Shown: positions 1 to 40,032 of the stretch, piece after piece
How positions within the stretch are numbered: position 1 is the first letter of the stretch
Layout of the letters: every line of letters starts with the position of its first letter
Source: a virus
IMG/VR virus record: IMGVR_UViG_3300045975_000176
Coordinates: 1-40,032 of that record
Length of the DNA stretch: 40,032 nucleotides
Strand: one strand, 5' to 3'
Made by a program: the position numbers and the translations under genes
The notes under the pieces: model-generated
Databases searched by the model: none
Told to the model about the DNA's origin: nothing
What the model saw: the letters and a program-made list of their open reading frames with translations, nothing else

Positions 1-1187
1 GGGATCGGCCGTCCCCAGGGCGACGTGGTCGACCGGGCGCCGCCCACCGGACCGAGGTTGCCGGCTACGGCCGAGGGATCACTGCCGATGGCGGAGAGCA
101 GATCGATCGCCGTAAACCGTGGCGCGCTCGGATCGGTCGCGGTCGGGTTGACCGCGCGTCCACTGGCAATCTGATCGCGCATGGTGCCGGCAGCGGAGCG
201 CATCTCCGGCGTGTAGGCGCCGGGCGTCTCCCGCTGATAGCGCGTGCCGGCGGCCACGGTGCGCGGCCCGCCGTTGATAATCCGGTCCAGTAGCGCCATC
301 GCCTGCATCTGCGCCATGACGTGGCTGTACGGGTCGCGGCCGCCTTCTTCGGTCAACGTGTCGAGCAGCGCGAGGTCGCGTTCCCGCGCGTCGCGGCTCT
401 GCTCAATCTCCAGACTGTGCTCGCGGTTGGCGTCGCCTTCGCGGGCATTCGACCACGCGTTCAACCCGAAGCCCGCGGCCTCGAGCGCCGGCATCACCCA
501 GGGCGATGACAACATTCCCCCTCCTGTCGCACTTCCTGCGGCGGTCGTGCCGGCCGCAGCGCCACCGCCCGCCGCCGACGTGCCAAACGTCGGGCCCAGC
601 CCGCGGCTCACATTCGAGGCCAGCACCGGAGAGATGCCGGCACCGCCCGCCACTGCGCCACCTCCGGCTGCGGCCGCGCCGGGCACCAGGCCGGAGGCCA
701 CGGGAGCGGCATAGCCCGCCATCGGGGCCGTCCATCCGGTGGAGGCGAGGAGTCCGGTGCCGCCCGCTGCGGCGCCGCCGCCACCCGCCGCGCCGCCGGC
801 CGCCGCGCCACCCGCCGCGCCACCGCCGCCACCACTGAAGGCACTCATCAGGGCCGGCCCGCCAAAGTACGCGCCCGCGCCGATCGCGGCCCCGATGCCG
901 ATGTTGCGGAGCAAGGTGTTGTGCTGGTTGATGTTCCCGGCGCCGTCGATGTGCATGCCGTCCGGCAAGCGGATGCCTTGACTGCCGAGCCACCGTTCAA
1001 ATTCCGCCTGGTGCCGATCGGACATGCGGATCCCGCGCCCGGTGTCGACCATGCCGCGCTGCGCCTTCCATTCCTGCACCTGCGGCAGAGACCCCAGCCA
1101 GCGATTGAACTGATCGAGCTGTCGTTCATCCGTGTCCCGGTCGGGCACCTGGCGGCCGTCCGGGGTGTAGTACCGCTGTCTCGGCAT
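1..1187 (-). CDS. Ala/Gly-rich putative internal virion protein, 3' end off the window
   Basis: An open frame starts at the ATG at 1187, directly after the TAA of the upstream gene (1188), and stays open to base 1, so at least 395 residues are present and the C-terminus lies outside. Residues about 1-90 are soluble and charged. A hydrophobic glycine-rich stretch (IGIGAAIGAGAYFGGPAL) follows, then about 120 residues of Gly/Ala repeats, then a helical, charged region with EIEQSRDARERDLALLD. Small-residue hydrophobic stretches next to helices are seen in ejected internal proteins and in pore-forming phage proteins; that role is inferred. It sits last in the visible tail cluster. Codon use matches its neighbours. 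I do not recognise a family. Confidence 0.8.
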   Translation of the reverse strand, partial: MPRQRYYTPDGRQVPDRDTDERQLDQFNRWLGSLPQVQEWKAQRGMVDTGRGIRMSDRHQAEFERWLGSQGIRLPDGMHIDGAGNINQHNTLLRNIGIGAAIGAGAYFGGPALMSAFSGGGGGAAGGAAAGGAAGGGGAAAGGTGLLASTGWTAPMAGYAAPVASGLVPGAAAAGGGAVAGGAGISPVLASNVSRGLGPTFGTSAAGGGAAAGTTAAGSATGGGMLSSPWVMPALEAAGFGLNAWSNAREGDANREHSLEIEQSRDARERDLALLDTLTEEGGRDPYSHVMAQMQAMALLDRIINGGPRTVAAGTRYQRETPGAYTPEMRSAAGTMRDQIASGRAVNPTATDPSAPRFTAIDLLSAIGSDPSAVAGNLGPVGGARSTTSPWGRPI

Positions 1188-1466
1188 TTACCCTCCCGCC
1201 TGTTCCGCTTCCACCGTTTCGAGCGCTTCGCGCATGGTCGTCATTTGCGCGTCGCCGCTGACGTTGCGCGGATCGTTGGCCGTCCGCCACGCGGCTTGGG
1301 TCCGCACGTTCAGCCGATCCGCCCATTTCGTCATTGCGATCGCGACTTCGGACATCCCGCCCGCCGTGAGGACCTGCGTCGCCGTCAGGCCCCGCGAAGC
1401 GGCATACTCCTCGAGCGCGAGCTGCTGGTTGACGGTGAGCACAAAGTTGACTGCGGTGGTCGCCAT
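1188..1466 (-). CDS. Small hypothetical virion-region protein (92 aa)
   Basis: The ATG at 1466 has an AAGGA ribosome site about eight bases upstream, which favours it over a longer start. The protein is mostly helical (MATTAVNFVLTVNQQLALEE at the start) and ends in a charged helix with EALETVEAEQAGG. No domain recognised. It lies between the polyglycine protein and the Ala/Gly-rich protein and its stop codon abuts the next start, so it is co-translated with the tail cluster. It could be a chaperone or a minor structural protein; nothing in the sequence decides this. Confidence 0.75.
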   Translation of the reverse strand: MATTAVNFVLTVNQQLALEEYAASRGLTATQVLTAGGMSEVAIAMTKWADRLNVRTQAAWRTANDPRNVSGDAQMTTMREALETVEAEQAGG

Positions 1467-1476
1467 GAGTCGTCCT

Positions 1477-2376
1477 TTACGGCGCAAACGTGTCCGACGT
1501 GAGGCAGATGTGAATGGTGTAGCCGCCGCCGCTGGAGACGCTGCACCCGGTGCCGCGCTGCGTGCCGAGATACCGGATGACCACGCAGCCCGTCATGCCA
1601 TTCCCGCCGGCGCCGGTTCCGCCACCGCCGCCGCCACCGGCCCCGCACAGCGTCGCATTGCCGCCCGCGGCGTTGGCGCCCGATCCGCCCGTGCCGGCCC
1701 CTGTCCCGCCCGCGCCGCCCACGACGACGCCCGACCCCCCGCCGCCGCTGCCGTAGACGAACGTCGCGCCCGCGTAATCATTACTGTCGCCTTCGGCCCC
1801 GGCGCCACCCGTGCCGCCGCCCGCGGTCGTGCCATTGCTGCCCGTGCCGTTCGCGCCGCCCCCGCCACCGCCCGCGCTGTCTGCGCCCGCCGTGGAGACA
1901 CCGTTGCCGCCGTTGTGGCCGTCGTCGCCCACGCCACCAGTTACCGTGCCGCCGCCCGCGTCGCGCGAGCCACCGCCACCACCACCCGCCCCGCCGTCGC
2001 CGCCGCCCGCGCTATTCGCCGTGCCGCCGCGTCCGCCGAACCCGCCACCATCGGCCGTGACGCTGATGGTGCCGCCGATGAGCGTCGTGTCAGCGCCGGC
2101 CGTGCCGCTATTCCCACTGCTCCCGCCCGCGCCAGCCGCCCCAATCGTGACGGTCAGGGCCGCGCCGCCGCGCACGACCGTGGAGCTCCCGGTCAGCGCC
2201 TCGCCACCGCCCCCGCCACCGCCGGTCGCCGTGACGCCGTCGGTCGAATTGCCGCCGCCGCCGCCCGCACCCACCACGAGGTACTCGATGACGTACGTCT
2301 TGTTCACGCCGAGCAGGCGCATCAGTTGCGCCTCGCTCGAGGTCAGCGTCAGCGCGAGAAGCAGGAGCCAGCGCAT
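1477..2376 (-). CDS. Polyglycine adhesin-like protein with signal peptide (299 aa)
   Basis: Residues 1-17 form a short signal peptide (MRWLLLLALTLTSSEAQ, likely cut after SEA). A beta strand with the typical phage lead-in YVIEYLVVGAGGGGG follows at about 28-42. Residues 40-260 are a low-complexity Gly-rich domain with many GGGGG runs separated by short T/S/N/D segments, the composition expected for packed polyglycine-II helices as in some T-even receptor-binding adhesins. The C-terminus holds three cysteines (GCVVIRYLG, GCSVSSGGG, HICLTS). Start is the ATG abutting the TAA of the fibre gene upstream. Role in binding a host surface receptor is inferred from composition and place. Confidence 0.85.
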   Translation of the reverse strand: MRWLLLLALTLTSSEAQLMRLLGVNKTYVIEYLVVGAGGGGGNSTDGVTATGGGGGGGEALTGSSTVVRGGAALTVTIGAAGAGGSSGNSGTAGADTTLIGGTISVTADGGGFGGRGGTANSAGGGDGGAGGGGGGSRDAGGGTVTGGVGDDGHNGGNGVSTAGADSAGGGGGGANGTGSNGTTAGGGTGGAGAEGDSNDYAGATFVYGSGGGGSGVVVGGAGGTGAGTGGSGANAAGGNATLCGAGGGGGGGTGAGGNGMTGCVVIRYLGTQRGTGCSVSSGGGYTIHICLTSDTFAP

Positions 2377-3366
2377 TTAGAAGTTCTGCCCCGCCGTGAA
2401 GCAATACCAGTTCGTCCCGGCGTTGTAGGTAAGGCAGGTGAAGAAGTCCTTTTTGCCGTTGGTGCTCGTCATTGTCGGTGCGGCCGCGCCCGCCCACGCG
2501 ACGCTCGCTGGCCAGGTGACCGTCCGCAGCGTGCCATCCGCCGTGAAGACCAGCGTGAACGAGCCCGCCTTCCCGGTCGTCGGCGCGTTCGAAATCGTCA
2601 GCGTCGTGATGTTCGCGGTGAGCGCGACATCGAAGTGCGTCGCCGTCGACAGGTCCAGCGTCAGGGCATTCGCGCTGATCGTCGGCGCCGTGCGCGTTTC
2701 GGTGTAGGTCAGCAGGTCGTTGCGCGCGGTGAACGCGTTGGCCGTGCCGAGCATCGCCACGCCCGTGAGGTTCGTGCCCGACAGTGACGCGAAGTAGGTC
2801 GAGCTGATGGCGGGAATCTGGCCGGTGGCGCTGACAATACCGACGTTGCCGGAGCCGGCGTTGATGCCGCCCGCCACATCGAGCGCGTTGATGCCGGCGC
2901 CGAAGATGTTGGCCGTGGACCCCACGAAGAGGTCGGTGTTCGTGGCAATCGCGCCGGAGGCGTTGAAGGACCCCGCCACCACCGTGTTCCCGGTCGCCGC
3001 GGCGATCGTGACGTTCCCGCTGCCGATGTTGACGTCGCCGGCAATATCCACGGTCGAACCCGCGGTGAGTGCCCCTGAGAAATTGCCGAGGACGCTGTAG
3101 AAGGCCGCCCAGCGTGTTCCGCTGGCGCCCAGATCGCGCGTGTTGTTGCCGTCGGCGACGATGGCCCGGGTCGTCAGGGTGCCGGTCATGGTGCCGCCCG
3201 TGCGGTTCAGGGCGTTCGCGTAGACGGCATTGACGATGGTGTTCACCTCGTCGGGCGAAATAATCGTGCCGGCCGTGAAGGTGAACGGTGGGGAGCCGAG
3301 CTGCGCCGAGGCGACTCCGGTCGCCAGCAGCAGCGCAAGAGCGATTCCGAGCAGTCGGTTACGCAT
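2377..3366 (-). CDS. Putative tail fibre protein with signal peptide (329 aa)
   Basis: Residues 1-22 are a textbook Sec signal peptide (RNRLLGIALALLLATGVASAQ, cut after ASA). The rest is built from short beta-rich Gly/Ser/Thr/Asn repeats such as GDVNIGSGNVTIAAATGNTV and NTRDLGASGTRW, the pattern of elongated trimeric phage fibres that list decorations of the DLGASGxRW type. A more compact C-terminal part from about 225 contains FTLVFTADGTLRTVTWPASV and CLTYNAGTNWYCFTAG, resembling a phage fibre head domain. The ATG at 3366 overlaps the preceding stop by eight bases; no longer start keeps the signal peptide at the N-terminus. A signal peptide on a fibre is odd. Confidence 0.85.
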   Translation of the reverse strand: MRNRLLGIALALLLATGVASAQLGSPPFTFTAGTIISPDEVNTIVNAVYANALNRTGGTMTGTLTTRAIVADGNNTRDLGASGTRWAAFYSVLGNFSGALTAGSTVDIAGDVNIGSGNVTIAAATGNTVVAGSFNASGAIATNTDLFVGSTANIFGAGINALDVAGGINAGSGNVGIVSATGQIPAISSTYFASLSGTNLTGVAMLGTANAFTARNDLLTYTETRTAPTISANALTLDLSTATHFDVALTANITTLTISNAPTTGKAGSFTLVFTADGTLRTVTWPASVAWAGAAAPTMTSTNGKKDFFTCLTYNAGTNWYCFTAGQNF

Positions 3367-3676
3367 CGACGGTGTTCTCCCTGGCGGTGACGAAGACGAG
3401 GAGGGCACGCGTCCCATTCGCGCTCGCCAGCAGATAGGCGACGTCCTTCGTCCACAGATTCCCGACGGGCGTGTAGACGATGCCGCCCACTTGACTCAAT
3501 ACAACCATGCCGATGGGTATTTCGCCCATACCGTGGGCCACGTCGACGACCGTGCTGTTCGAGGGGAAGTACACCTCGAAGATCTTTGAACACGCCGCGA
3601 ACGGCCATTCAAAGGGCTGTCGGCGGTCCACCGCCACCAGGGCATCGGACGTCGGACGATCAACGGGCCGCGGCAT
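3359..3676 (-). CDS. Hypothetical tail-associated protein (105 aa)
   Basis: Begins three bases after the stop of the tail nozzle gene. It is beta-rich, with YFPSNSTVVDVAHGMGEIP and GIVYTPVGNLWTKDVAYLLA; the VxHGMG/P pattern followed by strands is common in small beta-sandwich phage tail proteins that sit next to fibres, but I cannot name a family. Its end overlaps the signal-peptide fibre gene downstream, implying translational coupling. Confidence 0.75.
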   Translation of the reverse strand: MPRPVDRPTSDALVAVDRRQPFEWPFAACSKIFEVYFPSNSTVVDVAHGMGEIPIGMVVLSQVGGIVYTPVGNLWTKDVAYLLASANGTRALLVFVTARENTVDA

Positions 3677-3679
3677 TCG

Positions 3680-5794
3680 TTACCCGTTCACGCTCGGGAC
3701 GAGCCGCTTCGAGAGCGGATCGCAGGTGACGCCGAACTGCTTGAGTCGCACTTCGGACGAGGGATAGAAGTTCCAGAACTGGATCTGGAGCGTCACGAAC
3801 GTGCGTTCAAACCGCTGTTTCTTCAGGGACTGCCCCGGCCCGCCGGACCATTCCGACTCGCCCCAGATGGCTTGACCCCAGATCGCGCCGGCCTGCTCGA
3901 TCGGGAACGCGAGATCGTTGATGGCGGTGACGTGCCCGTCGTCATCGTTGAACCGGATGCGCGCGAACAGGCTCTGGTCGTCGGCGCTGGAGCTTGCCGC
4001 CACGAACAGGAAGCGCGATTGCTTCGCGTGCGTCGGGACCTTGAAATCGAGGAACGAGGTATTCCAGAACCACCGGATCCCGCCGACGATCACCTCCCAG
4101 CCGTCGCCGGACGGCACGGGCGACAGCTCCGGCCCGTTGGTCGTGTCCAGGGTGATCACCGTGCCGGTATTTGAGGCCGCCCGGACCCACTGCCAGATGC
4201 CGGCCGGACTTTTCACGGCAATGGGCATGCCCGCCAGCCCGCCGCCGGTCGTGTAGAACGTCGCCCCGCTCGCGGTAATCGTGCTGACCGTGGCGCCCGT
4301 GATGGTCTCTTCCGTCGTGCCACTCGGCGGCCCGTCGTGCGCGCCGTCGAACATCTGGTAGACGCGGCCCCAATGGTCGCCCATATACAGGCCGAGATCG
4401 CCGTTGGTGTCGGTGAACTGCGCGAACGATCCGTACTCGTGCCCGGTGATCGGGGGAAGCCAGGCACCGAGCAGGTAGTGATACGCGAGCAGCGTCCGCA
4501 CGCGCGTCGTCGACGTGGTCGGGACGCTCCAGATCACGAGGTTGTTGACTTCGTCGTGGACGCAGCGAATGAGCGCGAGCGCTTGTTTGTTGACCGTCGC
4601 GATGAAATTCGAGATCCGGCTGTTGCCAATCGACCGCCACGCCGAGAGGTTCGTCACATACGGGCCGCGAATCCGGTCCCAGCCGTACAGTTCGCTGTCC
4701 ACCTCGACGCACGACTCGGCGCTGACGTTGCCGTACGTCTGGTGGAGGCGCTTCGGCTTGAACGGTACCCGGTCGCCCACGAGCTCCCACGTCGCATGGG
4801 CCGTGCCGATGATGCGCCGCTCCGAGAACTCGAGGCCCCACGTCAGCGCGTCGCCCGTGGCGCGCGAGATCGGGAAGTTATCGCGCGGATGCCAGCTTTG
4901 CAGGTCGCCGAGCTTGCTGATGTCGACGGCGTCGGTGTTCGCGCGGATGCCGAACCCGTAGCCGTTCATTTCAAACAGGTGGATGAAGTTCCCCGGCGGC
5001 GGATCGTTCACGCTCGTCTTGTCGGCGATCTGGTTCGCCCGGCGCGTCGTGTCGGTGACGGTCTCGGTGGCGCTGCCCGTGGCGACGGTCCAACTCCCGG
5101 CGAGGTAGTAATTCAGCTCGTTCGTATCGGTGCGTCGCACCCACGCGCGCCAGTGGGTCGCCGCAGACGGAACGCTGCCACCGGGTTTGGTGTGCGTCCG
5201 GCCCTGCGCCGCCAGGGCCTGCGTAGCCGTCGCATCGGAGATGGAACTGTCGTGGTCCATCGCCGAGTCGTACCAGGTATAGACGGCCTCATAGGTGCCG
5301 GTGAGCGTGCCGGCGCCCGCCGACATATTCGTGACCGACGACGGCCGCGCGAAGCCGATGTCATAGAGCGCCGAGCCGTCATAGCGCTTCTGCGCCGAGC
5401 CATCGTAGATGAACGCGTTGCTCTTGAACGGCGTCATCCGGGCCTGATTCCCCGCCGTGCCGAACGCGCTGCCGATGGTCGACGTGGACCCATTGACCGG
5501 GTCCACTTCGGAGAGCTGGCCGTTGCACATCGCGAGCAGCTCGGCCGCCGCGGCCGGCCGACGGAAATCAAACAGGCCGTCGACGCGCTTCGCTGACGCC
5601 ATCACCGTCGGGTTGATCAGCCGGACGCCCGGACGGACCCCCATTTCGCACTGCCGCGAATCGAGGTTCGCTTCGTAGAGAAAGGCGTTGGCCGCGTCGG
5701 GCGTCGCGAACGGCGGCAGCGTGCTCGGGGTGTCGAGGAAGCCGGCCGAGAAGTTATCCACCCAGATGTCGGAGATCGGTTGCTGGGCACTCAT
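3680..5794 (-). CDS. Tail nozzle/stabilisation-like protein (704 aa)
   Basis: The N-terminus (DIWVDNFSAGFLDTPSTLPP) and the repeated strand-turn units (NAFIYDGSAQKRYDGSALYD, IHLFEMNGYGFGIRANTDAV, RIIGTAHATWELVGD, ELYGWDRIRGPYVTNLS) match the plan of podovirus tail nozzle or needle-base proteins, which hold a beta-propeller-like domain and fibronectin-like inserts. FIATVNKQALALIRCVHDEV is typical of the propeller core. Start overlaps the upstream adaptor gene as ATGA. In the virion it would extend the tail below the adaptor ring. The family call rests on architecture and gene order. Confidence 0.75.
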   Translation of the reverse strand: MSAQQPISDIWVDNFSAGFLDTPSTLPPFATPDAANAFLYEANLDSRQCEMGVRPGVRLINPTVMASAKRVDGLFDFRRPAAAAELLAMCNGQLSEVDPVNGSTSTIGSAFGTAGNQARMTPFKSNAFIYDGSAQKRYDGSALYDIGFARPSSVTNMSAGAGTLTGTYEAVYTWYDSAMDHDSSISDATATQALAAQGRTHTKPGGSVPSAATHWRAWVRRTDTNELNYYLAGSWTVATGSATETVTDTTRRANQIADKTSVNDPPPGNFIHLFEMNGYGFGIRANTDAVDISKLGDLQSWHPRDNFPISRATGDALTWGLEFSERRIIGTAHATWELVGDRVPFKPKRLHQTYGNVSAESCVEVDSELYGWDRIRGPYVTNLSAWRSIGNSRISNFIATVNKQALALIRCVHDEVNNLVIWSVPTTSTTRVRTLLAYHYLLGAWLPPITGHEYGSFAQFTDTNGDLGLYMGDHWGRVYQMFDGAHDGPPSGTTEETITGATVSTITASGATFYTTGGGLAGMPIAVKSPAGIWQWVRAASNTGTVITLDTTNGPELSPVPSGDGWEVIVGGIRWFWNTSFLDFKVPTHAKQSRFLFVAASSSADDQSLFARIRFNDDDGHVTAINDLAFPIEQAGAIWGQAIWGESEWSGGPGQSLKKQRFERTFVTLQIQFWNFYPSSEVRLKQFGVTCDPLSKRLVPSVNG

Positions 5795-6753
5795 CCCATG
5801 AACGGCCGAATCCGCGGCCGTGCCGGTTGAATCGTGTTGTCGTGACCGACCAGCGCGATGAGCGACGCGTTCGATCCCTGATCGACGTCAGTCAGCTCGC
5901 CGCGATTGACCTTGAAGTAATTCCCCATGCGCTCGAGGAGCGCAGAGACCCAGAACTGCGGCACCGTATCGGCGTCATAGAGCAGGCGTTTCGGCAGACG
6001 GAGACACGGCACGCCGATGATCTGGCCCGCCGTGATCGGCTTCGGGTGCAACACGATCGTCGGAATCTCCACCTGACTCTGTTCCGGTAAGAGTTTCTGG
6101 AGCGTCGCGCCGGCGGAGTCCAGGCGCAGCGTCACCGTGCCGCGCGAGCTGGTGTGCTCGGTGTCCGGGGTGTCCGCCTCGGTGTACGCCTTCGTGAACC
6201 CGGTGATCGGCGGGAACCACGTGCCGGCCGCGACCGGCGTCGTGCCATTGAGCGTCAGCTGCGCCTCGTCGACGACGCCGTCACTGTTGATGCCCTGCAC
6301 GACGACGGCAATATCGGTGTCGCTGGCGTGGGACGAGACCAGTTCGAGCGCTTGGCCCGCCGCGTCCGGCTGCGTCGTCACCGCCGACACGCCGCCGAGC
6401 GAGTACCGCTCTGGCACGCTGGCCACTTCGAGGTCCGTGCCCGCCTCCGGAAACTCCATCCACAACGCGTCAAGGTCGTAGGGCACGAGATCGCGCCCGG
6501 TCGTGAGGTTCCGCACCCGCAGGTGCGGCGGAATGCGCCCGAAATACGGCGGGAGCGCATAGGTGCGCTGGTCCGCGACGGTCGTGACCTGCACGGGATC
6601 GGGCATCCGGTGATCTTTGAACGGATGGCGCAGCCAGATGTCGAGATAGGAGACGTTCAGGAGCCGTTCGGCGAGATCGCGCGACCGGGTATCGCCGTAC
6701 TCACCGTGCATGTGCAGAAACGTGTCGAGCAGCTCGCGGCGTGAGTTGTTCAT
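5791..6753 (-). CDS. Podovirus-type head-tail adaptor/tail accessory protein (320 aa)
   Basis: The N-terminal helical region (ELLDTFLHMHGEYGD then ERLLNVSYLDIWLRHPFKDH) and the following strands (DQRTYALPPYFGRIPPHLRV) are like adaptor-ring proteins that dock under the portal in short-tailed phages. A beta-sandwich-like domain (TTQPDAAGQALELVSSHASD, GTVTLRLDSAGATLQKLLP) occupies about 125-240, followed by a helical C-terminus (PQFWVSALLERMGNYFKVNR). It is placed just before the nozzle gene, the normal order. ATGA overlaps on both sides show tight coupling. Confidence in the adaptor role is moderate. Confidence 0.7.
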   Translation of the reverse strand: MNNSRRELLDTFLHMHGEYGDTRSRDLAERLLNVSYLDIWLRHPFKDHRMPDPVQVTTVADQRTYALPPYFGRIPPHLRVRNLTTGRDLVPYDLDALWMEFPEAGTDLEVASVPERYSLGGVSAVTTQPDAAGQALELVSSHASDTDIAVVVQGINSDGVVDEAQLTLNGTTPVAAGTWFPPITGFTKAYTEADTPDTEHTSSRGTVTLRLDSAGATLQKLLPEQSQVEIPTIVLHPKPITAGQIIGVPCLRLPKRLLYDADTVPQFWVSALLERMGNYFKVNRGELTDVDQGSNASLIALVGHDNTIQPARPRIRPFMG

Positions 6754-6923
6754 TGACAGGTGATCCGGTACTTCTGCTGTAAGGGCGGCGACGCGCAGAT
6801 CACGTCAATCGTCACCGCCTTGACGAACTCGAACTCTTGGGCATGGCGATACGCCAGGGCCGCGAGGCCGAGCACAAGCAGCCCCGCGAGCGTGCCGCCG
6901 AAGGCCAGGGCGAACGTCCGCAT
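6750..6923 (-). CDS. Small single-pass membrane protein (57 aa)
   Basis: Residues about 4-24 form one hydrophobic helix (FALAFGGTLAGLLVLGLAAL) and the rest is a short soluble tail ending CASPPLQQKYRITCQ with two cysteines. The ATG overlaps the stop of the beta-helix protein (TAATG) and its stop overlaps the adaptor start, so it belongs to the operon. Size and topology would suit an i-spanin-like or holin-like helper or a small inner-membrane protein, but no charge pattern or partner identifies it. Confidence 0.75.
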   Translation of the reverse strand: MRTFALAFGGTLAGLLVLGLAALAYRHAQEFEFVKAVTIDVICASPPLQQKYRITCQ

Positions 6924-9067
6924 TACTTCAGCAGCAGCCGGAGCAAGGGCTTCAGGTAGCTGATGATTTCCGGCGGCAGCTCGGGCTCGGTGCGCGGATC
7001 GGGGAACTCGGACGGGGTGTAATAGAGCACCCACGCCGAACCGTTCCACTTATAGAGCTGGCCGTCAGGCGTAGCCCCGTTCGTGTTGTTCCACTCGCCG
7101 ACATCCATCGCCCAGAAGGCGACATTGACGAGCGTCGGCGTGATGGTGTTCATCTGCGCGAAGGTGCCGACGCCGACCCCATGGCCCGACTGCGCCGCGG
7201 CGGCGCTCCCGTCGAACCCGGCGGAGGCGTGGCCGTGCGGGTAGCCGTCGTGATCGAACTTATGCGTCCCAGAGCGGACCGGGTGATTCTGATTGTGCGT
7301 CCCGCCCCACGGCAGATTGGTGTTGTTGACGCCGACTGTGTTCAACCACTGGTAGCACCCTTCGACCACCTGATCGTACGGAATGACCGGGACGTGATCG
7401 CTCTGTGCATTGTTCGCCGTGCCGGTGTAGTTCGGCCGGTGGAGGTTGAACGAGAAATTGTTCGCCGTCGGCGCCGGGTCCGCGAGGATGTCATACGTGC
7501 CTTCGATGTCCCCCTTGGTCGAGCCGAGGTGAATGTAGTCGTCCGCGTCCAACCCGTGATTGGTCCGCGTGGCCGTCACGAGGCTGTTGGTGTAGCTGTA
7601 GTTGAACGTGCGCGACGAAATCCGCGTGCCCTGACCGGCGCACGAGTTATCGAAGAGCTGATTCACGCGGTTGATCTCGACGACGAGGGGCGGATCGTTG
7701 TCCGTGAACCGGTGCGGCTCGTTCGCCTGTTCCGCGGCGAGGTCGACGGTCAGCACGCCGATCCCATCCGTGACGCCGTTATTCGACCGGATGCGCCCAT
7801 GGCACATCGGCGACGCCGGGACGGTGGATCCGTTCCCGCCGTTGGAAAAGCACCCCTGGACCTTCAGCACCATGTCGACGTAGTCGTCTTCGATCCACGT
7901 CACATTGCCCGCTGTCGTGATTTCCCATTCGTGCCCGTTCGCGTGCGGTGTGATGGTGCCAATCGTGAACACTTTGAACGGATTGCCGGCGTCGTTGAGG
8001 TCCCAGATGCACTCGCCATCGGCGGAACAGAAATGCCGCCCCTCGTGTGAGTCCCAGCGGTTCGTCTCGAACTGGCCGACGCTATCGTTGTTGGCGAGGT
8101 CCTCGTAGTCGTTCATGAACGCGATCCAGGACCCAGAGCGGAGCTGCCCCTGGTTGCTCACGCCGACGAAGGTGTTGCCGTAGTATTCGCCGCACCGGCT
8201 GCCACGGAGACGCCCGCCGCTCTCGGTGCCGTGCGCGTTGATGTTGCCGTTCTGGACGTAGTTATACCGAAACACGTAGCTCGTGCCGCCCCACGAGTCG
8301 GTGACCGGAATGCCGCTCGTCAACGAACCCGTCTTGACGATGTAGTTCGACTCCATGAGGACGGTCGTCGTGGTCCCGCGTGGACACGGATCCGCCCACC
8401 TCTGATCGGGATAGGCAAAGCTGTTCGCGGTCGTCCCGACGTTCTGCATAAAGTCGGTGCCGGAGGTGCGCGAGAAATAGTTGTGGTCAATGAGGCCGTT
8501 CCCCGTGAACGGCTCGAAGAACTGATCCGGGTCACTGGTGGTCGTGAAGCGGATATGGTCGTACCGGAACATCCGATCATCGAGCGGATCGCCCGTGGTC
8601 TGTCCGTTGACTTGCAGCAACCCGGCGCCCGTGCCGAGGTTCGTCGCGCCATCGAGAAAGGCGACATGCGCGAGACGCGCCGTGGTGCCGGTCGCCGTCG
8701 TGATCACAAACAGCGACGACGTGCTGCCGGCTGGGAGGTCGTTCGTGATGATCGTGGTGCACGCTGACGGGATGCCTTCGATGCCGCCCATCGTCTCGAG
8801 CGTGCAATCCTCCTCGCCCCGGACGGTGATGTCGTGGGCCTGCGGCTGCAACGTGACCTGCGCCGTCCACGAGCACGAGCCCGTCTTGATATAGACCGTG
8901 TCAATTTCGCCGGCCGAGGCTTCCGCCTCGTCGATCACTTTCTGCACGTCTCCCTCTTCGCACGAGGCCGACGTGACCGAGTCGCGCAGGGTGAGCGTCT
9001 TCAGTTCTCCGGCGGTGGTGACGATCAGAATGATGATGGATGTCGCAACGCTGGCGGCTAACTTCAT
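6923..9067 (-). CDS. Exported beta-helix tailspike-like protein (714 aa)
   Basis: Residues 1-20 are a signal peptide (KLAASVATSIIILIVTTAG). Residues about 60-370 show repeated short strands with N/G-rich turns such as RYDHIRFTTTSD, GLIDHNYFSRTSG, VLMESNYIVKTGS and VFRYNYVQNGNINAHG, the signature of a right-handed parallel beta-helix, as in tailspike depolymerases and pectate-lyase-like enzymes. A middle insert and a C-terminal domain with WAMDVGEWNNT and GQLYKWNGSAWVLYYTPSEF follow; the last motif is common in fibre tips. At least 12 cysteines, several close together (CSADGECIW), suggest disulfides and hence an oxidising compartment. No catalytic residues can be assigned. ATGA overlap with the upstream gene. 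Confidence 0.8.
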   Translation of the reverse strand: MKLAASVATSIIILIVTTAGELKTLTLRDSVTSASCEEGDVQKVIDEAEASAGEIDTVYIKTGSCSWTAQVTLQPQAHDITVRGEEDCTLETMGGIEGIPSACTTIITNDLPAGSTSSLFVITTATGTTARLAHVAFLDGATNLGTGAGLLQVNGQTTGDPLDDRMFRYDHIRFTTTSDPDQFFEPFTGNGLIDHNYFSRTSGTDFMQNVGTTANSFAYPDQRWADPCPRGTTTTVLMESNYIVKTGSLTSGIPVTDSWGGTSYVFRYNYVQNGNINAHGTESGGRLRGSRCGEYYGNTFVGVSNQGQLRSGSWIAFMNDYEDLANNDSVGQFETNRWDSHEGRHFCSADGECIWDLNDAGNPFKVFTIGTITPHANGHEWEITTAGNVTWIEDDYVDMVLKVQGCFSNGGNGSTVPASPMCHGRIRSNNGVTDGIGVLTVDLAAEQANEPHRFTDNDPPLVVEINRVNQLFDNSCAGQGTRISSRTFNYSYTNSLVTATRTNHGLDADDYIHLGSTKGDIEGTYDILADPAPTANNFSFNLHRPNYTGTANNAQSDHVPVIPYDQVVEGCYQWLNTVGVNNTNLPWGGTHNQNHPVRSGTHKFDHDGYPHGHASAGFDGSAAAAQSGHGVGVGTFAQMNTITPTLVNVAFWAMDVGEWNNTNGATPDGQLYKWNGSAWVLYYTPSEFPDPRTEPELPPEIISYLKPLLRLLLK

Positions 9068-9894
9068 TCCCCTCCTTGGTTCCGCAAGTGCTCGAAGAAC
9101 TCACCGACGTGGAGCAACAGGCCACGTCCGGTCGACGTGGCGGTATCAGCCGCCGCGATCTCGGCCGCGAGACCGGCCGTGTTCACGCTCGACGCGGCAT
9201 CGCAGACCACGCTCGTGTCGTTGTCGGTCCGGTACGAGAGCTGAAACCCGCGCGTGGGCGACGTGCCCGTGTTGTCATCCAGCTCGGTAAAGCCCGTCTC
9301 GTCGTTGAAGAGCGTGCCGGCCTGCGCGCCGCAGAACTTCACCGCCCCGTTGAACGCCGAGCTAAAGGCCGAGAGCGAAATGGTCACATTCGACGGCGTG
9401 TCTGCCGAGTTCCCATTCGACTGCACAACGGCACCCGCGCCATTCGTCCCCGTCGTGACCACGCCGGTGAACTCGATCATGTTGATCGTCACCGCGGAGG
9501 TCGTCTCACCGAAGTTGACCGTATACGTGCCCGATCCGGGCGCCGCGTTCAGGCACCGAAAGAGCGTGACGCGGAACGTCGGCGAGGCTTCGGTGTTGAA
9601 TTGCCGGGAGACGACGGGATCCCAGGTGCACGTCAAACTGCCGTTGGACGAGGCCGTTGGCGTGGCCGGGGTGCCCGAATCGCGGGCACTCAGCACCGCC
9701 AAGAGCACGAGCGCGTTCGCGGTGGGAGACGCCGACGAGGCACTCGTGAAACTCGTGTTGTCTGCGTTGGTTTCCAGCGCACCGTTCGTGACGAGCGCCG
9801 CCGCCAGCGCGCGCCGCGCCTCGATCTGCACGACGTGCCACGGCAGCAGCGAGAGGAGCGCCAGGACGATCAGCCAGATCGGCGGTCGGCGCAT
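9064..9894 (-). CDS. Beta-rich protein with N-terminal signal/anchor (276 aa)
   Basis: Residues 6-23 are strongly hydrophobic after two arginines (MRRPPIWLIVLALLSLLPWH), a signal peptide or anchor. The body is all-beta in character, with repeated strand patterns such as TFRVTLFRCLN, GTYTVNFGETTSAVTINMIE and NGAVKFCGAQAG; the wording TINMIEFTGV is typical of phage or bacterial beta-sandwich surface modules. Four cysteines are spaced to pair. The ATG directly abuts the TAA of the previous gene. Function unknown; an exposed adhesion or decoration role is inferred. Confidence 0.75.
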   Translation of the reverse strand: MRRPPIWLIVLALLSLLPWHVVQIEARRALAAALVTNGALETNADNTSFTSASSASPTANALVLLAVLSARDSGTPATPTASSNGSLTCTWDPVVSRQFNTEASPTFRVTLFRCLNAAPGSGTYTVNFGETTSAVTINMIEFTGVVTTGTNGAGAVVQSNGNSADTPSNVTISLSAFSSAFNGAVKFCGAQAGTLFNDETGFTELDDNTGTSPTRGFQLSYRTDNDTSVVCDAASSVNTAGLAAEIAAADTATSTGRGLLLHVGEFFEHLRNQGGE

Positions 9895-10980
9895 TTACTG
9901 CTCGGTAATGACGCCGTAGATCCCCACGGCAGCATTCGTGTTATCCGTGCTCGTCGGACCGCCCGTGATGCAATAGCCCAGGCCCGTGCCGAACGCGATG
10001 CCCTTCGTCCCGAACGAGAACGCAAAGCCAGCGCCCGATGTGCTCGCCGGAATCGCGAGCGAGAAGGTGAACCCGGTCGCGGAGCTGCACGTCGGCGACG
10101 TCGCGAGGTTGTAGAACCGGATGTAATAGATCGTCGAGGTCGTGTTGACCAAATAGACGCCCATCAACCGGCCGGCTTGGTTGTTCAGCAGCGTCGCGTT
10201 GTTCGATGCCGCGCTCACGACGGGGTTGCCCTGCGATCCGGTGTGTAGCGGATCGTCCGTCGACGTCACGACGCGCGTGGTCGTGCTATCGATGACGCCC
10301 GCGCCCGCCGAGCTCGTGCTGATGGCATTGCCCGACGCGTCATAGACGGTGACGCGCAAGCTGTTCGCCGTGGTGTTCGTGATCGCGTCACCGCCCGCGG
10401 CATCCTTCAACACGCCGTCGTAGGGCAGATCGTCGTTGACGACCTCGCTGCCGGTGGAGTCGACGAGCATCACGCGCAGCGCATCGGCGCCGGCCTGCGT
10501 GACCGCATCGCCCCCTGGCGCATCCTGCAAGACGCCGTCAAAGGACGCGGCCGCCGCGACGCTCGACGCACCGCCCGCCGGACTGCCGCGCAGGAATACC
10601 TCAACCTCGCCGGTCGACCATCCCGACGAGATCACGCGAATCGCGTTCTTCCCCGCCGTCGGACAGTCCCAAATCCCGTTGGCAGACGATCCGGTGACGG
10701 TGACGGTCTCGTCCGGCGCGAGACAGTTCACGGTCTGATAGTTTTCGAGGTCGATCGAGACCTGAAACTCCAGCGTGCCCGTCCACGTCCCGGTCAGCTG
10801 CACGCCGACGGTCGCCCAGCCGCCGGTCGGCAAACCGATACCGCCGGTCAGTAGCTGGACGGGTTCGTCGACGGCGTCGATCGTGCCCGTCGGCACAATC
10901 TGCGCGTCGACCCGTGACGGCGCCAGGAGAGCACCCGCCGCCAGGACGGCGCTCAGCCACCGACACATCCACATCTTCAT
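9895..10980 (-). CDS. Putative virion surface protein with signal peptide (361 aa)
   Basis: The start at 10980 gives a clear signal peptide (MKMWMCRWLSAVLAAGALL, then APSRVDAQ with a likely cut after VDA); upstream codons exist but would bury it. Residues 30-140 are a beta domain (WATVGVQLTGTWTGTLEFQV). Two near-identical repeats follow at about 155-230, FDGVLQDAPGGDAVTQ and YDGVLKDAAGGDAIT, then a C-terminal domain with YLVNTTSTIYYIRFYN, typical of phage proteins with a jelly-roll fold. The Cys pattern suggests disulfides. First gene after a strong intergenic hairpin. Role inferred as fibre, decoration or secreted adhesin. Confidence 0.8.
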   Translation of the reverse strand: MKMWMCRWLSAVLAAGALLAPSRVDAQIVPTGTIDAVDEPVQLLTGGIGLPTGGWATVGVQLTGTWTGTLEFQVSIDLENYQTVNCLAPDETVTVTGSSANGIWDCPTAGKNAIRVISSGWSTGEVEVFLRGSPAGGASSVAAAASFDGVLQDAPGGDAVTQAGADALRVMLVDSTGSEVVNDDLPYDGVLKDAAGGDAITNTTANSLRVTVYDASGNAISTSSAGAGVIDSTTTRVVTSTDDPLHTGSQGNPVVSAASNNATLLNNQAGRLMGVYLVNTTSTIYYIRFYNLATSPTCSSATGFTFSLAIPASTSGAGFAFSFGTKGIAFGTGLGYCITGGPTSTDNTNAAVGIYGVITEQ

Positions 10981-11029
10981 TGCTCTCTCGCCTTTTTGGC
11001 CCGGCTTCGGAGCAGGTGAATCTCGACGC

Positions 11030-11065
11030 ACGGCGGGGGGATCAACTCAATCCCTGCCCCGCCGT
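11030..11065 (-). other. Strong intergenic hairpin after the decoration gene
   Basis: An 8-bp outer stem (ACGGCGGG / CCCGCCGT), a three-base bulge on one side, and a 5-bp inner stem (GGGAT / ATCCC) with a seven-base loop. It lies in the ~98-base gap between the genes ending at 11079 and starting at 10980. No U-tract follows in the direction of transcription, so it is more likely an mRNA stability or processing element than an intrinsic terminator. Confidence 0.6.
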
Positions 11066-11078
11066 ACGCCGTGGGTGC

Positions 11079-11525
11079 TTACGCTTCCTTCGCCCAGGTG
11101 CCGACGATGAACTCGATGCGCCAGGCGGTCGCGCCCGTGGTGCCCGTGCAGTAGATGCGCACGCAGTCACCGAGGCGATCGGTCGCGCCGGAGTTGATCA
11201 GGTCCTTGTCGACGGTGACGGCGAGGCCGTTGCCGCCGATGGCATCCGCCGCCGCGGGCGAGATGCTCAAGCCCGTGCCGGAGCTGACCGCGCCGCACTC
11301 GAACTCGTACCAGACACCTTTCGTCGCGGCCGCGGCCGCCGGCAAGGTGAAGACCGCATCGACCGCGCCGACGAACTTCTGCCCGCTCTGTGCGGCGGTC
11401 AGGGTCTGCGTCGCGGCCGCGAGGTTAACGATGCGCTTGCCGATGCCGCGGATGAGTCCGTTGTCATCGGCCAGGCCGAGGTCCTCGAGGAAGCGCGCCA
11501 GCGGTTCGTTGGTGAGATAGAACAT
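11079..11525 (-). CDS. Putative head decoration/structural protein (148 aa)
   Basis: Short helical N-terminus (TNEPLARFLEDLGLADDNG) followed by a beta domain with FTLPAAAAATKGVWYEFECG, ISPAAADAIGGNGLAV and CVRIYCTGTTGATAWRIEF. The sequence FTLPAAAAxxxGxxYEF is a recurrent module of small virion proteins just downstream of the capsid gene; the same type of core is visible in the neighbour at 11571, suggesting paralogues. The start has a good ribosome site (GGGAG, 7-8 bases). Role is inferred from position. Confidence 0.75.
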   Translation of the reverse strand: MFYLTNEPLARFLEDLGLADDNGLIRGIGKRIVNLAAATQTLTAAQSGQKFVGAVDAVFTLPAAAAATKGVWYEFECGAVSSGTGLSISPAAADAIGGNGLAVTVDKDLINSGATDRLGDCVRIYCTGTTGATAWRIEFIVGTWAKEA

Positions 11526-11549
11526 TCAGGATCTCCCTTTGTCGAAAAT

Positions 11550-11564
11550 GAGTCACACGGACTC
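11550..11564 (-). other. Small hairpin followed by a short T run
   Basis: Perfect 5-bp stem GAGTC / GACTC with loop of five, followed on the minus strand by ATTTTC, between two decoration-type genes. It could act as a weak terminator to step down expression after the gene at 11571; the stem is short, so this is tentative. Confidence 0.35.
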
Positions 11565-11570
11565 GGTTGC

Positions 11571-11954
11571 TTACGTGGCCACCGTGTAGGTGTGACCGAC
11601 CGCAAGACCGACCACGAGCCACTTGTAGGTGGTGTCGGCCGTGCGAATACACGTCGCCCGGATGAGCGCGCCGATCTTCTGGCCAGAGGTCGATGCCGCG
11701 AGCGAGTTCGCCGCCGCATCGTTGAACGTGACGACGTCGCCCGCTGTCGCGCCGGCCACGACGATGTTCTGATCGGCCACGCCGAGGAACTCGTAGCGGT
11801 CGCCGAGGTAGCTGATGTTCGGGGTCGGCAACGTGAACGTCACCGATCCGGAGGCGCCGCGGTTGGTAAAGAGCGTGCCGCTGCGATCGGCCATGCGGGT
11901 CACGCTGTAGGCGGCCGTCTTGTCGACGACACGCTGTTTCGGAACGAGTGGCAT
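11571..11954 (-). CDS. Putative decoration/structural protein (127 aa)
   Basis: Beta-rich throughout: TNRGASGSVTFTLPTPNISY, GDRYEFLGVADQNIVV, GDVVTFNDAAANSLA and YKWLVVGLAVGHTYTV. The FTLP...YEF core resembles that of the next gene (11079-11525), so the two are probably paralogous beta-sandwich proteins. GGGGGAG lies seven bases before the ATG. The place, three genes after the major capsid, suits a capsid decoration or head-completion protein; this is inference. Confidence 0.75.
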   Translation of the reverse strand: MPLVPKQRVVDKTAAYSVTRMADRSGTLFTNRGASGSVTFTLPTPNISYLGDRYEFLGVADQNIVVAGATAGDVVTFNDAAANSLAASTSGQKIGALIRATCIRTADTTYKWLVVGLAVGHTYTVAT

Positions 11955-11969
11955 TGAGGATCTCCCCCT

Positions 11970-12446
11970 TTACGCGGTCGGCATGCCGGCGTTCGAGATC
12001 CGCGAGCCCGCCAGCCGTTCCAGCGGGTCATACGCGTCGACCGCAATGTCTCGATACAGCCCTCGGCGGCGGCGCCGTCGCGACTCGTGCGCCCACGCCT
12101 CTTCGTACTCGAGTTCGTCCGAGAGCTTCGCCGCCCCTCGCACGAACAGGTCTTCGCCTTCCTCACGCAACTCGCGGAGGATGTTCCACGGCCGCGTCAA
12201 CCATTGCCAATGCACGATCGACACGTGGATGTAGCCGTCCCGCGCCTGGATATGCAGATCGGAGTGATCGCCGAGGCCCGCGTTGCACGCCGGCACGCGC
12301 CGCGCGCGCCGCTCGAGCACGTAGTAGCCGTCGCGCTCCGCGCTCTTGCGCAGCCGCAGCGCGGGGTCGGCCAGGGCGAGGTACTCCGGCACATGCGCGG
12401 CCCACGGGTCGAGCCGCAGATGTGGAGGCACCGGGACATGGATCAT
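11970..12446 (-). CDS. Hypothetical head-region protein (158 aa)
   Basis: Starts MIHVPVPPHLRLDPWAAHVP and contains strongly charged helices (SRRRRRRGLYRDIAVDAYDP) after a strand region with DLHIQARDGYIHVSIVHWQW. The HVP...RLD...P opening is similar in style to small proteins found downstream of podovirus capsids, but I recognise no family. It begins nine bases after the stop of the gene upstream and is clearly co-transcribed with the capsid set. Confidence 0.75.
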   Translation of the reverse strand: MIHVPVPPHLRLDPWAAHVPEYLALADPALRLRKSAERDGYYVLERRARRVPACNAGLGDHSDLHIQARDGYIHVSIVHWQWLTRPWNILRELREEGEDLFVRGAAKLSDELEYEEAWAHESRRRRRRGLYRDIAVDAYDPLERLAGSRISNAGMPTA

Positions 12447-12454
12447 CGGGTCGC

Positions 12455-13135
12455 TTACCTCCGACGGCTCGTGCGACGGATTTCGTCCGGCGTGGGGGCG
12501 CTATGCACCGTCAGGTCCGCCTCCTGCGGTTTCTCCCAGCCTGCCGCTTCGTTGCGCGCGAATTCGGCTTTAGCGTCACTGCCCTCGACCGGTGCGAGCG
12601 CCGCTGCAACGGCGTTGTCACTGCCGATCACCTGCTGCTGCGGCTTGGCGATGCCACCGCTCGGCGCCAGGCCGAGACCAGGCAACCCGCGGGCGAGATC
12701 GCCCGTGCGGCGGATCTGCACGTCGCGATCGACCGGCGAGAGCCCTTCACGGTTGAGGCCCTCCGACTTCCCGGCATACCGATCGAGAAAGTCTTCGTCG
12801 AACGGCACACACTGATCGTCCGGGTCGACGCCGCGAATGCCGATCCAGCTCACGAACTGCGGGACCGAGGCGTCATACGGGTTCGGGTTGCGCGTGCCGG
12901 GCACGATCAACCGCTTCTGGAGGTGCTGCGCCGTCGCGTACGAGACCTGGAAGACCGCGCTGGGCGGCACCACGTACGGATCGGCGTTGTGCATGTCCCG
13001 CAGCTCGAACGGCCCGCGGTTGATACAAAACACGGGCGTCTCCGGCGAGAGTTCCTGCTTCTGCTTGTGCGCCGGCAGCAACGTGATGACCTGCGAGAGG
13101 TCGATGTCCGTCGGCGGCGTATAGGTGCGTGCCAT
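12455..13135 (-). CDS. Hypothetical head-region protein (226 aa)
   Basis: The ATG at 13135 is preceded by GAGGAG at about ten bases; the longer reading with four histidines lacks a site. Residues 20-110 look folded (VITLLPAHKQKQELSPETPV, FCINRGPFELRDMHNADPYV, PSAVFQVSYATAQHLQKR), followed by an acidic, disordered tail. It lies directly downstream of the major capsid gene, separated from it by a strong hairpin. Candidate roles are head completion or a minor capsid protein; none is proven. Confidence 0.75.
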   Translation of the reverse strand: MARTYTPPTDIDLSQVITLLPAHKQKQELSPETPVFCINRGPFELRDMHNADPYVVPPSAVFQVSYATAQHLQKRLIVPGTRNPNPYDASVPQFVSWIGIRGVDPDDQCVPFDEDFLDRYAGKSEGLNREGLSPVDRDVQIRRTGDLARGLPGLGLAPSGGIAKPQQQVIGSDNAVAAALAPVEGSDAKAEFARNEAAGWEKPQEADLTVHSAPTPDEIRRTSRRR

Positions 13136-13167
13136 GGGTCGAAAGCTCCTCACTGCCGCGTGCCACG

Positions 13168-13199
13168 AGCGCGGGTGATGGTGATGCATCACCCGCGCT
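13168..13199 (-). other. Perfect 12-bp hairpin downstream of the capsid gene
   Basis: AGCGCGGGTGAT pairs perfectly with ATCACCCGCGCT around an eight-base loop, 34 bases after the capsid stop codon and 33 bases before the next start. No T tract follows, so it is not a standard intrinsic terminator. Hairpins at this place in phages often protect capsid mRNA from 3' decay or set a processing point, giving more capsid than downstream protein. Confidence 0.65.
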
Positions 13200-13233
13200 A
13201 TACGCGGCTCCGCGTGCTCTGGTCAGACGGGGC

Positions 13234-14577
13234 TTAGGCCGCCTTCACCGCGAGCTGGTTGACGTCGATCCCTTCCCCGCGCGCGTTCACGTTCGGACGC
13301 TGGCAGTGGAAGTTGTCCTGAATGAGGTAGTAAGCGGTGAACTCGTCGTACTCCGCCACCCACTTCAGGACGTGACCCTCATCGGCCGCCCACTCGCCTT
13401 CGTTCTCGACGTAGCGGGTCCACGAGGCTTTGTTGATGCCGAAGAGCATGCGATAGGGCGCATCGCGGTCCACGAAGAGCGGGATGTCGCCGTAGGTGAT
13501 GGCGCGGCCCGCGGGCTTCTTGGCCGCGACGGTGCCGCCGTCCGGACGCGAGAGATCCGCGCCCGTGTAGCGCCGGTCGGCCTCGAGCAACGTCAGATAG
13601 GCGCGGCGGACGGCATGCTCACACGCGAACATGTCGAACTGCTTGCCCGTCTTGATGTTGACCGCATCGACCATCTGCTGGATGGCGTCCAGCGAGAGCG
13701 CGCCGATGCTGGTGGCGACGTAGGCGTTGAGAATGGGATAGGTCGTGCGGCTCAACCCGTGGTAGGTCGCGACGTAGGTGCCGTCGTCGATCCCCGCGAG
13801 CAAGCCTTCCGGCTCCTGGTTGAGCGAGGTCTGCGTGGCCGACTGCGCGATGACGATCTTCGCGTTGTCGTCGCAGGTGATCGCTGTGTCGACCGTCACG
13901 GACGTCAGGGCGGTGGCGACCGCGGTAACGGTGGCGGTGCCCTGAATGTTGTTCGACGAGTCGAGGAACGCGAGGAACATGCCCGACGTCGCGTCGCCGT
14001 CGATGAAGCGCGCGCCGCCGGCCGAGCCCGCCACGTTGGCCGGGGAGTCGACTTCAATGGTGGTGTCGGCGGTCTGCGCGCCGTTGACCAGCGCGAGAAT
14101 GCCCGACCCATAGCCCCACACGACGCGATTGCGATGGAACGCCATCGCCTCGGTGAGCGCTTCCATTTCCGCCGGGATGACCTGCTGCCAAGACCCCTTC
14201 TTGTTGCGCGACTGTGCGATGACGTTCCGCTCGAACCCGACGCGCCCATACGTGTTGCGCATCGGAACTTCGAAGTTCTCGTACACCGAACGGCCGGCCT
14301 GCGGCAGACGGCCGCGATTCGGGATCGAGCCAATCGACCGGTTGCGGCCGATCATGATCGGGACCACCTTCTGGCGGCCGACCCATGAATCGTCCTTGAC
14401 CTCTGACTCCATCCACTTCGTCATGAGGTTCTCTTCGTTCACTTGGCTGTGGATCACGGGACCGTAGTCGTCTTTGAACAACGGATCCCACTGCGTGGTG
14501 TCGGACCCCGGCATCCACTGACGGTCATGCAGGCCGTCGAATCGAAGGTCCGAGCACGCGTGAAAACTGAATTTCAT
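13234..14577 (-). CDS. Major capsid protein (447 aa)
   Basis: Long, well-expressed-type gene with AGGAG eight bases before the ATG at 14577. The N-terminus (WDPLFKDDYGPVIHSQVNEE), the extended loop (GRLPQAGRSVYENFEVPMRN, then YGRVGFERNVI), the spine-helix-like EMEALTEAMAFHRNRVVWG and the C-terminal TGKQFDMFACEHAVRRAY then DIPLFVDRDAPYRMLFG followed by EYDEFTAYYLIQDNFHCQRP are the plan of HK97-fold capsid proteins without an N-terminal protease domain. A beta insertion lies at about 165-240. Located directly after the scaffold gene. It builds the icosahedral shell. Confidence 0.88.
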   Translation of the reverse strand: MKFSFHACSDLRFDGLHDRQWMPGSDTTQWDPLFKDDYGPVIHSQVNEENLMTKWMESEVKDDSWVGRQKVVPIMIGRNRSIGSIPNRGRLPQAGRSVYENFEVPMRNTYGRVGFERNVIAQSRNKKGSWQQVIPAEMEALTEAMAFHRNRVVWGYGSGILALVNGAQTADTTIEVDSPANVAGSAGGARFIDGDATSGMFLAFLDSSNNIQGTATVTAVATALTSVTVDTAITCDDNAKIVIAQSATQTSLNQEPEGLLAGIDDGTYVATYHGLSRTTYPILNAYVATSIGALSLDAIQQMVDAVNIKTGKQFDMFACEHAVRRAYLTLLEADRRYTGADLSRPDGGTVAAKKPAGRAITYGDIPLFVDRDAPYRMLFGINKASWTRYVENEGEWAADEGHVLKWVAEYDEFTAYYLIQDNFHCQRPNVNARGEGIDVNQLAVKAA

Positions 14578-14596
14578 TCGCGAGACTCCTGCCCCC

Positions 14597-15658
14597 CTAG
14601 CCGATCTGGCGAATGCGGCGCGACACGTCCGCGACCGTGCGTTCTTTCGTCGCACGGGCGGGCGTGGGCGCACCGGGACCGCCAGCCTGATGCCGGGGGA
14701 GCGATTGATTGCGTTGGGCCATACGCTGCGCAGCAGCTCCGGCGGCAATGCGTTGCGTGGTCGGGTTCACACCCGCCTTCTTCAGGTAGTGCTTGATGGT
14801 GGCGTTCGGATCGAGGGTCTTCCCGTTCATCCGGGCGTAGTGGTAGCTGCCCTTGACACTGTCGAGAAACAGGTCGCGGATGTTCGGGTCCTTGATCTGC
14901 TTGGCGGCAGCGTCGATGCCCGCCGCCCAGCGTGATTCGATCGCGGACTGGCGATCGCGCTGCACGCCACCTTCAAGCGAATCGATCCGTTTCAACGCCC
15001 GTTGGTGATCCGCGAGCATGGTGCGAAGCTGGCCCCGAAGTTGATGGACCGTGCGCGCCTGCTCGAGGAAGTACTTGCCGGATTCGTCCGCTGTGTTCCA
15101 GGGGACCTGTTCGTTGAACGGCTCGTCCTGCTGCGGGACTGCCGGGCGACGTGTCGTGGCGGGGGTGCCGCCGTCCTCGTCATCCGCGTCGTCGCGCCCC
15201 TCGATGAGGAGGCGCCGCAACCTGGCATTGTTCTGGAGACGCTGTTGAAGCGCCTGATATTGACTGGCCGCGTGCATCAGACCGTCGAGATCGACGCCCT
15301 TCAATCGCGCGTTCACGGCGACGTTCTTGGCAACCTTGCGCTTCAGGCGTCTGTTGTCCTTCAGCAGCTTGCGAAACGTCTTTTCGTCGAGCGGGCGTGT
15401 GTCGTCGTCGTCGTCGTCGTCCCTGCCTGCGACAAGGTCTACGTCGTCGTCCTCGCCCTCTCCCTCGGATCCGGCGTGACGCTCAGCGGCGTCATCGCCT
15501 GCCTCACCGAGGGCAGGGTCGTCGGTGCCGTCGTCCAATCCGGGCTCATAGCCGGGATCGCCTGCGTCGGCGCCTTCTCCGCCAGCGCCGGCCGCGCCAT
15601 CTTCTGGAGCCAGAAGGGGCATGGCGACCGTGCTGCGGAACATGCGAAAGAGGTGCAT
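14597..15658 (-). CDS. Putative scaffolding protein (353 aa)
   Basis: Start ATG 15658 has GGAG eight bases upstream. Residues 10-95 are an acidic, disordered region ending in a D-run (GRDDDDDDDTRPLDEKTF); residues 90-150 are a basic coiled coil (LLKDNRRLKRKVAKNVAVNA); the second half is helical (HQLRGQLRTMLADHQRALKR) with a basic C-terminal tail (KERTVADVSRRIRQIG). Acidic N-terminus plus coiled coil plus basic C-terminus, right between portal and capsid, is the hallmark of internal scaffolds, whose basic end binds capsid protein. No protease motif is seen. Confidence 0.8.
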   Translation of the reverse strand: MHLFRMFRSTVAMPLLAPEDGAAGAGGEGADAGDPGYEPGLDDGTDDPALGEAGDDAAERHAGSEGEGEDDDVDLVAGRDDDDDDDTRPLDEKTFRKLLKDNRRLKRKVAKNVAVNARLKGVDLDGLMHAASQYQALQQRLQNNARLRRLLIEGRDDADDEDGGTPATTRRPAVPQQDEPFNEQVPWNTADESGKYFLEQARTVHQLRGQLRTMLADHQRALKRIDSLEGGVQRDRQSAIESRWAAGIDAAAKQIKDPNIRDLFLDSVKGSYHYARMNGKTLDPNATIKHYLKKAGVNPTTQRIAAGAAAQRMAQRNQSLPRHQAGGPGAPTPARATKERTVADVSRRIRQIG

Positions 15659-15691
15659 GGTCTGCTCTCCTCGAAAATGAGCGGGCAAATG

Positions 15692-15747
15692 AAAAGGGCG
15701 GAACACCGACGCAGCGCTTGCGGCGCTGTCGCGTCAGGTCCCGCCCT
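15692..15747 (-). terminator. Terminator/attenuator-like stem before the scaffold gene
   Basis: On the minus strand an outer 7-bp stem AGGGCGG / CCGCCCT encloses a second arm (AGCGC...GCGCT with flanking CGAC/GTCG), and the outer stem is followed by TTTTC. This is terminator-shaped and lies about 35 bases upstream of the scaffold start, so it could attenuate read-through from the portal side or be an upstream unit's end. The tract is short, so an mRNA leader structure is an equal possibility. Confidence 0.5.
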
Positions 15748-15773
15748 CGGAACTCACCCGCCCTTGTTGATCG

Positions 15774-15824
15774 CTGAACAGCGTGCGGTGGGCTACCGCA
15801 GGCCCGTCGGCCTGTGCTGTTCAG
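15774..15824. ncRNA. Perfect three-way-junction RNA-like element
   Basis: A 9-bp outer helix CTGAACAGC / GCTGTTCAG encloses two perfect 5-bp hairpins, GCGGT-GGGCT-ACCGC and AGGCC-CGTC-GGCCT, joined by GT on each side. Every base of all three stems pairs. The strand that is transcribed is probably the minus one because the operon runs left, but the fold is possible on both. This could be a structured RNA or a protein-binding leader; function is unknown. Confidence 0.5.
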
Positions 15825-15831
15825 ACGTGCC

Positions 15832-15852
15832 GTGACGCGCGTACCGCGTCAC
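15832..15852. repeat. Perfect 8-bp inverted repeat
   Basis: GTGACGCG and CGCGTCAC separated by five bases (CGTAC), seven bases away from the three-way junction. Part of the hairpin cluster; could be an RNA stem or a DNA-binding site. Confidence 0.6.
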
Positions 15853-16187
15853 TCTTGGTTGCGGGTCGCTGAGTCGAACAGCGCTGTGAGAGGTAATGAG
15901 CCTCTCTAGGACCCACGCCCACCCGCGACAACTCTTGTCGTTCTTCAGCGTGCACGAAGCACGGTCAAACCGCCCATACCCCCGTCAGGTTGTGCGACCG
16001 GGCCCGTCGTCCGCTGGCACCGTCGACCGACGGTGGAGACGCCCTCCGCAGATAACAGCCCGGTCGGCACCTTGTGCACGATCGCGAGAAGGACCCCGGT
16101 CCACCGAGCGGACGGCCGGGCCAATTCGAACGTCGCGAGCTGGGGTGTGACAGCTCTGCACCCGGGTCCGAGATCCTTCACGTGACC

Positions 16188-18644
16188 TCACATCGGCGGC
16201 GGCGGTGGTTCCTCCTCCCTCACCGGCCGCAGCATGCCGGCCTCCAACAGGTCATCGACCGACGGGCCCTGCATCGGCGTCGGCACGCCTGGCGACAACA
16301 CCCCAGCCGAGACCGCTCCGTCGAGCGCTTGCGGCGGCTGTTCCTGTGCCGGCTGCAGCGCCCCCGACTCGATCGCGCCTTCGAGCGCGCCGCCGGATCC
16401 GGGCGGTGGGGCCTCTTCCTTCGCCGGCGGCTGCGGACCAGCGGCGACCGCGGCCTGCTGCATCTGCTTCATCACCAGCGTCTGTTCGAGCATCTTCACG
16501 CTCTGCACCATGGCCATATAGACCGGCGCGTTCGCCGTGCGCATCTCTTCGGCCTCCTCGGTCTTGAGGAACTGCTTTTTGAGGTAGATGTGAACGGGCA
16601 ACTCGATCATCTCGGGGTCGGGCGCTGCGGCCAGGACCTCGTCCGGCGTGCGGGCGGCCTTCCACCGATCCAGCTCGCGCGCCACCTGCTTGCGGTCGTT
16701 GTCGAGCGACTTCTTGAAGTGCGCCAGGTTCATCTCGACGAGCAACTTGCCACTCACTTCGGGATCCATCTGCGGCATCAGCACGCCCATCGACACGGCT
16801 TCCTTCAGCCGGAGCTGCTGCATCAGCGGGGACTTCGGCCAGGCGCTGGCGCGGTCGACCTGAATGTCAATCTGGCCGGAGAGGTCGGCGGCGGCGAACT
16901 GCTTGATCTCCCATTGCTGGTTTTCGCCCCGGATGCGGCGGAAGCGCGGCGACCACGCGCACTGCCGAGCGATGTCGAGCAGCATGAACGACAGATCGAT
17001 CTCGAACTGGATCAACCCGTCGAGCGGGTTACGGAACTTCGCTTGCCCGCGCTCCTCGAGGATCTGCACTTCGCCCAGCGTCGGATCGCCCTCCGGCCGC
17101 GAGCCGGCCAGCACAGAGTTGAGCCCGCTGACCTCCTGCATGTTGGCCTTGATGCGATCGAGGTAGTTGAACAGCGCCTCCGGCGGATTGATGCCGCGCG
17201 TCTCGGTGGGCTTCTGGCCGTCCATTGAGCGGTAGCGCACGTGCTGGCCCGGGACGCCGGTCGGCTCGTCGATGAACGTGACCGTTTCGGGCACGTAGGT
17301 CGTCGGCGCCGAGTTGTGCATGATGATCAACTGCACCAGCGCGTCGACCATGTTGTAGCTCACCTGCAACGGCGCGAGGTCGTCGGCCGGCGGATGGCCG
17401 AACTGTGTCGCCATGCCTTCGGTCCACGAGCGGATGAGGATGTTCTTGTAGCGCCGGCCCTCGGAATCCTGGAACGGCAGCGGGCCTGGCGTCTGGGCCG
17501 TCTGGTCCTCGATCAGCTGCTCGCCGATCATCACGCCGTAGAACCCGTCCGGAAAGTAGAACTCCCCGTCATCGATCGGGTCGTGCTGCAGGCGATAGAC
17601 GACCACGCCATCGAACTCGCCACTGCCGCCGGACTGACTGGTGGCGTTACCGGATTGCGGGCTCGCGAGCGACTGGAGCTGGTCCGCATAGGCGCGGGTG
17701 AGCGCGCCGTCCGCCTTGGCGCCTTTGTCCTTCACGAGGTCACGCGCCGACGGCCACATCCGGACGATGTCCTCGGGCGCCATGCGCGTGTGCGTGAGCA
17801 CCCACGGCGTGGCCTTCGCGTTCGCCCGCCGGCAGGAGGACGGCAGCGAGTATTCGACGCTGGGGATCGGCTGCGCGCAGATCCGGCCAATCGGCAGGTT
17901 CACCGACATGGGCGCCGGCACGCCGAGCTCGTCCGCCTGCGTCGCCAGCTCGAACGCCTCGGTGTCCGTGTTCTCGCACTCCGGGTTCGGACACTTGCCG
18001 AGTTCGTCGATCTCAACCGGCGTGGCCATCTCGCCGCACACGGTGCACGTGTAGACGTCGACGGGCGCCTCGCCGTACTTCGGATCGTTGTCGTAGTAGA
18101 GGCAGTAGGCGACGCCGTTGGTGAGCGCCGAGAGACGATTCAACAGGTGACGATGCCCCTGGCTGTCATAGCCGCACTCTTCGCGGAGCACCGGGACCGC
18201 ATCAATCGCCACTTCGGACGTGGCGCGGTCCTCGTCGGCGTCGGTCTTCGGGGCGAAGAGCTGCGCGGGCTCTGCCTGGTCGAGGATGGCGGTGATCCCG
18301 TCGATGTGCGCCGTAAAGAGGTTCGTGACTGGCCGTGGCACCCACTCGGGCAGGCCGCCCTTGTCCGGGTCGCTCCCGCGCTCGACGTAGCGCTGCGCGG
18401 ACGGATCCCAGATCGACCAATGGTTCGCTTGGCCGCCGCGATCGAGCTTGTGATGCCAGATGTCCGCCCGATCGCGCAGCAGGCGGGCGGTGTGGCTCTT
18501 GGCGTCGCGAACGCAGCGCTCCATGAGCATCTTGCCCTGGCCCTGGTAGTCGACCGTGCGGGCCTCCGGCTCGGCGCCCGCGGCGTCCGGCAGGGGGACA
18601 GCGGCATCCTGTGCCGCGGGATCATCAGGAGGCGGTACGTGCAC
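16188..18644 (-). CDS. Portal protein (818 aa)
   Basis: Large protein at the expected place before the scaffold and capsid genes. The N-terminal half has MERCVRDAKSHTARLLRDRA, WVPRPVTNLFTAHIDGITAI and LFAPKTDADEDRATSEVAID, the start of a podovirus-type portal in which the clip/stem domain follows. A zinc-ribbon-like insert lies at C200, C203, C218 and C223. The core includes QVSYNMVDALVQLIIMHNSA and a long helical C-terminus, then a Pro/Gly-rich, probably disordered tail ending EEEPPPPPM. GTG start 18644 overlaps the previous gene by 20 bases and has only a weak ribosome site. Twelve copies would form the DNA entry ring. Confidence 0.85.
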   Translation of the reverse strand: MHVPPPDDPAAQDAAVPLPDAAGAEPEARTVDYQGQGKMLMERCVRDAKSHTARLLRDRADIWHHKLDRGGQANHWSIWDPSAQRYVERGSDPDKGGLPEWVPRPVTNLFTAHIDGITAILDQAEPAQLFAPKTDADEDRATSEVAIDAVPVLREECGYDSQGHRHLLNRLSALTNGVAYCLYYDNDPKYGEAPVDVYTCTVCGEMATPVEIDELGKCPNPECENTDTEAFELATQADELGVPAPMSVNLPIGRICAQPIPSVEYSLPSSCRRANAKATPWVLTHTRMAPEDIVRMWPSARDLVKDKGAKADGALTRAYADQLQSLASPQSGNATSQSGGSGEFDGVVVYRLQHDPIDDGEFYFPDGFYGVMIGEQLIEDQTAQTPGPLPFQDSEGRRYKNILIRSWTEGMATQFGHPPADDLAPLQVSYNMVDALVQLIIMHNSAPTTYVPETVTFIDEPTGVPGQHVRYRSMDGQKPTETRGINPPEALFNYLDRIKANMQEVSGLNSVLAGSRPEGDPTLGEVQILEERGQAKFRNPLDGLIQFEIDLSFMLLDIARQCAWSPRFRRIRGENQQWEIKQFAAADLSGQIDIQVDRASAWPKSPLMQQLRLKEAVSMGVLMPQMDPEVSGKLLVEMNLAHFKKSLDNDRKQVARELDRWKAARTPDEVLAAAPDPEMIELPVHIYLKKQFLKTEEAEEMRTANAPVYMAMVQSVKMLEQTLVMKQMQQAAVAAGPQPPAKEEAPPPGSGGALEGAIESGALQPAQEQPPQALDGAVSAGVLSPGVPTPMQGPSVDDLLEAGMLRPVREEEPPPPPM

Positions 18645-18939
18645 TCGTCATCGCTTCCTGGCCCGGCGGCGGTGACGGCATCTCGGTCATTTGCATCGCG
18701 CGGAAGGCGCGATGAATAGCGGGTTCGGAGGCCGAACGTGGGGCGGTGGCTACTCCGGAGACTTGTTTGACTTCGAGCAGACGGTCGAGGGTGCGTTCTT
18801 CGCGCTCACGCCAGTACTGCGCCTCGTATTTCAGGTTCGCCACGTCGCGCTCGAGGACCTCGCAGCGTGCGCACGGCGGCGGCGACGCGACGCCGCGCAA
18901 GAGACGCCAGGCGAGCGAGAGGCGCGCGACCCACGTCAT
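18625..18939 (-). CDS. Small coiled-coil protein, membrane- or portal-linked (104 aa)
   Basis: N-terminal amphipathic or hydrophobic helix (MTWVARLSLAWRLLRGVA), then a CxxC pair (CARC) leading into a coiled coil (EVLERDVANLKYEAQYWRER, EERTLDRLLEV). The C-terminus is unstructured. Its start overlaps the HTH gene upstream as ATGA and its end overlaps the portal start, so expression is coupled to portal. No family recognised. Confidence 0.7.
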   Translation of the reverse strand: MTWVARLSLAWRLLRGVASPPPCARCEVLERDVANLKYEAQYWREREERTLDRLLEVKQVSGVATAPRSASEPAIHRAFRAMQMTEMPSPPPGQEAMTSARTAS

Positions 18940-19133
18940 CGCGGGGTCAGCACCTTGTCGATGAGCACGTTACCGTCACGGAACAGCGAGGCCACGAGGA
19001 TGCGACGCTGGCCGCCGGCCGTGCGGACGTATTCGACCTTGTTGTCATCGAGCCACTTGTACATCGTGCGACGGCACACCCCGGCGATGACGCAGGCTTG
19101 ATTGATGTTCACGTGCTGACGCCGCTCGTCCAT
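18936..19133 (-). CDS. Excisionase/MerR-like HTH DNA-binding protein (65 aa)
   Basis: The sequence NINQACVIAGVCRRTMYKWL is a winged-helix HTH of the excisionase type, followed by the wing EYVRTAGGQRRILVASLF. Small proteins of this type bind DNA as regulators or architectural factors. The ATG at 19133 has GGAG six bases upstream; a GTG one codon earlier is less well placed. No integrase is visible here, so regulation of late genes or a role in packaging is more likely than excision. It is translationally coupled to the next gene. Confidence 0.8.
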   Translation of the reverse strand: MDERRQHVNINQACVIAGVCRRTMYKWLDDNKVEYVRTAGGQRRILVASLFRDGNVLIDKVLTPR

Positions 19134-19175
19134 CACAGACTCCGTTGTAGCACTCCGACCGCGAAACCGCCCAGA

Positions 19176-19676
19176 TCAGGCCGGGTCGGGGATGAACTCG
19201 TTGCCCCGGACCTGTCCGGACAACTGTCCGGTCTGGTTGATGCTCGAGATGCGCAGGTGCACCGGCCCGCCGTCACGCGGCACCTGAACGACGGTCGGCA
19301 GCTTCATCGGGGTCGCCGAGCTCGCGAGGGCACGCAGGAACATTTCGAGGCGTGGGGCGTACGACAGTTCCGGCAGCTTCGGCTCGGGGTTCGGTGCGGG
19401 CGCGTCGACGAGCGGGGTATAGCCGCTCTCGAACGCCTCGGCCGGACTGAACGACAAATAGCCGTCCGCGTAGGCCACGAAGTAGCCGCCCGGTTGCGGC
19501 GTGTGCTTCTTCATGTAGGCGGCGTCGACGTCGGCCTGGAAGGCGATTTCTGCCGCCCCGATCGGCGCGAGCGTGAGGCGCCCGGCGCCGTCCTGCTCGA
19601 TCACCTCGACCGCCACGATCTTCGCGGCGTGGACGACCTTGTGTGACTGGTACTGCGGTAACAGCTTGACGTTCAT
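19176..19676 (-). CDS. Conserved phage hypothetical protein (166 aa)
   Basis: The N-terminal part reads like a widespread small phage protein: HKVVHAAKIVAVEVIEQDG, then YMKKHTPQPGGYFVAYADGY and LSFSPAEAFESGYTPL. This module often lies near lysis or capsid genes. Here it is followed by about 65 extra residues (LPELSYAPRLEMFLRALASS, then VHLRISSINQTGQLSG) that are not part of the usual core. Function unknown. ATGA overlap with the lipoprotein gene. Confidence 0.8.
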   Translation of the reverse strand: MNVKLLPQYQSHKVVHAAKIVAVEVIEQDGAGRLTLAPIGAAEIAFQADVDAAYMKKHTPQPGGYFVAYADGYLSFSPAEAFESGYTPLVDAPAPNPEPKLPELSYAPRLEMFLRALASSATPMKLPTVVQVPRDGGPVHLRISSINQTGQLSGQVRGNEFIPDPA

Positions 19677-19969
19677 CTCGGCGGCGGCTCCTTGGCCGGC
19701 GGCGGTGGCGCGGGCTTTGGTGCAGGTGGCGGCGCGGGCGTCGCGGCGATCACCGTGCGCGCGTTGTCGCACACCGCCCGATCCAGCGTGATACGAGACT
19801 GCGCGTTGTCCTTGTAGACGAGGCGCAGATAGCACGTGCCCGCTTCATCGTAGAGCACGGCCGTTTGCAGGTAGGCATTGAGGCTCGTCGTCGACGGCCG
19901 TGTGTAGTAGCCGACACTGGCGCAGCCACACAGCGACGCCGTCGCGATGAGCAGGGCCATCGTCTTCAC
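19673..19969 (-). CDS. Putative outer-membrane lipoprotein (98 aa)
   Basis: Starts with GTG one base after the Acb2-like stop. Residues 1-15 are a lipoprotein signal (MALLIATASL then CGC), with lipidation likely at Cys16 (LCGC). The body is short and beta-like (LQTAVLYDEAGTCYLRLVYK) with two further cysteines, and the C-terminus is Pro/Ala-rich (PAPPPAPKPAPPPPAKEPPP). A proline-rich lipoprotein is compatible with an outer-membrane spanin subunit or a superinfection-exclusion lipoprotein. No holin or endolysin is identified nearby, so lysis is only a possibility. Confidence 0.75.
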   Translation of the reverse strand: MKTMALLIATASLCGCASVGYYTRPSTTSLNAYLQTAVLYDEAGTCYLRLVYKDNAQSRITLDRAVCDNARTVIAATPAPPPAPKPAPPPPAKEPPPR

Positions 19970-19970
19970 G

Positions 19971-20195
19971 TTAGAACTGGCCCTTGAGCGCAATCGAGCC
20001 GTTGGCGATGTGCACGCACTCGCGCAGCTTGCGCACGGCGACGGTCTGGTCCGCAGACTGCGGCGTGTTCGCGACGAGGATCTTCGCAAACACTTTGGCG
20101 CCCGCGCGAATGGCCTCGTATTTCGGGATCTGGTCCGGTGTCGGAGCGTGATACGTGAACAGGTCCTCAATCGCGTCGTCGTCGAGCTTCTTCAT
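19971..20195 (-). CDS. acb2: Acb2-family anti-CBASS cyclic-oligonucleotide sponge (74 aa)
   Basis: Residues 13-16 FTYH, then P..DQIPKYEAIRAGAK, and the C-terminal AVRKLRECVHIANGSIAL match the pattern I know from the Acb2 family of small phage proteins (the Pseudomonas phage type), which form hexamers and bind cyclic di- and trinucleotides, blocking CBASS and related signalling. Length (74) and all-helical character fit. Known from family: function by sequestration, no catalysis. Seen here: motif spacing. Inferred: this copy is active. ATGA overlap with the gene upstream. An alternative is a paralogue of unknown ligand. Confidence 0.8.
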   Translation of the reverse strand: MKKLDDDAIEDLFTYHAPTPDQIPKYEAIRAGAKVFAKILVANTPQSADQTVAVRKLRECVHIANGSIALKGQF

Positions 20196-20389
20196 TGGCT
20201 CCTTTCACGCTTGCACTCAGGGCAAGCGATCTCGCCGTCGCCGTGCATGCACTCGCCTGCGCCGCGACACATATCGTCGATGCAGACGACGATGAAGCCC
20301 GCGCCCATGCAGGCGTTACAGCCGTCGTCGTATGGGTATTCGTCGTCGTGGCCGTACTCGTCTTCGTCGAAGTCGCCGCGCATAGTCAT
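20192..20389 (-). CDS. Small zinc-finger protein, DnaJ-type CxxCxGxG (65 aa)
   Basis: An acidic N-terminus (DFDEDEYGHDDEYPYDDG) is followed by CNACMGAGF, CIDDMCRGAGEC and CPECKRERSQ, a rubredoxin/DnaJ-like set of cysteines likely to bind one or two zinc ions. The second ATG (20383) has the AAAGG at a better distance than 20389, so the true start may be two codons in. No function can be assigned. ATGA overlap with the Acb2-like gene. Confidence 0.75.
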   Translation of the reverse strand: MTMRGDFDEDEYGHDDEYPYDDGCNACMGAGFIVVCIDDMCRGAGECMHGDGEIACPECKRERSQ

Positions 20390-20401
20390 CGACCTTTCGT
20401 C

Positions 20402-20683
20402 TTACGCCAGGTTCGCCAGTACTGACGGTGCTCGGCGCCGCGGCTGGCGCCCGAAATAGGTCTCGAAGCCATACCGGCGTTCGGTGCCGCAGACCTCGCA
20501 GACCGCGAGGTCATGGCCGGAGGCGCGATGGGGCGTGTGCTGCAACGCGCGCAGGCGCACGACGAGATCGTCCGGCACTGGGTAGACCGTGGCCACGGAC
20601 GATTCATGCTCGCGATACTCGGTGACGGCCGCGTCGACGTCAGCGACCCTCGGGTTACACCGTCCTTCGCAGATCAGCTCCAT
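20402..20683 (-). CDS. Hypothetical protein with CxxC motif (93 aa)
   Basis: Start ATG 20683 has GGAG five bases upstream. The body is helical (AAVTEYREHESSVATVYPVP) and has AVCEVCGTERRYGFETYFG near the end, a single treble-clef-like zinc motif. No family recognised. It lies in the run of small genes between terminase and portal. Confidence 0.7.
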   Translation of the reverse strand: MELICEGRCNPRVADVDAAVTEYREHESSVATVYPVPDDLVVRLRALQHTPHRASGHDLAVCEVCGTERRYGFETYFGRQPRRRAPSVLANLA

Positions 20684-20698
20684 CGTGGCTCCAAGGAT

Positions 20699-21148
20699 TT
20701 ACTTCGGCCATCCGAACAGGGCCCACCGCAGGCGGCGGACGAACGACATCCCGCGAAAGTCGATGAGCGCGGCGACCGCCAGGTGATGCGCGCCGAGCGT
20801 GGGCACGTCGTCCCGCATCTTGTGATACGCGGCCGCCGCCGACTCGTTGAACGCCACGACCTGGTTCTCGGCCCGCGTCACGCTCTCGCTGATCACGTGC
20901 TGACGCTGCTCGAGGGCCATCACCATCTTGCCTTGCGCGTCGAGGCGGCGCGTCAGCTCCGCTCGCGTCGCTTCCAGCGTGCGCTCGAACTCCTGCACCT
21001 GCTTGGCGACGCGTTGGGACACGTCCGTCGCGTGATTGGCGCTGGTAATGCACTCGTTCGTGCGGAGGACGGCTTCGTCGTGGATACGGGCGGCCTCTTC
21101 GACCACGTCAGCGACGGTCGCGAAGTTCCGCTTTTGTTCTCGGCCCAT
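20699..21148 (-). CDS. Coiled-coil protein with C-terminal basic/hydrophobic helix (149 aa)
   Basis: Residues 10-115 are a long coiled coil (TVADVVEEAARIHDEAVLRT, QVQEFERTLEATRAELTRRL, AENQVVAFNESAAAAYHKMR). The end (MSFVRRLRWALFGWPK) is basic and amphipathic, as in peripheral membrane proteins. It is the first gene after the terminase and follows a large intergenic hairpin. Could be a membrane-attached regulator or a minor virion protein; unknown. Confidence 0.75.
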   Translation of the reverse strand: MGREQKRNFATVADVVEEAARIHDEAVLRTNECITSANHATDVSQRVAKQVQEFERTLEATRAELTRRLDAQGKMVMALEQRQHVISESVTRAENQVVAFNESAAAAYHKMRDDVPTLGAHHLAVAALIDFRGMSFVRRLRWALFGWPK

Positions 21149-21311
21149 AGAGTGGTCCCGGCGTCACGGGGATCGAGCGCTCTACCGGCTCCCCGGATCG
21201 TGGGTGCCGGGCTTCCACCTTCACCCACAATCCGGCTCCCGGGGATGCAGTCGCTGCTAGAGGCTCATAACGAGCACCAGCCTGACAAAAGGCTGCGGTG
21301 GAGCGCAAGAG
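21149..21311. other. Intergenic region after terminase with two hairpins
   Basis: No supported gene. It holds a 6-bp hairpin at 21278-21295 (CAGCCT / AGGCTG) and a larger stem at 21193-21235. No T tract follows either. It may be an mRNA processing zone between the packaging genes and the head genes. Confidence 0.55.
21193..21235 (-). repeat. 14-bp inverted repeat (13 pairs plus one wobble)
   Basis: CCGGATCGTGGGTG and CACCCACAATCCGG flank a 15-base loop; one position is a G-T wobble in RNA. It lies 45 bases upstream of the coiled-coil gene and could form a stable RNA stem or a protein-binding DNA dyad. Confidence 0.6.
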
Positions 21312-23876
21312 CTAGCGGCGGACCAGACTCCCCATCACGCCGCCCGGGCGTTTCTTGTGGCGCTTGTCGAGCGATTCGTAGTGCTGCCGCTCGAGGGCGG
21401 GCAGGTGCGCGTAGGGGTCGACGATGAGCGTGCGGTCCTGGAACGGACGCGCCTCGAAGAACCGGCCGATGTCCTCGTAGCAGTTATGAACCAGGAGGCC
21501 GTTGGCGAAGAACTCGTGCGCGTCTTCGACGGTTAGGTCATACACCGCGGCGCGCCCGCTTGGCCGCACGGTAGTAACACTTCGGGTCACCGCAGAAGCG
21601 CTTGTTCGGTCGCTTCGTGGCGAATCGAGCGCCGCACCCATCGCACCGGACAAAGCGCGTCGGCTTCGACTCTCGCTGTCGTTCCTCGAACGAACGATTG
21701 ATGCACTTGGCGGAACAATAATTGACGTCGCGCAGCTGGTCACCGGCGATGTCAGCGGGTCCCCCACACATCGCGCAGGTCGTGAGGACACGAGGGATTG
21801 CCAGCCGCGCTTCAGAAGCGTATCCAGCGTTCTCGCGACGCGCAGCGCGCTGGCGAGGAGTCGGATTCCTACTATGGAGCGAGAGATGCTGCTTTCGAGG
21901 CAAGAGTTCGAGATTGTCGGGATGGTTGTTTGCACGGTTCCCATCCTTGTGGTGCACATGACAGCCAAACGGCAGACGCCCGTGCGTGTCTCGCCACACG
22001 CGGCGGTGAAGGCGACCGTAGCCACGGCGCGCAAAGTAGCGACCGCATTTGTAATAGACCACGTCCCGCCACACCTGCGCTGTCTCTGACAGCACGATTG
22101 GAGCTTCGACCACAAGGAAACCTCTGTCGCGTAATACGGTATGAAGTCGTTGGATATTTCGTCGACACGGATGAATCCACGCGTTTTGTCAAAGATTCCA
22201 TGGTTCCCAGTGGCGCGCACGGCGCCGCCAGGTGTCACGACCTCGAACACCTCGGCATCTGGCGATGTCTGCCAGGCACGCAACACCCGCCGATAGCCTC
22301 GGCGCGTCAGGAGCCTGTCACCGGCCAGAATCCGCTCGATCGGCGTCAGTCCTTCGTCGGTGTGCACCAGCGTGCCCTCGGCGATGCAGTGGTTCTCGGA
22401 GTCTTCGTCCTCCACGTCGGGATCTTCCTCGTCCCATGGGATGTCCGGGACCGTGCGGATCGCCTCCGGGCACGCAGTCGTGATCGTCCAGTTCGGCAAC
22501 CCGTCGACGTTGGTCTGCAGGGCATCGAGCCAGCGCTGCGGCCGCGACTCGCGCGCCGGCCGTCCTGCGGCACCGAGCCGCACGTTGCAGATGTGCAGCA
22601 GCTCGTCGCAGTAGACCTCGTAGATGGACTTCGCGCGCCCCAGTTCCTCCCGGCTCGCCTTCATCGACGGGTCGATCACGATCCACTCGGGCTTGTAGTT
22701 CCGATGTTCGAGCAGCTGGCGAATCATCTGCGCTTGTTCCACGTCGCGCTTGCGGGGCATGTAGAACTCGAAGAACGTCCGCACGTGGCCACCGGGCAGG
22801 CCGGCATGGAGATGGAACGACCACGGGACGCCATAGCCATAGTCGACCGAGCCCCAGATCGGCGCTCCCGCCGGCGGCTTCCAATGCGCGTTGGGGATCA
22901 CGTGCCAGGGGATCACCTGACCGACCGACAGCGCCGCCGAGAGCGCCAGCAGATCCTCGTCGGTCTCGTGGATCATCTTCTTCTCGCGCCAGAACGGGCC
23001 GACGATCATCTGATCGTTGGCGTCCCAATCGCCCTCCGCCAGTTGCTTCGCCTTGTCGCCACCGAGCGCGTAGACCTTGGCCAGGTAGTGCGGATCGGCG
23101 TTGGCCAGCGCCATGTTGTCGTGGAACCACGCCGGGATGAACTGCCGCGTGGGCACGAACTCGGGTTTGCTCGGATCGCCGGGGAGCGGCAACGGGCGCC
23201 ACACCTCGAAGGGTTGCGGCGGCAGTCGGCCCGGGCCCAGCTCCTCGGGCCGAGGCCGCAAGAACCAGCGTTTGAGCCATCCATGGCCGACCCCGCCCGG
23301 GTTCGACATCAGGCGGATGCGCTTGCGCATGCCGAGACGCGCCGAGCGGACGCGCGTCGCCAGGTATTTCACCTGGAACTCGGTGAAGTGCGACGCCTCG
23401 TCGATGAACAGCGCGACCCACTGCGCCGACTGGTAGCTGTAGACATCCTTCTCGTGCTGCGCGTGACAGAACCAGAGCTGTGAGCCGTTCCAGAACGTCG
23501 CCACCAAATCCGAGGCATTGAACTTGGCGATGTAATCCGGCACGAGCAGCAGGAAGCGGCTGATGATCTCCTGCTTCAGTTCCTTCAACTTGCGGCGGAA
23601 GAACGCGACCTTGACGTTCGGGTTCTCGATGCAGATCGTGATGGCTTCGACCAGGCCGAACTCGGACTTGCCGCCACCGACGGCGCCGCCGTAGAAGAGG
23701 ACCTCGGCGACAGAGGCGTGCGCAAACGCCTGTTTCGGCTGCGGGACGCAGCGATCACGGCGGGGATGGCAGGGGGGATCGTGCACGCACTCGCCGGACG
23801 GGTCGGTATAGCCCCAATTCCAGCCGGCCCGAAGTGACGCGAGGCGTCGCGCCTCCTTCGAGCGCTTACCGCTCAT
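21312..23876 (-). CDS. terL: Terminase large subunit, interrupted by an intein (854 aa precursor)
   Basis: The ATPase and nuclease that packages phage DNA. Walker A is GGAVGGGKS at 63-71; Walker B is LFIDE at 156-160 followed by ASHFT. The RNase H-like nuclease starts at GSVDYGYGV (D345), with IVIDPSMK (D402) as a second acid. Residues 497-798 are an intein, placed within the conserved acid/His element ENH-CYEDIGRFF near the C-terminus of the nuclease; splicing would give about 552 residues, the usual size. The extended Cys/His N-terminus (CVHDPPCHPRRDRC) is unusual. An HNH gene lies in another frame inside the intein. ATGA overlap with the upstream gene. Confidence 0.92.
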   Translation of the reverse strand: MSGKRSKEARRLASLRAGWNWGYTDPSGECVHDPPCHPRRDRCVPQPKQAFAHASVAEVLFYGGAVGGGKSEFGLVEAITICIENPNVKVAFFRRKLKELKQEIISRFLLLVPDYIAKFNASDLVATFWNGSQLWFCHAQHEKDVYSYQSAQWVALFIDEASHFTEFQVKYLATRVRSARLGMRKRIRLMSNPGGVGHGWLKRWFLRPRPEELGPGRLPPQPFEVWRPLPLPGDPSKPEFVPTRQFIPAWFHDNMALANADPHYLAKVYALGGDKAKQLAEGDWDANDQMIVGPFWREKKMIHETDEDLLALSAALSVGQVIPWHVIPNAHWKPPAGAPIWGSVDYGYGVPWSFHLHAGLPGGHVRTFFEFYMPRKRDVEQAQMIRQLLEHRNYKPEWIVIDPSMKASREELGRAKSIYEVYCDELLHICNVRLGAAGRPARESRPQRWLDALQTNVDGLPNWTITTACPEAIRTVPDIPWDEEDPDVEDEDSENHCIAEGTLVHTDEGLTPIERILAGDRLLTRRGYRRVLRAWQTSPDAEVFEVVTPGGAVRATGNHGIFDKTRGFIRVDEISNDFIPYYATEVSLWSKLQSCCQRQRRCGGTWSITNAVATLRAVATVAFTAACGETRTGVCRLAVMCTTRMGTVQTTIPTISNSCLESSISRSIVGIRLLASALRVARTLDTLLKRGWQSLVSSRPARCVGDPLTSPVTSCATSIIVPPSASIVRSRNDSESRSRRALSGAMGAALDSPRSDRTSASAVTRSVTTVRPSGRAAVYDLTVEDAHEFFANGLLVHNCYEDIGRFFEARPFQDRTLIVDPYAHLPALERQHYESLDKRHKKRPGGVMGSLVRR
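21483..22388 (-). mobile_element. TerL intein (302 residues in frame)
   Basis: Begins with Cys497 (CIAEGTLVHTDEGLTPIERI, block A) and has a block-B-type TGNH at 556-559. It ends with VYDLTVEDAHEFFANG then LLVHN (blocks F and G); the next residue is Cys799. Splicing residues Cys1, His-Asn and +1 Cys are all present. Splicing segments add up to roughly 112 residues, so it is a mini-intein whose middle, about residues 588-778 in this frame, is the other-frame reading of an HNH gene and should carry no endonuclease of its own. Confidence 0.88.
21538..22113 (-). CDS. HNH homing-type endonuclease nested in the TerL intein (191 aa)
   Basis: Read in the -1 frame relative to TerL. Residues about 15-80 hold a group-I-intron-like HNH domain: DVVYYKCGRYFARR, LHRRVWRDTHGRLPFG, CHVHHKDGNRANNHPDNLEL, then KQHLSLHS. 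Zinc-finger units follow (CAMCGG, CSAKC, CDGCG, CGDPKC). The GTG start has GAGG about seven bases upstream. Its TGA falls inside VYDL (Y779/D780 of TerL), exactly where the intein's block F starts. The frame is open upstream of the GTG without a start codon, so a frameshifted product from the intein is another possible route. Expected to cut an intein-less terL and drive intein homing. Confidence 0.85.
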   Translation of the reverse strand: MVEAPIVLSETAQVWRDVVYYKCGRYFARRGYGRLHRRVWRDTHGRLPFGCHVHHKDGNRANNHPDNLELLPRKQHLSLHSRNPTPRQRAARRENAGYASEARLAIPRVLTTCAMCGGPADIAGDQLRDVNYCSAKCINRSFEERQRESKPTRFVRCDGCGARFATKRPNKRFCGDPKCYYRAAKRARRGV

Positions 23877-24538
23877 TCATCATCAGGCGTCGGATCTCCC
23901 GAAACTCCCTCGATACGTGCGTGCTGACGCGCGTGGTGGGCGCGCTCGTCTTCGGTGTCGCCCATGACGCGCAGCTGTGTATGTGTGAAGGTCGCGGTGT
24001 AGGCGTCGTCGACATCGCCCAGGTCGACGCCGGAGAGGAATCGCCCCTCCGCGTTGGGCGTCCAGTCCCCCTCACGGTACTGGCGCGCGACCTCGGCCTC
24101 AATACGCACCTGCTCGAACGTGGGTTCGTCATAGAACCCCTGCGGCCGGTGCACGCGCTCGAGGACATCCAGCGTGTAGAGCTTGTGGAGATACGTCGCA
24201 TTCGCCGCAATCGGCGGCCACGTCCACGGCAGATCATCGAGCATGAGGACGACGCGCGGTTCCTGGCGATAGAGCGTGACCTGCGTATCGCGTGGCGCAC
24301 CCCACCGCAGACTGCCGCCGATCAGGCAACTCCCCAGCTCCATCCGATGAAACGTGAGCGCGTTCGGATGATCGGGCGCTCGCACGCCCAGCTCTTCGAG
24401 CGCGACGCGGAAGAGCACCTGTCGCTCCAGAGCGAGAGACTCACTGTCCCGGCGCCCGAAGGTGCGGAGGAACTCGGCAAGCTCCAGCGACGGCGGCTGC
24501 GACTGGCGCAGCACGCGGAACCATTCACGGACCGTCAT
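23873..24538 (-). CDS. Hypothetical protein upstream of terminase (221 aa)
   Basis: Start ATG 24538 overlaps the preceding stop as ATGA. Features: a helical N-terminus (WFRVLRQSQPPSLELAEFLR), a middle strand-rich part (TQVTLYRQEPRVVLMLDDLP then WTWPPIAANATYLHKLYTLD) and a charged tail. No domain recognised. Gene order directly before terL suggests a packaging accessory, but this is only position. Confidence 0.7.
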   Translation of the reverse strand: MTVREWFRVLRQSQPPSLELAEFLRTFGRRDSESLALERQVLFRVALEELGVRAPDHPNALTFHRMELGSCLIGGSLRWGAPRDTQVTLYRQEPRVVLMLDDLPWTWPPIAANATYLHKLYTLDVLERVHRPQGFYDEPTFEQVRIEAEVARQYREGDWTPNAEGRFLSGVDLGDVDDAYTATFTHTQLRVMGDTEDERAHHARQHARIEGVSGDPTPDDE

Positions 24539-25122
24539 TCGGGGTTCTCCCTCGGCTGGAGCACGCCGCGCCAATACCGCGGCAAATCGGCCTGCGCCTC
24601 GACGAGGTAGCGGTCACAGCACGGATCACAGTCGGCGATCCGCACGTGCAGCGTCGTCCAATTGTTCTTGTTGAACAGCCGCAGATGCCCCTCGCGCTTC
24701 TCCTCTGAGCAGAACGAGTGCTTCGCGCGCCATTCATAGATCGCGGCATCGCGGCCAGCCAGCCAATACAGCCGCGTGTCACTCATTCGACGTAGACCCC
24801 CCACGTCCAGAGCCACGCCGGATTCGCGCACAGCTCCATCGCGGAGTTGCCAGGAAGCACCAGCCGGCATATGGAACGTCGCGGCCGTCATCAGCCGCTT
24901 CTCGACCTCCGGCTCGATGGGCGCGTGCAGCGTCAGGCCATCGATCGAGACGGTCGGGTGCTCGAAGTTGATCCCCGCCGGCAGACCGATGAAGCGGAAC
25001 GGCTCGTCGCAGTCGACGCACCTCACATTCACCTCGGCCATGAACTTGCCGGAGTCGAGCAGCCGATGCACGTTCACAGCGGCGGCGAATTGCTCGTGCG
25101 CGCACTCGTGCGGTTTCTTCAT
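24535..25122 (-). CDS. Zinc-site phage protein, possibly two genes fused by a frame change (195 aa)
   Basis: Residues 1-75 match a common small phage protein style: VNVHRLLDSGKFMAEVNVRC, VDCDEPFRFIGLPAG, then PTVSIDGLTLHAPI. Such proteins normally end soon after. Here the frame runs on through a stretch (about 24787-24870) whose codon pattern is poor, while another frame reads LVLPGNSAMELCANPAWLWT up to a TGA that overlaps the ATG at 24786 (MSDTRLYWLAGRDA). The second half (MSDTRL onward, 83 aa) has its own start and two CxxC-like pairs (CSEE, CDPCC). The 195-aa reading is the only uninterrupted one; a split into two genes is likely the older state. Confidence 0.6.
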   Translation of the reverse strand: MKKPHECAHEQFAAAVNVHRLLDSGKFMAEVNVRCVDCDEPFRFIGLPAGINFEHPTVSIDGLTLHAPIEPEVEKRLMTAATFHMPAGASWQLRDGAVRESGVALDVGGLRRMSDTRLYWLAGRDAAIYEWRAKHSFCSEEKREGHLRLFNKNNWTTLHVRIADCDPCCDRYLVEAQADLPRYWRGVLQPRENPE

Positions 25123-25484
25123 TTGTTCACCACGACCGGCACATCGGTGCTGCCGTACGATGCCTCCGCGTCCCATGCTCGACCGAGCGCCGAGAGACGC
25201 GCAAGCAGCAGATCGTCTTTGGCTATCTCGATTTCGTGCACCATCGACGCAATCGGGTCCACCACGGCCTTCGTGAGGGCGTCGCTATGGATGCGCCGCA
25301 GGTCGTCGAGCATGACTTCGGCGTGGCGCTCGCAGACGATCCGGCCACCGTCACGCGCCTGAAAGTGCAGGCGATAGCCGCCGTGCGAATAGTTCACGAA
25401 CACGTGCAGCGTGTGACCGGTGAGCTTCTCGAACTCGGCGGCACATGCCTGCTTGGTCACGCGAGCCAGTTCGGAGAGCCTCAC
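25119..25484 (-). CDS. Hypothetical protein (121 aa)
   Basis: GTG start overlaps the previous stop (GTGA). Helical at first (LARVTKQACAAEFEKLTGHT), then strands (LHVFVNYSHGGYRLHFQARD), then a long helix (VHEIEIAKDDLLLARLSALG). No family recognised. It belongs to the co-translated run of small genes between the two terminase genes. Confidence 0.7.
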   Translation of the reverse strand: MRLSELARVTKQACAAEFEKLTGHTLHVFVNYSHGGYRLHFQARDGGRIVCERHAEVMLDDLRRIHSDALTKAVVDPIASMVHEIEIAKDDLLLARLSALGRAWDAEASYGSTDVPVVVNK

Positions 25485-25900
25485 GCGACAACCTCCTCAC
25501 ACGCCCAGATGTGGCGATGGAAGCTCCAGCGTCCATACAGCCGCCTCTCCACGCCGGCCGGCGGCTCGCCCGGAACGGGCTCCGTCCACCCTGGCTTGTC
25601 TGGCCACGCGAACCGACGTTGCACAATCGCGCCGTCGCGCGACCGGAACGGCACGATGAGCGTGCGGGCGGCATCACGGTAGGCCGTCGATACGCGACCG
25701 CGCCACACGACCGTGCCGCGTGTGTCGAGACAGACGACCTCGCAGGTCACAGGGACCGTCACGACGGTTGGCTCCTGGCTCGTCTCCTGGCTCAGCTCCT
25801 GCCGACCGTTGACCGGCGGCGCCGCCTCCACCGGCACTTTGACGAACGGCAGCACACCGAGCACCGCCAGGAAGGATCGGCGCTTCATCGCACCGCTCAT
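25481..25900 (-). CDS. Exported protein with Tat-like signal (139 aa)
   Basis: Residues 6-29 are an RR-containing signal sequence (KRRSFLAVLGVLPFVKVPVE), with a cut expected after VEA/A; RRSFL suits Tat or Sec export. The mature part is a small beta protein (TVVTVPVTCEVVCLDTRGTV then WRGRVSTAYRDAART) with a few cysteines. Start ATG 25900 overlaps the upstream stop. An exported small protein in a packaging region is unusual and its role is unknown. Confidence 0.75.
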   Translation of the reverse strand: MSGAMKRRSFLAVLGVLPFVKVPVEAAPPVNGRQELSQETSQEPTVVTVPVTCEVVCLDTRGTVVWRGRVSTAYRDAARTLIVPFRSRDGAIVQRRFAWPDKPGWTEPVPGEPPAGVERRLYGRWSFHRHIWACEEVVA

Positions 25901-26805
25901 TCGCAGCCTCCACCGCGGAAGATCGGGCGCTGCGCGGCGAGCTGGCGCGCGAACAGCACGAGGTTGGGTTCCCGCGACAGGCCGAGCCACACGCCGGGCG
26001 TGACGTCCTCGTATCCTGGCATCGGCTTCGTCCAGTCGATGGCCGCCGCGCGCTGCGCATCGTCGAGCCCACGATCCAGGCGCGACATCCGGACCTGTGC
26101 GGCGGCGTCCTGACGCCAGGACGCCGTGTCGCGCACGTAGACGTACTCGCACCGGTCGTACTCGAGCCCAGACGTCCACAATTCACGGACGAACCGCCAG
26201 CGGTGACCACGGAACGTCGTCACCGACGCTGCCATCGACGGCGATCCGCCGAAGTACGTCTCCTGCAAATCGACGATGTCATGGCCGTCGGGCCCGGCAC
26301 CGACGTAGCGGTGCCAAAGCCCGTGGCCCTTCATCAGCCCCGGATATGCCACGCGATCGGCCATCGGTGGCGCGTCCGGGTGTTCACACACCGTCGACGG
26401 GCACGGCACACTGGCGAAACACGCTGGGCACTTCGCCACCGTCAGCACTTCTTGCCGCCCTTCTTCGAGCCCTTGCCCTTGCCTTTGCCCTTGCCGTACA
26501 TGGTCACCACCTCCCTCCGATGTTCGAGAACCTCTGGCAGCAGCTGCAGCAGGGGAGGTTCCAACCTCGCGAACAGGCGTCTGAGGTAGGCCCGCCACTG
26601 CGCCGCCGTGCGCGGCCTGCTGGTGTTCGCTGTCGTCCTGACCGTCGCCATGGTCACACTCCCACTCCGTTCGCGTCTGCGGCCGGAAGAACCGCGCATT
26701 CGCCACGATCAGCCGGTCCTTCCGGTGCACGCGCACCCCGCCACACGCGCAGACGTATTCGTCGCGCTCCGGCACCCAGCGCGCCGGCACGTGCGAGCAG
26801 CTCAC
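25897..26805 (-). CDS. Zinc-ribbon protein; reading frame may join two genes (302 aa)
   Basis: The GTG at 26805 overlaps a tiny upstream gene (GTGA). Residues 1-45 are a CxxC zinc-ribbon module (RDEYVCACGGVRVHRKDRLI, then RTEWECDHGDG). From about residue 53 to 118 the frame becomes Gly/Gln-rich with low third-position GC, while another frame (26442-26651) has the normal pattern. After that the frame has good codon use again, starting near the GTG at 26448: KCPACFASVPCPSTVCEHPD, a second Cys cluster, then LQETYFGGSPSMAASVTTFR and YEDVTPGVWLGLSREPNLVL. So either a 302-residue protein or a 183-residue gene from 26448 with the first gene having lost its stop codon. Confidence 0.5.
   Translation of the reverse strand: MSCSHVPARWVPERDEYVCACGGVRVHRKDRLIVANARFFRPQTRTEWECDHGDGQDDSEHQQAAHGGAVAGLPQTPVREVGTSPAAAAARGSRTSEGGGDHVRQGQRQGQGLEEGRQEVLTVAKCPACFASVPCPSTVCEHPDAPPMADRVAYPGLMKGHGLWHRYVGAGPDGHDIVDLQETYFGGSPSMAASVTTFRGHRWRFVRELWTSGLEYDRCEYVYVRDTASWRQDAAAQVRMSRLDRGLDDAQRAAAIDWTKPMPGYEDVTPGVWLGLSREPNLVLFARQLAAQRPIFRGGGCE
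26442..26651 (-). CDS. Small Lys/Gly-tailed protein (69 aa)
   Basis: Third-position GC here is high, in contrast to the overlapping frame. GGGAG lies seven bases before the ATG at 26651. The sequence is an Arg/Leu-rich helix (AAQWRAYLRRLFARLEPP, then LLQLLPEVLEHRREVV) and a basic tail KGKGKGKGSKKGGKKC. The last part alone could be a 19-residue peptide from an internal ATG with a strong AGGGAGGTGG site. Its stop overlaps the GTG at 26448. Nucleic-acid binding is likely from charge; nothing more is known. Confidence 0.45.
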   Translation of the reverse strand: MATVRTTANTSRPRTAAQWRAYLRRLFARLEPPLLQLLPEVLEHRREVVTMYGKGKGKGKGSKKGGKKC

Positions 26806-26915
26806 GGGCGATACCCCCGCACGGCACGCAGCCACGCGCGCACGATGTAGGCGAGCGCCCACCCAAGCCCCACGGTCGCGAACGCGTCTGGCCAGGAGGT
26901 CGGCTCAGGGCTCAC
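26802..26915 (-). CDS. Tiny membrane-type peptide (37 aa)
   Basis: Not found by length-limited ORF calling. GTG start overlaps the terminase small-subunit stop (GTGA) and its own TGA overlaps the next GTG. Sequence: SPEPTSWPDAFATVGLGWAL then AYIVRAWLRAVRGYRP, one helix with a hydrophobic face and a basic end. The back-to-back GTGA junctions are what support it as a real gene. Confidence 0.6.
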   Translation of the reverse strand: MSPEPTSWPDAFATVGLGWALAYIVRAWLRAVRGYRP

Positions 26916-27544
26916 GACGTCGTTCCAGGCTCCAGCGCCGGCGGTCGAGGCACCAGCAGATTCACCGTGGGCACGTTCGGCACGATGCCCTTGATCGGGT
27001 CGTGCGCCACCAGGACGTTGACCTGATAGTTCGTGGTCACATCCCCGATGAGCGGGTTATCACCCTCCGGCCCACGCCCGAAGGCGCCAGCCGCCCGCAG
27101 CTCAAGCCCGCGCGCCGCAATGACGATCTGGGCACTCTTCACGCTGCCGCGCATCGCCTGCGCCACGTGCTTGCGGATCATCAACTGGTAGTCGTCCTCG
27201 TTGAGCGCCTTGATGCGCTGCTGGTGCCACGCCCGAAAGCGCGGGTCGAGGCGCCATTCCCACAGCGTGAGACGGCTCATCTTGAGCTGCTTGCAGATGG
27301 CGGTGTCGCTGAACGGTTGATTGTCGAGGACGGCGGACTCGACGGCCAGGGACCAGGCGACCTGCTTCGCCGTGGGCGACCACGGGGTGGTGTCGCTTTG
27401 TGTCTCGGGACTGAGGCTAGGCGCGCTTACGAGCGCGTCCGTTGGCGCGTCGGAGCCCTTCGGCGATGTCTTGCGCGAGCGCCGGGAGCGAGGCGATCTC
27501 GGCGGCGTGCTCGCGGATTTCTTTCCCGAACGCTTCGTAGTCAT
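26912..27544 (-). CDS. terS: Terminase small subunit-like DNA-binding protein (210 aa)
   Basis: Residues 1-55 are disordered and Ser/Arg/Pro-rich. Residues about 60-130 are a helix-turn-helix plus helix (SLAVESAVLDNQPFSDTAIC, KQLKMSRLTLWEWRLDPRFR, AWHQQRIKALNEDDYQLMIR) as in phage small terminases, which recognise packaging DNA and feed it to TerL. A beta tail follows (TTNYQVNVLVAHDP). The ATG at 27544 overlaps the upstream metallopeptidase gene by 128 bases, which is unusually long; no start with a better site lies inside. terL is seven genes downstream, so the terminase pair is split. Confidence 0.72.
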   Translation of the reverse strand: MTTKRSGKKSASTPPRSPRSRRSRKTSPKGSDAPTDALVSAPSLSPETQSDTTPWSPTAKQVAWSLAVESAVLDNQPFSDTAICKQLKMSRLTLWEWRLDPRFRAWHQQRIKALNEDDYQLMIRKHVAQAMRGSVKSAQIVIAARGLELRAAGAFGRGPEGDNPLIGDVTTNYQVNVLVAHDPIKGIVPNVPTVNLLVPRPPALEPGTTS

Positions 27545-27965
27545 GGGGCACCGTCCGTAACTGCGGGCGCCCATCCTCATGCAGGCGCCGTTCGCCAGTC
27601 TCCGGGTCCTCTTTACAGCGCAAGTGCTGCAACTCGTGAGAGATCAGATGCTGCTTTTCCTTCGCATCGAACGACTCCCACAACGCCGCGTCGAGCACGA
27701 TGCACCACTCGGGTTCGTCACTGCCGAGCACGGAGGCGACGAAGCGCTCGAACAGGAAGTCGTGCACATCACGCAGCGGGCCGCCGCGACTCTTCGGCTG
27801 GCAGATGAATGCCTGGCACGGGGAGCCGCGTAACATCGGCTGCTTCTGACTGCCCACCACCACAATCCGCGCGCCCCGAAGGTGCACAAAGTCGGGGTCG
27901 ATGTTCCGTAACCGCTCGACCAGCGCCTGACCTTCCGGGTGGAGCGCGTAGGTGTCAGCGAACAT
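27417..27965 (-). CDS. Putative phage metallopeptidase (182 aa)
   Basis: Contains the zinc protease motif HELQH at 110-114 (HLISHELQHLRC), followed by HEDGRPQLRTVPHDYEAFG, which supplies a later His/Asp ligand and a glutamate. The PhageMetallopep-type layout has an upstream strand region with LLDAALW-like ACC (here CIVLDAALWES). These proteins are common in Gram-negative phages, often near terminases; the natural substrate is unclear. The ATG at 27965 has no strong ribosome site. The gene follows directly after the terminator of the methyltransferase unit, so it should start a new transcript. Confidence 0.8.
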   Translation of the reverse strand: MFADTYALHPEGQALVERLRNIDPDFVHLRGARIVVVGSQKQPMLRGSPCQAFICQPKSRGGPLRDVHDFLFERFVASVLGSDEPEWCIVLDAALWESFDAKEKQHLISHELQHLRCKEDPETGERRLHEDGRPQLRTVPHDYEAFGKEIREHAAEIASLPALAQDIAEGLRRANGRARKRA

Positions 27966-28009
27966 TCATGGGAACGAGGGTACAAAACCGACCCCCATAC
28001 CGCCCAATC

Positions 28010-28039
28010 AAAAACGAAAAGGCGGCTCGAAGGCCGCCT
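28010..28039 (-). terminator. Rho-independent terminator
   Basis: On the minus strand AGGCGGC - CTTCGA - GCCGCCT forms a 7-bp GC-rich hairpin with a TTCG-type loop, followed by TTTTCGTTTTT. It lies five bases after the TAA of the 77-residue gene at 28044, ending the leftward unit that starts at 32089. Confidence 0.9.
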
Positions 28040-28043
28040 CGGC

Positions 28044-28277
28044 TTACTTGCCTTCCTGCAGGTCCCGGATGGCCTGCGCGATGTCGCACAGGATATTCTC
28101 GCGGCGAGCCTCTCGCCAGATGTCCGCCGCGCTCGTCGCGGTCAACAGCATCCGCCCGTCGACCGTGTGCACTTCCGTGGCGATGGCGCTGCCGAGCATA
28201 CCGTCGCGCACGCTGACAATGTGCAGCGGGTTCACGGCGCTGCGGCCGCCACCCGTCAATTCAATCCAGATGAACAT
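28044..28277 (-). CDS. Small beta protein, last gene before the terminator (77 aa)
   Basis: ATG 28277 has GGAGGA eight bases upstream. The fold looks like a single-domain beta strand protein (FIWIELTGGGRSAVNPLHIV, VRDGMLGSAIATEVHTVDG) followed by a helix (AADIWREARRENILCDIAQA). FIWIELTGG...VNPLHIVSV with a following RMLLTA is a recurrent small phage/bacterial motif (bacterial self-contained SMALL domain); function unknown. Confidence 0.75.
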   Translation of the reverse strand: MFIWIELTGGGRSAVNPLHIVSVRDGMLGSAIATEVHTVDGRMLLTATSAADIWREARRENILCDIAQAIRDLQEGK

Positions 28278-28281
28278 GGGG

Positions 28282-28488
28282 TCAGTCCTCCAGGGATGCG
28301 TCCGGGTGAATGATCGTCGCGCCGCCGGAGCGGCACGACAGGCAGGGTTGCAGCCACCGCGGCCCGGCCAGCGAGACCAGATCGTGGTGGCAGTCGAGCG
28401 GAGCGCCACACTGCTCACAGCGCGGCGCCACGAGCGGGGGGAACACACGGTCGAGCAGACGGAGATACCAGCGTCGGATGATGCCCAT
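28282..28488 (-). CDS. Small Cys-rich protein with two CxxC pairs (68 aa)
   Basis: Starts MGIIRRWYLRLLDRVFPPLV (amphipathic, basic) and then has CEQCGAPLDCHHD and CLSCRSGGAT, a zinc ribbon. It sits seven bases after the methyltransferase stop and four bases before the next gene. No family recognised; zinc-ribbon proteins of this size are frequent in this phage. Confidence 0.7.
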   Translation of the reverse strand: MGIIRRWYLRLLDRVFPPLVAPRCEQCGAPLDCHHDLVSLAGPRWLQPCLSCRSGGATIIHPDASLED

Positions 28489-28494
28489 GGGGGG

Positions 28495-31371
28495 TTAGGC
28501 CGCCTTCCGTGCGCGGTGTCCGAGGTTGGCCGCCAGCAGCGCAGCCGCGACGTGCGGCGGCACGGAGTTGCCACACATCCGAGTCTGCGCCTTCTTCGAG
28601 AGCTTCGTGGGCACGGGCAAGCCGAGGTCAGTGACCGTGACGACGTGTTCGATTTCGTAGTCGTGCTCAACGACTAGGCGGATCAAGAGTGAGCTCGCGC
28701 TTGACGTTGGCGCGAGAGTGGACCCACCGATGGCATCGAGCACAAAGGAGCACAAGGTTGTCCAGTGCGAGGCGAAGCTCTGGGAAGGTTGCCCATCCGC
28801 CGATATGGTGCACTGCGTATCCGGGACCGCGGCGAACCCGGTCCAGGCATCGCCGGCAACAGCCACCGTCTCGCTGGAAGACGGCGCGGCAGGCCCTGAG
28901 CCATGGCTTTGATGCGTAGAAAGCAAGCTGCTCTGGCGTACAGCCGCCCTTCCAGTTTGGCGCGCGTGGACCGGTAAAGAATGCTCGCGAGCAAGCATTC
29001 GAGCAAAATCGCCGATGTCGGTAGGTAGGGGAAACGAGACGCCCTCGGCCGCAGAACTCGCAGACGAGGGTGACTTTTCTGGACTGCGTAGCACCAGAAC
29101 GTGCTGCCCGCAGTCGATACGCGCATTCACGACTACAGGTGCGACGTTGTGGGCTTGAGGCTCGGACGAGATGTGGCCGCGCGCAGACTTCGCACGGTCT
29201 CGACTCGCGAGGGTTTGGCGGCCGCCCGCCGCCTGGGTTGCGTGGTCGCGCCATACCTGAATCTCCGCCTCGGTCTTGAAACTAGGAAAACCCTGGCAGC
29301 GGAACAGCTCGCGCGGGGTCAGCATGCGCATCCCGATGTCGACGATGGCGTATTCCTCGCCGGCAATCGTGACCGTGACCAGCCCGAAGCGCTCCTTGGT
29401 GGTGAGCGTGTCCACCGGCGCGTCGAGCGGACGGCCGGAGACGTTGGTCCCGAAGTACTTGACCAGGAAGGCCGTGACGAGCGCCTTGTTCTCGCGGCAG
29501 ACGATGGTGTCGACCGGGCGCTGGAGCTTCTGACCGGTGGCCTCGTGACCGCCGTTGTGCTTCGCCAGGAACGCGGCGACGAGCCCGAAGCGGTTGGAGG
29601 TATGCAGGCTGAAGTCGATGCACTCGGCCGCCGTGCGATAGGGCTGGCGCTTCGGGCCGTGCGTGGGTTTCGGCCACACGATCGGCTGACCATCGAAGCG
29701 GACAATGACGAACAATCGCTTGCGGCGCGTCGGGGCGCCGTGCTCGTCAGCCACCAGCTCGCGATACTCCACCACGCCGCCGAGGTTCTGGAGACGCGAC
29801 ACCCAGCGACGGAAACTCTGCCCCTTCTTCGCGGCGTTGGGTCGCCCGTCCTTGCCGAGCGGACACCAATCGCGGAACTCTTCCACGTTCTCCATGAACA
29901 GCATGTCGGGCGGGCGTCCGGTCGCTTTCTTCAGCTCGACGACGCAGCGGACCAGCTCCCACGCGAGCCCACGAACGCGACGCGCGCGGTTGCGGTCGCG
30001 GAACGGTCGACCGCCGCGCGCCTTCGAGTGATAGGTGCAGTTGTGCACGATGATGCCGTCCGCGACGAAGCTCTCGTCTTGGGCGACGCTCAGGTTGTAG
30101 ACCGTGAACAACTCGGAGCCGGTATGGATGCGTTCGCGGATGGGCGCCCACAGCAGGCCGTCCTCGACCGCAGTGTGCGCGTGCGATTCGGTGATGCTCT
30201 CGCGCCATTTCACCGACCAGGCTGGACGCACGTTGACGCGCCGCCCAGCGATCTCGTCGGGCTGATTGGTCCTCAGCACCACGTGCGCGGCGTGACCCAG
30301 CGAGGCGACCAGCGCCTTCAGCCCGAACGCGAGCGCCTTGGAAACGGTCGTCGCGATTGTCAGCGGCGTGCCGACGCCGTGCGCTACGCACCCGTCTCCG
30401 GACAGGTAGCCATCCAGAAACCACTGACGCGACTCGACCGACAGCCCAAGCAACCACCCAGGGATGGTTTTCTCTGCAGCACCGTGGCCGAAGTGCTCAC
30501 GGAGCCATTCAACTAATCCCCGATGGCTCGTCGAGAACTGATAGGCGGTCCCTGTCTCCCGCTCAGTCCACGCCAACTCCCCTGACCGGCTGCGTGTGCC
30601 AGCGCGTGGCCACTGCGCCAGCGACTCACGGAGGTCGTCCGCCTCGTGGCGTCCGCAGGTGAGGACGAGTTCTGCGCGCACGTCTGTGAGCCGCGTCCAG
30701 CCGTCGGCGACGTAGCGACCGGCAAGCCAAAGCAGTTTGAAGTCGACCTGTAGTTCACGCTCGCGATGCACCGGCACCGCAGGCGCAGCCGCCCCTGGGA
30801 ATGTCGTCGGCGACGCCCAGTACTGGCCGCGCTCAAGGCTCTTCGCAGGCGCCCAGTACGCCTGGCTCAGGCGCCTCGCCATTCCGGCGCCGCTCGTGCG
30901 GTGCTTCACGAGGAAGGGATGCTCTCCACTGACGAACAGGCCGGGGTGACCGAGCCCACGCACCTGGAGTAGCGGGCGCTCAGTGCTCATCGTGTTCGTG
31001 ACGCGGCGCCACCGTTGCTCGTGGGTCAGCACTTCCTCGCCAATTTCGATTTCCTCGATCGGCACGTAGCCGCGTCGCGCGAGCACCATCGTGCCGGCCG
31101 GGAAACAGTCAGGCGAGAACCAGGCGAAGCGGCAGTGCTTGCCCGTGAGCAACGTGCCGTAGTCGACCGAGCGGATGTTGGTCTGCACGTGGCGCGTCTT
31201 CGGATGGTTCGCGGCGTGCATCGCGAGCGCTTCCGCGTCGTGGTTGATGGCCACGTCGGGCGAGCGGCCGGTGGCCCACTCGATCCCGACCGAGGCGCCA
31301 CCACCACCCGCGAACCCGTCGATACAGCCTTCGTCGTCGTAGAGCCGGACTTGCGGAACGCGGGGCTTCAT
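28495..31371 (-). CDS. DNA cytosine-C5 methyltransferase with an intein and a nested HNH insertion (958 aa precursor)
   Basis: Motif I is DGFAGGGGASVGIEWA (18-33). Motif IV is FSPD-C, split by the intein so that the catalytic cysteine (residue 445) is the first residue after it. Motif VI is ENVEEFRDW (about 494-502), VIII is RRKRLFVI (549-556), IX is LTPRELFRCQGFP (684-696), X is GNSVPP near the end. Residues 89-444 are the intein. Residues 697-901 (615 bases, a multiple of three) are an inserted Ser/Ala-rich segment that is the other-frame reading of an HNH gene. Without both, about 397 residues remain, the family's normal size. It would methylate phage DNA against host restriction. Confidence 0.9.
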   Translation of the reverse strand: MKPRVPQVRLYDDEGCIDGFAGGGGASVGIEWATGRSPDVAINHDAEALAMHAANHPKTRHVQTNIRSVDYGTLLTGKHCRFAWFSPDCFPAGTMVLARRGYVPIEEIEIGEEVLTHEQRWRRVTNTMSTERPLLQVRGLGHPGLFVSGEHPFLVKHRTSGAGMARRLSQAYWAPAKSLERGQYWASPTTFPGAAAPAVPVHRERELQVDFKLLWLAGRYVADGWTRLTDVRAELVLTCGRHEADDLRESLAQWPRAGTRSRSGELAWTERETGTAYQFSTSHRGLVEWLREHFGHGAAEKTIPGWLLGLSVESRQWFLDGYLSGDGCVAHGVGTPLTIATTVSKALAFGLKALVASLGHAAHVVLRTNQPDEIAGRRVNVRPAWSVKWRESITESHAHTAVEDGLLWAPIRERIHTGSELFTVYNLSVAQDESFVADGIIVHNCTYHSKARGGRPFRDRNRARRVRGLAWELVRCVVELKKATGRPPDMLFMENVEEFRDWCPLGKDGRPNAAKKGQSFRRWVSRLQNLGGVVEYRELVADEHGAPTRRKRLFVIVRFDGQPIVWPKPTHGPKRQPYRTAAECIDFSLHTSNRFGLVAAFLAKHNGGHEATGQKLQRPVDTIVCRENKALVTAFLVKYFGTNVSGRPLDAPVDTLTTKERFGLVTVTIAGEEYAIVDIGMRMLTPRELFRCQGFPSFKTEAEIQVWRDHATQAAGGRQTLASRDRAKSARGHISSEPQAHNVAPVVVNARIDCGQHVLVLRSPEKSPSSASSAAEGVSFPLPTDIGDFARMLAREHSLPVHARQTGRAAVRQSSLLSTHQSHGSGPAAPSSSETVAVAGDAWTGFAAVPDTQCTISADGQPSQSFASHWTTLCSFVLDAIGGSTLAPTSSASSLLIRLVVEHDYEIEHVVTVTDLGLPVPTKLSKKAQTRMCGNSVPPHVAAALLAANLGHRARKAA
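28667..29254 (-). CDS. HNH endonuclease nested in the methyltransferase gene (195 aa)
   Basis: Read in the -1 frame relative to the methyltransferase. N-terminal zinc-finger units (CEVCARP, CSRECAYR, CEFCGRGR, CSNACSRAF) lead to an HNH nuclease domain (CRRCLDRVRRGPGYAVHHIG then LDNLVLLCARCHRWVH). ATG 29254 has GGAG eight bases upstream. Its TGA at 28667-28669 overlaps the codons where conserved methyltransferase sequence returns (GTT-GAG; EHDYEIEH). A 6-bp repeat CCTAGT occurs at both borders. No room for a group I intron core. It is likely a free-standing homing-type nuclease gene lodged between motif IX and X. Confidence 0.85.
   Translation of the reverse strand: MARPRNPGGGRPPNPRESRPCEVCARPHLVRASSPQRRTCSRECAYRLRAARSGATQSRKVTLVCEFCGRGRLVSPTYRHRRFCSNACSRAFFTGPRAPNWKGGCTPEQLAFYASKPWLRACRAVFQRDGGCCRRCLDRVRRGPGYAVHHIGGWATFPELRLALDNLVLLCARCHRWVHSRANVKRELTLDPPSR
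30040..31107 (-). mobile_element. Methyltransferase intein with LAGLIDADG motifs (356 aa)
   Basis: Starts at Cys89 (CFPAGTMVLARRGYVPIEEI, block A), with SGEH (148-151) in place of block B TxxH, and ends FTVYNLSVAQDESF then VADGIIVHN; the next residue is Cys445. The endonuclease domain has two dodecapeptide-like motifs, LLWLAGRYVADGW (214-225) and QWFLDGYLSGDG (316-327). Thus it is a full intein with an in-frame homing endonuclease, inserted at the invariant catalytic residue of motif IV. Confidence 0.92.
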
Positions 31372-31823
31372 CGGACCAGCTCCTGAATCTTGTCGGCGAT
31401 CCGCTCGACGTCGGTCGACGTGCTCGGGATGCCGAGGTTGGCCGATTGCATGACGTCACCGAGGCCGGATACGAGGTCGGCACCCCATGTCGGATTGGCC
31501 GTCCCGATGTTCCAGTCGCGCCCGGCGCCGGCAGACACCTGCAGGAACCCCGGGTATTCGACCGTCGCGGTGATGCCGCGCTTCGCGAGCGCGGCGACCA
31601 CGGTCTGAAGGTTGACGGATGGCGCGGGTGTGCCGGTACTGAGCACCGGTTCATCGGCCGCCACGCCCATGTGCGACGTGCCGATCACGAACGTGCACAG
31701 GTTTTCCACAGCCTTGAGTTCGGCCAGGAGTTCGGCGTGCTCGTCAGCGCCGTCCGACGTCTGAATCACGACGTGGGCCCGGCTGACGATGTCTTGCAAC
31801 TGGCGGACAGTGAGCGTGTTCAT
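31368..31823 (-). CDS. Hypothetical protein upstream of the methyltransferase (151 aa)
   Basis: Starts with a helix (TVRQLQDIVSRAHVVIQTSD) and includes LAELKAVENLCTFVIGTSHM, then ALAKRGITATVEYPGFLQVS (a strand pair) and a C-terminal helix (DVERIADKIQELVR). ATGA overlap with the methyltransferase. No family recognised. Its coupling suggests that it is made in step with the methyltransferase. Confidence 0.7.
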   Translation of the reverse strand: MNTLTVRQLQDIVSRAHVVIQTSDGADEHAELLAELKAVENLCTFVIGTSHMGVAADEPVLSTGTPAPSVNLQTVVAALAKRGITATVEYPGFLQVSAGAGRDWNIGTANPTWGADLVSGLGDVMQSANLGIPSTSTDVERIADKIQELVR

Positions 31824-31828
31824 GTGAT

Positions 31829-32089
31829 CTACTCCCAGCCGCGCAAGAAGCCGGCGATGTCGGGGCCCCAGACGTACCGCTGCGTGACGGTGCGACGGCG
31901 CGTGGTGAGTCCGACCTTGGCGCGTTCGAGCGGCGCTGACTCACGCACGAGCATGAGATTGACGAGCACCGGGGGGATGCCCTCGGCGATGAGCGCGTCC
32001 GGCGTATACGCCTCGCGGTGACGCGCGATGAAGGCCAGCACGTTCCGCACGGCCGGCGTCAAGAGCGGTTGCACTTCTGAGTGTCTCAT
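31829..32089 (-). CDS. Small wHTH-like protein, first gene of the leftward unit (86 aa)
   Basis: Sequence VQPLLTPAVRNVLAFIARHR, then EAYTPDALIAEGIPPVLVNL, has helix-helix-helix spacing like a winged-helix DNA-binding domain, but I do not recognise a family. The predicted -10 lies only nine bases upstream of the ATG, so the transcript could be leaderless. It faces the XRE gene across the operator array, a typical lysis-lysogeny or early-late switch layout. Confidence 0.65.
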   Translation of the reverse strand: MRHSEVQPLLTPAVRNVLAFIARHREAYTPDALIAEGIPPVLVNLMLVRESAPLERAKVGLTTRRRTVTQRYVWGPDIAGFLRGWE

Positions 32090-32104
32090 GTTGCCAACGG
32101 TAAC
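32090..32104. promoter_or_regulatory. Operator-like dyad O1
   Basis: GTTGCCAACGGTAAC, an imperfect palindrome with consensus GTTGCC-NNN-GGYAAC. It overlaps the predicted -10 of the leftward promoter and abuts the start codon of the gene at 32089. Confidence 0.75.
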
Positions 32105-32126
32105 ACGGCAGTGTTGCCATTGTCAA
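32098..32126 (-). promoter_or_regulatory. Leftward promoter
   Basis: A consensus -35 box TTGACA (minus strand, 32121-32126) lies 17 bases from a weak -10 TTACCG (32098-32103). Both boxes fall within operator dyads O2 and O1, so binding would block transcription. The predicted start is within a few bases of the ATG at 32089. Confidence 0.55.
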
Positions 32127-32127
32127 C
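32113..32127. promoter_or_regulatory. Operator-like dyad O2
   Basis: GTTGCCATTGTCAAC, same consensus as O1 and O3, 23 bases from O1 and 22 bases from O3 (first base to first base), i.e. about two helical turns. It contains the leftward -35 box. Confidence 0.8.
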
Positions 32128-32134
32128 TCTACCT

Positions 32135-32149
32135 GTTGTCATCGGCAAC
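32135..32149. promoter_or_regulatory. Operator-like dyad O3
   Basis: GTTGTCATCGGCAAC, same consensus. It lies 14 bases upstream of the XRE start at 32164, where it could autoregulate the rightward gene. Confidence 0.75.
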
Positions 32150-32163
32150 TCGGGTATGAGAGA

Positions 32164-32397
32164 ATGGCGGCTATGACGCTGACGCCCTGGACTCAAGCGC
32201 AGTGGACCGCCGCCGCGAAAGCGCTCACGCCGAAACGCCTGCGGGCTCGGCGACTACAGCGCCTGCTCACCCTCGAACAGGTCGGCGACGCGATCGGGGT
32301 GAAGCGGTCCACGGTCTCACGGTGGGAAAACGGGGACCGCGACATTCCGCCCCTGGCCCTGCGGTCCCTGGTGCAGCTACTCGACATCGACATCTAG
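32164..32397 (+). CDS. XRE-family HTH regulator (77 aa)
   Basis: The only supported rightward gene. The region QRLLTLEQVGDAIGVKRSTV then SRWENGDRDIPPLALRSLVQ is a canonical lambda-repressor-like helix-turn-helix. The start may be 32164 or the ATG at 32173; neither has a strong ribosome site. It has no protease or oligomerisation domain beyond the HTH. Predicted to bind the three dyads just upstream and control both divergent genes. It is convergent with the gene at 32394, sharing a CTAG as both stop codons. Confidence 0.85.
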   Translation: MAAMTLTPWTQAQWTAAAKALTPKRLRARRLQRLLTLEQVGDAIGVKRSTVSRWENGDRDIPPLALRSLVQLLDIDI

Positions 32398-32864
32398 CGT
32401 TCACACGTGCTCCCTAAGCACTCGAAGAACCTCGGCGACCCCGGGATCACGACGCCCCGCATCACCGTGAGGTCGCCTCCGGGCGGTTCCGCGTTCAACT
32501 GTCGGCGCGGTCCGCCTGATCCGGTAATCCCACGACTCGGCCAGATCGCGTGCTCGCTGTTCTCCTTGAACGTCTTGAGGCGCACCGGCATCGGTGGACA
32601 GTCATTGCCGCAACCCACCGTCAGCGGAACGCGCATCCAGAGGTTGACTTCCTCCCCACGGTCGCCATAGAGGATGATGACCGCGTTCCCGGTGTCGCCC
32701 GTTTGGTCGATCCCGACGCGATCGATGTAGTCGACGCTCCAGCCCGGTTGCACCTCCACGCTGTTGCGGCCGGCCTGGAACGCGATGATCACGAACGCCG
32801 CGAGCGCGACCACGTCGAGAACGATGCGGACCCCTGTTGTTCTCCCTTGCGTTACCTCGTTCAT
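32394..32864 (-). CDS. Single-pass membrane protein (156 aa)
   Basis: The ATG at 32864 overlaps the preceding stop (ATGA). Residues about 14-31 (IVLDVVALAAFVIIAFQAG) are one membrane helix, with a long periplasmic or cytoplasmic domain after it (WSVDYIDRVGIDQTGDTGNA, VIILYGDRGEEVNLWMRVPL) and a Cys pair (CGNDC) plus another pair (CLGSTC) at the end. End-to-end with the XRE gene. Function unknown. Confidence 0.75.
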   Translation of the reverse strand: MNEVTQGRTTGVRIVLDVVALAAFVIIAFQAGRNSVEVQPGWSVDYIDRVGIDQTGDTGNAVIILYGDRGEEVNLWMRVPLTVGCGNDCPPMPVRLKTFKENSEHAIWPSRGITGSGGPRRQLNAEPPGGDLTVMRGVVIPGSPRFFECLGSTCER

Positions 32865-33307
32865 GACTGCTCCTGTGCGTGCTGGTTCTGTGCGTACTCC
32901 GGGTGCTTGTCCTTCATGTGCGCGGCGAGCTGCTTGAATGAGCGATGACAGCACGGACAGACGCCGTGCGCGATGCGCTGCTCCAGACGCTGCTTAGCGG
33001 CCTTGGCTTTGCCCGCTTGGATGGCGGCACCTTTCGCGCGTGACTCGGCCCACTGCCGGCTGCTGCGCTCAGACTCGACGGCTTGGCGCTCGCGCGCGAG
33101 CTGCTGTTCTAGCTCGGCGATCCGCTTCTCTTCCTTCGTCTTGTCGAAATAGCCCTGCGAATGCCCGCTTGGGCAGTAGAACGGCTGATGGTCTTTGCGT
33201 CGCTGGTTATCGAAGTCGTTCGGAACGGCGAATATGATCCCGCATCGACAGCACTCCATCACCCACAGGGCCGGCATCCCGGCCACGTTCGTGATCGTCG
33301 ATCCCAT
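32861..33307 (-). CDS. Zinc-ribbon and C2H2 zinc-finger coiled-coil protein (148 aa)
   Basis: GGAGG lies nine bases before the ATG at 33307. An N-terminal ribbon (MECCRCGIIFAV, then FYCPSGH) is followed by a coiled coil (KEEKRIAELEQQLARERQAV, ESERSSRQWAESRAKG) and a C-terminal classic finger CPCCHRSFKQLAAHMKDKH. This three-part protein type is found in many phages of unknown role, and likely binds nucleic acid or protein. Confidence 0.8.
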   Translation of the reverse strand: MGSTITNVAGMPALWVMECCRCGIIFAVPNDFDNQRRKDHQPFYCPSGHSQGYFDKTKEEKRIAELEQQLARERQAVESERSSRQWAESRAKGAAIQAGKAKAAKQRLEQRIAHGVCPCCHRSFKQLAAHMKDKHPEYAQNQHAQEQS

Positions 33308-33311
33308 GTCC

Positions 33312-33521
33312 CTAGCCTCCAGTCTCCATTTCAAATAAGTTCTGCTGCCCCTTCGGCGGCGCGGCCGGCACGAGCACCCTGGCGCCCTGGTCGTCACGCA
33401 AGCACGGCGGGCCCGGCGAGCTACCCTCCATCCGGATCAACCCCCTGGCGAACGCTTCCATCGTCAGCTCGCCACGCAGCACGCGATCACGAAACAGGTT
33501 CACGCCCGGCTTGTGACTCAC
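33312..33521 (-). CDS. Hypothetical small protein with clamp-binding-like motif (69 aa)
   Basis: GTG start. Helix-rich: NLFRDRVLRGELTMEAFARG, then RMEGSSPGPPCLRDDQGARV. The C-terminal QQNLFEME resembles the QxxLF motif by which proteins bind the bacterial sliding clamp; its terminal place supports but does not prove this. The ribosome site is weak. The gene is shortened relative to its frame and may begin further upstream in another way. Confidence 0.5.
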   Translation of the reverse strand: MSHKPGVNLFRDRVLRGELTMEAFARGLIRMEGSSPGPPCLRDDQGARVLVPAAPPKGQQNLFEMETGG

Positions 33522-33527
33522 TGTCGG

Positions 33528-33767
33528 TCACGCCCGATCCTTTCCGCAGCGCGTGCACTGCCAGCGACACCGCCGCGTGCGTGGTGGCGCCGACATCAGC
33601 GCCACGTAGTGGCCCAACGCCCGGCAGCGCCGCACCCAGGCCGGCGTCTGCCGTTCGATCTCCTCGGCCCGGCGGTGAAACTCTTCCGCCAGGGCCTCCG
33701 GGACGTGGACGGGCTCGTCTTCGTAGTCGTACGCGTCGAGCGCGACGCGGCTCCCGTGGTGACTCAT
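33528..33767 (-). CDS. Small protein with terminal CxxC finger (79 aa)
   Basis: ATGA overlap with the upstream gene. The helix VPEALAEEFHRRAEEIERQT is followed by a basic tail and RCRWQCTRCGKDRA, a lone zinc knuckle. Such proteins often act as nucleic-acid binders. Function unknown. Confidence 0.7.
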   Translation of the reverse strand: MSHHGSRVALDAYDYEDEPVHVPEALAEEFHRRAEEIERQTPAWVRRCRALGHYVALMSAPPRTRRCRWQCTRCGKDRA

Positions 33768-34108
33768 GGCTGGAACCCGCGTTTCGGGCCTTCGGTGTTC
33801 GCCCACTCGCGCCAGCTCGTGGCATCGCGCGCCACGTCTGCCGAAGGCGGATCACTGGCCAGGCGATACTCCGCCGTGACGTAGCGACCGCCGCCGAAGC
33901 CGTTACGCCCGCGCGAGCAGATATGTACCCATCCGGGCTCCGCCGTGACCTGATACACCGCGATCGTCTCGTCCGAGCGCGGCGTGTCGGTGAGCTGGTC
34001 GAGCGCGTCCCACGTGCCGTCCTTCGCCTGCACCGCCCGTAAGAAGAACGGGGCACGCTTGAGCAGCAGCGTCACGCCTTCGGCTGGTCCGTCCAAGAAG
34101 CGCGTCAT
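33764..34108 (-). CDS. Hypothetical phage protein (114 aa)
   Basis: ATG 34108 overlaps the preceding stop. Sequence FFLRAVQAKDGTWDALDQLT, then VYQVTAEPGWVHICSRGRNG is typical of a small conserved phage protein of unknown role. It follows the zinc-ribbon genes and is co-translated with them. Confidence 0.7.
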   Translation of the reverse strand: MTRFLDGPAEGVTLLLKRAPFFLRAVQAKDGTWDALDQLTDTPRSDETIAVYQVTAEPGWVHICSRGRNGFGGGRYVTAEYRLASDPPSADVARDATSWREWANTEGPKRGFQP

Positions 34109-34371
34109 TTCCGTCTGAACTCGTCGGCCGCCTGGCAGGTGGCGAAGTGCGACTCCGCGTTCGAGAAGTAGGCGATGACGCGGTTGGTGCCGGCCTCGCT
34201 CTCGCTCTTGCGCGGCACGGCGCCTTTGTCCATCGGCATGCGCTTGCCGTTCAAGGTCTCGTAGTAGTCGATCTCCGCGCCGCACTTCGTCGACTTGCAG
34301 GTGCCAGGCTCTTTGCTGTCCTCGTAGAGCCGAATGAGCACTTCCTTCTTCTGGGGGGTTGCGGTCGTCAT
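34105..34371 (-). CDS. Small CxxC...C protein (88 aa)
   Basis: The ATG at 34371 has GAGGAGG upstream, a very strong ribosome site. Sequence TCKSTKCGAEIDYYETLNGK contains a CxxxxC pair and AESHFATCQAADEFRR a further Cys/His, together a likely single zinc site. The MPMDKGAVPRK segment is common in small phage proteins that resemble a zinc-binding 'hot-dog-free' module; I do not assign a function. ATGA overlap with the tiny upstream gene. Confidence 0.75.
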   Translation of the reverse strand: MTTATPQKKEVLIRLYEDSKEPGTCKSTKCGAEIDYYETLNGKRMPMDKGAVPRKSESEAGTNRVIAYFSNAESHFATCQAADEFRRK

Positions 34372-34529
34372 GTGAGCCTCCTCGTCACGATCCAGCCCGG
34401 CGACGAATGCCCGCAGTAGATGCACCGCAGGCAGATGTGTTCGGGTTTAAGGTGGAGCTGCTTGTAGTGCCCGCCGTTGACGAGCACGCACCAGATCCAA
34501 CGCCAGCGCTCGCGAAGCCTGGCGATCAC
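34368..34529 (-). CDS. Tiny zinc-ribbon protein (53 aa)
   Basis: Too short for length-limited ORF lists. GTG start overlaps the previous stop (GTGA) and its own TGA overlaps the next ATG. The peptide is basic (MIARLRERWRWIWCVLVNGG, then HYKQLHLKPEHICLRCIYCG). C-x2-C-x2-C spacing, with H residues nearby, suits one metal site. Reliable because it fills a 160-base gap with coupled junctions at both ends. Confidence 0.75.
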   Translation of the reverse strand: MIARLRERWRWIWCVLVNGGHYKQLHLKPEHICLRCIYCGHSSPGWIVTRRLT

Positions 34530-35368
34530 TTCAGCAGTCCCAGCAGGGCGTCGAGCGCGGCCACCTGTTTGCGCACGTGCTGCGACTCGTCGACCATCTT
34601 CACGGCCGCTTCGCGGATCAACTGCAGACCGGCGACGGTGTCATCGATCAGGCGAATGATGTCGGTGTCGGGTTCGGGCAGCTCGGTCGTCGGCTCGACC
34701 GAGCGGAGAATCGGGGTGGCCTTCGCTGGCATGTCTGTCGTCTCCTGCGCGTCGCCGCGCTCGATGTCGAGAGCTTTCGTCAGGGTCCGTCGCACCGCCC
34801 CCGGCGAGAGCGGTGAGAAGGTGCAGAGCAGGTGTCGGTGTTTCGCCTGTTCGCGCACGTTGTGCGACAGGGCGTGTGAGAGCTGGTTCGTGAGCAGGAT
34901 CGCGCCGACCTCTGCCGGCACAACGCGCGACTGGTCCGAGACCGCCCGCTCCGTGCTCGGCCAGAAGAGCAGCAGCGGATGCCGCCGCAGCTTGTCGTCA
35001 AAGGTGCCGGGCGCAGAGCCCACGATCAGGACGCGGTGCTGCTGGCGCATCACGTCGGCCACTGCGCACGCAAACTCGTCGCTCTCGCCGTCCTCTGGGT
35101 GCCGATACTTGCCCTCATCGGCGAGGTAGGCCGCGTTCGAGTGATAGCCAGCCGGACGGCGGGTCAACTTCTCCGGCCGGCGGACGCCGGACACTAACGC
35201 CTCGCTCATCTGGGTGCCACGCCGTGGTTGATTCGCGACGGCCGCCAGCGCGCTCGTGTCGCGCGCTTCAAGAAACCGGCTCGGCGCGACAACCATAGGC
35301 GCATCGGCCGGCGGCTTCGTCATGTCGATCGTGGGCTCGTCGAACAGGCTGGGCGTGTGCTGCTTCAT
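34526..35368 (-). CDS. DUF2325-like protein of unknown role (280 aa)
   Basis: Start ATG 35368 overlaps the preceding stop (ATGA). After a disordered N-terminus, residues about 90-190 read VLIVGSAPGTFDDKLRRHPL and then AEVGAILLTNQLSHALSHNV REQAKHR, a Rossmann-like layout of the DUF2325 kind (glycine loop, a later aspartate/asparagine and a conserved serine-histidine, then a basic helix). The C-terminal part is a helical bundle (IIRLIDDTVAGLQLIREAAV, then HVRKQVAALDALLGLL). DUF2325 proteins are linked to DNA or phage biology; the exact role is unknown. Sequence split by a space is one motif. Confidence 0.65.
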   Translation of the reverse strand: MKQHTPSLFDEPTIDMTKPPADAPMVVAPSRFLEARDTSALAAVANQPRRGTQMSEALVSGVRRPEKLTRRPAGYHSNAAYLADEGKYRHPEDGESDEFACAVADVMRQQHRVLIVGSAPGTFDDKLRRHPLLLFWPSTERAVSDQSRVVPAEVGAILLTNQLSHALSHNVREQAKHRHLLCTFSPLSPGAVRRTLTKALDIERGDAQETTDMPAKATPILRSVEPTTELPEPDTDIIRLIDDTVAGLQLIREAAVKMVDESQHVRKQVAALDALLGLLK

Positions 35369-35658
35369 GCCGCCGCCTTCCGTCGCCGCATCCGCTCCAT
35401 GGCCAGGGTGTAGCCGTTGTGATGGCCGAGCCGGTACGCATCGCCGAGCGTCTTGCAGCTCTTGAGCGTCACGCGCAGACGTTCGATGAAGCGCTGCCGA
35501 TTCGTGGCCCATCCTTTCGCGAACGCGCGGCGTGCGCCGTCAGGGTGCATCGCGTGCCAGTGCGTCTTCGCGCACGACCGGCTGCAATACGTCTTGCGAC
35601 GCATGATCTGCTTCGCTGAGAGCGGCGCGGTGCACCAGCGGCAAGCCGTGCGCGTCAT
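35365..35658 (-). CDS. Small zinc-finger protein (97 aa)
   Basis: CRWCTAPLSAKQIMRRKTYC then SRSCAKTHWH is a CxxC...CxxxC finger of the HNH-like treble-clef type without the catalytic HNH residues. The C-terminal half is basic and helical (FIERLRVTLKSCKTLGDAYR). ATGA overlaps on both sides. DNA binding is likely; function unknown. Confidence 0.75.
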   Translation of the reverse strand: MTRTACRWCTAPLSAKQIMRRKTYCSRSCAKTHWHAMHPDGARRAFAKGWATNRQRFIERLRVTLKSCKTLGDAYRLGHHNGYTLAMERMRRRKAAA

Positions 35659-36020
35659 CCGTCCTCTCCCTGTTCGCGGTCGCGATCATTCGCCGCACGC
35701 TGCCCGTAATCGAGCGGCACGGCCGTCGTCGCTTTGGTGAGGATGTCGGTGAGTGATTGCTTCGCCAGCTCCGACACGTTCGATGTGAACGCCTTGGCCG
35801 GTGTCGGCTTGGGCACGATGGTGAGGCGCTTCGTAATCGACAGCGCGGGGAGGTTGGCCGGCGGCTCTTCGCCGAGGGCCTCGTTCGCGCACAGCGCGCA
35901 GTAGACGTGCTTGCCGTTCGACACCCACCGGAACGGTTCCCCGGCGCCGATCGTCGTCGTGCAGACGCTGCGCTGGCACTTCAGGGGCCCGCGCGCGATG
36001 TCCCACTTGTGGGGGCTCAT
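35655..36020 (-). CDS. Small zinc-ribbon protein (121 aa)
   Basis: ATGA overlap with the DUF1376 gene. Contains LKCQRSVCTTTIGAGEPFRW and then HVYCALCANEAL, a CxxxxC...CxxC zinc site with strand between, and a long disordered rest (ANLPALSITKRLTIVPKPTP). These two-strand ribbons with PFRW occur in phage replication regions. Function unknown. Confidence 0.72.
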   Translation of the reverse strand: MSPHKWDIARGPLKCQRSVCTTTIGAGEPFRWVSNGKHVYCALCANEALGEEPPANLPALSITKRLTIVPKPTPAKAFTSNVSELAKQSLTDILTKATTAVPLDYGQRAANDRDREQGEDG

Positions 36021-36622
36021 GAGGCAAACGCCTTTCGTTGGGCTTCACGCCTCGACATGCCTTTCGCAATCAGCTCATTCATGCGGGCGGTGCGTTCCTG
36101 CTGACCCCATGGGTCAGGGTTTTGATGACGGCGCCGTCGGGAAACCCCCTTCTCTGAAGGGGGTATGGGGGTAGTACCTGATCCGCAGATCGCAGACGAA
36201 GACGAAGAGCTTTTTTTGGGTTCTGGTTTGGGTTTCGCCAAAGGAAACCCAGAAATAACGCCTGGGTTTTTCCGAGGCCGTCCACCGAGCGCCCCGTTCT
36301 TCCTTTGTTTTCTACGAAATAGCGTCTGCTTCCGTCGCTCAATTTCCATGCGACGGTTTCTGTACTCTCCGTTGGAGTTTTCAAACTTGTGCTTAATGCG
36401 TGACCAGACGGACACCGCGAGTGCACCATCTGGGATCATCATTAGACGAGCTATAAGCTCATCGTCATCGCCAGGGAGAAAGCCGCGATCCCACTGCTGA
36501 AACAGCATGGTCCAGTAGGCGCCGCGCTCTTCCAGTGTCATCGTCAGCATGCCCGTCAATGCGTCCTTGGCGTAGAGTTGGAACGCCGGCGGCTTCCCTT
36601 TTTTCTTCCGCTTCTTCGCCAA
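36017..36622 (-). CDS. DUF1376-type replication-linked protein (201 aa)
   Basis: TTG start with AAGGA about eleven bases away. Residues 13-80 (FQLYAKDALTGMLTMTLEER, GAYWTMLFQQWDRGFLPGDD, VWSRIKHKFE) match the DUF1376 domain found at the N-terminus of phage replication initiators and primosomal-like proteins. The rest is a disordered linker (RPRKNPGVISGFPLAKPKPE, then KKSSSSSS) and a basic helix that ends MSRREAQRKAFAS. No DnaC-like helicase-loading domain follows, so it is a short version. The linker DNA is clearly AT-richer than the rest of the window and holds a perfect hairpin. Confidence 0.8.
   Translation of the reverse strand: MAKKRKKKGKPPAFQLYAKDALTGMLTMTLEERGAYWTMLFQQWDRGFLPGDDDELIARLMMIPDGALAVSVWSRIKHKFENSNGEYRNRRMEIERRKQTLFRRKQRKNGALGGRPRKNPGVISGFPLAKPKPEPKKSSSSSSAICGSGTTPIPPSEKGVSRRRRHQNPDPWGQQERTARMNELIAKGMSRREAQRKAFAS
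36145..36163. repeat. Perfect 8-bp hairpin inside the DUF1376 gene
   Basis: CCCCCTTC-TCT-GAAGGGGG, within the coding sequence of the linker. No T tract follows. It is the strongest palindrome of this gene. Confidence 0.6.
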
Positions 36623-36892
36623 CGTGTGTGTCGTCCTTATGAGTTAGGTGCGACTGCCGTGAGCACGCGCCGTCGCCGCGCGTCTTACTGTCTAGTTGGC
36701 CGCCACTACCTCGAACCGGGCTCACGTCGCTGATCACGAACTCGCTTCATCGACCCCCCACTGACCAGCGTGCAGGGGCTTCCGCCGATTACTGGCCGCC
36801 GCGCGAATCTCAATCGAGCCGGTTTCTCTCCCACCGGCAAAGTCACGCCTCGCTCGCCCGGCGTTCAGCAGCGCGCGTGGTGTCTTCTAGTA
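36623..36892. other. Gene-poor gap
   Basis: No convincing gene. One 47-codon minus-strand frame starting with GTG near 36856 is Arg/Ser-rich and has no spaced ribosome site; rejected. No tRNA fold was found. It may hold a promoter for the genes to its left, but no box is clear. Confidence 0.4.
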
Positions 36893-37045
36893 CTAGGTGC
36901 CGGCGCCGACCTCGGCGGCCTGCTCCTGCGTGGCGCCATCACCCTGATCGGATGTGGCCGGCGTGGCGTCGGTGGTCGCGGGCGGTGCCGTGGTGTTCTG
37001 CGGCTCGCTCGTCTCAGTGATCGTGTTGCTCTGTTCGTCGTTCAT
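36893..37045 (-). CDS. Tiny acidic disordered protein (50 aa)
   Basis: ATG 37045 has GGAGGA nine bases upstream, one of the better sites in the window. The sequence is Thr/Ala/Gln/Glu-rich (NDEQSNTITETSEPQNTTAP then PATTDATPATSDQGDGATQE), without structure. It overlaps the 3' end of the HNH gene by 32 bases. Could be a small disordered regulator; unproven. Confidence 0.5.
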   Translation of the reverse strand: MNDEQSNTITETSEPQNTTAPPATTDATPATSDQGDGATQEQAAEVGAGT

Positions 37046-37487
37046 ACGGGGGCGTCCTCCGTGCTACGTCTCCGCGTTCATCGCGAAGCCGATGTTCATG
37101 TGACTGGTTGGCGTTCCCGAACCGGCGCTCCGTGTGCGAGGCGAGCGCGGTCCACTTGAACGCGAGCGGTTTATTGGCGTCGGTGCCGATGATGGCGATG
37201 CGCTTGTTCTTGAGCAGCCCATTGCAATCGCGGCACACGTGCGTCACGTTGGCCGACGTGTGCTTCACAGCGCGTTTCGCCGTCGAGCGCGGCTGCATAT
37301 GGTCGTGCGTGCAGCCGCCGCCGAGTTCGCAGCGCCGGCCGCAACAGCGACAGGTGCGCGTGCCGTCCCGCAGATCGACGACGGCGTAGGTCGCGCGCAT
37401 CTCGCGGTCCTCGTCACGCTTCCGCTGCCGCTTAGTGAAGTGCAGCCGGACCGGTTTCGGACAGGCCACACTGCCTTTGCCGGGCAT
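37014..37487 (-). CDS. HNH endonuclease, free-standing (157 aa)
   Basis: CRCC at 46-49 then CTHDHMQPRS (59-68), an N at 80 and VCRDCNGLLKN (84-94) form a CxxC...H-N...CxxC HNH fold with zinc support. KPLAFKWTALASHTERRFGN follows. The C-terminal 30 residues are low in complexity. Start abuts the upstream stop. Roles include homing, packaging (HNH nucleases next to terminases) or early DNA processing; in this early region homing or replication-linked cutting is likelier. Confidence 0.78.
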   Translation of the reverse strand: MPGKGSVACPKPVRLHFTKRQRKRDEDREMRATYAVVDLRDGTRTCRCCGRRCELGGGCTHDHMQPRSTAKRAVKHTSANVTHVCRDCNGLLKNKRIAIIGTDANKPLAFKWTALASHTERRFGNANQSHEHRLRDERGDVARRTPPYERRTEQHDH

Positions 37488-37754
37488 CTACCTGGCGCCT
37501 CCCGATTCGATCGCCGCCCACTGACTGGCGGGGATCGCCTCGACGATGCAGGTCTCACACTCGTCGGCGATGATCGGGCGCACGCGGATCGTGTTGCCGC
37601 GGTTGCGCTCCCAGAGGTCGAAGTGGCCGAGGTCGCGCAGCTCGTCGTAGTGCTTGCGACAGGTCGTCTGGTCGAACACGGTCCGCCCGTGCTTCACGTA
37701 GGCGACGTAGATAAACGGGGTGTCCGGGGTGATCCGGGATTCGTCGACGGCCAT
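37488..37754 (-). CDS. Hypothetical protein with a Cys pair (88 aa)
   Basis: Sequence PFIYVAYVKHGRTVFDQTTC, then ADECETCIVEAIPASQWAAI has one C...CxxC set with strand-helix alternation. No family recognised. Start abuts the TAA of the coiled-coil gene and its stop abuts the HNH start, so it is part of one co-translated series. Confidence 0.7.
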   Translation of the reverse strand: MAVDESRITPDTPFIYVAYVKHGRTVFDQTTCRKHYDELRDLGHFDLWERNRGNTIRVRPIIADECETCIVEAIPASQWAAIESGGAR

Positions 37755-38687
37755 TTACGTCCTCCGGCCTTTGGCGCCAACGCTGCCCTCGTCGAAGAAC
37801 TGCACGCCGGGGATCTTGATGGTGTCTTTGTCGGCCTTCGCCCGCGCACGCAGATACACGTCGTGCGGCAGTAGCGCCTCGTGGCTCACCTTCCCCTCCG
37901 CGACGGCCTTAATGAGCGCCATCTTGTCGGTGACACGGAACGTCCACTTTTCCGCCCCCCGATTCTTCGTGGGGCCGGCCTCGGCGAGCGCGGACGACTG
38001 GTGATGGATGACCGGTGCCGGCGCGGTCGCGGCGTCGAGGGCGAGCTGCTGCGCCTGCGCCTGTGTCTCCTGGGCCTGCGCTTCGAGTTCGAGCGCGGCG
38101 TCGCGCGTGTCCGCGCGCATCGCCTCCGCCTCGAGTCGCGCGGCCTCCGCGGCGGCGGCCTCGGCTTCCTTCTTCAGCCGCTCGCGTTCGCGCTCCTGCG
38201 CCTCGCGTTCGAGCCGCGCCTGTTCCTCGGCGGCTTTCCGTTCCTCGGCCGTCTTGAACGCGTACCAGCGCTTCCCAAGGATCTCCAGCGCGGCCTTGAT
38301 CGGATCGAGATATGACTTCCGCTTTTTTGTCAGCCCATCCCAGGCGGCGTGGGCGCGTTTGATGTCGTCCTCGAAGAACCCTTCGATGGCTTTGGCTTGC
38401 GCCTTCAGCGACGCGATGACCTCGTCCGCTTGCGCGAATGATTTGGCGTCCACGACCTGCAGCGCTTGCGCGGCAGCGACGATCCGGTCCGCCCGGTGCG
38501 CGAGTTCCTCTTCGCGCGTCTGCACGTGCGGCGTGAGTGCTGATGGCATGTCCACCACGACCCCACTGACCACGGGTGGCGGCGGGTCGGGCGGTTCCGG
38601 CGGGTCGAGCACCGCCGTCGGGGCCGGCGGCTCGGGCGGATCCCAGGTGTTTGGATCCCAGGTTGGTTCAGGCGGCTCGAAGTTCAT
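37755..38687 (-). CDS. Coiled-coil protein of the recombination/replication module (310 aa)
   Basis: Strong site GGAGGT before ATG 38687. After a Pro-rich N-terminus, residues about 55-230 form a continuous coiled coil (LEREAQERERERLKKEAEA and similar). The last 60 residues are folded (KWTFRVTDKMALIKAVAEGK, then IKIPGVQFFDE). This design (coiled coil plus IPGVxFFDE end) is common next to phage exonuclease or annealase genes. It overlaps the exonuclease by 20 bases. Role probably structural or as a recombination partner; inferred from position. Confidence 0.78.
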   Translation of the reverse strand: MNFEPPEPTWDPNTWDPPEPPAPTAVLDPPEPPDPPPPVVSGVVVDMPSALTPHVQTREEELAHRADRIVAAAQALQVVDAKSFAQADEVIASLKAQAKAIEGFFEDDIKRAHAAWDGLTKKRKSYLDPIKAALEILGKRWYAFKTAEERKAAEEQARLEREAQERERERLKKEAEAAAAEAARLEAEAMRADTRDAALELEAQAQETQAQAQQLALDAATAPAPVIHHQSSALAEAGPTKNRGAEKWTFRVTDKMALIKAVAEGKVSHEALLPHDVYLRARAKADKDTIKIPGVQFFDEGSVGAKGRRT

Positions 38688-39357
38688 GGGACCTCCAGGT
38701 GTGGCCCATCGCGGCGTGTGACCACGTCACATCCAGGGCGGCACGGAAGATGCGGAAATCGCGCGGGTTGGTGAACTCGTGCACCGTGTAGGGAATGCGG
38801 CGCTCTGGGTGGAGCACGACAGACCACCGGCCGAGCACTTCGCTGTTGCCGGTCTCGTCGCGATAGAGATCGAGATAGCCGGCGAGCTGCAGTTCCACGC
38901 CGGTCTGGTCGCCCGTCTTGAGGTCGAGTACGACCTTGCCGCGGCGCCGGCCGAGATCGACGAGGGCGATACGATCGAGCGTGCCGGCGTACTTCAAGCG
39001 GCTGTGCACGCGCCGCTTCTCCATCTCTAGGATCTCGACCTTGCGCGCCAGCTTGAACGCGCGCCAGGCGAGCACGTAGGGCCAGATCGCCGTGCTGACG
39101 GTCGCGTCGTCCAGCGTGCCCTCGTCGTCGTAGTGCGTGGCCAGGTGGACGGCGGTGCCGCGCTGTCGGGCGTACTCAAGGTGATCGGGCCGGACGTATT
39201 CGGTGATGTGCTGCCAGAGCCCGGTCTTGGGGTCTTGCCTCCAGCTCCGATACCGGTTGAACTCCAGGTTCTGCGTGACCGACGGGATCACTTCGCCGTT
39301 GAAGCGATATTCGTGATTCAGCTCACCGAAGAACAGGCCGGGGGCGGTGGCGATCAT
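38668..39357 (-). CDS. PD-(D/E)XK exonuclease-like protein (229 aa)
   Basis: Start ATG 39357 overlaps the tiny upstream gene (ATGA); the longer reading has no site. The order of motifs fits a RecB/Cas4-like nuclease: RGTAVH with H71, ILEMEKRRVHS (E-rich helix), GTLDRI with D128, VVLDLKTGDQ with D145 and K147, then QLAGYLDLY at 157-165. Catalytic set D128/D145/K147 (E for the first is possible) needs two metals. Phage members of this type process DNA ends for annealing. No RecT-like gene is seen in the window. Confidence 0.82.
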   Translation of the reverse strand: MIATAPGLFFGELNHEYRFNGEVIPSVTQNLEFNRYRSWRQDPKTGLWQHITEYVRPDHLEYARQRGTAVHLATHYDDEGTLDDATVSTAIWPYVLAWRAFKLARKVEILEMEKRRVHSRLKYAGTLDRIALVDLGRRRGKVVLDLKTGDQTGVELQLAGYLDLYRDETGNSEVLGRWSVVLHPERRIPYTVHEFTNPRDFRIFRAALDVTWSHAAMGHTWRSHELRAA

Positions 39358-39449
39358 GACGCTTGTCCCCGCTTGCCGACATGGCAGATGGACCACGCGA
39401 AGGCCGCGAACGCGAGCCAGATCAGGACGGCCACGATGAGGACCCTCAC
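39354..39449 (-). CDS. Tiny membrane peptide (31 aa)
   Basis: Too short for ORF lists. GTG 39449 overlaps the upstream stop (GTGA), and its TGA overlaps the exonuclease ATG. VLIVAVLIWLAFAAFAWS is one membrane helix; HVGKRGQAS is a basic end. Membrane micro-proteins of this type exist in phages, sometimes as toxins or regulators; no function is assigned. Confidence 0.65.
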   Translation of the reverse strand: MRVLIVAVLIWLAFAAFAWSICHVGKRGQAS

Positions 39450-39760
39450 CAGCCACCTCCCTGCGCTTCGTGCAAGCCCTCGCGGCGGCCGTCGGCGAAC
39501 GCATCGCGCGCGTCGCGCTGCGCGCCCCGTTGCTCCTCGAACAGCTCTTTGCGGTGCCTCGCGGCCGTGACGGCGCGGTGTCTCAGCACGTAGGCGACAC
39601 CGTCGAGCGCGTCGCAGAACTGCGCGAGTGTGAAGGCGCGCTCCCCGTAGGCGAAGGACGTCGCCGTCACGAGCGCGCCGAGTGACGCCATCCACTGGCA
39701 GCGCGCGCAGAGGGTGTCACCGGCCAGGATGTAGCCGCCGCAGTGCGTGCAGCGCGTCAC
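39446..39760 (-). CDS. Zinc-ribbon protein (104 aa)
   Basis: GTG start overlaps the upstream stop (GTGA). RCTHCGGYILAGDTLCARC is a CxxC...CxxC ribbon at the N-terminus, followed by helices (LAQFCDALDGVAYVLRHRAV, ARHRKELFEEQRGAQRDARD). Similar small proteins abound in this phage. Function unknown. Confidence 0.72.
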   Translation of the reverse strand: MTRCTHCGGYILAGDTLCARCQWMASLGALVTATSFAYGERAFTLAQFCDALDGVAYVLRHRAVTAARHRKELFEEQRGAQRDARDAFADGRREGLHEAQGGGW

Positions 39761-40032
39761 AGCCGCACCAGTTCGGAGTATTCGGCCATGCCGGATCCGT
39801 CCTTCGGCTTGGCGAGGATCTCGACCGGGACCTTCTTGTCGCGGAACTCTTTCGCCTGGATGACGCGGGCGTCCACGTCATCCCAGGCGTAGTAGACGTT
39901 GTCCAAATCGTCGACGACGAGCGCGAAGTAGCGACGGCGCAGCGCATGCGCGGCAACGTACTCCTCGCTCTTGCCGCGCGTGCCATTCGACTCCATCTTC
40001 TCGACGGTCTTGATGTAGCGCGCGTTGACCGC
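39757..40032 (-). CDS. C-terminal part of a gene entering from the right edge (at least 91 aa)
   Basis: The frame is open to the last base, before the first ATG (39996), reading AVNARYIKTVEKMESNGTRG, so the true start lies outside. Visible part: helix, then RRRYFALVVDDLDNVYYAWD, a beta strand pair, then VPVEILAKPKDGSGMAEYSE. No catalytic motif. It is the first visible gene of the leftward run, directly coupled to the zinc-ribbon gene by GTGA. I do not recognise the family. Confidence 0.7.
   Translation of the reverse strand, partial: AVNARYIKTVEKMESNGTRGKSEEYVAAHALRRRYFALVVDDLDNVYYAWDDVDARVIQAKEFRDKKVPVEILAKPKDGSGMAEYSELVRL

Follow-up and report, generated by a model that had tools for sequence, protein, structure and literature searches.

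A hallmark of an initiator tRNA is the C1xA72 mismatch at the end of the acceptor stem. Formylation requires that the 1-72 pair be missing or weak, and GGG:CCC in the anticodon stem serves as the ribosomal P-site determinant of initiators. Reported bacterial tRNAs retain the canonical cloverleaf (PMC11551756). Unmodified E. coli machinery can charge and use even a tRNA that lacks the D-arm (PMC11551756), so that shortening of this arm does not preclude function. Published work describes phage tRNAs acting against tRNA-targeting defences (PMC10264068, PMC11555353). According to a survey of phages of Shigella, E. coli and Salmonella, tRNA-fMet is generally avoided where its anticodon is the target of a nuclease (PMC10264068). 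The survey also cites VapC, bacterial enzymes that cleave initiator tRNA. Our literature search, conducted outside the subscription journals, found no paper on phage tRNAs of the compact or the initiator type.

Here a compact initiator-like tRNA is described from a structured spacer between the portal and putative scaffold genes of a virus record. The record spans all 40,032 bases of the stretch analysed, referred to below as the window. Like bacterial tRNA-fMet, the window tRNA carries CAU in a CUCAUNA loop, C1xA72, A73, CCA and an intact T-arm with TTCGA; it is 72 nt long instead of 76-77 nt, has a 4-nt D-loop and lacks nucleotides 8-9. The very short D-loop is shared with tRNA-Sec (PMC7609411), which has a 6-bp D-stem and a 4-nt D-loop; in tRNA-Sec, however, the acceptor, D-stem and variable arm are long and the anticodon is UCA, whereas the window tRNA is short throughout. 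The tRNA-Met of Bacillus phage BSP38 is likewise a short phage gene with a 4-bp/4-nt D-arm, scoring 63 bits with the covariance model R1 described below. It is annotated and clustered, whereas the window tRNA stands alone in a head operon and is left unannotated by ARAGORN and Rfam.

Genome setting of the spacer

The head genes of the window lie on the minus strand (Table 1). The preliminary description of this stretch gave correct coordinates and inverted repeats and placed it between portal and scaffold, leaving the strand unnamed; the tRNA and both neighbouring genes lie on the minus strand. The portal is identified by PHROG comparison. The same comparison returned no match for the scaffold, which takes its name from its position only. 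Two near-identical IMG/VR genomes (99.6%) show 0 mismatches to the window across the 529-nt spacer. A search of the phage collection for near DNA relatives of the window found none, and relatives were collected by capsid and portal searches (capsid identity 66-86%).

Table 1. Coordinates of the spacer, its elements and the neighbouring genes in the window.
Feature	Position	Strand	Basis
Terminase large subunit	21312-23876	(-)	
Portal, upstream of spacer	16188-18644	(-)	PHROG portal, E 1.8e-13
Portal-scaffold spacer	15659-16187	(-), reads 16187 -> 15659	Fold z -5.4, without coding signal
Element A: long hairpin directly after portal stop, interior GCCCGGC	16079-16186	(-)	Hairpins there in relatives
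Element B/C: second long hairpin and motif GGGGGTATGGGCGGTT	15950-16078	(-)	Predicted fold
Compact initiator-like tRNA(CAU)	15927-15856	(-)	Model R1 match; equivalents at same locus in L006, L012
Element E: 8-bp hairpin 3' of CCA end	15832-15852	(-)	Predicted fold
Element F: three-way junction just 3' of tRNA	15774-15824	(-)	Shared with L006, L012, L011
GGGC, candidate pseudoknot partner of F loop GCCC	15760-15763	(-)	Loop/partner complementarity
Element G: two-part hairpin, 12-bp outer, ~18-bp inner, UUUUCAUUU after inner stem	15679-15763	(-)	
Putative scaffold, downstream of spacer	14597-15658	(-)	Position; homologs precede capsid gene in relatives
Major capsid (MCP)	13234-14595	(-)	PHROG major head protein, E 2.5e-42

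The minus-strand spacer RNA has a predicted folding energy of -268.7 kcal/mol, and 0 of 100 dinucleotide shuffles is equally stable; the plus strand reaches a z of -3.7. When codon usage is scored with 12 of the phage's genes as the training set, none of the spacer frames scores like a gene, and none matches Pfam. The best-scoring frame, 15945-16181(-), obtains -0.05, a value under 95% of coding windows and within the non-coding range. A 68-aa frame at 15985-16191(-), with a GTG that overlaps the portal stop, was rejected as a hidden protein gene on its non-coding-like score and its lack of a Pfam match, and four further spacer frames were rejected on the same grounds. The description of the stretch as gene-free thus holds for proteins, by codon score and Pfam, but not for RNA, since it contains a tRNA gene.

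A compact tRNA(CAU) in the spacer

The core of the feature is an unannotated compact initiator-like tRNA, a variant of a phage-encoded tRNA lodged in a clade-specific structured spacer. It was first spotted in an alignment by eye to the spacer tRNAs of relatives. The 72 nt include an encoded CCA. The acceptor stem consists of 6 bp (C-GCGGGU / ACCCGC-A-ACCA) with the C1xA72 mismatch and A73, and the D-arm of 4 bp and a 4-nt loop (GGGC-GUGG-GUCC), followed by UAG. The anticodon arm (AGAGG-CUCAUUA-CCUCU) is followed by CACAG, and the T-arm (CGCUG-UUCGACU-CAGCG) closes the cloverleaf, both arms having 7-nt loops.

The covariance model R1 finds a single match in the window, that of the tRNA (64.8 bits, E 1.4e-14), with an alignment spanning positions 1-72. 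R1 holds no member of the window's clade, so that this match is an independent test; part of the score comes from features common to all CAU tRNAs. ARAGORN leaves the tRNA undetected in the window, as does Rfam RF00005 at its gathering score, a detection threshold set on canonical tRNAs and not a structural requirement. A further Rfam search at E 10 over 801 bases gave nothing credible and no tRNA match. By identity, the element is almost certainly a tRNA, and its function is what we infer below. The preliminary description read the stretch as a possible structured RNA; a conserved structured RNA is indeed present, and its identifiable part, missed there, is the tRNA.

The CUCAUUA loop presents the CAU anticodon, and a strong 1-72 pair is missing. 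Among the related lineages with an initiator-type tRNA, position 1-72 is non-Watson-Crick in all 11 and C-A in eight. At 29-31:39-41 the window tRNA has AGG:CCU, with A29-U41, whereas bacterial tRNA-fMet has GGG:CCC; it is therefore termed initiator-like and not a full initiator.

The tRNA in related lineages

An initiator-type CAU tRNA is found in 11 of about 18 portal-bearing related lineages, several of the remainder being short contigs. In the nearest three relatives (L006, L011 and L012) it occupies exactly the same position between portal and scaffold. The L011 gene at this locus is a textbook tRNA-Met(CAU), recognized by ARAGORN and by Rfam with 63 bits, and those of L006 and L012 are compact. 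Across the window, L006 and L012, every stem of the tRNA is still paired through compensatory changes, and the CCA is retained. The preliminary description had held that missing covariation or conservation of the stems in relatives would speak against a structured RNA; with the stems kept in this way, the reading survives.

In six other lineages (L008, L010, L013, L014, L016 and L017) the tRNA lies directly upstream of the portal; in L022 it spans the portal start, and in the L009 record it stands at another position. R1 scores reach 68 bits in L012 and 60.6 in L006, and range from 47 to 63 bits in canonical relatives.

Other features were seen at these loci. Directly upstream of the portal, L008, L010 and L013 share a conserved H-type pseudoknot-like motif, absent from the window, which takes the form CCGATGCCCCGC...GCATCGGTGGTTGCGGGG in L010 and has changed stems in L008 and L013. 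A small zinc-ribbon-like ORF, also absent from the window, overlaps the portal stop in L006 (from ~6335) and L020 (from 6848); the L006 copy has a weak Pfam Zn_ribbon match (E 0.005). Downstream of its capsid gene, L011 encodes a tRNA-Ser(GCU) at 10538-10631(-), on the opposite strand.

Compact tRNAs as a recurrent phage class

A DNA pattern was derived from the window, L006 and L012, consisting of a short distance from the acceptor to the D-loop GG, followed by CAU, the T-loop and ACCA. It matches at least 120 viral-contig stretches. When at least 5 of the 6 acceptor pairs have to form in the compact register, 39 different sequences are left among the matches listed; a few of these are probably canonical tRNAs read out of register, and a few others are close variants of each other. 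ARAGORN fails on 15 of these 39. Similar compact tRNAs, about 30 among the matches listed, are present in viral contigs unrelated to the window as well as in two phage isolates, and several adjoin terminase genes. The pattern is absent from 188 genomes (~1 Gb) of the bacterial phylum of G010.

Outside the window's clade, 25 clear compact cases among the matches listed align without gaps. Their D, anticodon and T stems covary: 94.8% of cells are paired, and 150 double-change cells are observed against 44 expected from shuffles, with far lower values in slid controls. The 4-bp D-stem with a 3-nt loop was not demanded by the search and covaries as strongly as the other stems. These 25 sequences constitute R1. 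An anticodon equally close to the 5' end is found in only 4 of ~350 non-Met tRNAs at the same loci, a comparison in which the Met sample was chosen by the pattern.

The initiator features recur in part. Among the matches listed, 1-72 is G-C in 2 of the 39 compact tRNAs, compared with 220 of 316 non-Met tRNAs at the same loci (p 1.7e-15), and GGG:CCC is present in 6 of the 39. In phages unrelated to the window, a compact tRNA follows the terminase large subunit gene by 348-404 nt (L095, L171), lies close to one (L156) or precedes one by 13 nt (L169). Others belong to tRNA clusters, among them that of Bacillus phage BSP38, so that placement in the head operon appears frequent and is not universal.

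Structures around the tRNA

Long hairpins precede the tRNA. At the site of element A, most relatives have hairpins with differing stem sequences, even where the spacer is 130-180 nt long, and a fixed-window test against random control windows gives p = 0.017; the case for a family-wide hairpin is moderate. The predicted element B/C has a weaker claim to conservation, with the GGGGGTATGGGCGGTT motif and a similar hairpin recurring in L012.

Downstream of the tRNA, a common order runs through the window, L006, L012 and L011: tRNA, in some cases a small hairpin, three-way junction, long U-run hairpin and scaffold start. The small hairpin, element E in the window, has equivalents after the tRNA in L006 and L012. 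The three-way junction, element F, lies exactly where the preliminary description had placed it and is built from a 9-bp closing stem and two hairpins. Across these four sequences, on which the conservation of F and G is based, the closing stem and the second hairpin show compensatory changes, and the loop of the second hairpin reads UNG(C/U)CCA. This loop may pair with GG(G/A)C a few bases past the junction, as GCCC/GGGC in the window, L012 and L011 and as GUCC/GGAC in L006, a candidate pseudoknot suggested by one compensatory change. The same GGGC starts the outer stem of element G, so that the pseudoknot and this stem are alternatives. In the exonuclease-resistant RNAs (xrRNAs) of flaviviruses, a three-way junction has a hairpin loop able to pair with bases immediately downstream of it; the likeness to F is one of topology only, F being in a bacterial context. 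A viral-contig search for further F junctions returned 37 stretches, with the tRNA-junction arrangement confined to the known clade. The other matches, which have a distant TCAG, were rejected as one unrelated repeated sequence.

The two-part helix of element G is repeated in all four lineages, and by eye its long stem is followed by the U-run UUUUCAUUU in each; a simple terminator scan did not flag it. From its sequence G looks terminator-like or RNase III-like. The gap between G and the scaffold start measures only ~40 bases, and a search of it for promoter-like sites gave none. Full termination here would silence the capsid genes, which makes partial termination, processing or antitermination at G more likely. 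Phage theta ribozymes have been published beside tRNAs (PMC10879173). No such match was found in the spacer, and Rfam gave no match to a known self-cleaving ribozyme as a 3' element.

Proposed role of the tRNA and its alternatives

We consider it probable that the locus encodes a late-operon initiator-like tRNA(CAU) with a minimal D-arm, which is released from the structured spacer and sustains late initiation. This reading starts from the observed tRNA fold, CAU anticodon, CCA, initiator-type 1-72 mismatch, conservation at the locus and recurrence as a phage class. Against it speak the absence of GGG:CCC, shared by most of the compact tRNAs, the lack of a promoter-like site, the moderate test result for hairpin A and the small set of four sequences behind F and G. 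The late transcript from the portal would read through the spacer, and the long hairpins (A, B and G), together with RNase P/Z-type ends, would separate the portal mRNA, the tRNA and the scaffold-capsid mRNA. The tRNA would be charged with Met, probably formylated, and would add to or replace the host initiator tRNA late in infection, when the host supply is low or is being attacked. The structured 5' end of the scaffold-capsid message, or an attenuator before it, would be formed by junction F and hairpin G. The leader or stability role suggested in the preliminary description may apply to the segments that follow the tRNA on its 3' side.

A more ambitious version appears decidedly doubtful. 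In it, minimal-D-arm initiator-like tRNAs of head and packaging operons would form a phage class of their own, sustaining initiation while evading host enzymes that recognize the elbow, and in the window's clade the tRNA would be coupled to a pseudoknotted junction shielding the 5' end of the capsid message.

Two alternatives to the initiator-like tRNA are rather unlikely, and about equally so. The spacer may be mainly an mRNA element (a terminator, RNase III sites or a 5' stabilizer of the scaffold-capsid message) with the tRNA as a passenger, as the long hairpins A, B and G, the G helix and U-run kept in four lineages and junction F with its candidate loop-downstream pseudoknot could suggest. 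However, F and G are limited to a four-member clade, whereas the initiator-type tRNA occurs in 11 lineages and is thus the more conserved part. Alternatively, the tRNA may be a non-decoding mimic, acting as bait for tRNA-cleaving defences or as an RNase P/Z signal that cuts the portal-scaffold mRNA. The reduced elbow and the missing GGG:CCC are in keeping with a mimic, as are a site between genes of very different copy need and the published phage tRNAs directed against such defences. Yet the anticodon, A73 and the 1-72 mismatch are all kept, needless in a bait or a cutting signal, and in relatives the tRNA lies upstream of the portal, so that portal-scaffold processing is not its common role.

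It is very unlikely that the locus is a decaying tRNA relic (pseudogene) or a tRNA-derived attachment site, without present function. Although the D-arm is reduced, standard finders fail on the window tRNA and a longer near-identical genome carries a separate tRNA-Arg-like fragment that could be an attachment site, the stems of the tRNA stay paired by compensatory changes in the window, L006 and L012, the CCA is kept, and the same reduced form with a covarying D-stem exists in unrelated phages. An attachment site does not fit the full 5' half and the conserved place in the head operon.

A pRNA-like packaging RNA, or a set of portal or terminase binding sites, can practically be dismissed: the spacer does adjoin the portal gene, and several compact tRNAs elsewhere adjoin terminase genes, but nothing was found in favour of a packaging RNA, Rfam at a cut-off of E 10 still gave no match to a pRNA, conservation is of tRNA features, canonical tRNAs occupy the same position in relatives, and protein sites leave the CAU loop, the TTCGA T-loop and the encoded CCA unexplained.

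The recurrence of small initiator-like tRNAs in phages, often as the phage's only tRNA and with half of them escaping a standard finder, suggests phage action on translation initiation, and the compact initiator-like tRNA is a defined molecule open to testing. Many late-operon gaps that appear empty in phage genomes may contain missed tRNAs.

Further observations

Further tRNAs were encountered in isolated phages. An annotation-free 3-kb stretch of Erythrobacter phage vB_EliS-L02 holds seven ARAGORN tRNAs and a compact tRNA(CAU) that ARAGORN misses. In Erythrobacter phage ZS04, the terminase and portal genes flank an initiator-type tRNA(CAU) that has canonical length and no annotation (record 8406-8482), and in Mesorhizobium phage vB_MseS-P1 a tRNA-Met (record 6210-6284) lies inside the frame of gp13, annotated as 'transcriptional repressor'.

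YrlA, bound by Ro60, is also a tRNA-shaped RNA; the window tRNA differs from YrlA mimics by its full acceptor stem and CCA. A Y RNA reading was rejected, the TROVE domain (PF05731) being absent from the window record and the seven relatives searched. In L140, from an 88-kb viral contig, 30 nt separate a compact tRNA(CAU) on the minus strand at ~1339-1411 from a gene for a TROVE (Ro60-like) protein, possibly a tRNA-Ro pairing.

The longer near-identical genome carries a 59-nt tRNA-Arg(UCU)-like sequence without a D-arm (L056, G001:C1:21886-21944, Rfam 23.7 bits), which may be what is left of an attachment site or a further reduced tRNA. In the window, a 958-aa protein encoded at 28495-31371(-) has partial matches to DNA methyltransferase families, and its residues 89-450 match a family named anaerobic ribonucleotide reductase, which may reflect an odd fused or misnamed domain set.

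Follow-up and report, generated by a model that had tools for sequence, protein, structure and literature searches.

An HNH endonuclease gene nested out of frame in a phage terminase intein and its sense and antisense relatives

Overview

In a 40,032-nucleotide stretch of viral DNA (IMG/VR virus record IMGVR_UViG_3300045975_000176; hereafter the window) we found a gene for the large terminase subunit (terL) that is interrupted by an intein, and within the DNA of this intein a gene for an HNH endonuclease that is read in a different frame. This locus is very probably a mobile intein that divides splicing and homing between two overlapping genes, each translated on its own. In the mechanism that we infer, the terL frame would encode the two halves of a Hint domain with a long intervening linker, predicted to be disordered, and self-excision of this domain would leave a 552-aa terminase. 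Translation from an internal GTG, preceded by a putative ribosome-binding site and read one base back, would yield a free HNH nuclease from the linker DNA. The nuclease would presumably cut intein-less terL at the insertion site, upon which the whole element would be copied. Selection would preserve the HNH protein and bar stops from the terL frame, and would otherwise leave the linker peptide unconstrained. Many related phage inteins appear to follow the same scheme, except that their HNH gene is antisense to terL, and the recurrence of the layout in many unrelated phages argues for a stable architecture and not an accident.

Anatomy of the terL intein and its nested gene

The features of the locus are compiled in Table 1. 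The terL product matched the terminase large subunit in PHROG (7e-40) and, in Pfam, Terminase_6N (2e-7) and Intein_splicing (2.8e-9). In an alignment of 14 sequences the nucleophile at intein position 1 (block A, C497 of the precursor) as well as T60 and H63 of the block B TxxH motif were invariant. The C-terminus of the intein reads ...VYDLTVEDAHEFFANGLLVHN and is followed by Cys, so that the His-Asn end of block G and the Cys at +1 are both present (LLVHN/C; NCBIfam TIGR01443 intein_Cterm, 3e-8). The first-pass annotation, made from the sequence alone, had placed the splicing blocks in the terL frame, and this was borne out by the Intein_splicing and intein_Cterm matches and by the conserved residues of blocks A, B, F and G. 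It had also described the terL frame as open through the roughly 190 codons of the nested gene. This is indeed the case: a single 854-codon ORF runs through the locus, and the halves of the intein are not encoded by separate genes as they would be in a split intein. Removal of the intein leaves a joined extein that corresponds to the 552-aa terminase.

Table 1. Features of the terL intein locus in the window
Feature	Position	Strand	Description
terL precursor ORF	21312..23876	-	large terminase + intein, 854 aa, no stop
N-extein	22389..23876	-	TerL residues 1-496, ending ...DSENH
Intein	21483..22388	-	precursor residues 497-798, 302 aa, Cys1 to ...LLVHN, +1 = Cys
Intein N-terminal splicing region	22107..22388	-	blocks A + B, residues 1-94; Cys1, Thr60-x-x-His63
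GAGG, putative ribosome-binding site of nested gene	22121..22124	-	7 nt 5' of GTG
Nested HNH endonuclease gene	21538..22113	-	191 aa, GTG to TGA, -1 frame (offset 2) relative to terL
HNH core motif	21904..21960	-	HVHHKDGNRANNHPDNLEL; HNH residues 52-70, from alignment
HNH stop TGA	21538..21540	-	last base of Tyr283 + first two of Asp284, block F
Intein C-terminal splicing region	21483..21584	-	blocks F + G, residues 269-302
C-extein	21315..21482	-	CYEDIGRFFEARPF..., 56 aa

The nested frame matched HNH_3 (PF13392, 6.7e-15; motif HHKDGN...NHPDNLEL) in Pfam and family 15471, HNH, in PHROG (1e-24). The nuclease is thus encoded in the -1 frame and not in the frame of the intein, where a canonical endonuclease-containing intein carries it. 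The out-of-frame position of this gene inside the TerL intein, its coordinates, its own GTG and GAGG, and a stop codon that falls exactly at block F, being built from the codons of two block F residues, had all been described correctly in the first pass. The C-terminal splicing region overlaps the 3' end of the HNH gene up to intein residue 284, and an antisense ORF of 195 aa also spans the nested region. A second intein was encoded elsewhere in the window (28495-31371, minus strand) in a C5 DNA methyltransferase gene; its layout is canonical with in-frame LAGLIDADG-like motifs (Hint_2 6e-6, LAGLIDADG_3 1e-3).

AlphaFold modelled residues 1-94 and 269-302 of the window intein as a Hint fold, mostly at pLDDT 85-96 (85-93 across residues 271-302), and gave the nested stretch a pLDDT below 50. 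The same pattern was obtained for an intein with an antisense HNH gene (L016; Hint halves above 85, nested stretch below 50). Best Foldseek matches of the window intein were the gp41-1 intein (2.7e-6) and DnaB inteins, and the matches overall were inteins (gp41-1, DnaB, RecA, DnaE). The linker encoded by the nested stretch is predicted from these models to be disordered.

Empty insertion sites

Alignment with intein-free TerL homologues had been proposed as a check in the first pass, and three such relatives (L184, L185 and L187; 60-67% identical) revealed a codon-exact empty site. They read uninterrupted ...SENH/AYEDVGRFFEARPF, and the window reads ...SENH/intein/CYEDIGRFFEARPF, with the +1 Cys found only in the occupied gene. 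A second case was provided by two sister phages: the antisense-nested intein of Pseudoalteromonas phage PHS3 is absent codon-exactly from phage AL, and the TerL proteins of the two are about 99% identical. Downstream of the site their DNA is 100% identical over 180 nt, and in 60-nt blocks further away the identity is 85-100%. As far as sequence can tell, this pattern fits homing with co-conversion; alternatively, the intein may have been lost in AL.

Recurrence among phages

A search with the window HNH matched two loci, L004 (49% identical) and L005 (37%), both inside TerL inteins whose frame is open throughout and with an HNH offset identical to that of the window. In further matches the HNH gene of the TerL intein was antisense to terL. 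More loci were gathered with profiles built from sense and from antisense HNHs and classified by home-made HMMs for the intein N region, the intein C region and the HNHs, and the HNHs, mostly from metagenomic contigs, were clustered at 80% identity. At least 15 clusters were sense-nested, all in the -1 frame and with identities to the window down to 37% (about 31-38% in cultured phages), and at least 59 were antisense-nested, all in one phase (codon position 1 opposite position 1). The remaining clusters comprised three with intein halves in separate ORFs and one with an in-frame nuclease (L006). Two loci with weaker C-region scores (L044 and L053) were also sense-nested and come in addition to the 15 clusters.

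Cultured phages were found for both orientations: Tetrasphaera phage TJE1 carries a sense-nested gene, and Pectobacterium phage Ymer as well as PHS3 carry antisense-nested ones. Intein-bearing cultured phages were recovered by the HNH query, whereas a tblastn search of cultured phages with the antisense-type intein L016 gave no match. A scan of bacterial genomes yielded few relatives, one of which (L146) repeats an IMG/VR contig.

The recurrence bears on the possibility that sequencing or assembly indels had shifted an ordinary in-frame HNH out of frame. Standard inteins do have their nuclease in frame, as in L006, but the -1 offset of the window is also present in near-identical contigs from other samples (L002 and L003), in the at least 15 divergent clusters and in the public genomes of phages TJE1 and LS06-2018-MD07, and antisense nesting is impossible to produce by indels. 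Since independent contigs and cultured phages show the same relation of frames, we attribute practically no probability to an indel error, which the first-pass annotation had itself named as a threat to its reading.

Several relatives showed further peculiarities. In L056 (1581-4649; the same as L113) a single TerL ORF contains two inteins, the one in the P-loop with an antisense HNH and the one in the nuclease domain with a sense HNH in the -1 frame. TerL of L044 (804-4751) also holds two inteins, the first with in-frame LAGLIDADG-like motifs and the second with a sense-nested HNH. An antisense-nested intein in L124 (2816-3688) apparently resides in a helicase-like protein and not in a terminase (context DCGLGKTPMQLVWAE). 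In the GenBank record of PHS3 (L143, KX912252; terL at 1541-3667) the terL annotation covers only the part 3' of the intein and the HNH has an entry of its own, so that the full intein-containing terL ORF was overlooked; for TJE1, LS06-2018-MD07 and Ymer the records show no annotation of the nested genes. The antisense phase used in all 59 clusters (among the matches listed) is not the easiest one to keep open, which would be the phase whose stops depend only on the Leu and Ser codons of the HNH. The one shared antisense phase points to a single origin.

An intein frame free of stops

It had been estimated in the first pass that random DNA would stay open over the nested region about 1% of the time. 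We corrected this value to 0.3% for random DNA of window composition over 190 codons, a null model that is itself improper, as it ignores the need to encode the HNH protein. Under a stricter null model, in which the HNH protein and its codon counts were held and synonymous codons permuted (run on the near-identical copy L002), the terL frame remained open in 12.8% of permutations, and the open frame of the window by itself is therefore weak evidence. One might thus suppose that the open terL frame is meaningless, long overlapping ORFs being frequent in GC-rich DNA, and this window-only probability of 0.13 as well as the other long spurious ORFs overlapping the region would agree with such a chance origin. 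The family as a whole speaks against it. Intein-frame stops were absent from 15 of 15 sense-nested clusters, for which permutation expects 0.2-3, and from 59 of 59 antisense-nested clusters among the matches listed, for which it expects 2-10 each; this includes clusters from AT-rich genomes with 5-10 stops expected and none found. The summed log10 probability under synonymous-codon permutation was -12 for the sense and -184 for the antisense clusters (among the matches listed), with clusters taken as independent, which is roughly fair because HNH third positions have strongly diverged between them. We consider a chance origin to be of vanishing probability.

HNHs of related families that lie outside inteins or in split inteins had stops in the corresponding frames, with none of 7 open as against 17 of 17 for nested relatives, whose nested status is defined partly by both intein halves sharing one open frame. 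Among the matches listed, the frame was unbroken in every antisense locus for which both intein halves were detected. As for stops in the terL frame of homologues, named in the first pass as evidence that would speak against dual coding, these were confined to loci in which the intein is absent or split into separate genes. The proposal that the need for protein splicing keeps this dual-coding DNA open is thereby strongly supported, through the family more than through the single locus of the window.

The open frame also bears on whether the nested part might be a group I or group II RNA intron that carries an HNH gene inside a mini-intein. HNH genes are often intron-borne, as is generally known, but an intron would need no open terL frame, yet the frame is always open. 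Moreover, neither the window nor 14 relatives contained a match to an Rfam family at its gathering score, and the intein had only a chance-level Rfam match at E<1. An intron is accordingly an extremely improbable explanation.

Selection on the two frames

A comparison of selection in both frames had likewise been recommended in the first pass. Between the window copy and L035 the HNH is 69% identical and the intein frame in the overlap 44%, with 0.25, 0.18 and 0.52 changes per codon at HNH positions 1, 2 and 3. We read this wobble pattern as the mark of a selected HNH protein. The linker peptide drifts because each HNH third position coincides with a second position in the intein frame.

For the antisense type we compared Pectobacterium phage Ymer with Setonix or Pappous by counting synonymous and nonsynonymous codons. 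In the terL/intein frame the ratios were 14:0 in the N-extein, 5:0 in the N-terminal and 7:1 in the C-terminal part of the intein, and 123:14 in the C-extein. The overlap gave 9:17 in the intein frame and is stop-free in both frames. The splicing blocks are hence under selection and the linker is not, except for staying open. In the HNH frame the overlap gave 10:14, which indicates little purifying selection, and some copies may therefore be decaying.

Expression of the nested gene

All contiguous sense-nested genes lie in the -1 frame, which would also be compatible with an HNH made as a fusion to the N half of the intein by programmed -1 ribosomal frameshifting. In two relatives (L004 and L041), however, a stop lies a few codons 5' of the HNH start and therefore leaves almost no room to shift. 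Furthermore, the start position is conserved (GTG-GTC-GAA in the window, ATG-GTT-GAA in L035), many members have a Shine-Dalgarno (SD) sequence, and the antisense relatives could not use such a mechanism. We consider frameshifting very unlikely and favor separate translation of the nuclease.

Among the matches listed, 33 of 58 antisense HNHs had an SD of at least 5 nt, and in 20 of 58 it was significant at p<=0.05, where 2.9 were expected (binomial 3e-12). No recognisable SD was found for the sense-nested genes of L031, L037 and L052. Sigma-70-like promoters (at least 10 of 12 positions) were located upstream on the HNH strand in 13 of 61 cases and on the other strand in 2 of 61 (p 0.004; among the matches listed). 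In PHS3, for example, TTGACA-17-GATAAT lies inside the intein and ends 31 nt 5' of the ATG. These signals are suggestive of a promoter belonging to the antisense HNH genes themselves. A sigma-70 scan of the window region gave no promoter, as chance predicts.

Nested, split and free-standing nucleases

Related HNHs were also encountered outside of contiguous inteins. In L036, L049 and L050 the TerL-IntN, HNH and IntC-TerL genes follow one another closely as separate ORFs; IntN and IntC still share a frame modulo 3, although many stops lie between them. Vibrio phage 1.245.O (L032) has a similar TerL intein split around an HNH. L033 and L039 encode a free-standing HNH immediately behind an intein-less terL, and L038 was likewise classed as free-standing. 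Together with the nested loci, three states therefore coexist among related HNHs. The kept phase suggests that the split forms derive from contiguous ones.

The first-pass annotation had viewed the locus as a step between an intein and a free-standing nuclease. This stands in so far as related HNHs occur nested, between split halves and free-standing, and the same observation could favor a short-lived transition, in which a free-standing HNH is a recent arrival in a mini-intein or the nuclease is being lost from an intein. The direction implied by a step finds no support in the tree: in the poorly resolved phylogeny of sense-type HNHs the nested, split and free states required 6 changes, no better than with shuffled labels, and the states are not ordered by the tree. 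Nesting is widespread, common in divergent phages and apparently stable, and the strongly diverged wobble positions across nested phages argue for long persistence. We therefore regard a short-lived transition as unlikely and the nested intein as a lasting arrangement.

Comparison with known systems and significance

Textbook inteins combine a splicing domain with a nuclease domain in the same frame. Canonical maxi-inteins (PI-SceI type; L006 in our set) resemble the window intein in their Hint domain, in having the nuclease stretch flanked by blocks B and F, in precise insertion into a conserved extein motif and in presumed homing. Unlike in these, the nuclease of the window type is encoded out of frame or antisense, would be translated apart and would remain outside the intein polypeptide. 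Fractured genes, in which, as Dassa and co-workers reportedly described in 2009, a nuclease gene separates the two parts of a split intein, have in common with the window a separately translated nuclease gene between intein halves. Fractured genes are split, as are the separated halves in L036, L049, L050 and L032, whereas the window intein is one open frame.

The ShiLan domain and the Pacc40 insertion were described in mycobacteriophage DNA methylases in 2025 (PMC11855218). Both comprise an out-of-frame HNH (with a GTG start in ShiLan) in an insertion without host-frame stops and are presumed to home (PMC11855218); of the published elements, ShiLan comes closest to the window. The ShiLan and Pacc40 insertions have no detectable intein splicing domain, whereas the window has conserved blocks A, B, F and G and its host-frame product matches Intein_splicing and Hint. 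The word 'antisense' is absent from PMC11855218. Our literature search returned no true intein with a nuclease gene that is antisense or out of frame; the only relevant items were PMC11855218 and a genome announcement (PMC12613952). A preprint on Actinobacteriophage inteins with non-canonical architecture (Gosselin et al. 2025, cited in PMC11855218) suggests by its title unusual phage intein layouts, as found here, and going by that title it may already cover part of the class of inteins with nested HNH genes.

We tentatively propose a widespread and previously undescribed class of mobile inteins in which nuclease and splicing genes overlap, mostly on opposite strands and with a promoter and ribosome-binding site belonging to the nuclease gene. 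The nuclease might in this way be decoupled from late terminase expression, and the class might be a source of split inteins once stops accumulate in the linker. The recurrence of out-of-frame and opposite-strand nucleases implies that splicing and homing need share neither a polypeptide nor a promoter. The nested layout accounts for the annotation errors seen in PHS3, where terL is curtailed, and in TJE1, LS06-2018-MD07 and Ymer, where the nested gene is missing from the record. Nested inteins further supply long overlapping gene pairs with measurable constraints, and they represent a concrete and testable path by which split inteins might arise.

Follow-up and report, generated by a model that had tools for sequence, protein, structure and literature searches.

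A C5 methyltransferase gene with two insertions

The DNA analysed here, referred to as the window, is a 40,032-bp metagenomic IMG/VR virus record with a GC content of 66%. Among its genes are those of a tailed phage, encoding the terminase large subunit, the portal and a head closure protein. A gene of 958 codons at 28495..31371 (-) encodes a C5 cytosine-DNA methyltransferase (PF00145, E 2.2e-15); its length includes an intein as well as an insert that bears an HNH gene. The N-extein, which runs from motif I (GFAGGGGAS) to WFSPD, is found at 31108..31371 (-). The C-extein up to motif IX (QGFP) follows at 29284..30039 (-), and its end with motif X (CGNSVPP) lies at 28498..28662 (-). An AlphaFold2 model of the whole 958-aa chain was of low confidence (mean pLDDT 51) and no conclusions were based on it.

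We also compared the gene with a second allele, L014. The C-extein of the window copy is 465 bp (155 codons, in frame) shorter, the missing part being located at about position 29603, between motifs VIII and IX. Beside this length difference 25 substitutions are clustered at 29689-29955, a block that looks like a recombination tract. Inside the intein (0 in 1068 bp) and the HNH insert the two alleles show no differences.

The intein directly precedes the catalytic cysteine

The intein is located at 30040..31107 (-), exactly where an earlier note on this DNA had placed it, and its 356 aa, from Cys1 to His-Asn, correspond to residues 89-444 of the reading frame. It starts with CFPAGT after SPD and ends with VHN before CTYHS. 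At the N-terminal junction (CFPAGTMVLARRGYVPIEEI) block A and Cys1 are present (Hint_2, E 6e-6, just under the cut-off). The C-terminal splicing blocks F/G (VYNLSVAQDESFVADGIIVHN; 30040..30102 (-)) were assigned with TIGR01443 and an alignment of inteins, and the TIGR01443 match of this region is above the cut-off (E 7.6e-8, 32.4 bits versus 15.6). The Pfam matches in the intein, Hint_2, LAGLIDADG_3 and Intein_splicing, were all just under or below the curated cut-off. Block B reads SGEH, in which the His is retained and Ser replaces the Thr of the usual TxxH.

LAGLIDADG motif 1 (LLWLAGRYVADGW; 30697..30735 (-)) and motif 2 (WFLDGYLSGDGC; 30388..30423 (-)) have both kept their catalytic Asp, D135 and D238, respectively. 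Same-site inteins were found in other phages with 52-56% identity, and both Asp residues are invariant across the six inteins. When the AlphaFold2 model of the intein segment (mean pLDDT 64) was searched with Foldseek, the top matches were PI-SceI (best E 4.3e-12) and the Tli/Pho VMA inteins. With two motifs, both catalytic Asp and a Hint splicing domain, the proposed LAGLIDADG intein was confirmed, and the C-terminal His-Asn followed by Cys+1 (VHN|C) is that of class 1. Judged by its sequence, the intein is an ordinary example of this familiar type.

The Cys+1 codon (30037..30039 (-)) encodes the invariant catalytic Cys of motif IV, in agreement with the earlier note; the motif reads PDC here and PCQ in P1 Dmt. 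It follows from this anatomy that the unspliced methyltransferase should be inactive.

Intein-free alleles are common

In intein-free homologues SPD is joined directly to C, and in P1 Dmt the same is seen at TPC. The window intein is thus a precise, in-frame insertion for which intein-free alleles exist. The closest relative found that carries neither the intein nor the HNH insert is L044. Phage PMBT3 (without intein) and Lana (with intein) form an empty/filled pair, and an empty allele (L040) and an intein-containing one (L024) were both obtained from one metagenome. The reference P1 Dmt (NC_005856.1, GTPCQAFS) is empty, whereas a P1 variant (OP279344.1) harbours a 341-aa intein at the same Cys, with flanks that are 95.7 and 97.1% identical. 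A limited literature search found no paper on this P1 Dmt intein, which says little on prior knowledge. With P1-like phages that have or lack the active-site intein, homing at a catalytic residue could be tested in laboratory E. coli.

It had been suggested that the intein persists because only its precise loss is tolerated. The sequences do not show this: alleles without the intein are common, and the observations also agree with ordinary homing into a conserved site.

An HNH gene is hidden in another frame of an in-frame insert

The second insertion, at 28663..29283 (-), adds about 207 codons in frame between motifs IX and X, and its ends are uncertain by 1-2 codons. It lies directly after motif IX (QGFP) and before motif X (GNSV), which are 26-35 aa apart in most uninserted relatives. 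The 958-codon frame, hereafter the host frame, crosses the insert without a stop. In another frame, at 28667..29254 (-), we found an ORF of 195 aa encoding an HNH endonuclease with zinc fingers (PF01844, E 4.3e-9). Host codons begin at the second base of the HNH codons. The earlier note had described an HNH in the same gene and two homing systems sharing 958 codons. The intein and an HNH-type, homing-like element are indeed both present in the DNA of the gene, but the HNH is a separate ORF in another frame, not an in-frame domain, and it lies outside the 958-codon frame.

A profile search gave no intein match within the insert, and a search for direct-repeat or transposon ends around it gave only short, chance-like repeats. 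In the AlphaFold2 model the insert region had a pLDDT below 40, which is compatible with a loose loop and says nothing for its tolerance. The presence of the insert is patchy: it is found in the window and is absent from L044 and the other relatives checked, and DNA of the empty motif-IX site was found in TC7, NV1.1.1 and L044. For the window copy, which has a GC content of 64%, the chance of an open host frame was P 0.06-0.17 by exact synonymous recoding. Taken alone, its open host frame could be due to chance.

The hidden HNH recurs at one site and in one phase

Including the window and 14 members from viral contig scans, homologous HNH genes were found in the C5 methyltransferases of 15 divergent phage lineages. 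All 15 share one insertion site and one relative phase, the host frame is free of stops, and motif X is intact and in frame downstream. The host methyltransferases are highly diverse (some of the GTPCQAFS type, others of PDC types) and the GC content of the HNH genes ranges from 31 to 64%. Even in members with 31-40% GC the host frame stays open, while the remaining frame contains 4-33 stops in the lineages measured. Given the HNH proteins, the chance of an open host frame, multiplied over the 13 lineages with an intact HNH, was ~1e-18 when the codon usage of the HNH itself was applied and ~1e-31 when that of the host was applied; such products overstate the case, because the lineages share ancestry. 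A chance open frame, possible for the window alone, was rejected for the family as a whole.

In L113 (2 stops) and L155 (1 stop) the HNH frame is broken and the host frame is nevertheless open, indicating that it is the host frame that is being preserved. Free-standing HNH relatives contain 2-12 stops in the corresponding frame. The similarity of the host-frame peptides beyond what the HNH dictates had a mean z of 3.2; the other frame gave 1.9 and free-standing pairs (L114-L116 only) ~0. This suggests a modest conservation of the host-frame peptide. With their own codon usage the HNH proteins imply ~2-4 host stops in the observed phase versus 6-31 in the other phase. We infer that the phase is constant because only the observed one is easily cleared of stops. 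L113 (IMGVR_UViG_3300035698_011757) was also found to carry both a catalytic-Cys intein and the hidden HNH insert in its C5 methyltransferase.

Putative expression signals of the hidden HNH

In 7/15 lineages the sequence TGnTATAnT is separated from the HNH ATG by exactly 6 nt; in L141 and L148 it reads TGnTATAAT. No other spacing between 0 and 29 nt yielded more than one lineage with so high a score. For the ten lineages tested, the joint probability of this motif under the encoded host peptide and host codon usage was 10^-10.6, a value not corrected for kinship. With a spacing of 6 nt the transcription start would fall on the A of the ATG, and this extended -10 motif suggests that the HNH mRNA is leaderless. 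Different host residues (Val, Ala, Asp) are encoded at the free n of the motif, but the bases on either side do not change, not even a T at a wobble position, as expected for a constraint on the DNA and not on the protein. L127 contains TATAAT without the TG, and L144 a similar motif at 7 nt.

The motif is missing in the window copy (WIN), L109, L011, L113, L151 and L155. Three of these, the window copy, L109 and L151, have a Shine-Dalgarno-like site in its place. In the window this is GCGGAG at 29263..29268 (-), before the HNH ATG, with a dG of -7.3 that is equalled by 4% of windows in the host gene. The lineages taken together gave no support for a Shine-Dalgarno sequence as the general expression signal (combined P 0.40). 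The promoter-like and Shine-Dalgarno-like sites provide testable answers to how the hidden nuclease is made.

TerL inteins with out-of-frame HNH genes

A second intein of the window (302 aa, CIAEGT ... VHN|C) is located at 21483..22388 (-) in the terminase large subunit gene terL at 21312..23876 (-), and scores 37.4 bits with Intein_splicing (cut-off 35.8). Its middle consists of an out-of-frame HNH_3 endonuclease ORF at 21538..22113 (-) (E 6.7e-15), in a relative phase identical to that of the methyltransferase HNH. In other viral contigs, too, TerL or TerL-like inteins contain a long ORF that is out of frame and in this phase (L133, L158, L159, L160, L165, L166, L167, L168, L179 and L180). 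Among these TerL-type inteins, an HNH_3-like motif is present in L158, L159, L166, L167, L179 and L180, and Pfam HNH_3 in L133. In L158, L165 and L179 an ATG is preceded, at a distance of 6 nt, by a TGATANACT-type motif.

A gene that may host two independent homing elements

The anatomy, the junctions, the empty alleles, the recurrence and the open host frame are seen directly in the sequences. We consider it very probable that this phage C5 methyltransferase gene is host to two independent homing elements, the catalytic-Cys intein and a hidden HNH element that is read through. The class 1 LAGLIDADG intein immediately precedes the catalytic Cys and would render the precursor inactive. Predicted splicing via Cys1, the block B His and HN/C+1 would excise it and restore SPD-CTYHS, and its endonuclease would cut intein-free alleles at the conserved catalytic-Cys site. 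The HNH element would have been inserted right after motif IX. The host would translate through it, giving a loop of ~207 residues that is not removed and is presumably tolerated. The HNH itself would be produced on its own, starting within the insert, and its frame is the only one relative to the host in which few host stops arise. It would cut empty motif-IX sites. For its expression the window copy may use a Shine-Dalgarno site, and many relatives may use an extended -10 that gives a leaderless mRNA.

Introns frequently encode the HNH homing endonucleases of phages, and the insert might accordingly be a self-splicing group I/II intron with an HNH ORF, its host frame being open by chance. 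We regard this as very unlikely. The HNH ORF takes 588 of the ~621 nt, so that only ~33 nt lie outside it, and an Rfam search gave no match at E up to 10, bar one irrelevant hit. An open host frame is also unneeded by an intron, yet it was kept in all 15 lineages, two of them with a broken HNH. Another explanation is that the insert kills or splits the methyltransferase, leaving a pseudogene or two chains as in genes-in-pieces, and that the HNH parasitizes a dispensable gene. Naturally split C5 methyltransferases do exist. Phage methyltransferases have been said to be often dispensable, in a statement about the relatives of ShiLan (PMC11855218). However, neither a dead nor a split enzyme needs a continuous frame of ~200 codons, which is nonetheless kept in genomes with 33-40% GC, and the intact, in-frame motif X downstream in every lineage argues against both, making this explanation improbable.

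As for the intein, it could be a decaying relic that no longer splices or homes. The Ser for Thr in block B would fit this, and splicing is a prediction; yet all key residues and both LAGLIDADG Asp are invariant in the six inteins, and the window and L014 copies are identical although their exteins partly differ. A relic therefore appears quite improbable to us.

Selfish endonuclease genes usually avoid harm to their hosts through splicing of RNA or protein, or through an intergenic location. The hidden HNH would represent a third way, in which the host reads through, and at least 15 phage lineages have it at the same conserved site. Hidden out-of-frame HNH genes may well form a broad mobile class, an idea that we favour slightly over its opposite. 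Members of this class would spare the host gene through dual coding instead of splicing, many of them with an extended -10 of their own, positioned to let transcription begin on the ATG (leaderless mRNA), and would colonise inteins too, such as that of TerL in the window. If true, the endonuclease and the splicing domain of some inteins are read from different frames.

Comparison with known systems

The inteins of Pseudomonas phage Lana gp71 and the P1-variant Dmt (OP279344) are likewise located before the catalytic Cys, with a Hint domain and a His-Asn end. The genes differ in sequence (40% identity over the matched gene for Lana, 27% for P1), and those of Lana and the P1 variant lack a hidden HNH. 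The free-standing HNH of haloviruses HCTV-1 and HCTV-5 also has zinc fingers and is 29-35% identical to the HNH described here, but it sits between genes, whereas ours is nested in the host frame.

The arrangement itself is known from the ShiLan domain, a mycobacteriophage methylase insert that is in frame and conceals an HNH in another frame (Arsenault, Gosselin and Gogarten 2025, PMC11855218). That paper detailed two cases, the second being Pacc40, and left open how the hidden nuclease is produced. The ShiLan gp65 gene also bears an intein (PMC9957025). Like the insert described here, that of gp65 extends a phage DNA methylase in frame, without stops, and lacks splicing signals; its HNH likewise occupies the third frame relative to the host, and the gene has an intein at another position. 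At the GTG start of the ShiLan HNH no convincing promoter hexamer was seen by eye. The two differ in that ShiLan combines an N6/N4 methylase (PF01555) with HNH_3 (PF13392), compared to a C5 enzyme (PF00145) with PF01844 here. The host sites also differ, and the HNH proteins are 27-29% identical over part of their length only. Membership in the ShiLan family proper was rejected on account of the other Pfam families and host enzyme. The features of a hidden out-of-frame HNH are nonetheless all present: an open host frame, an HNH in another frame, no intron or intein signals and a patchy presence. By sequence, the hidden HNH of C5 methyltransferases is thus a different family with the same arrangement as ShiLan, and this arrangement, known since 2025, appears more widespread than reported.
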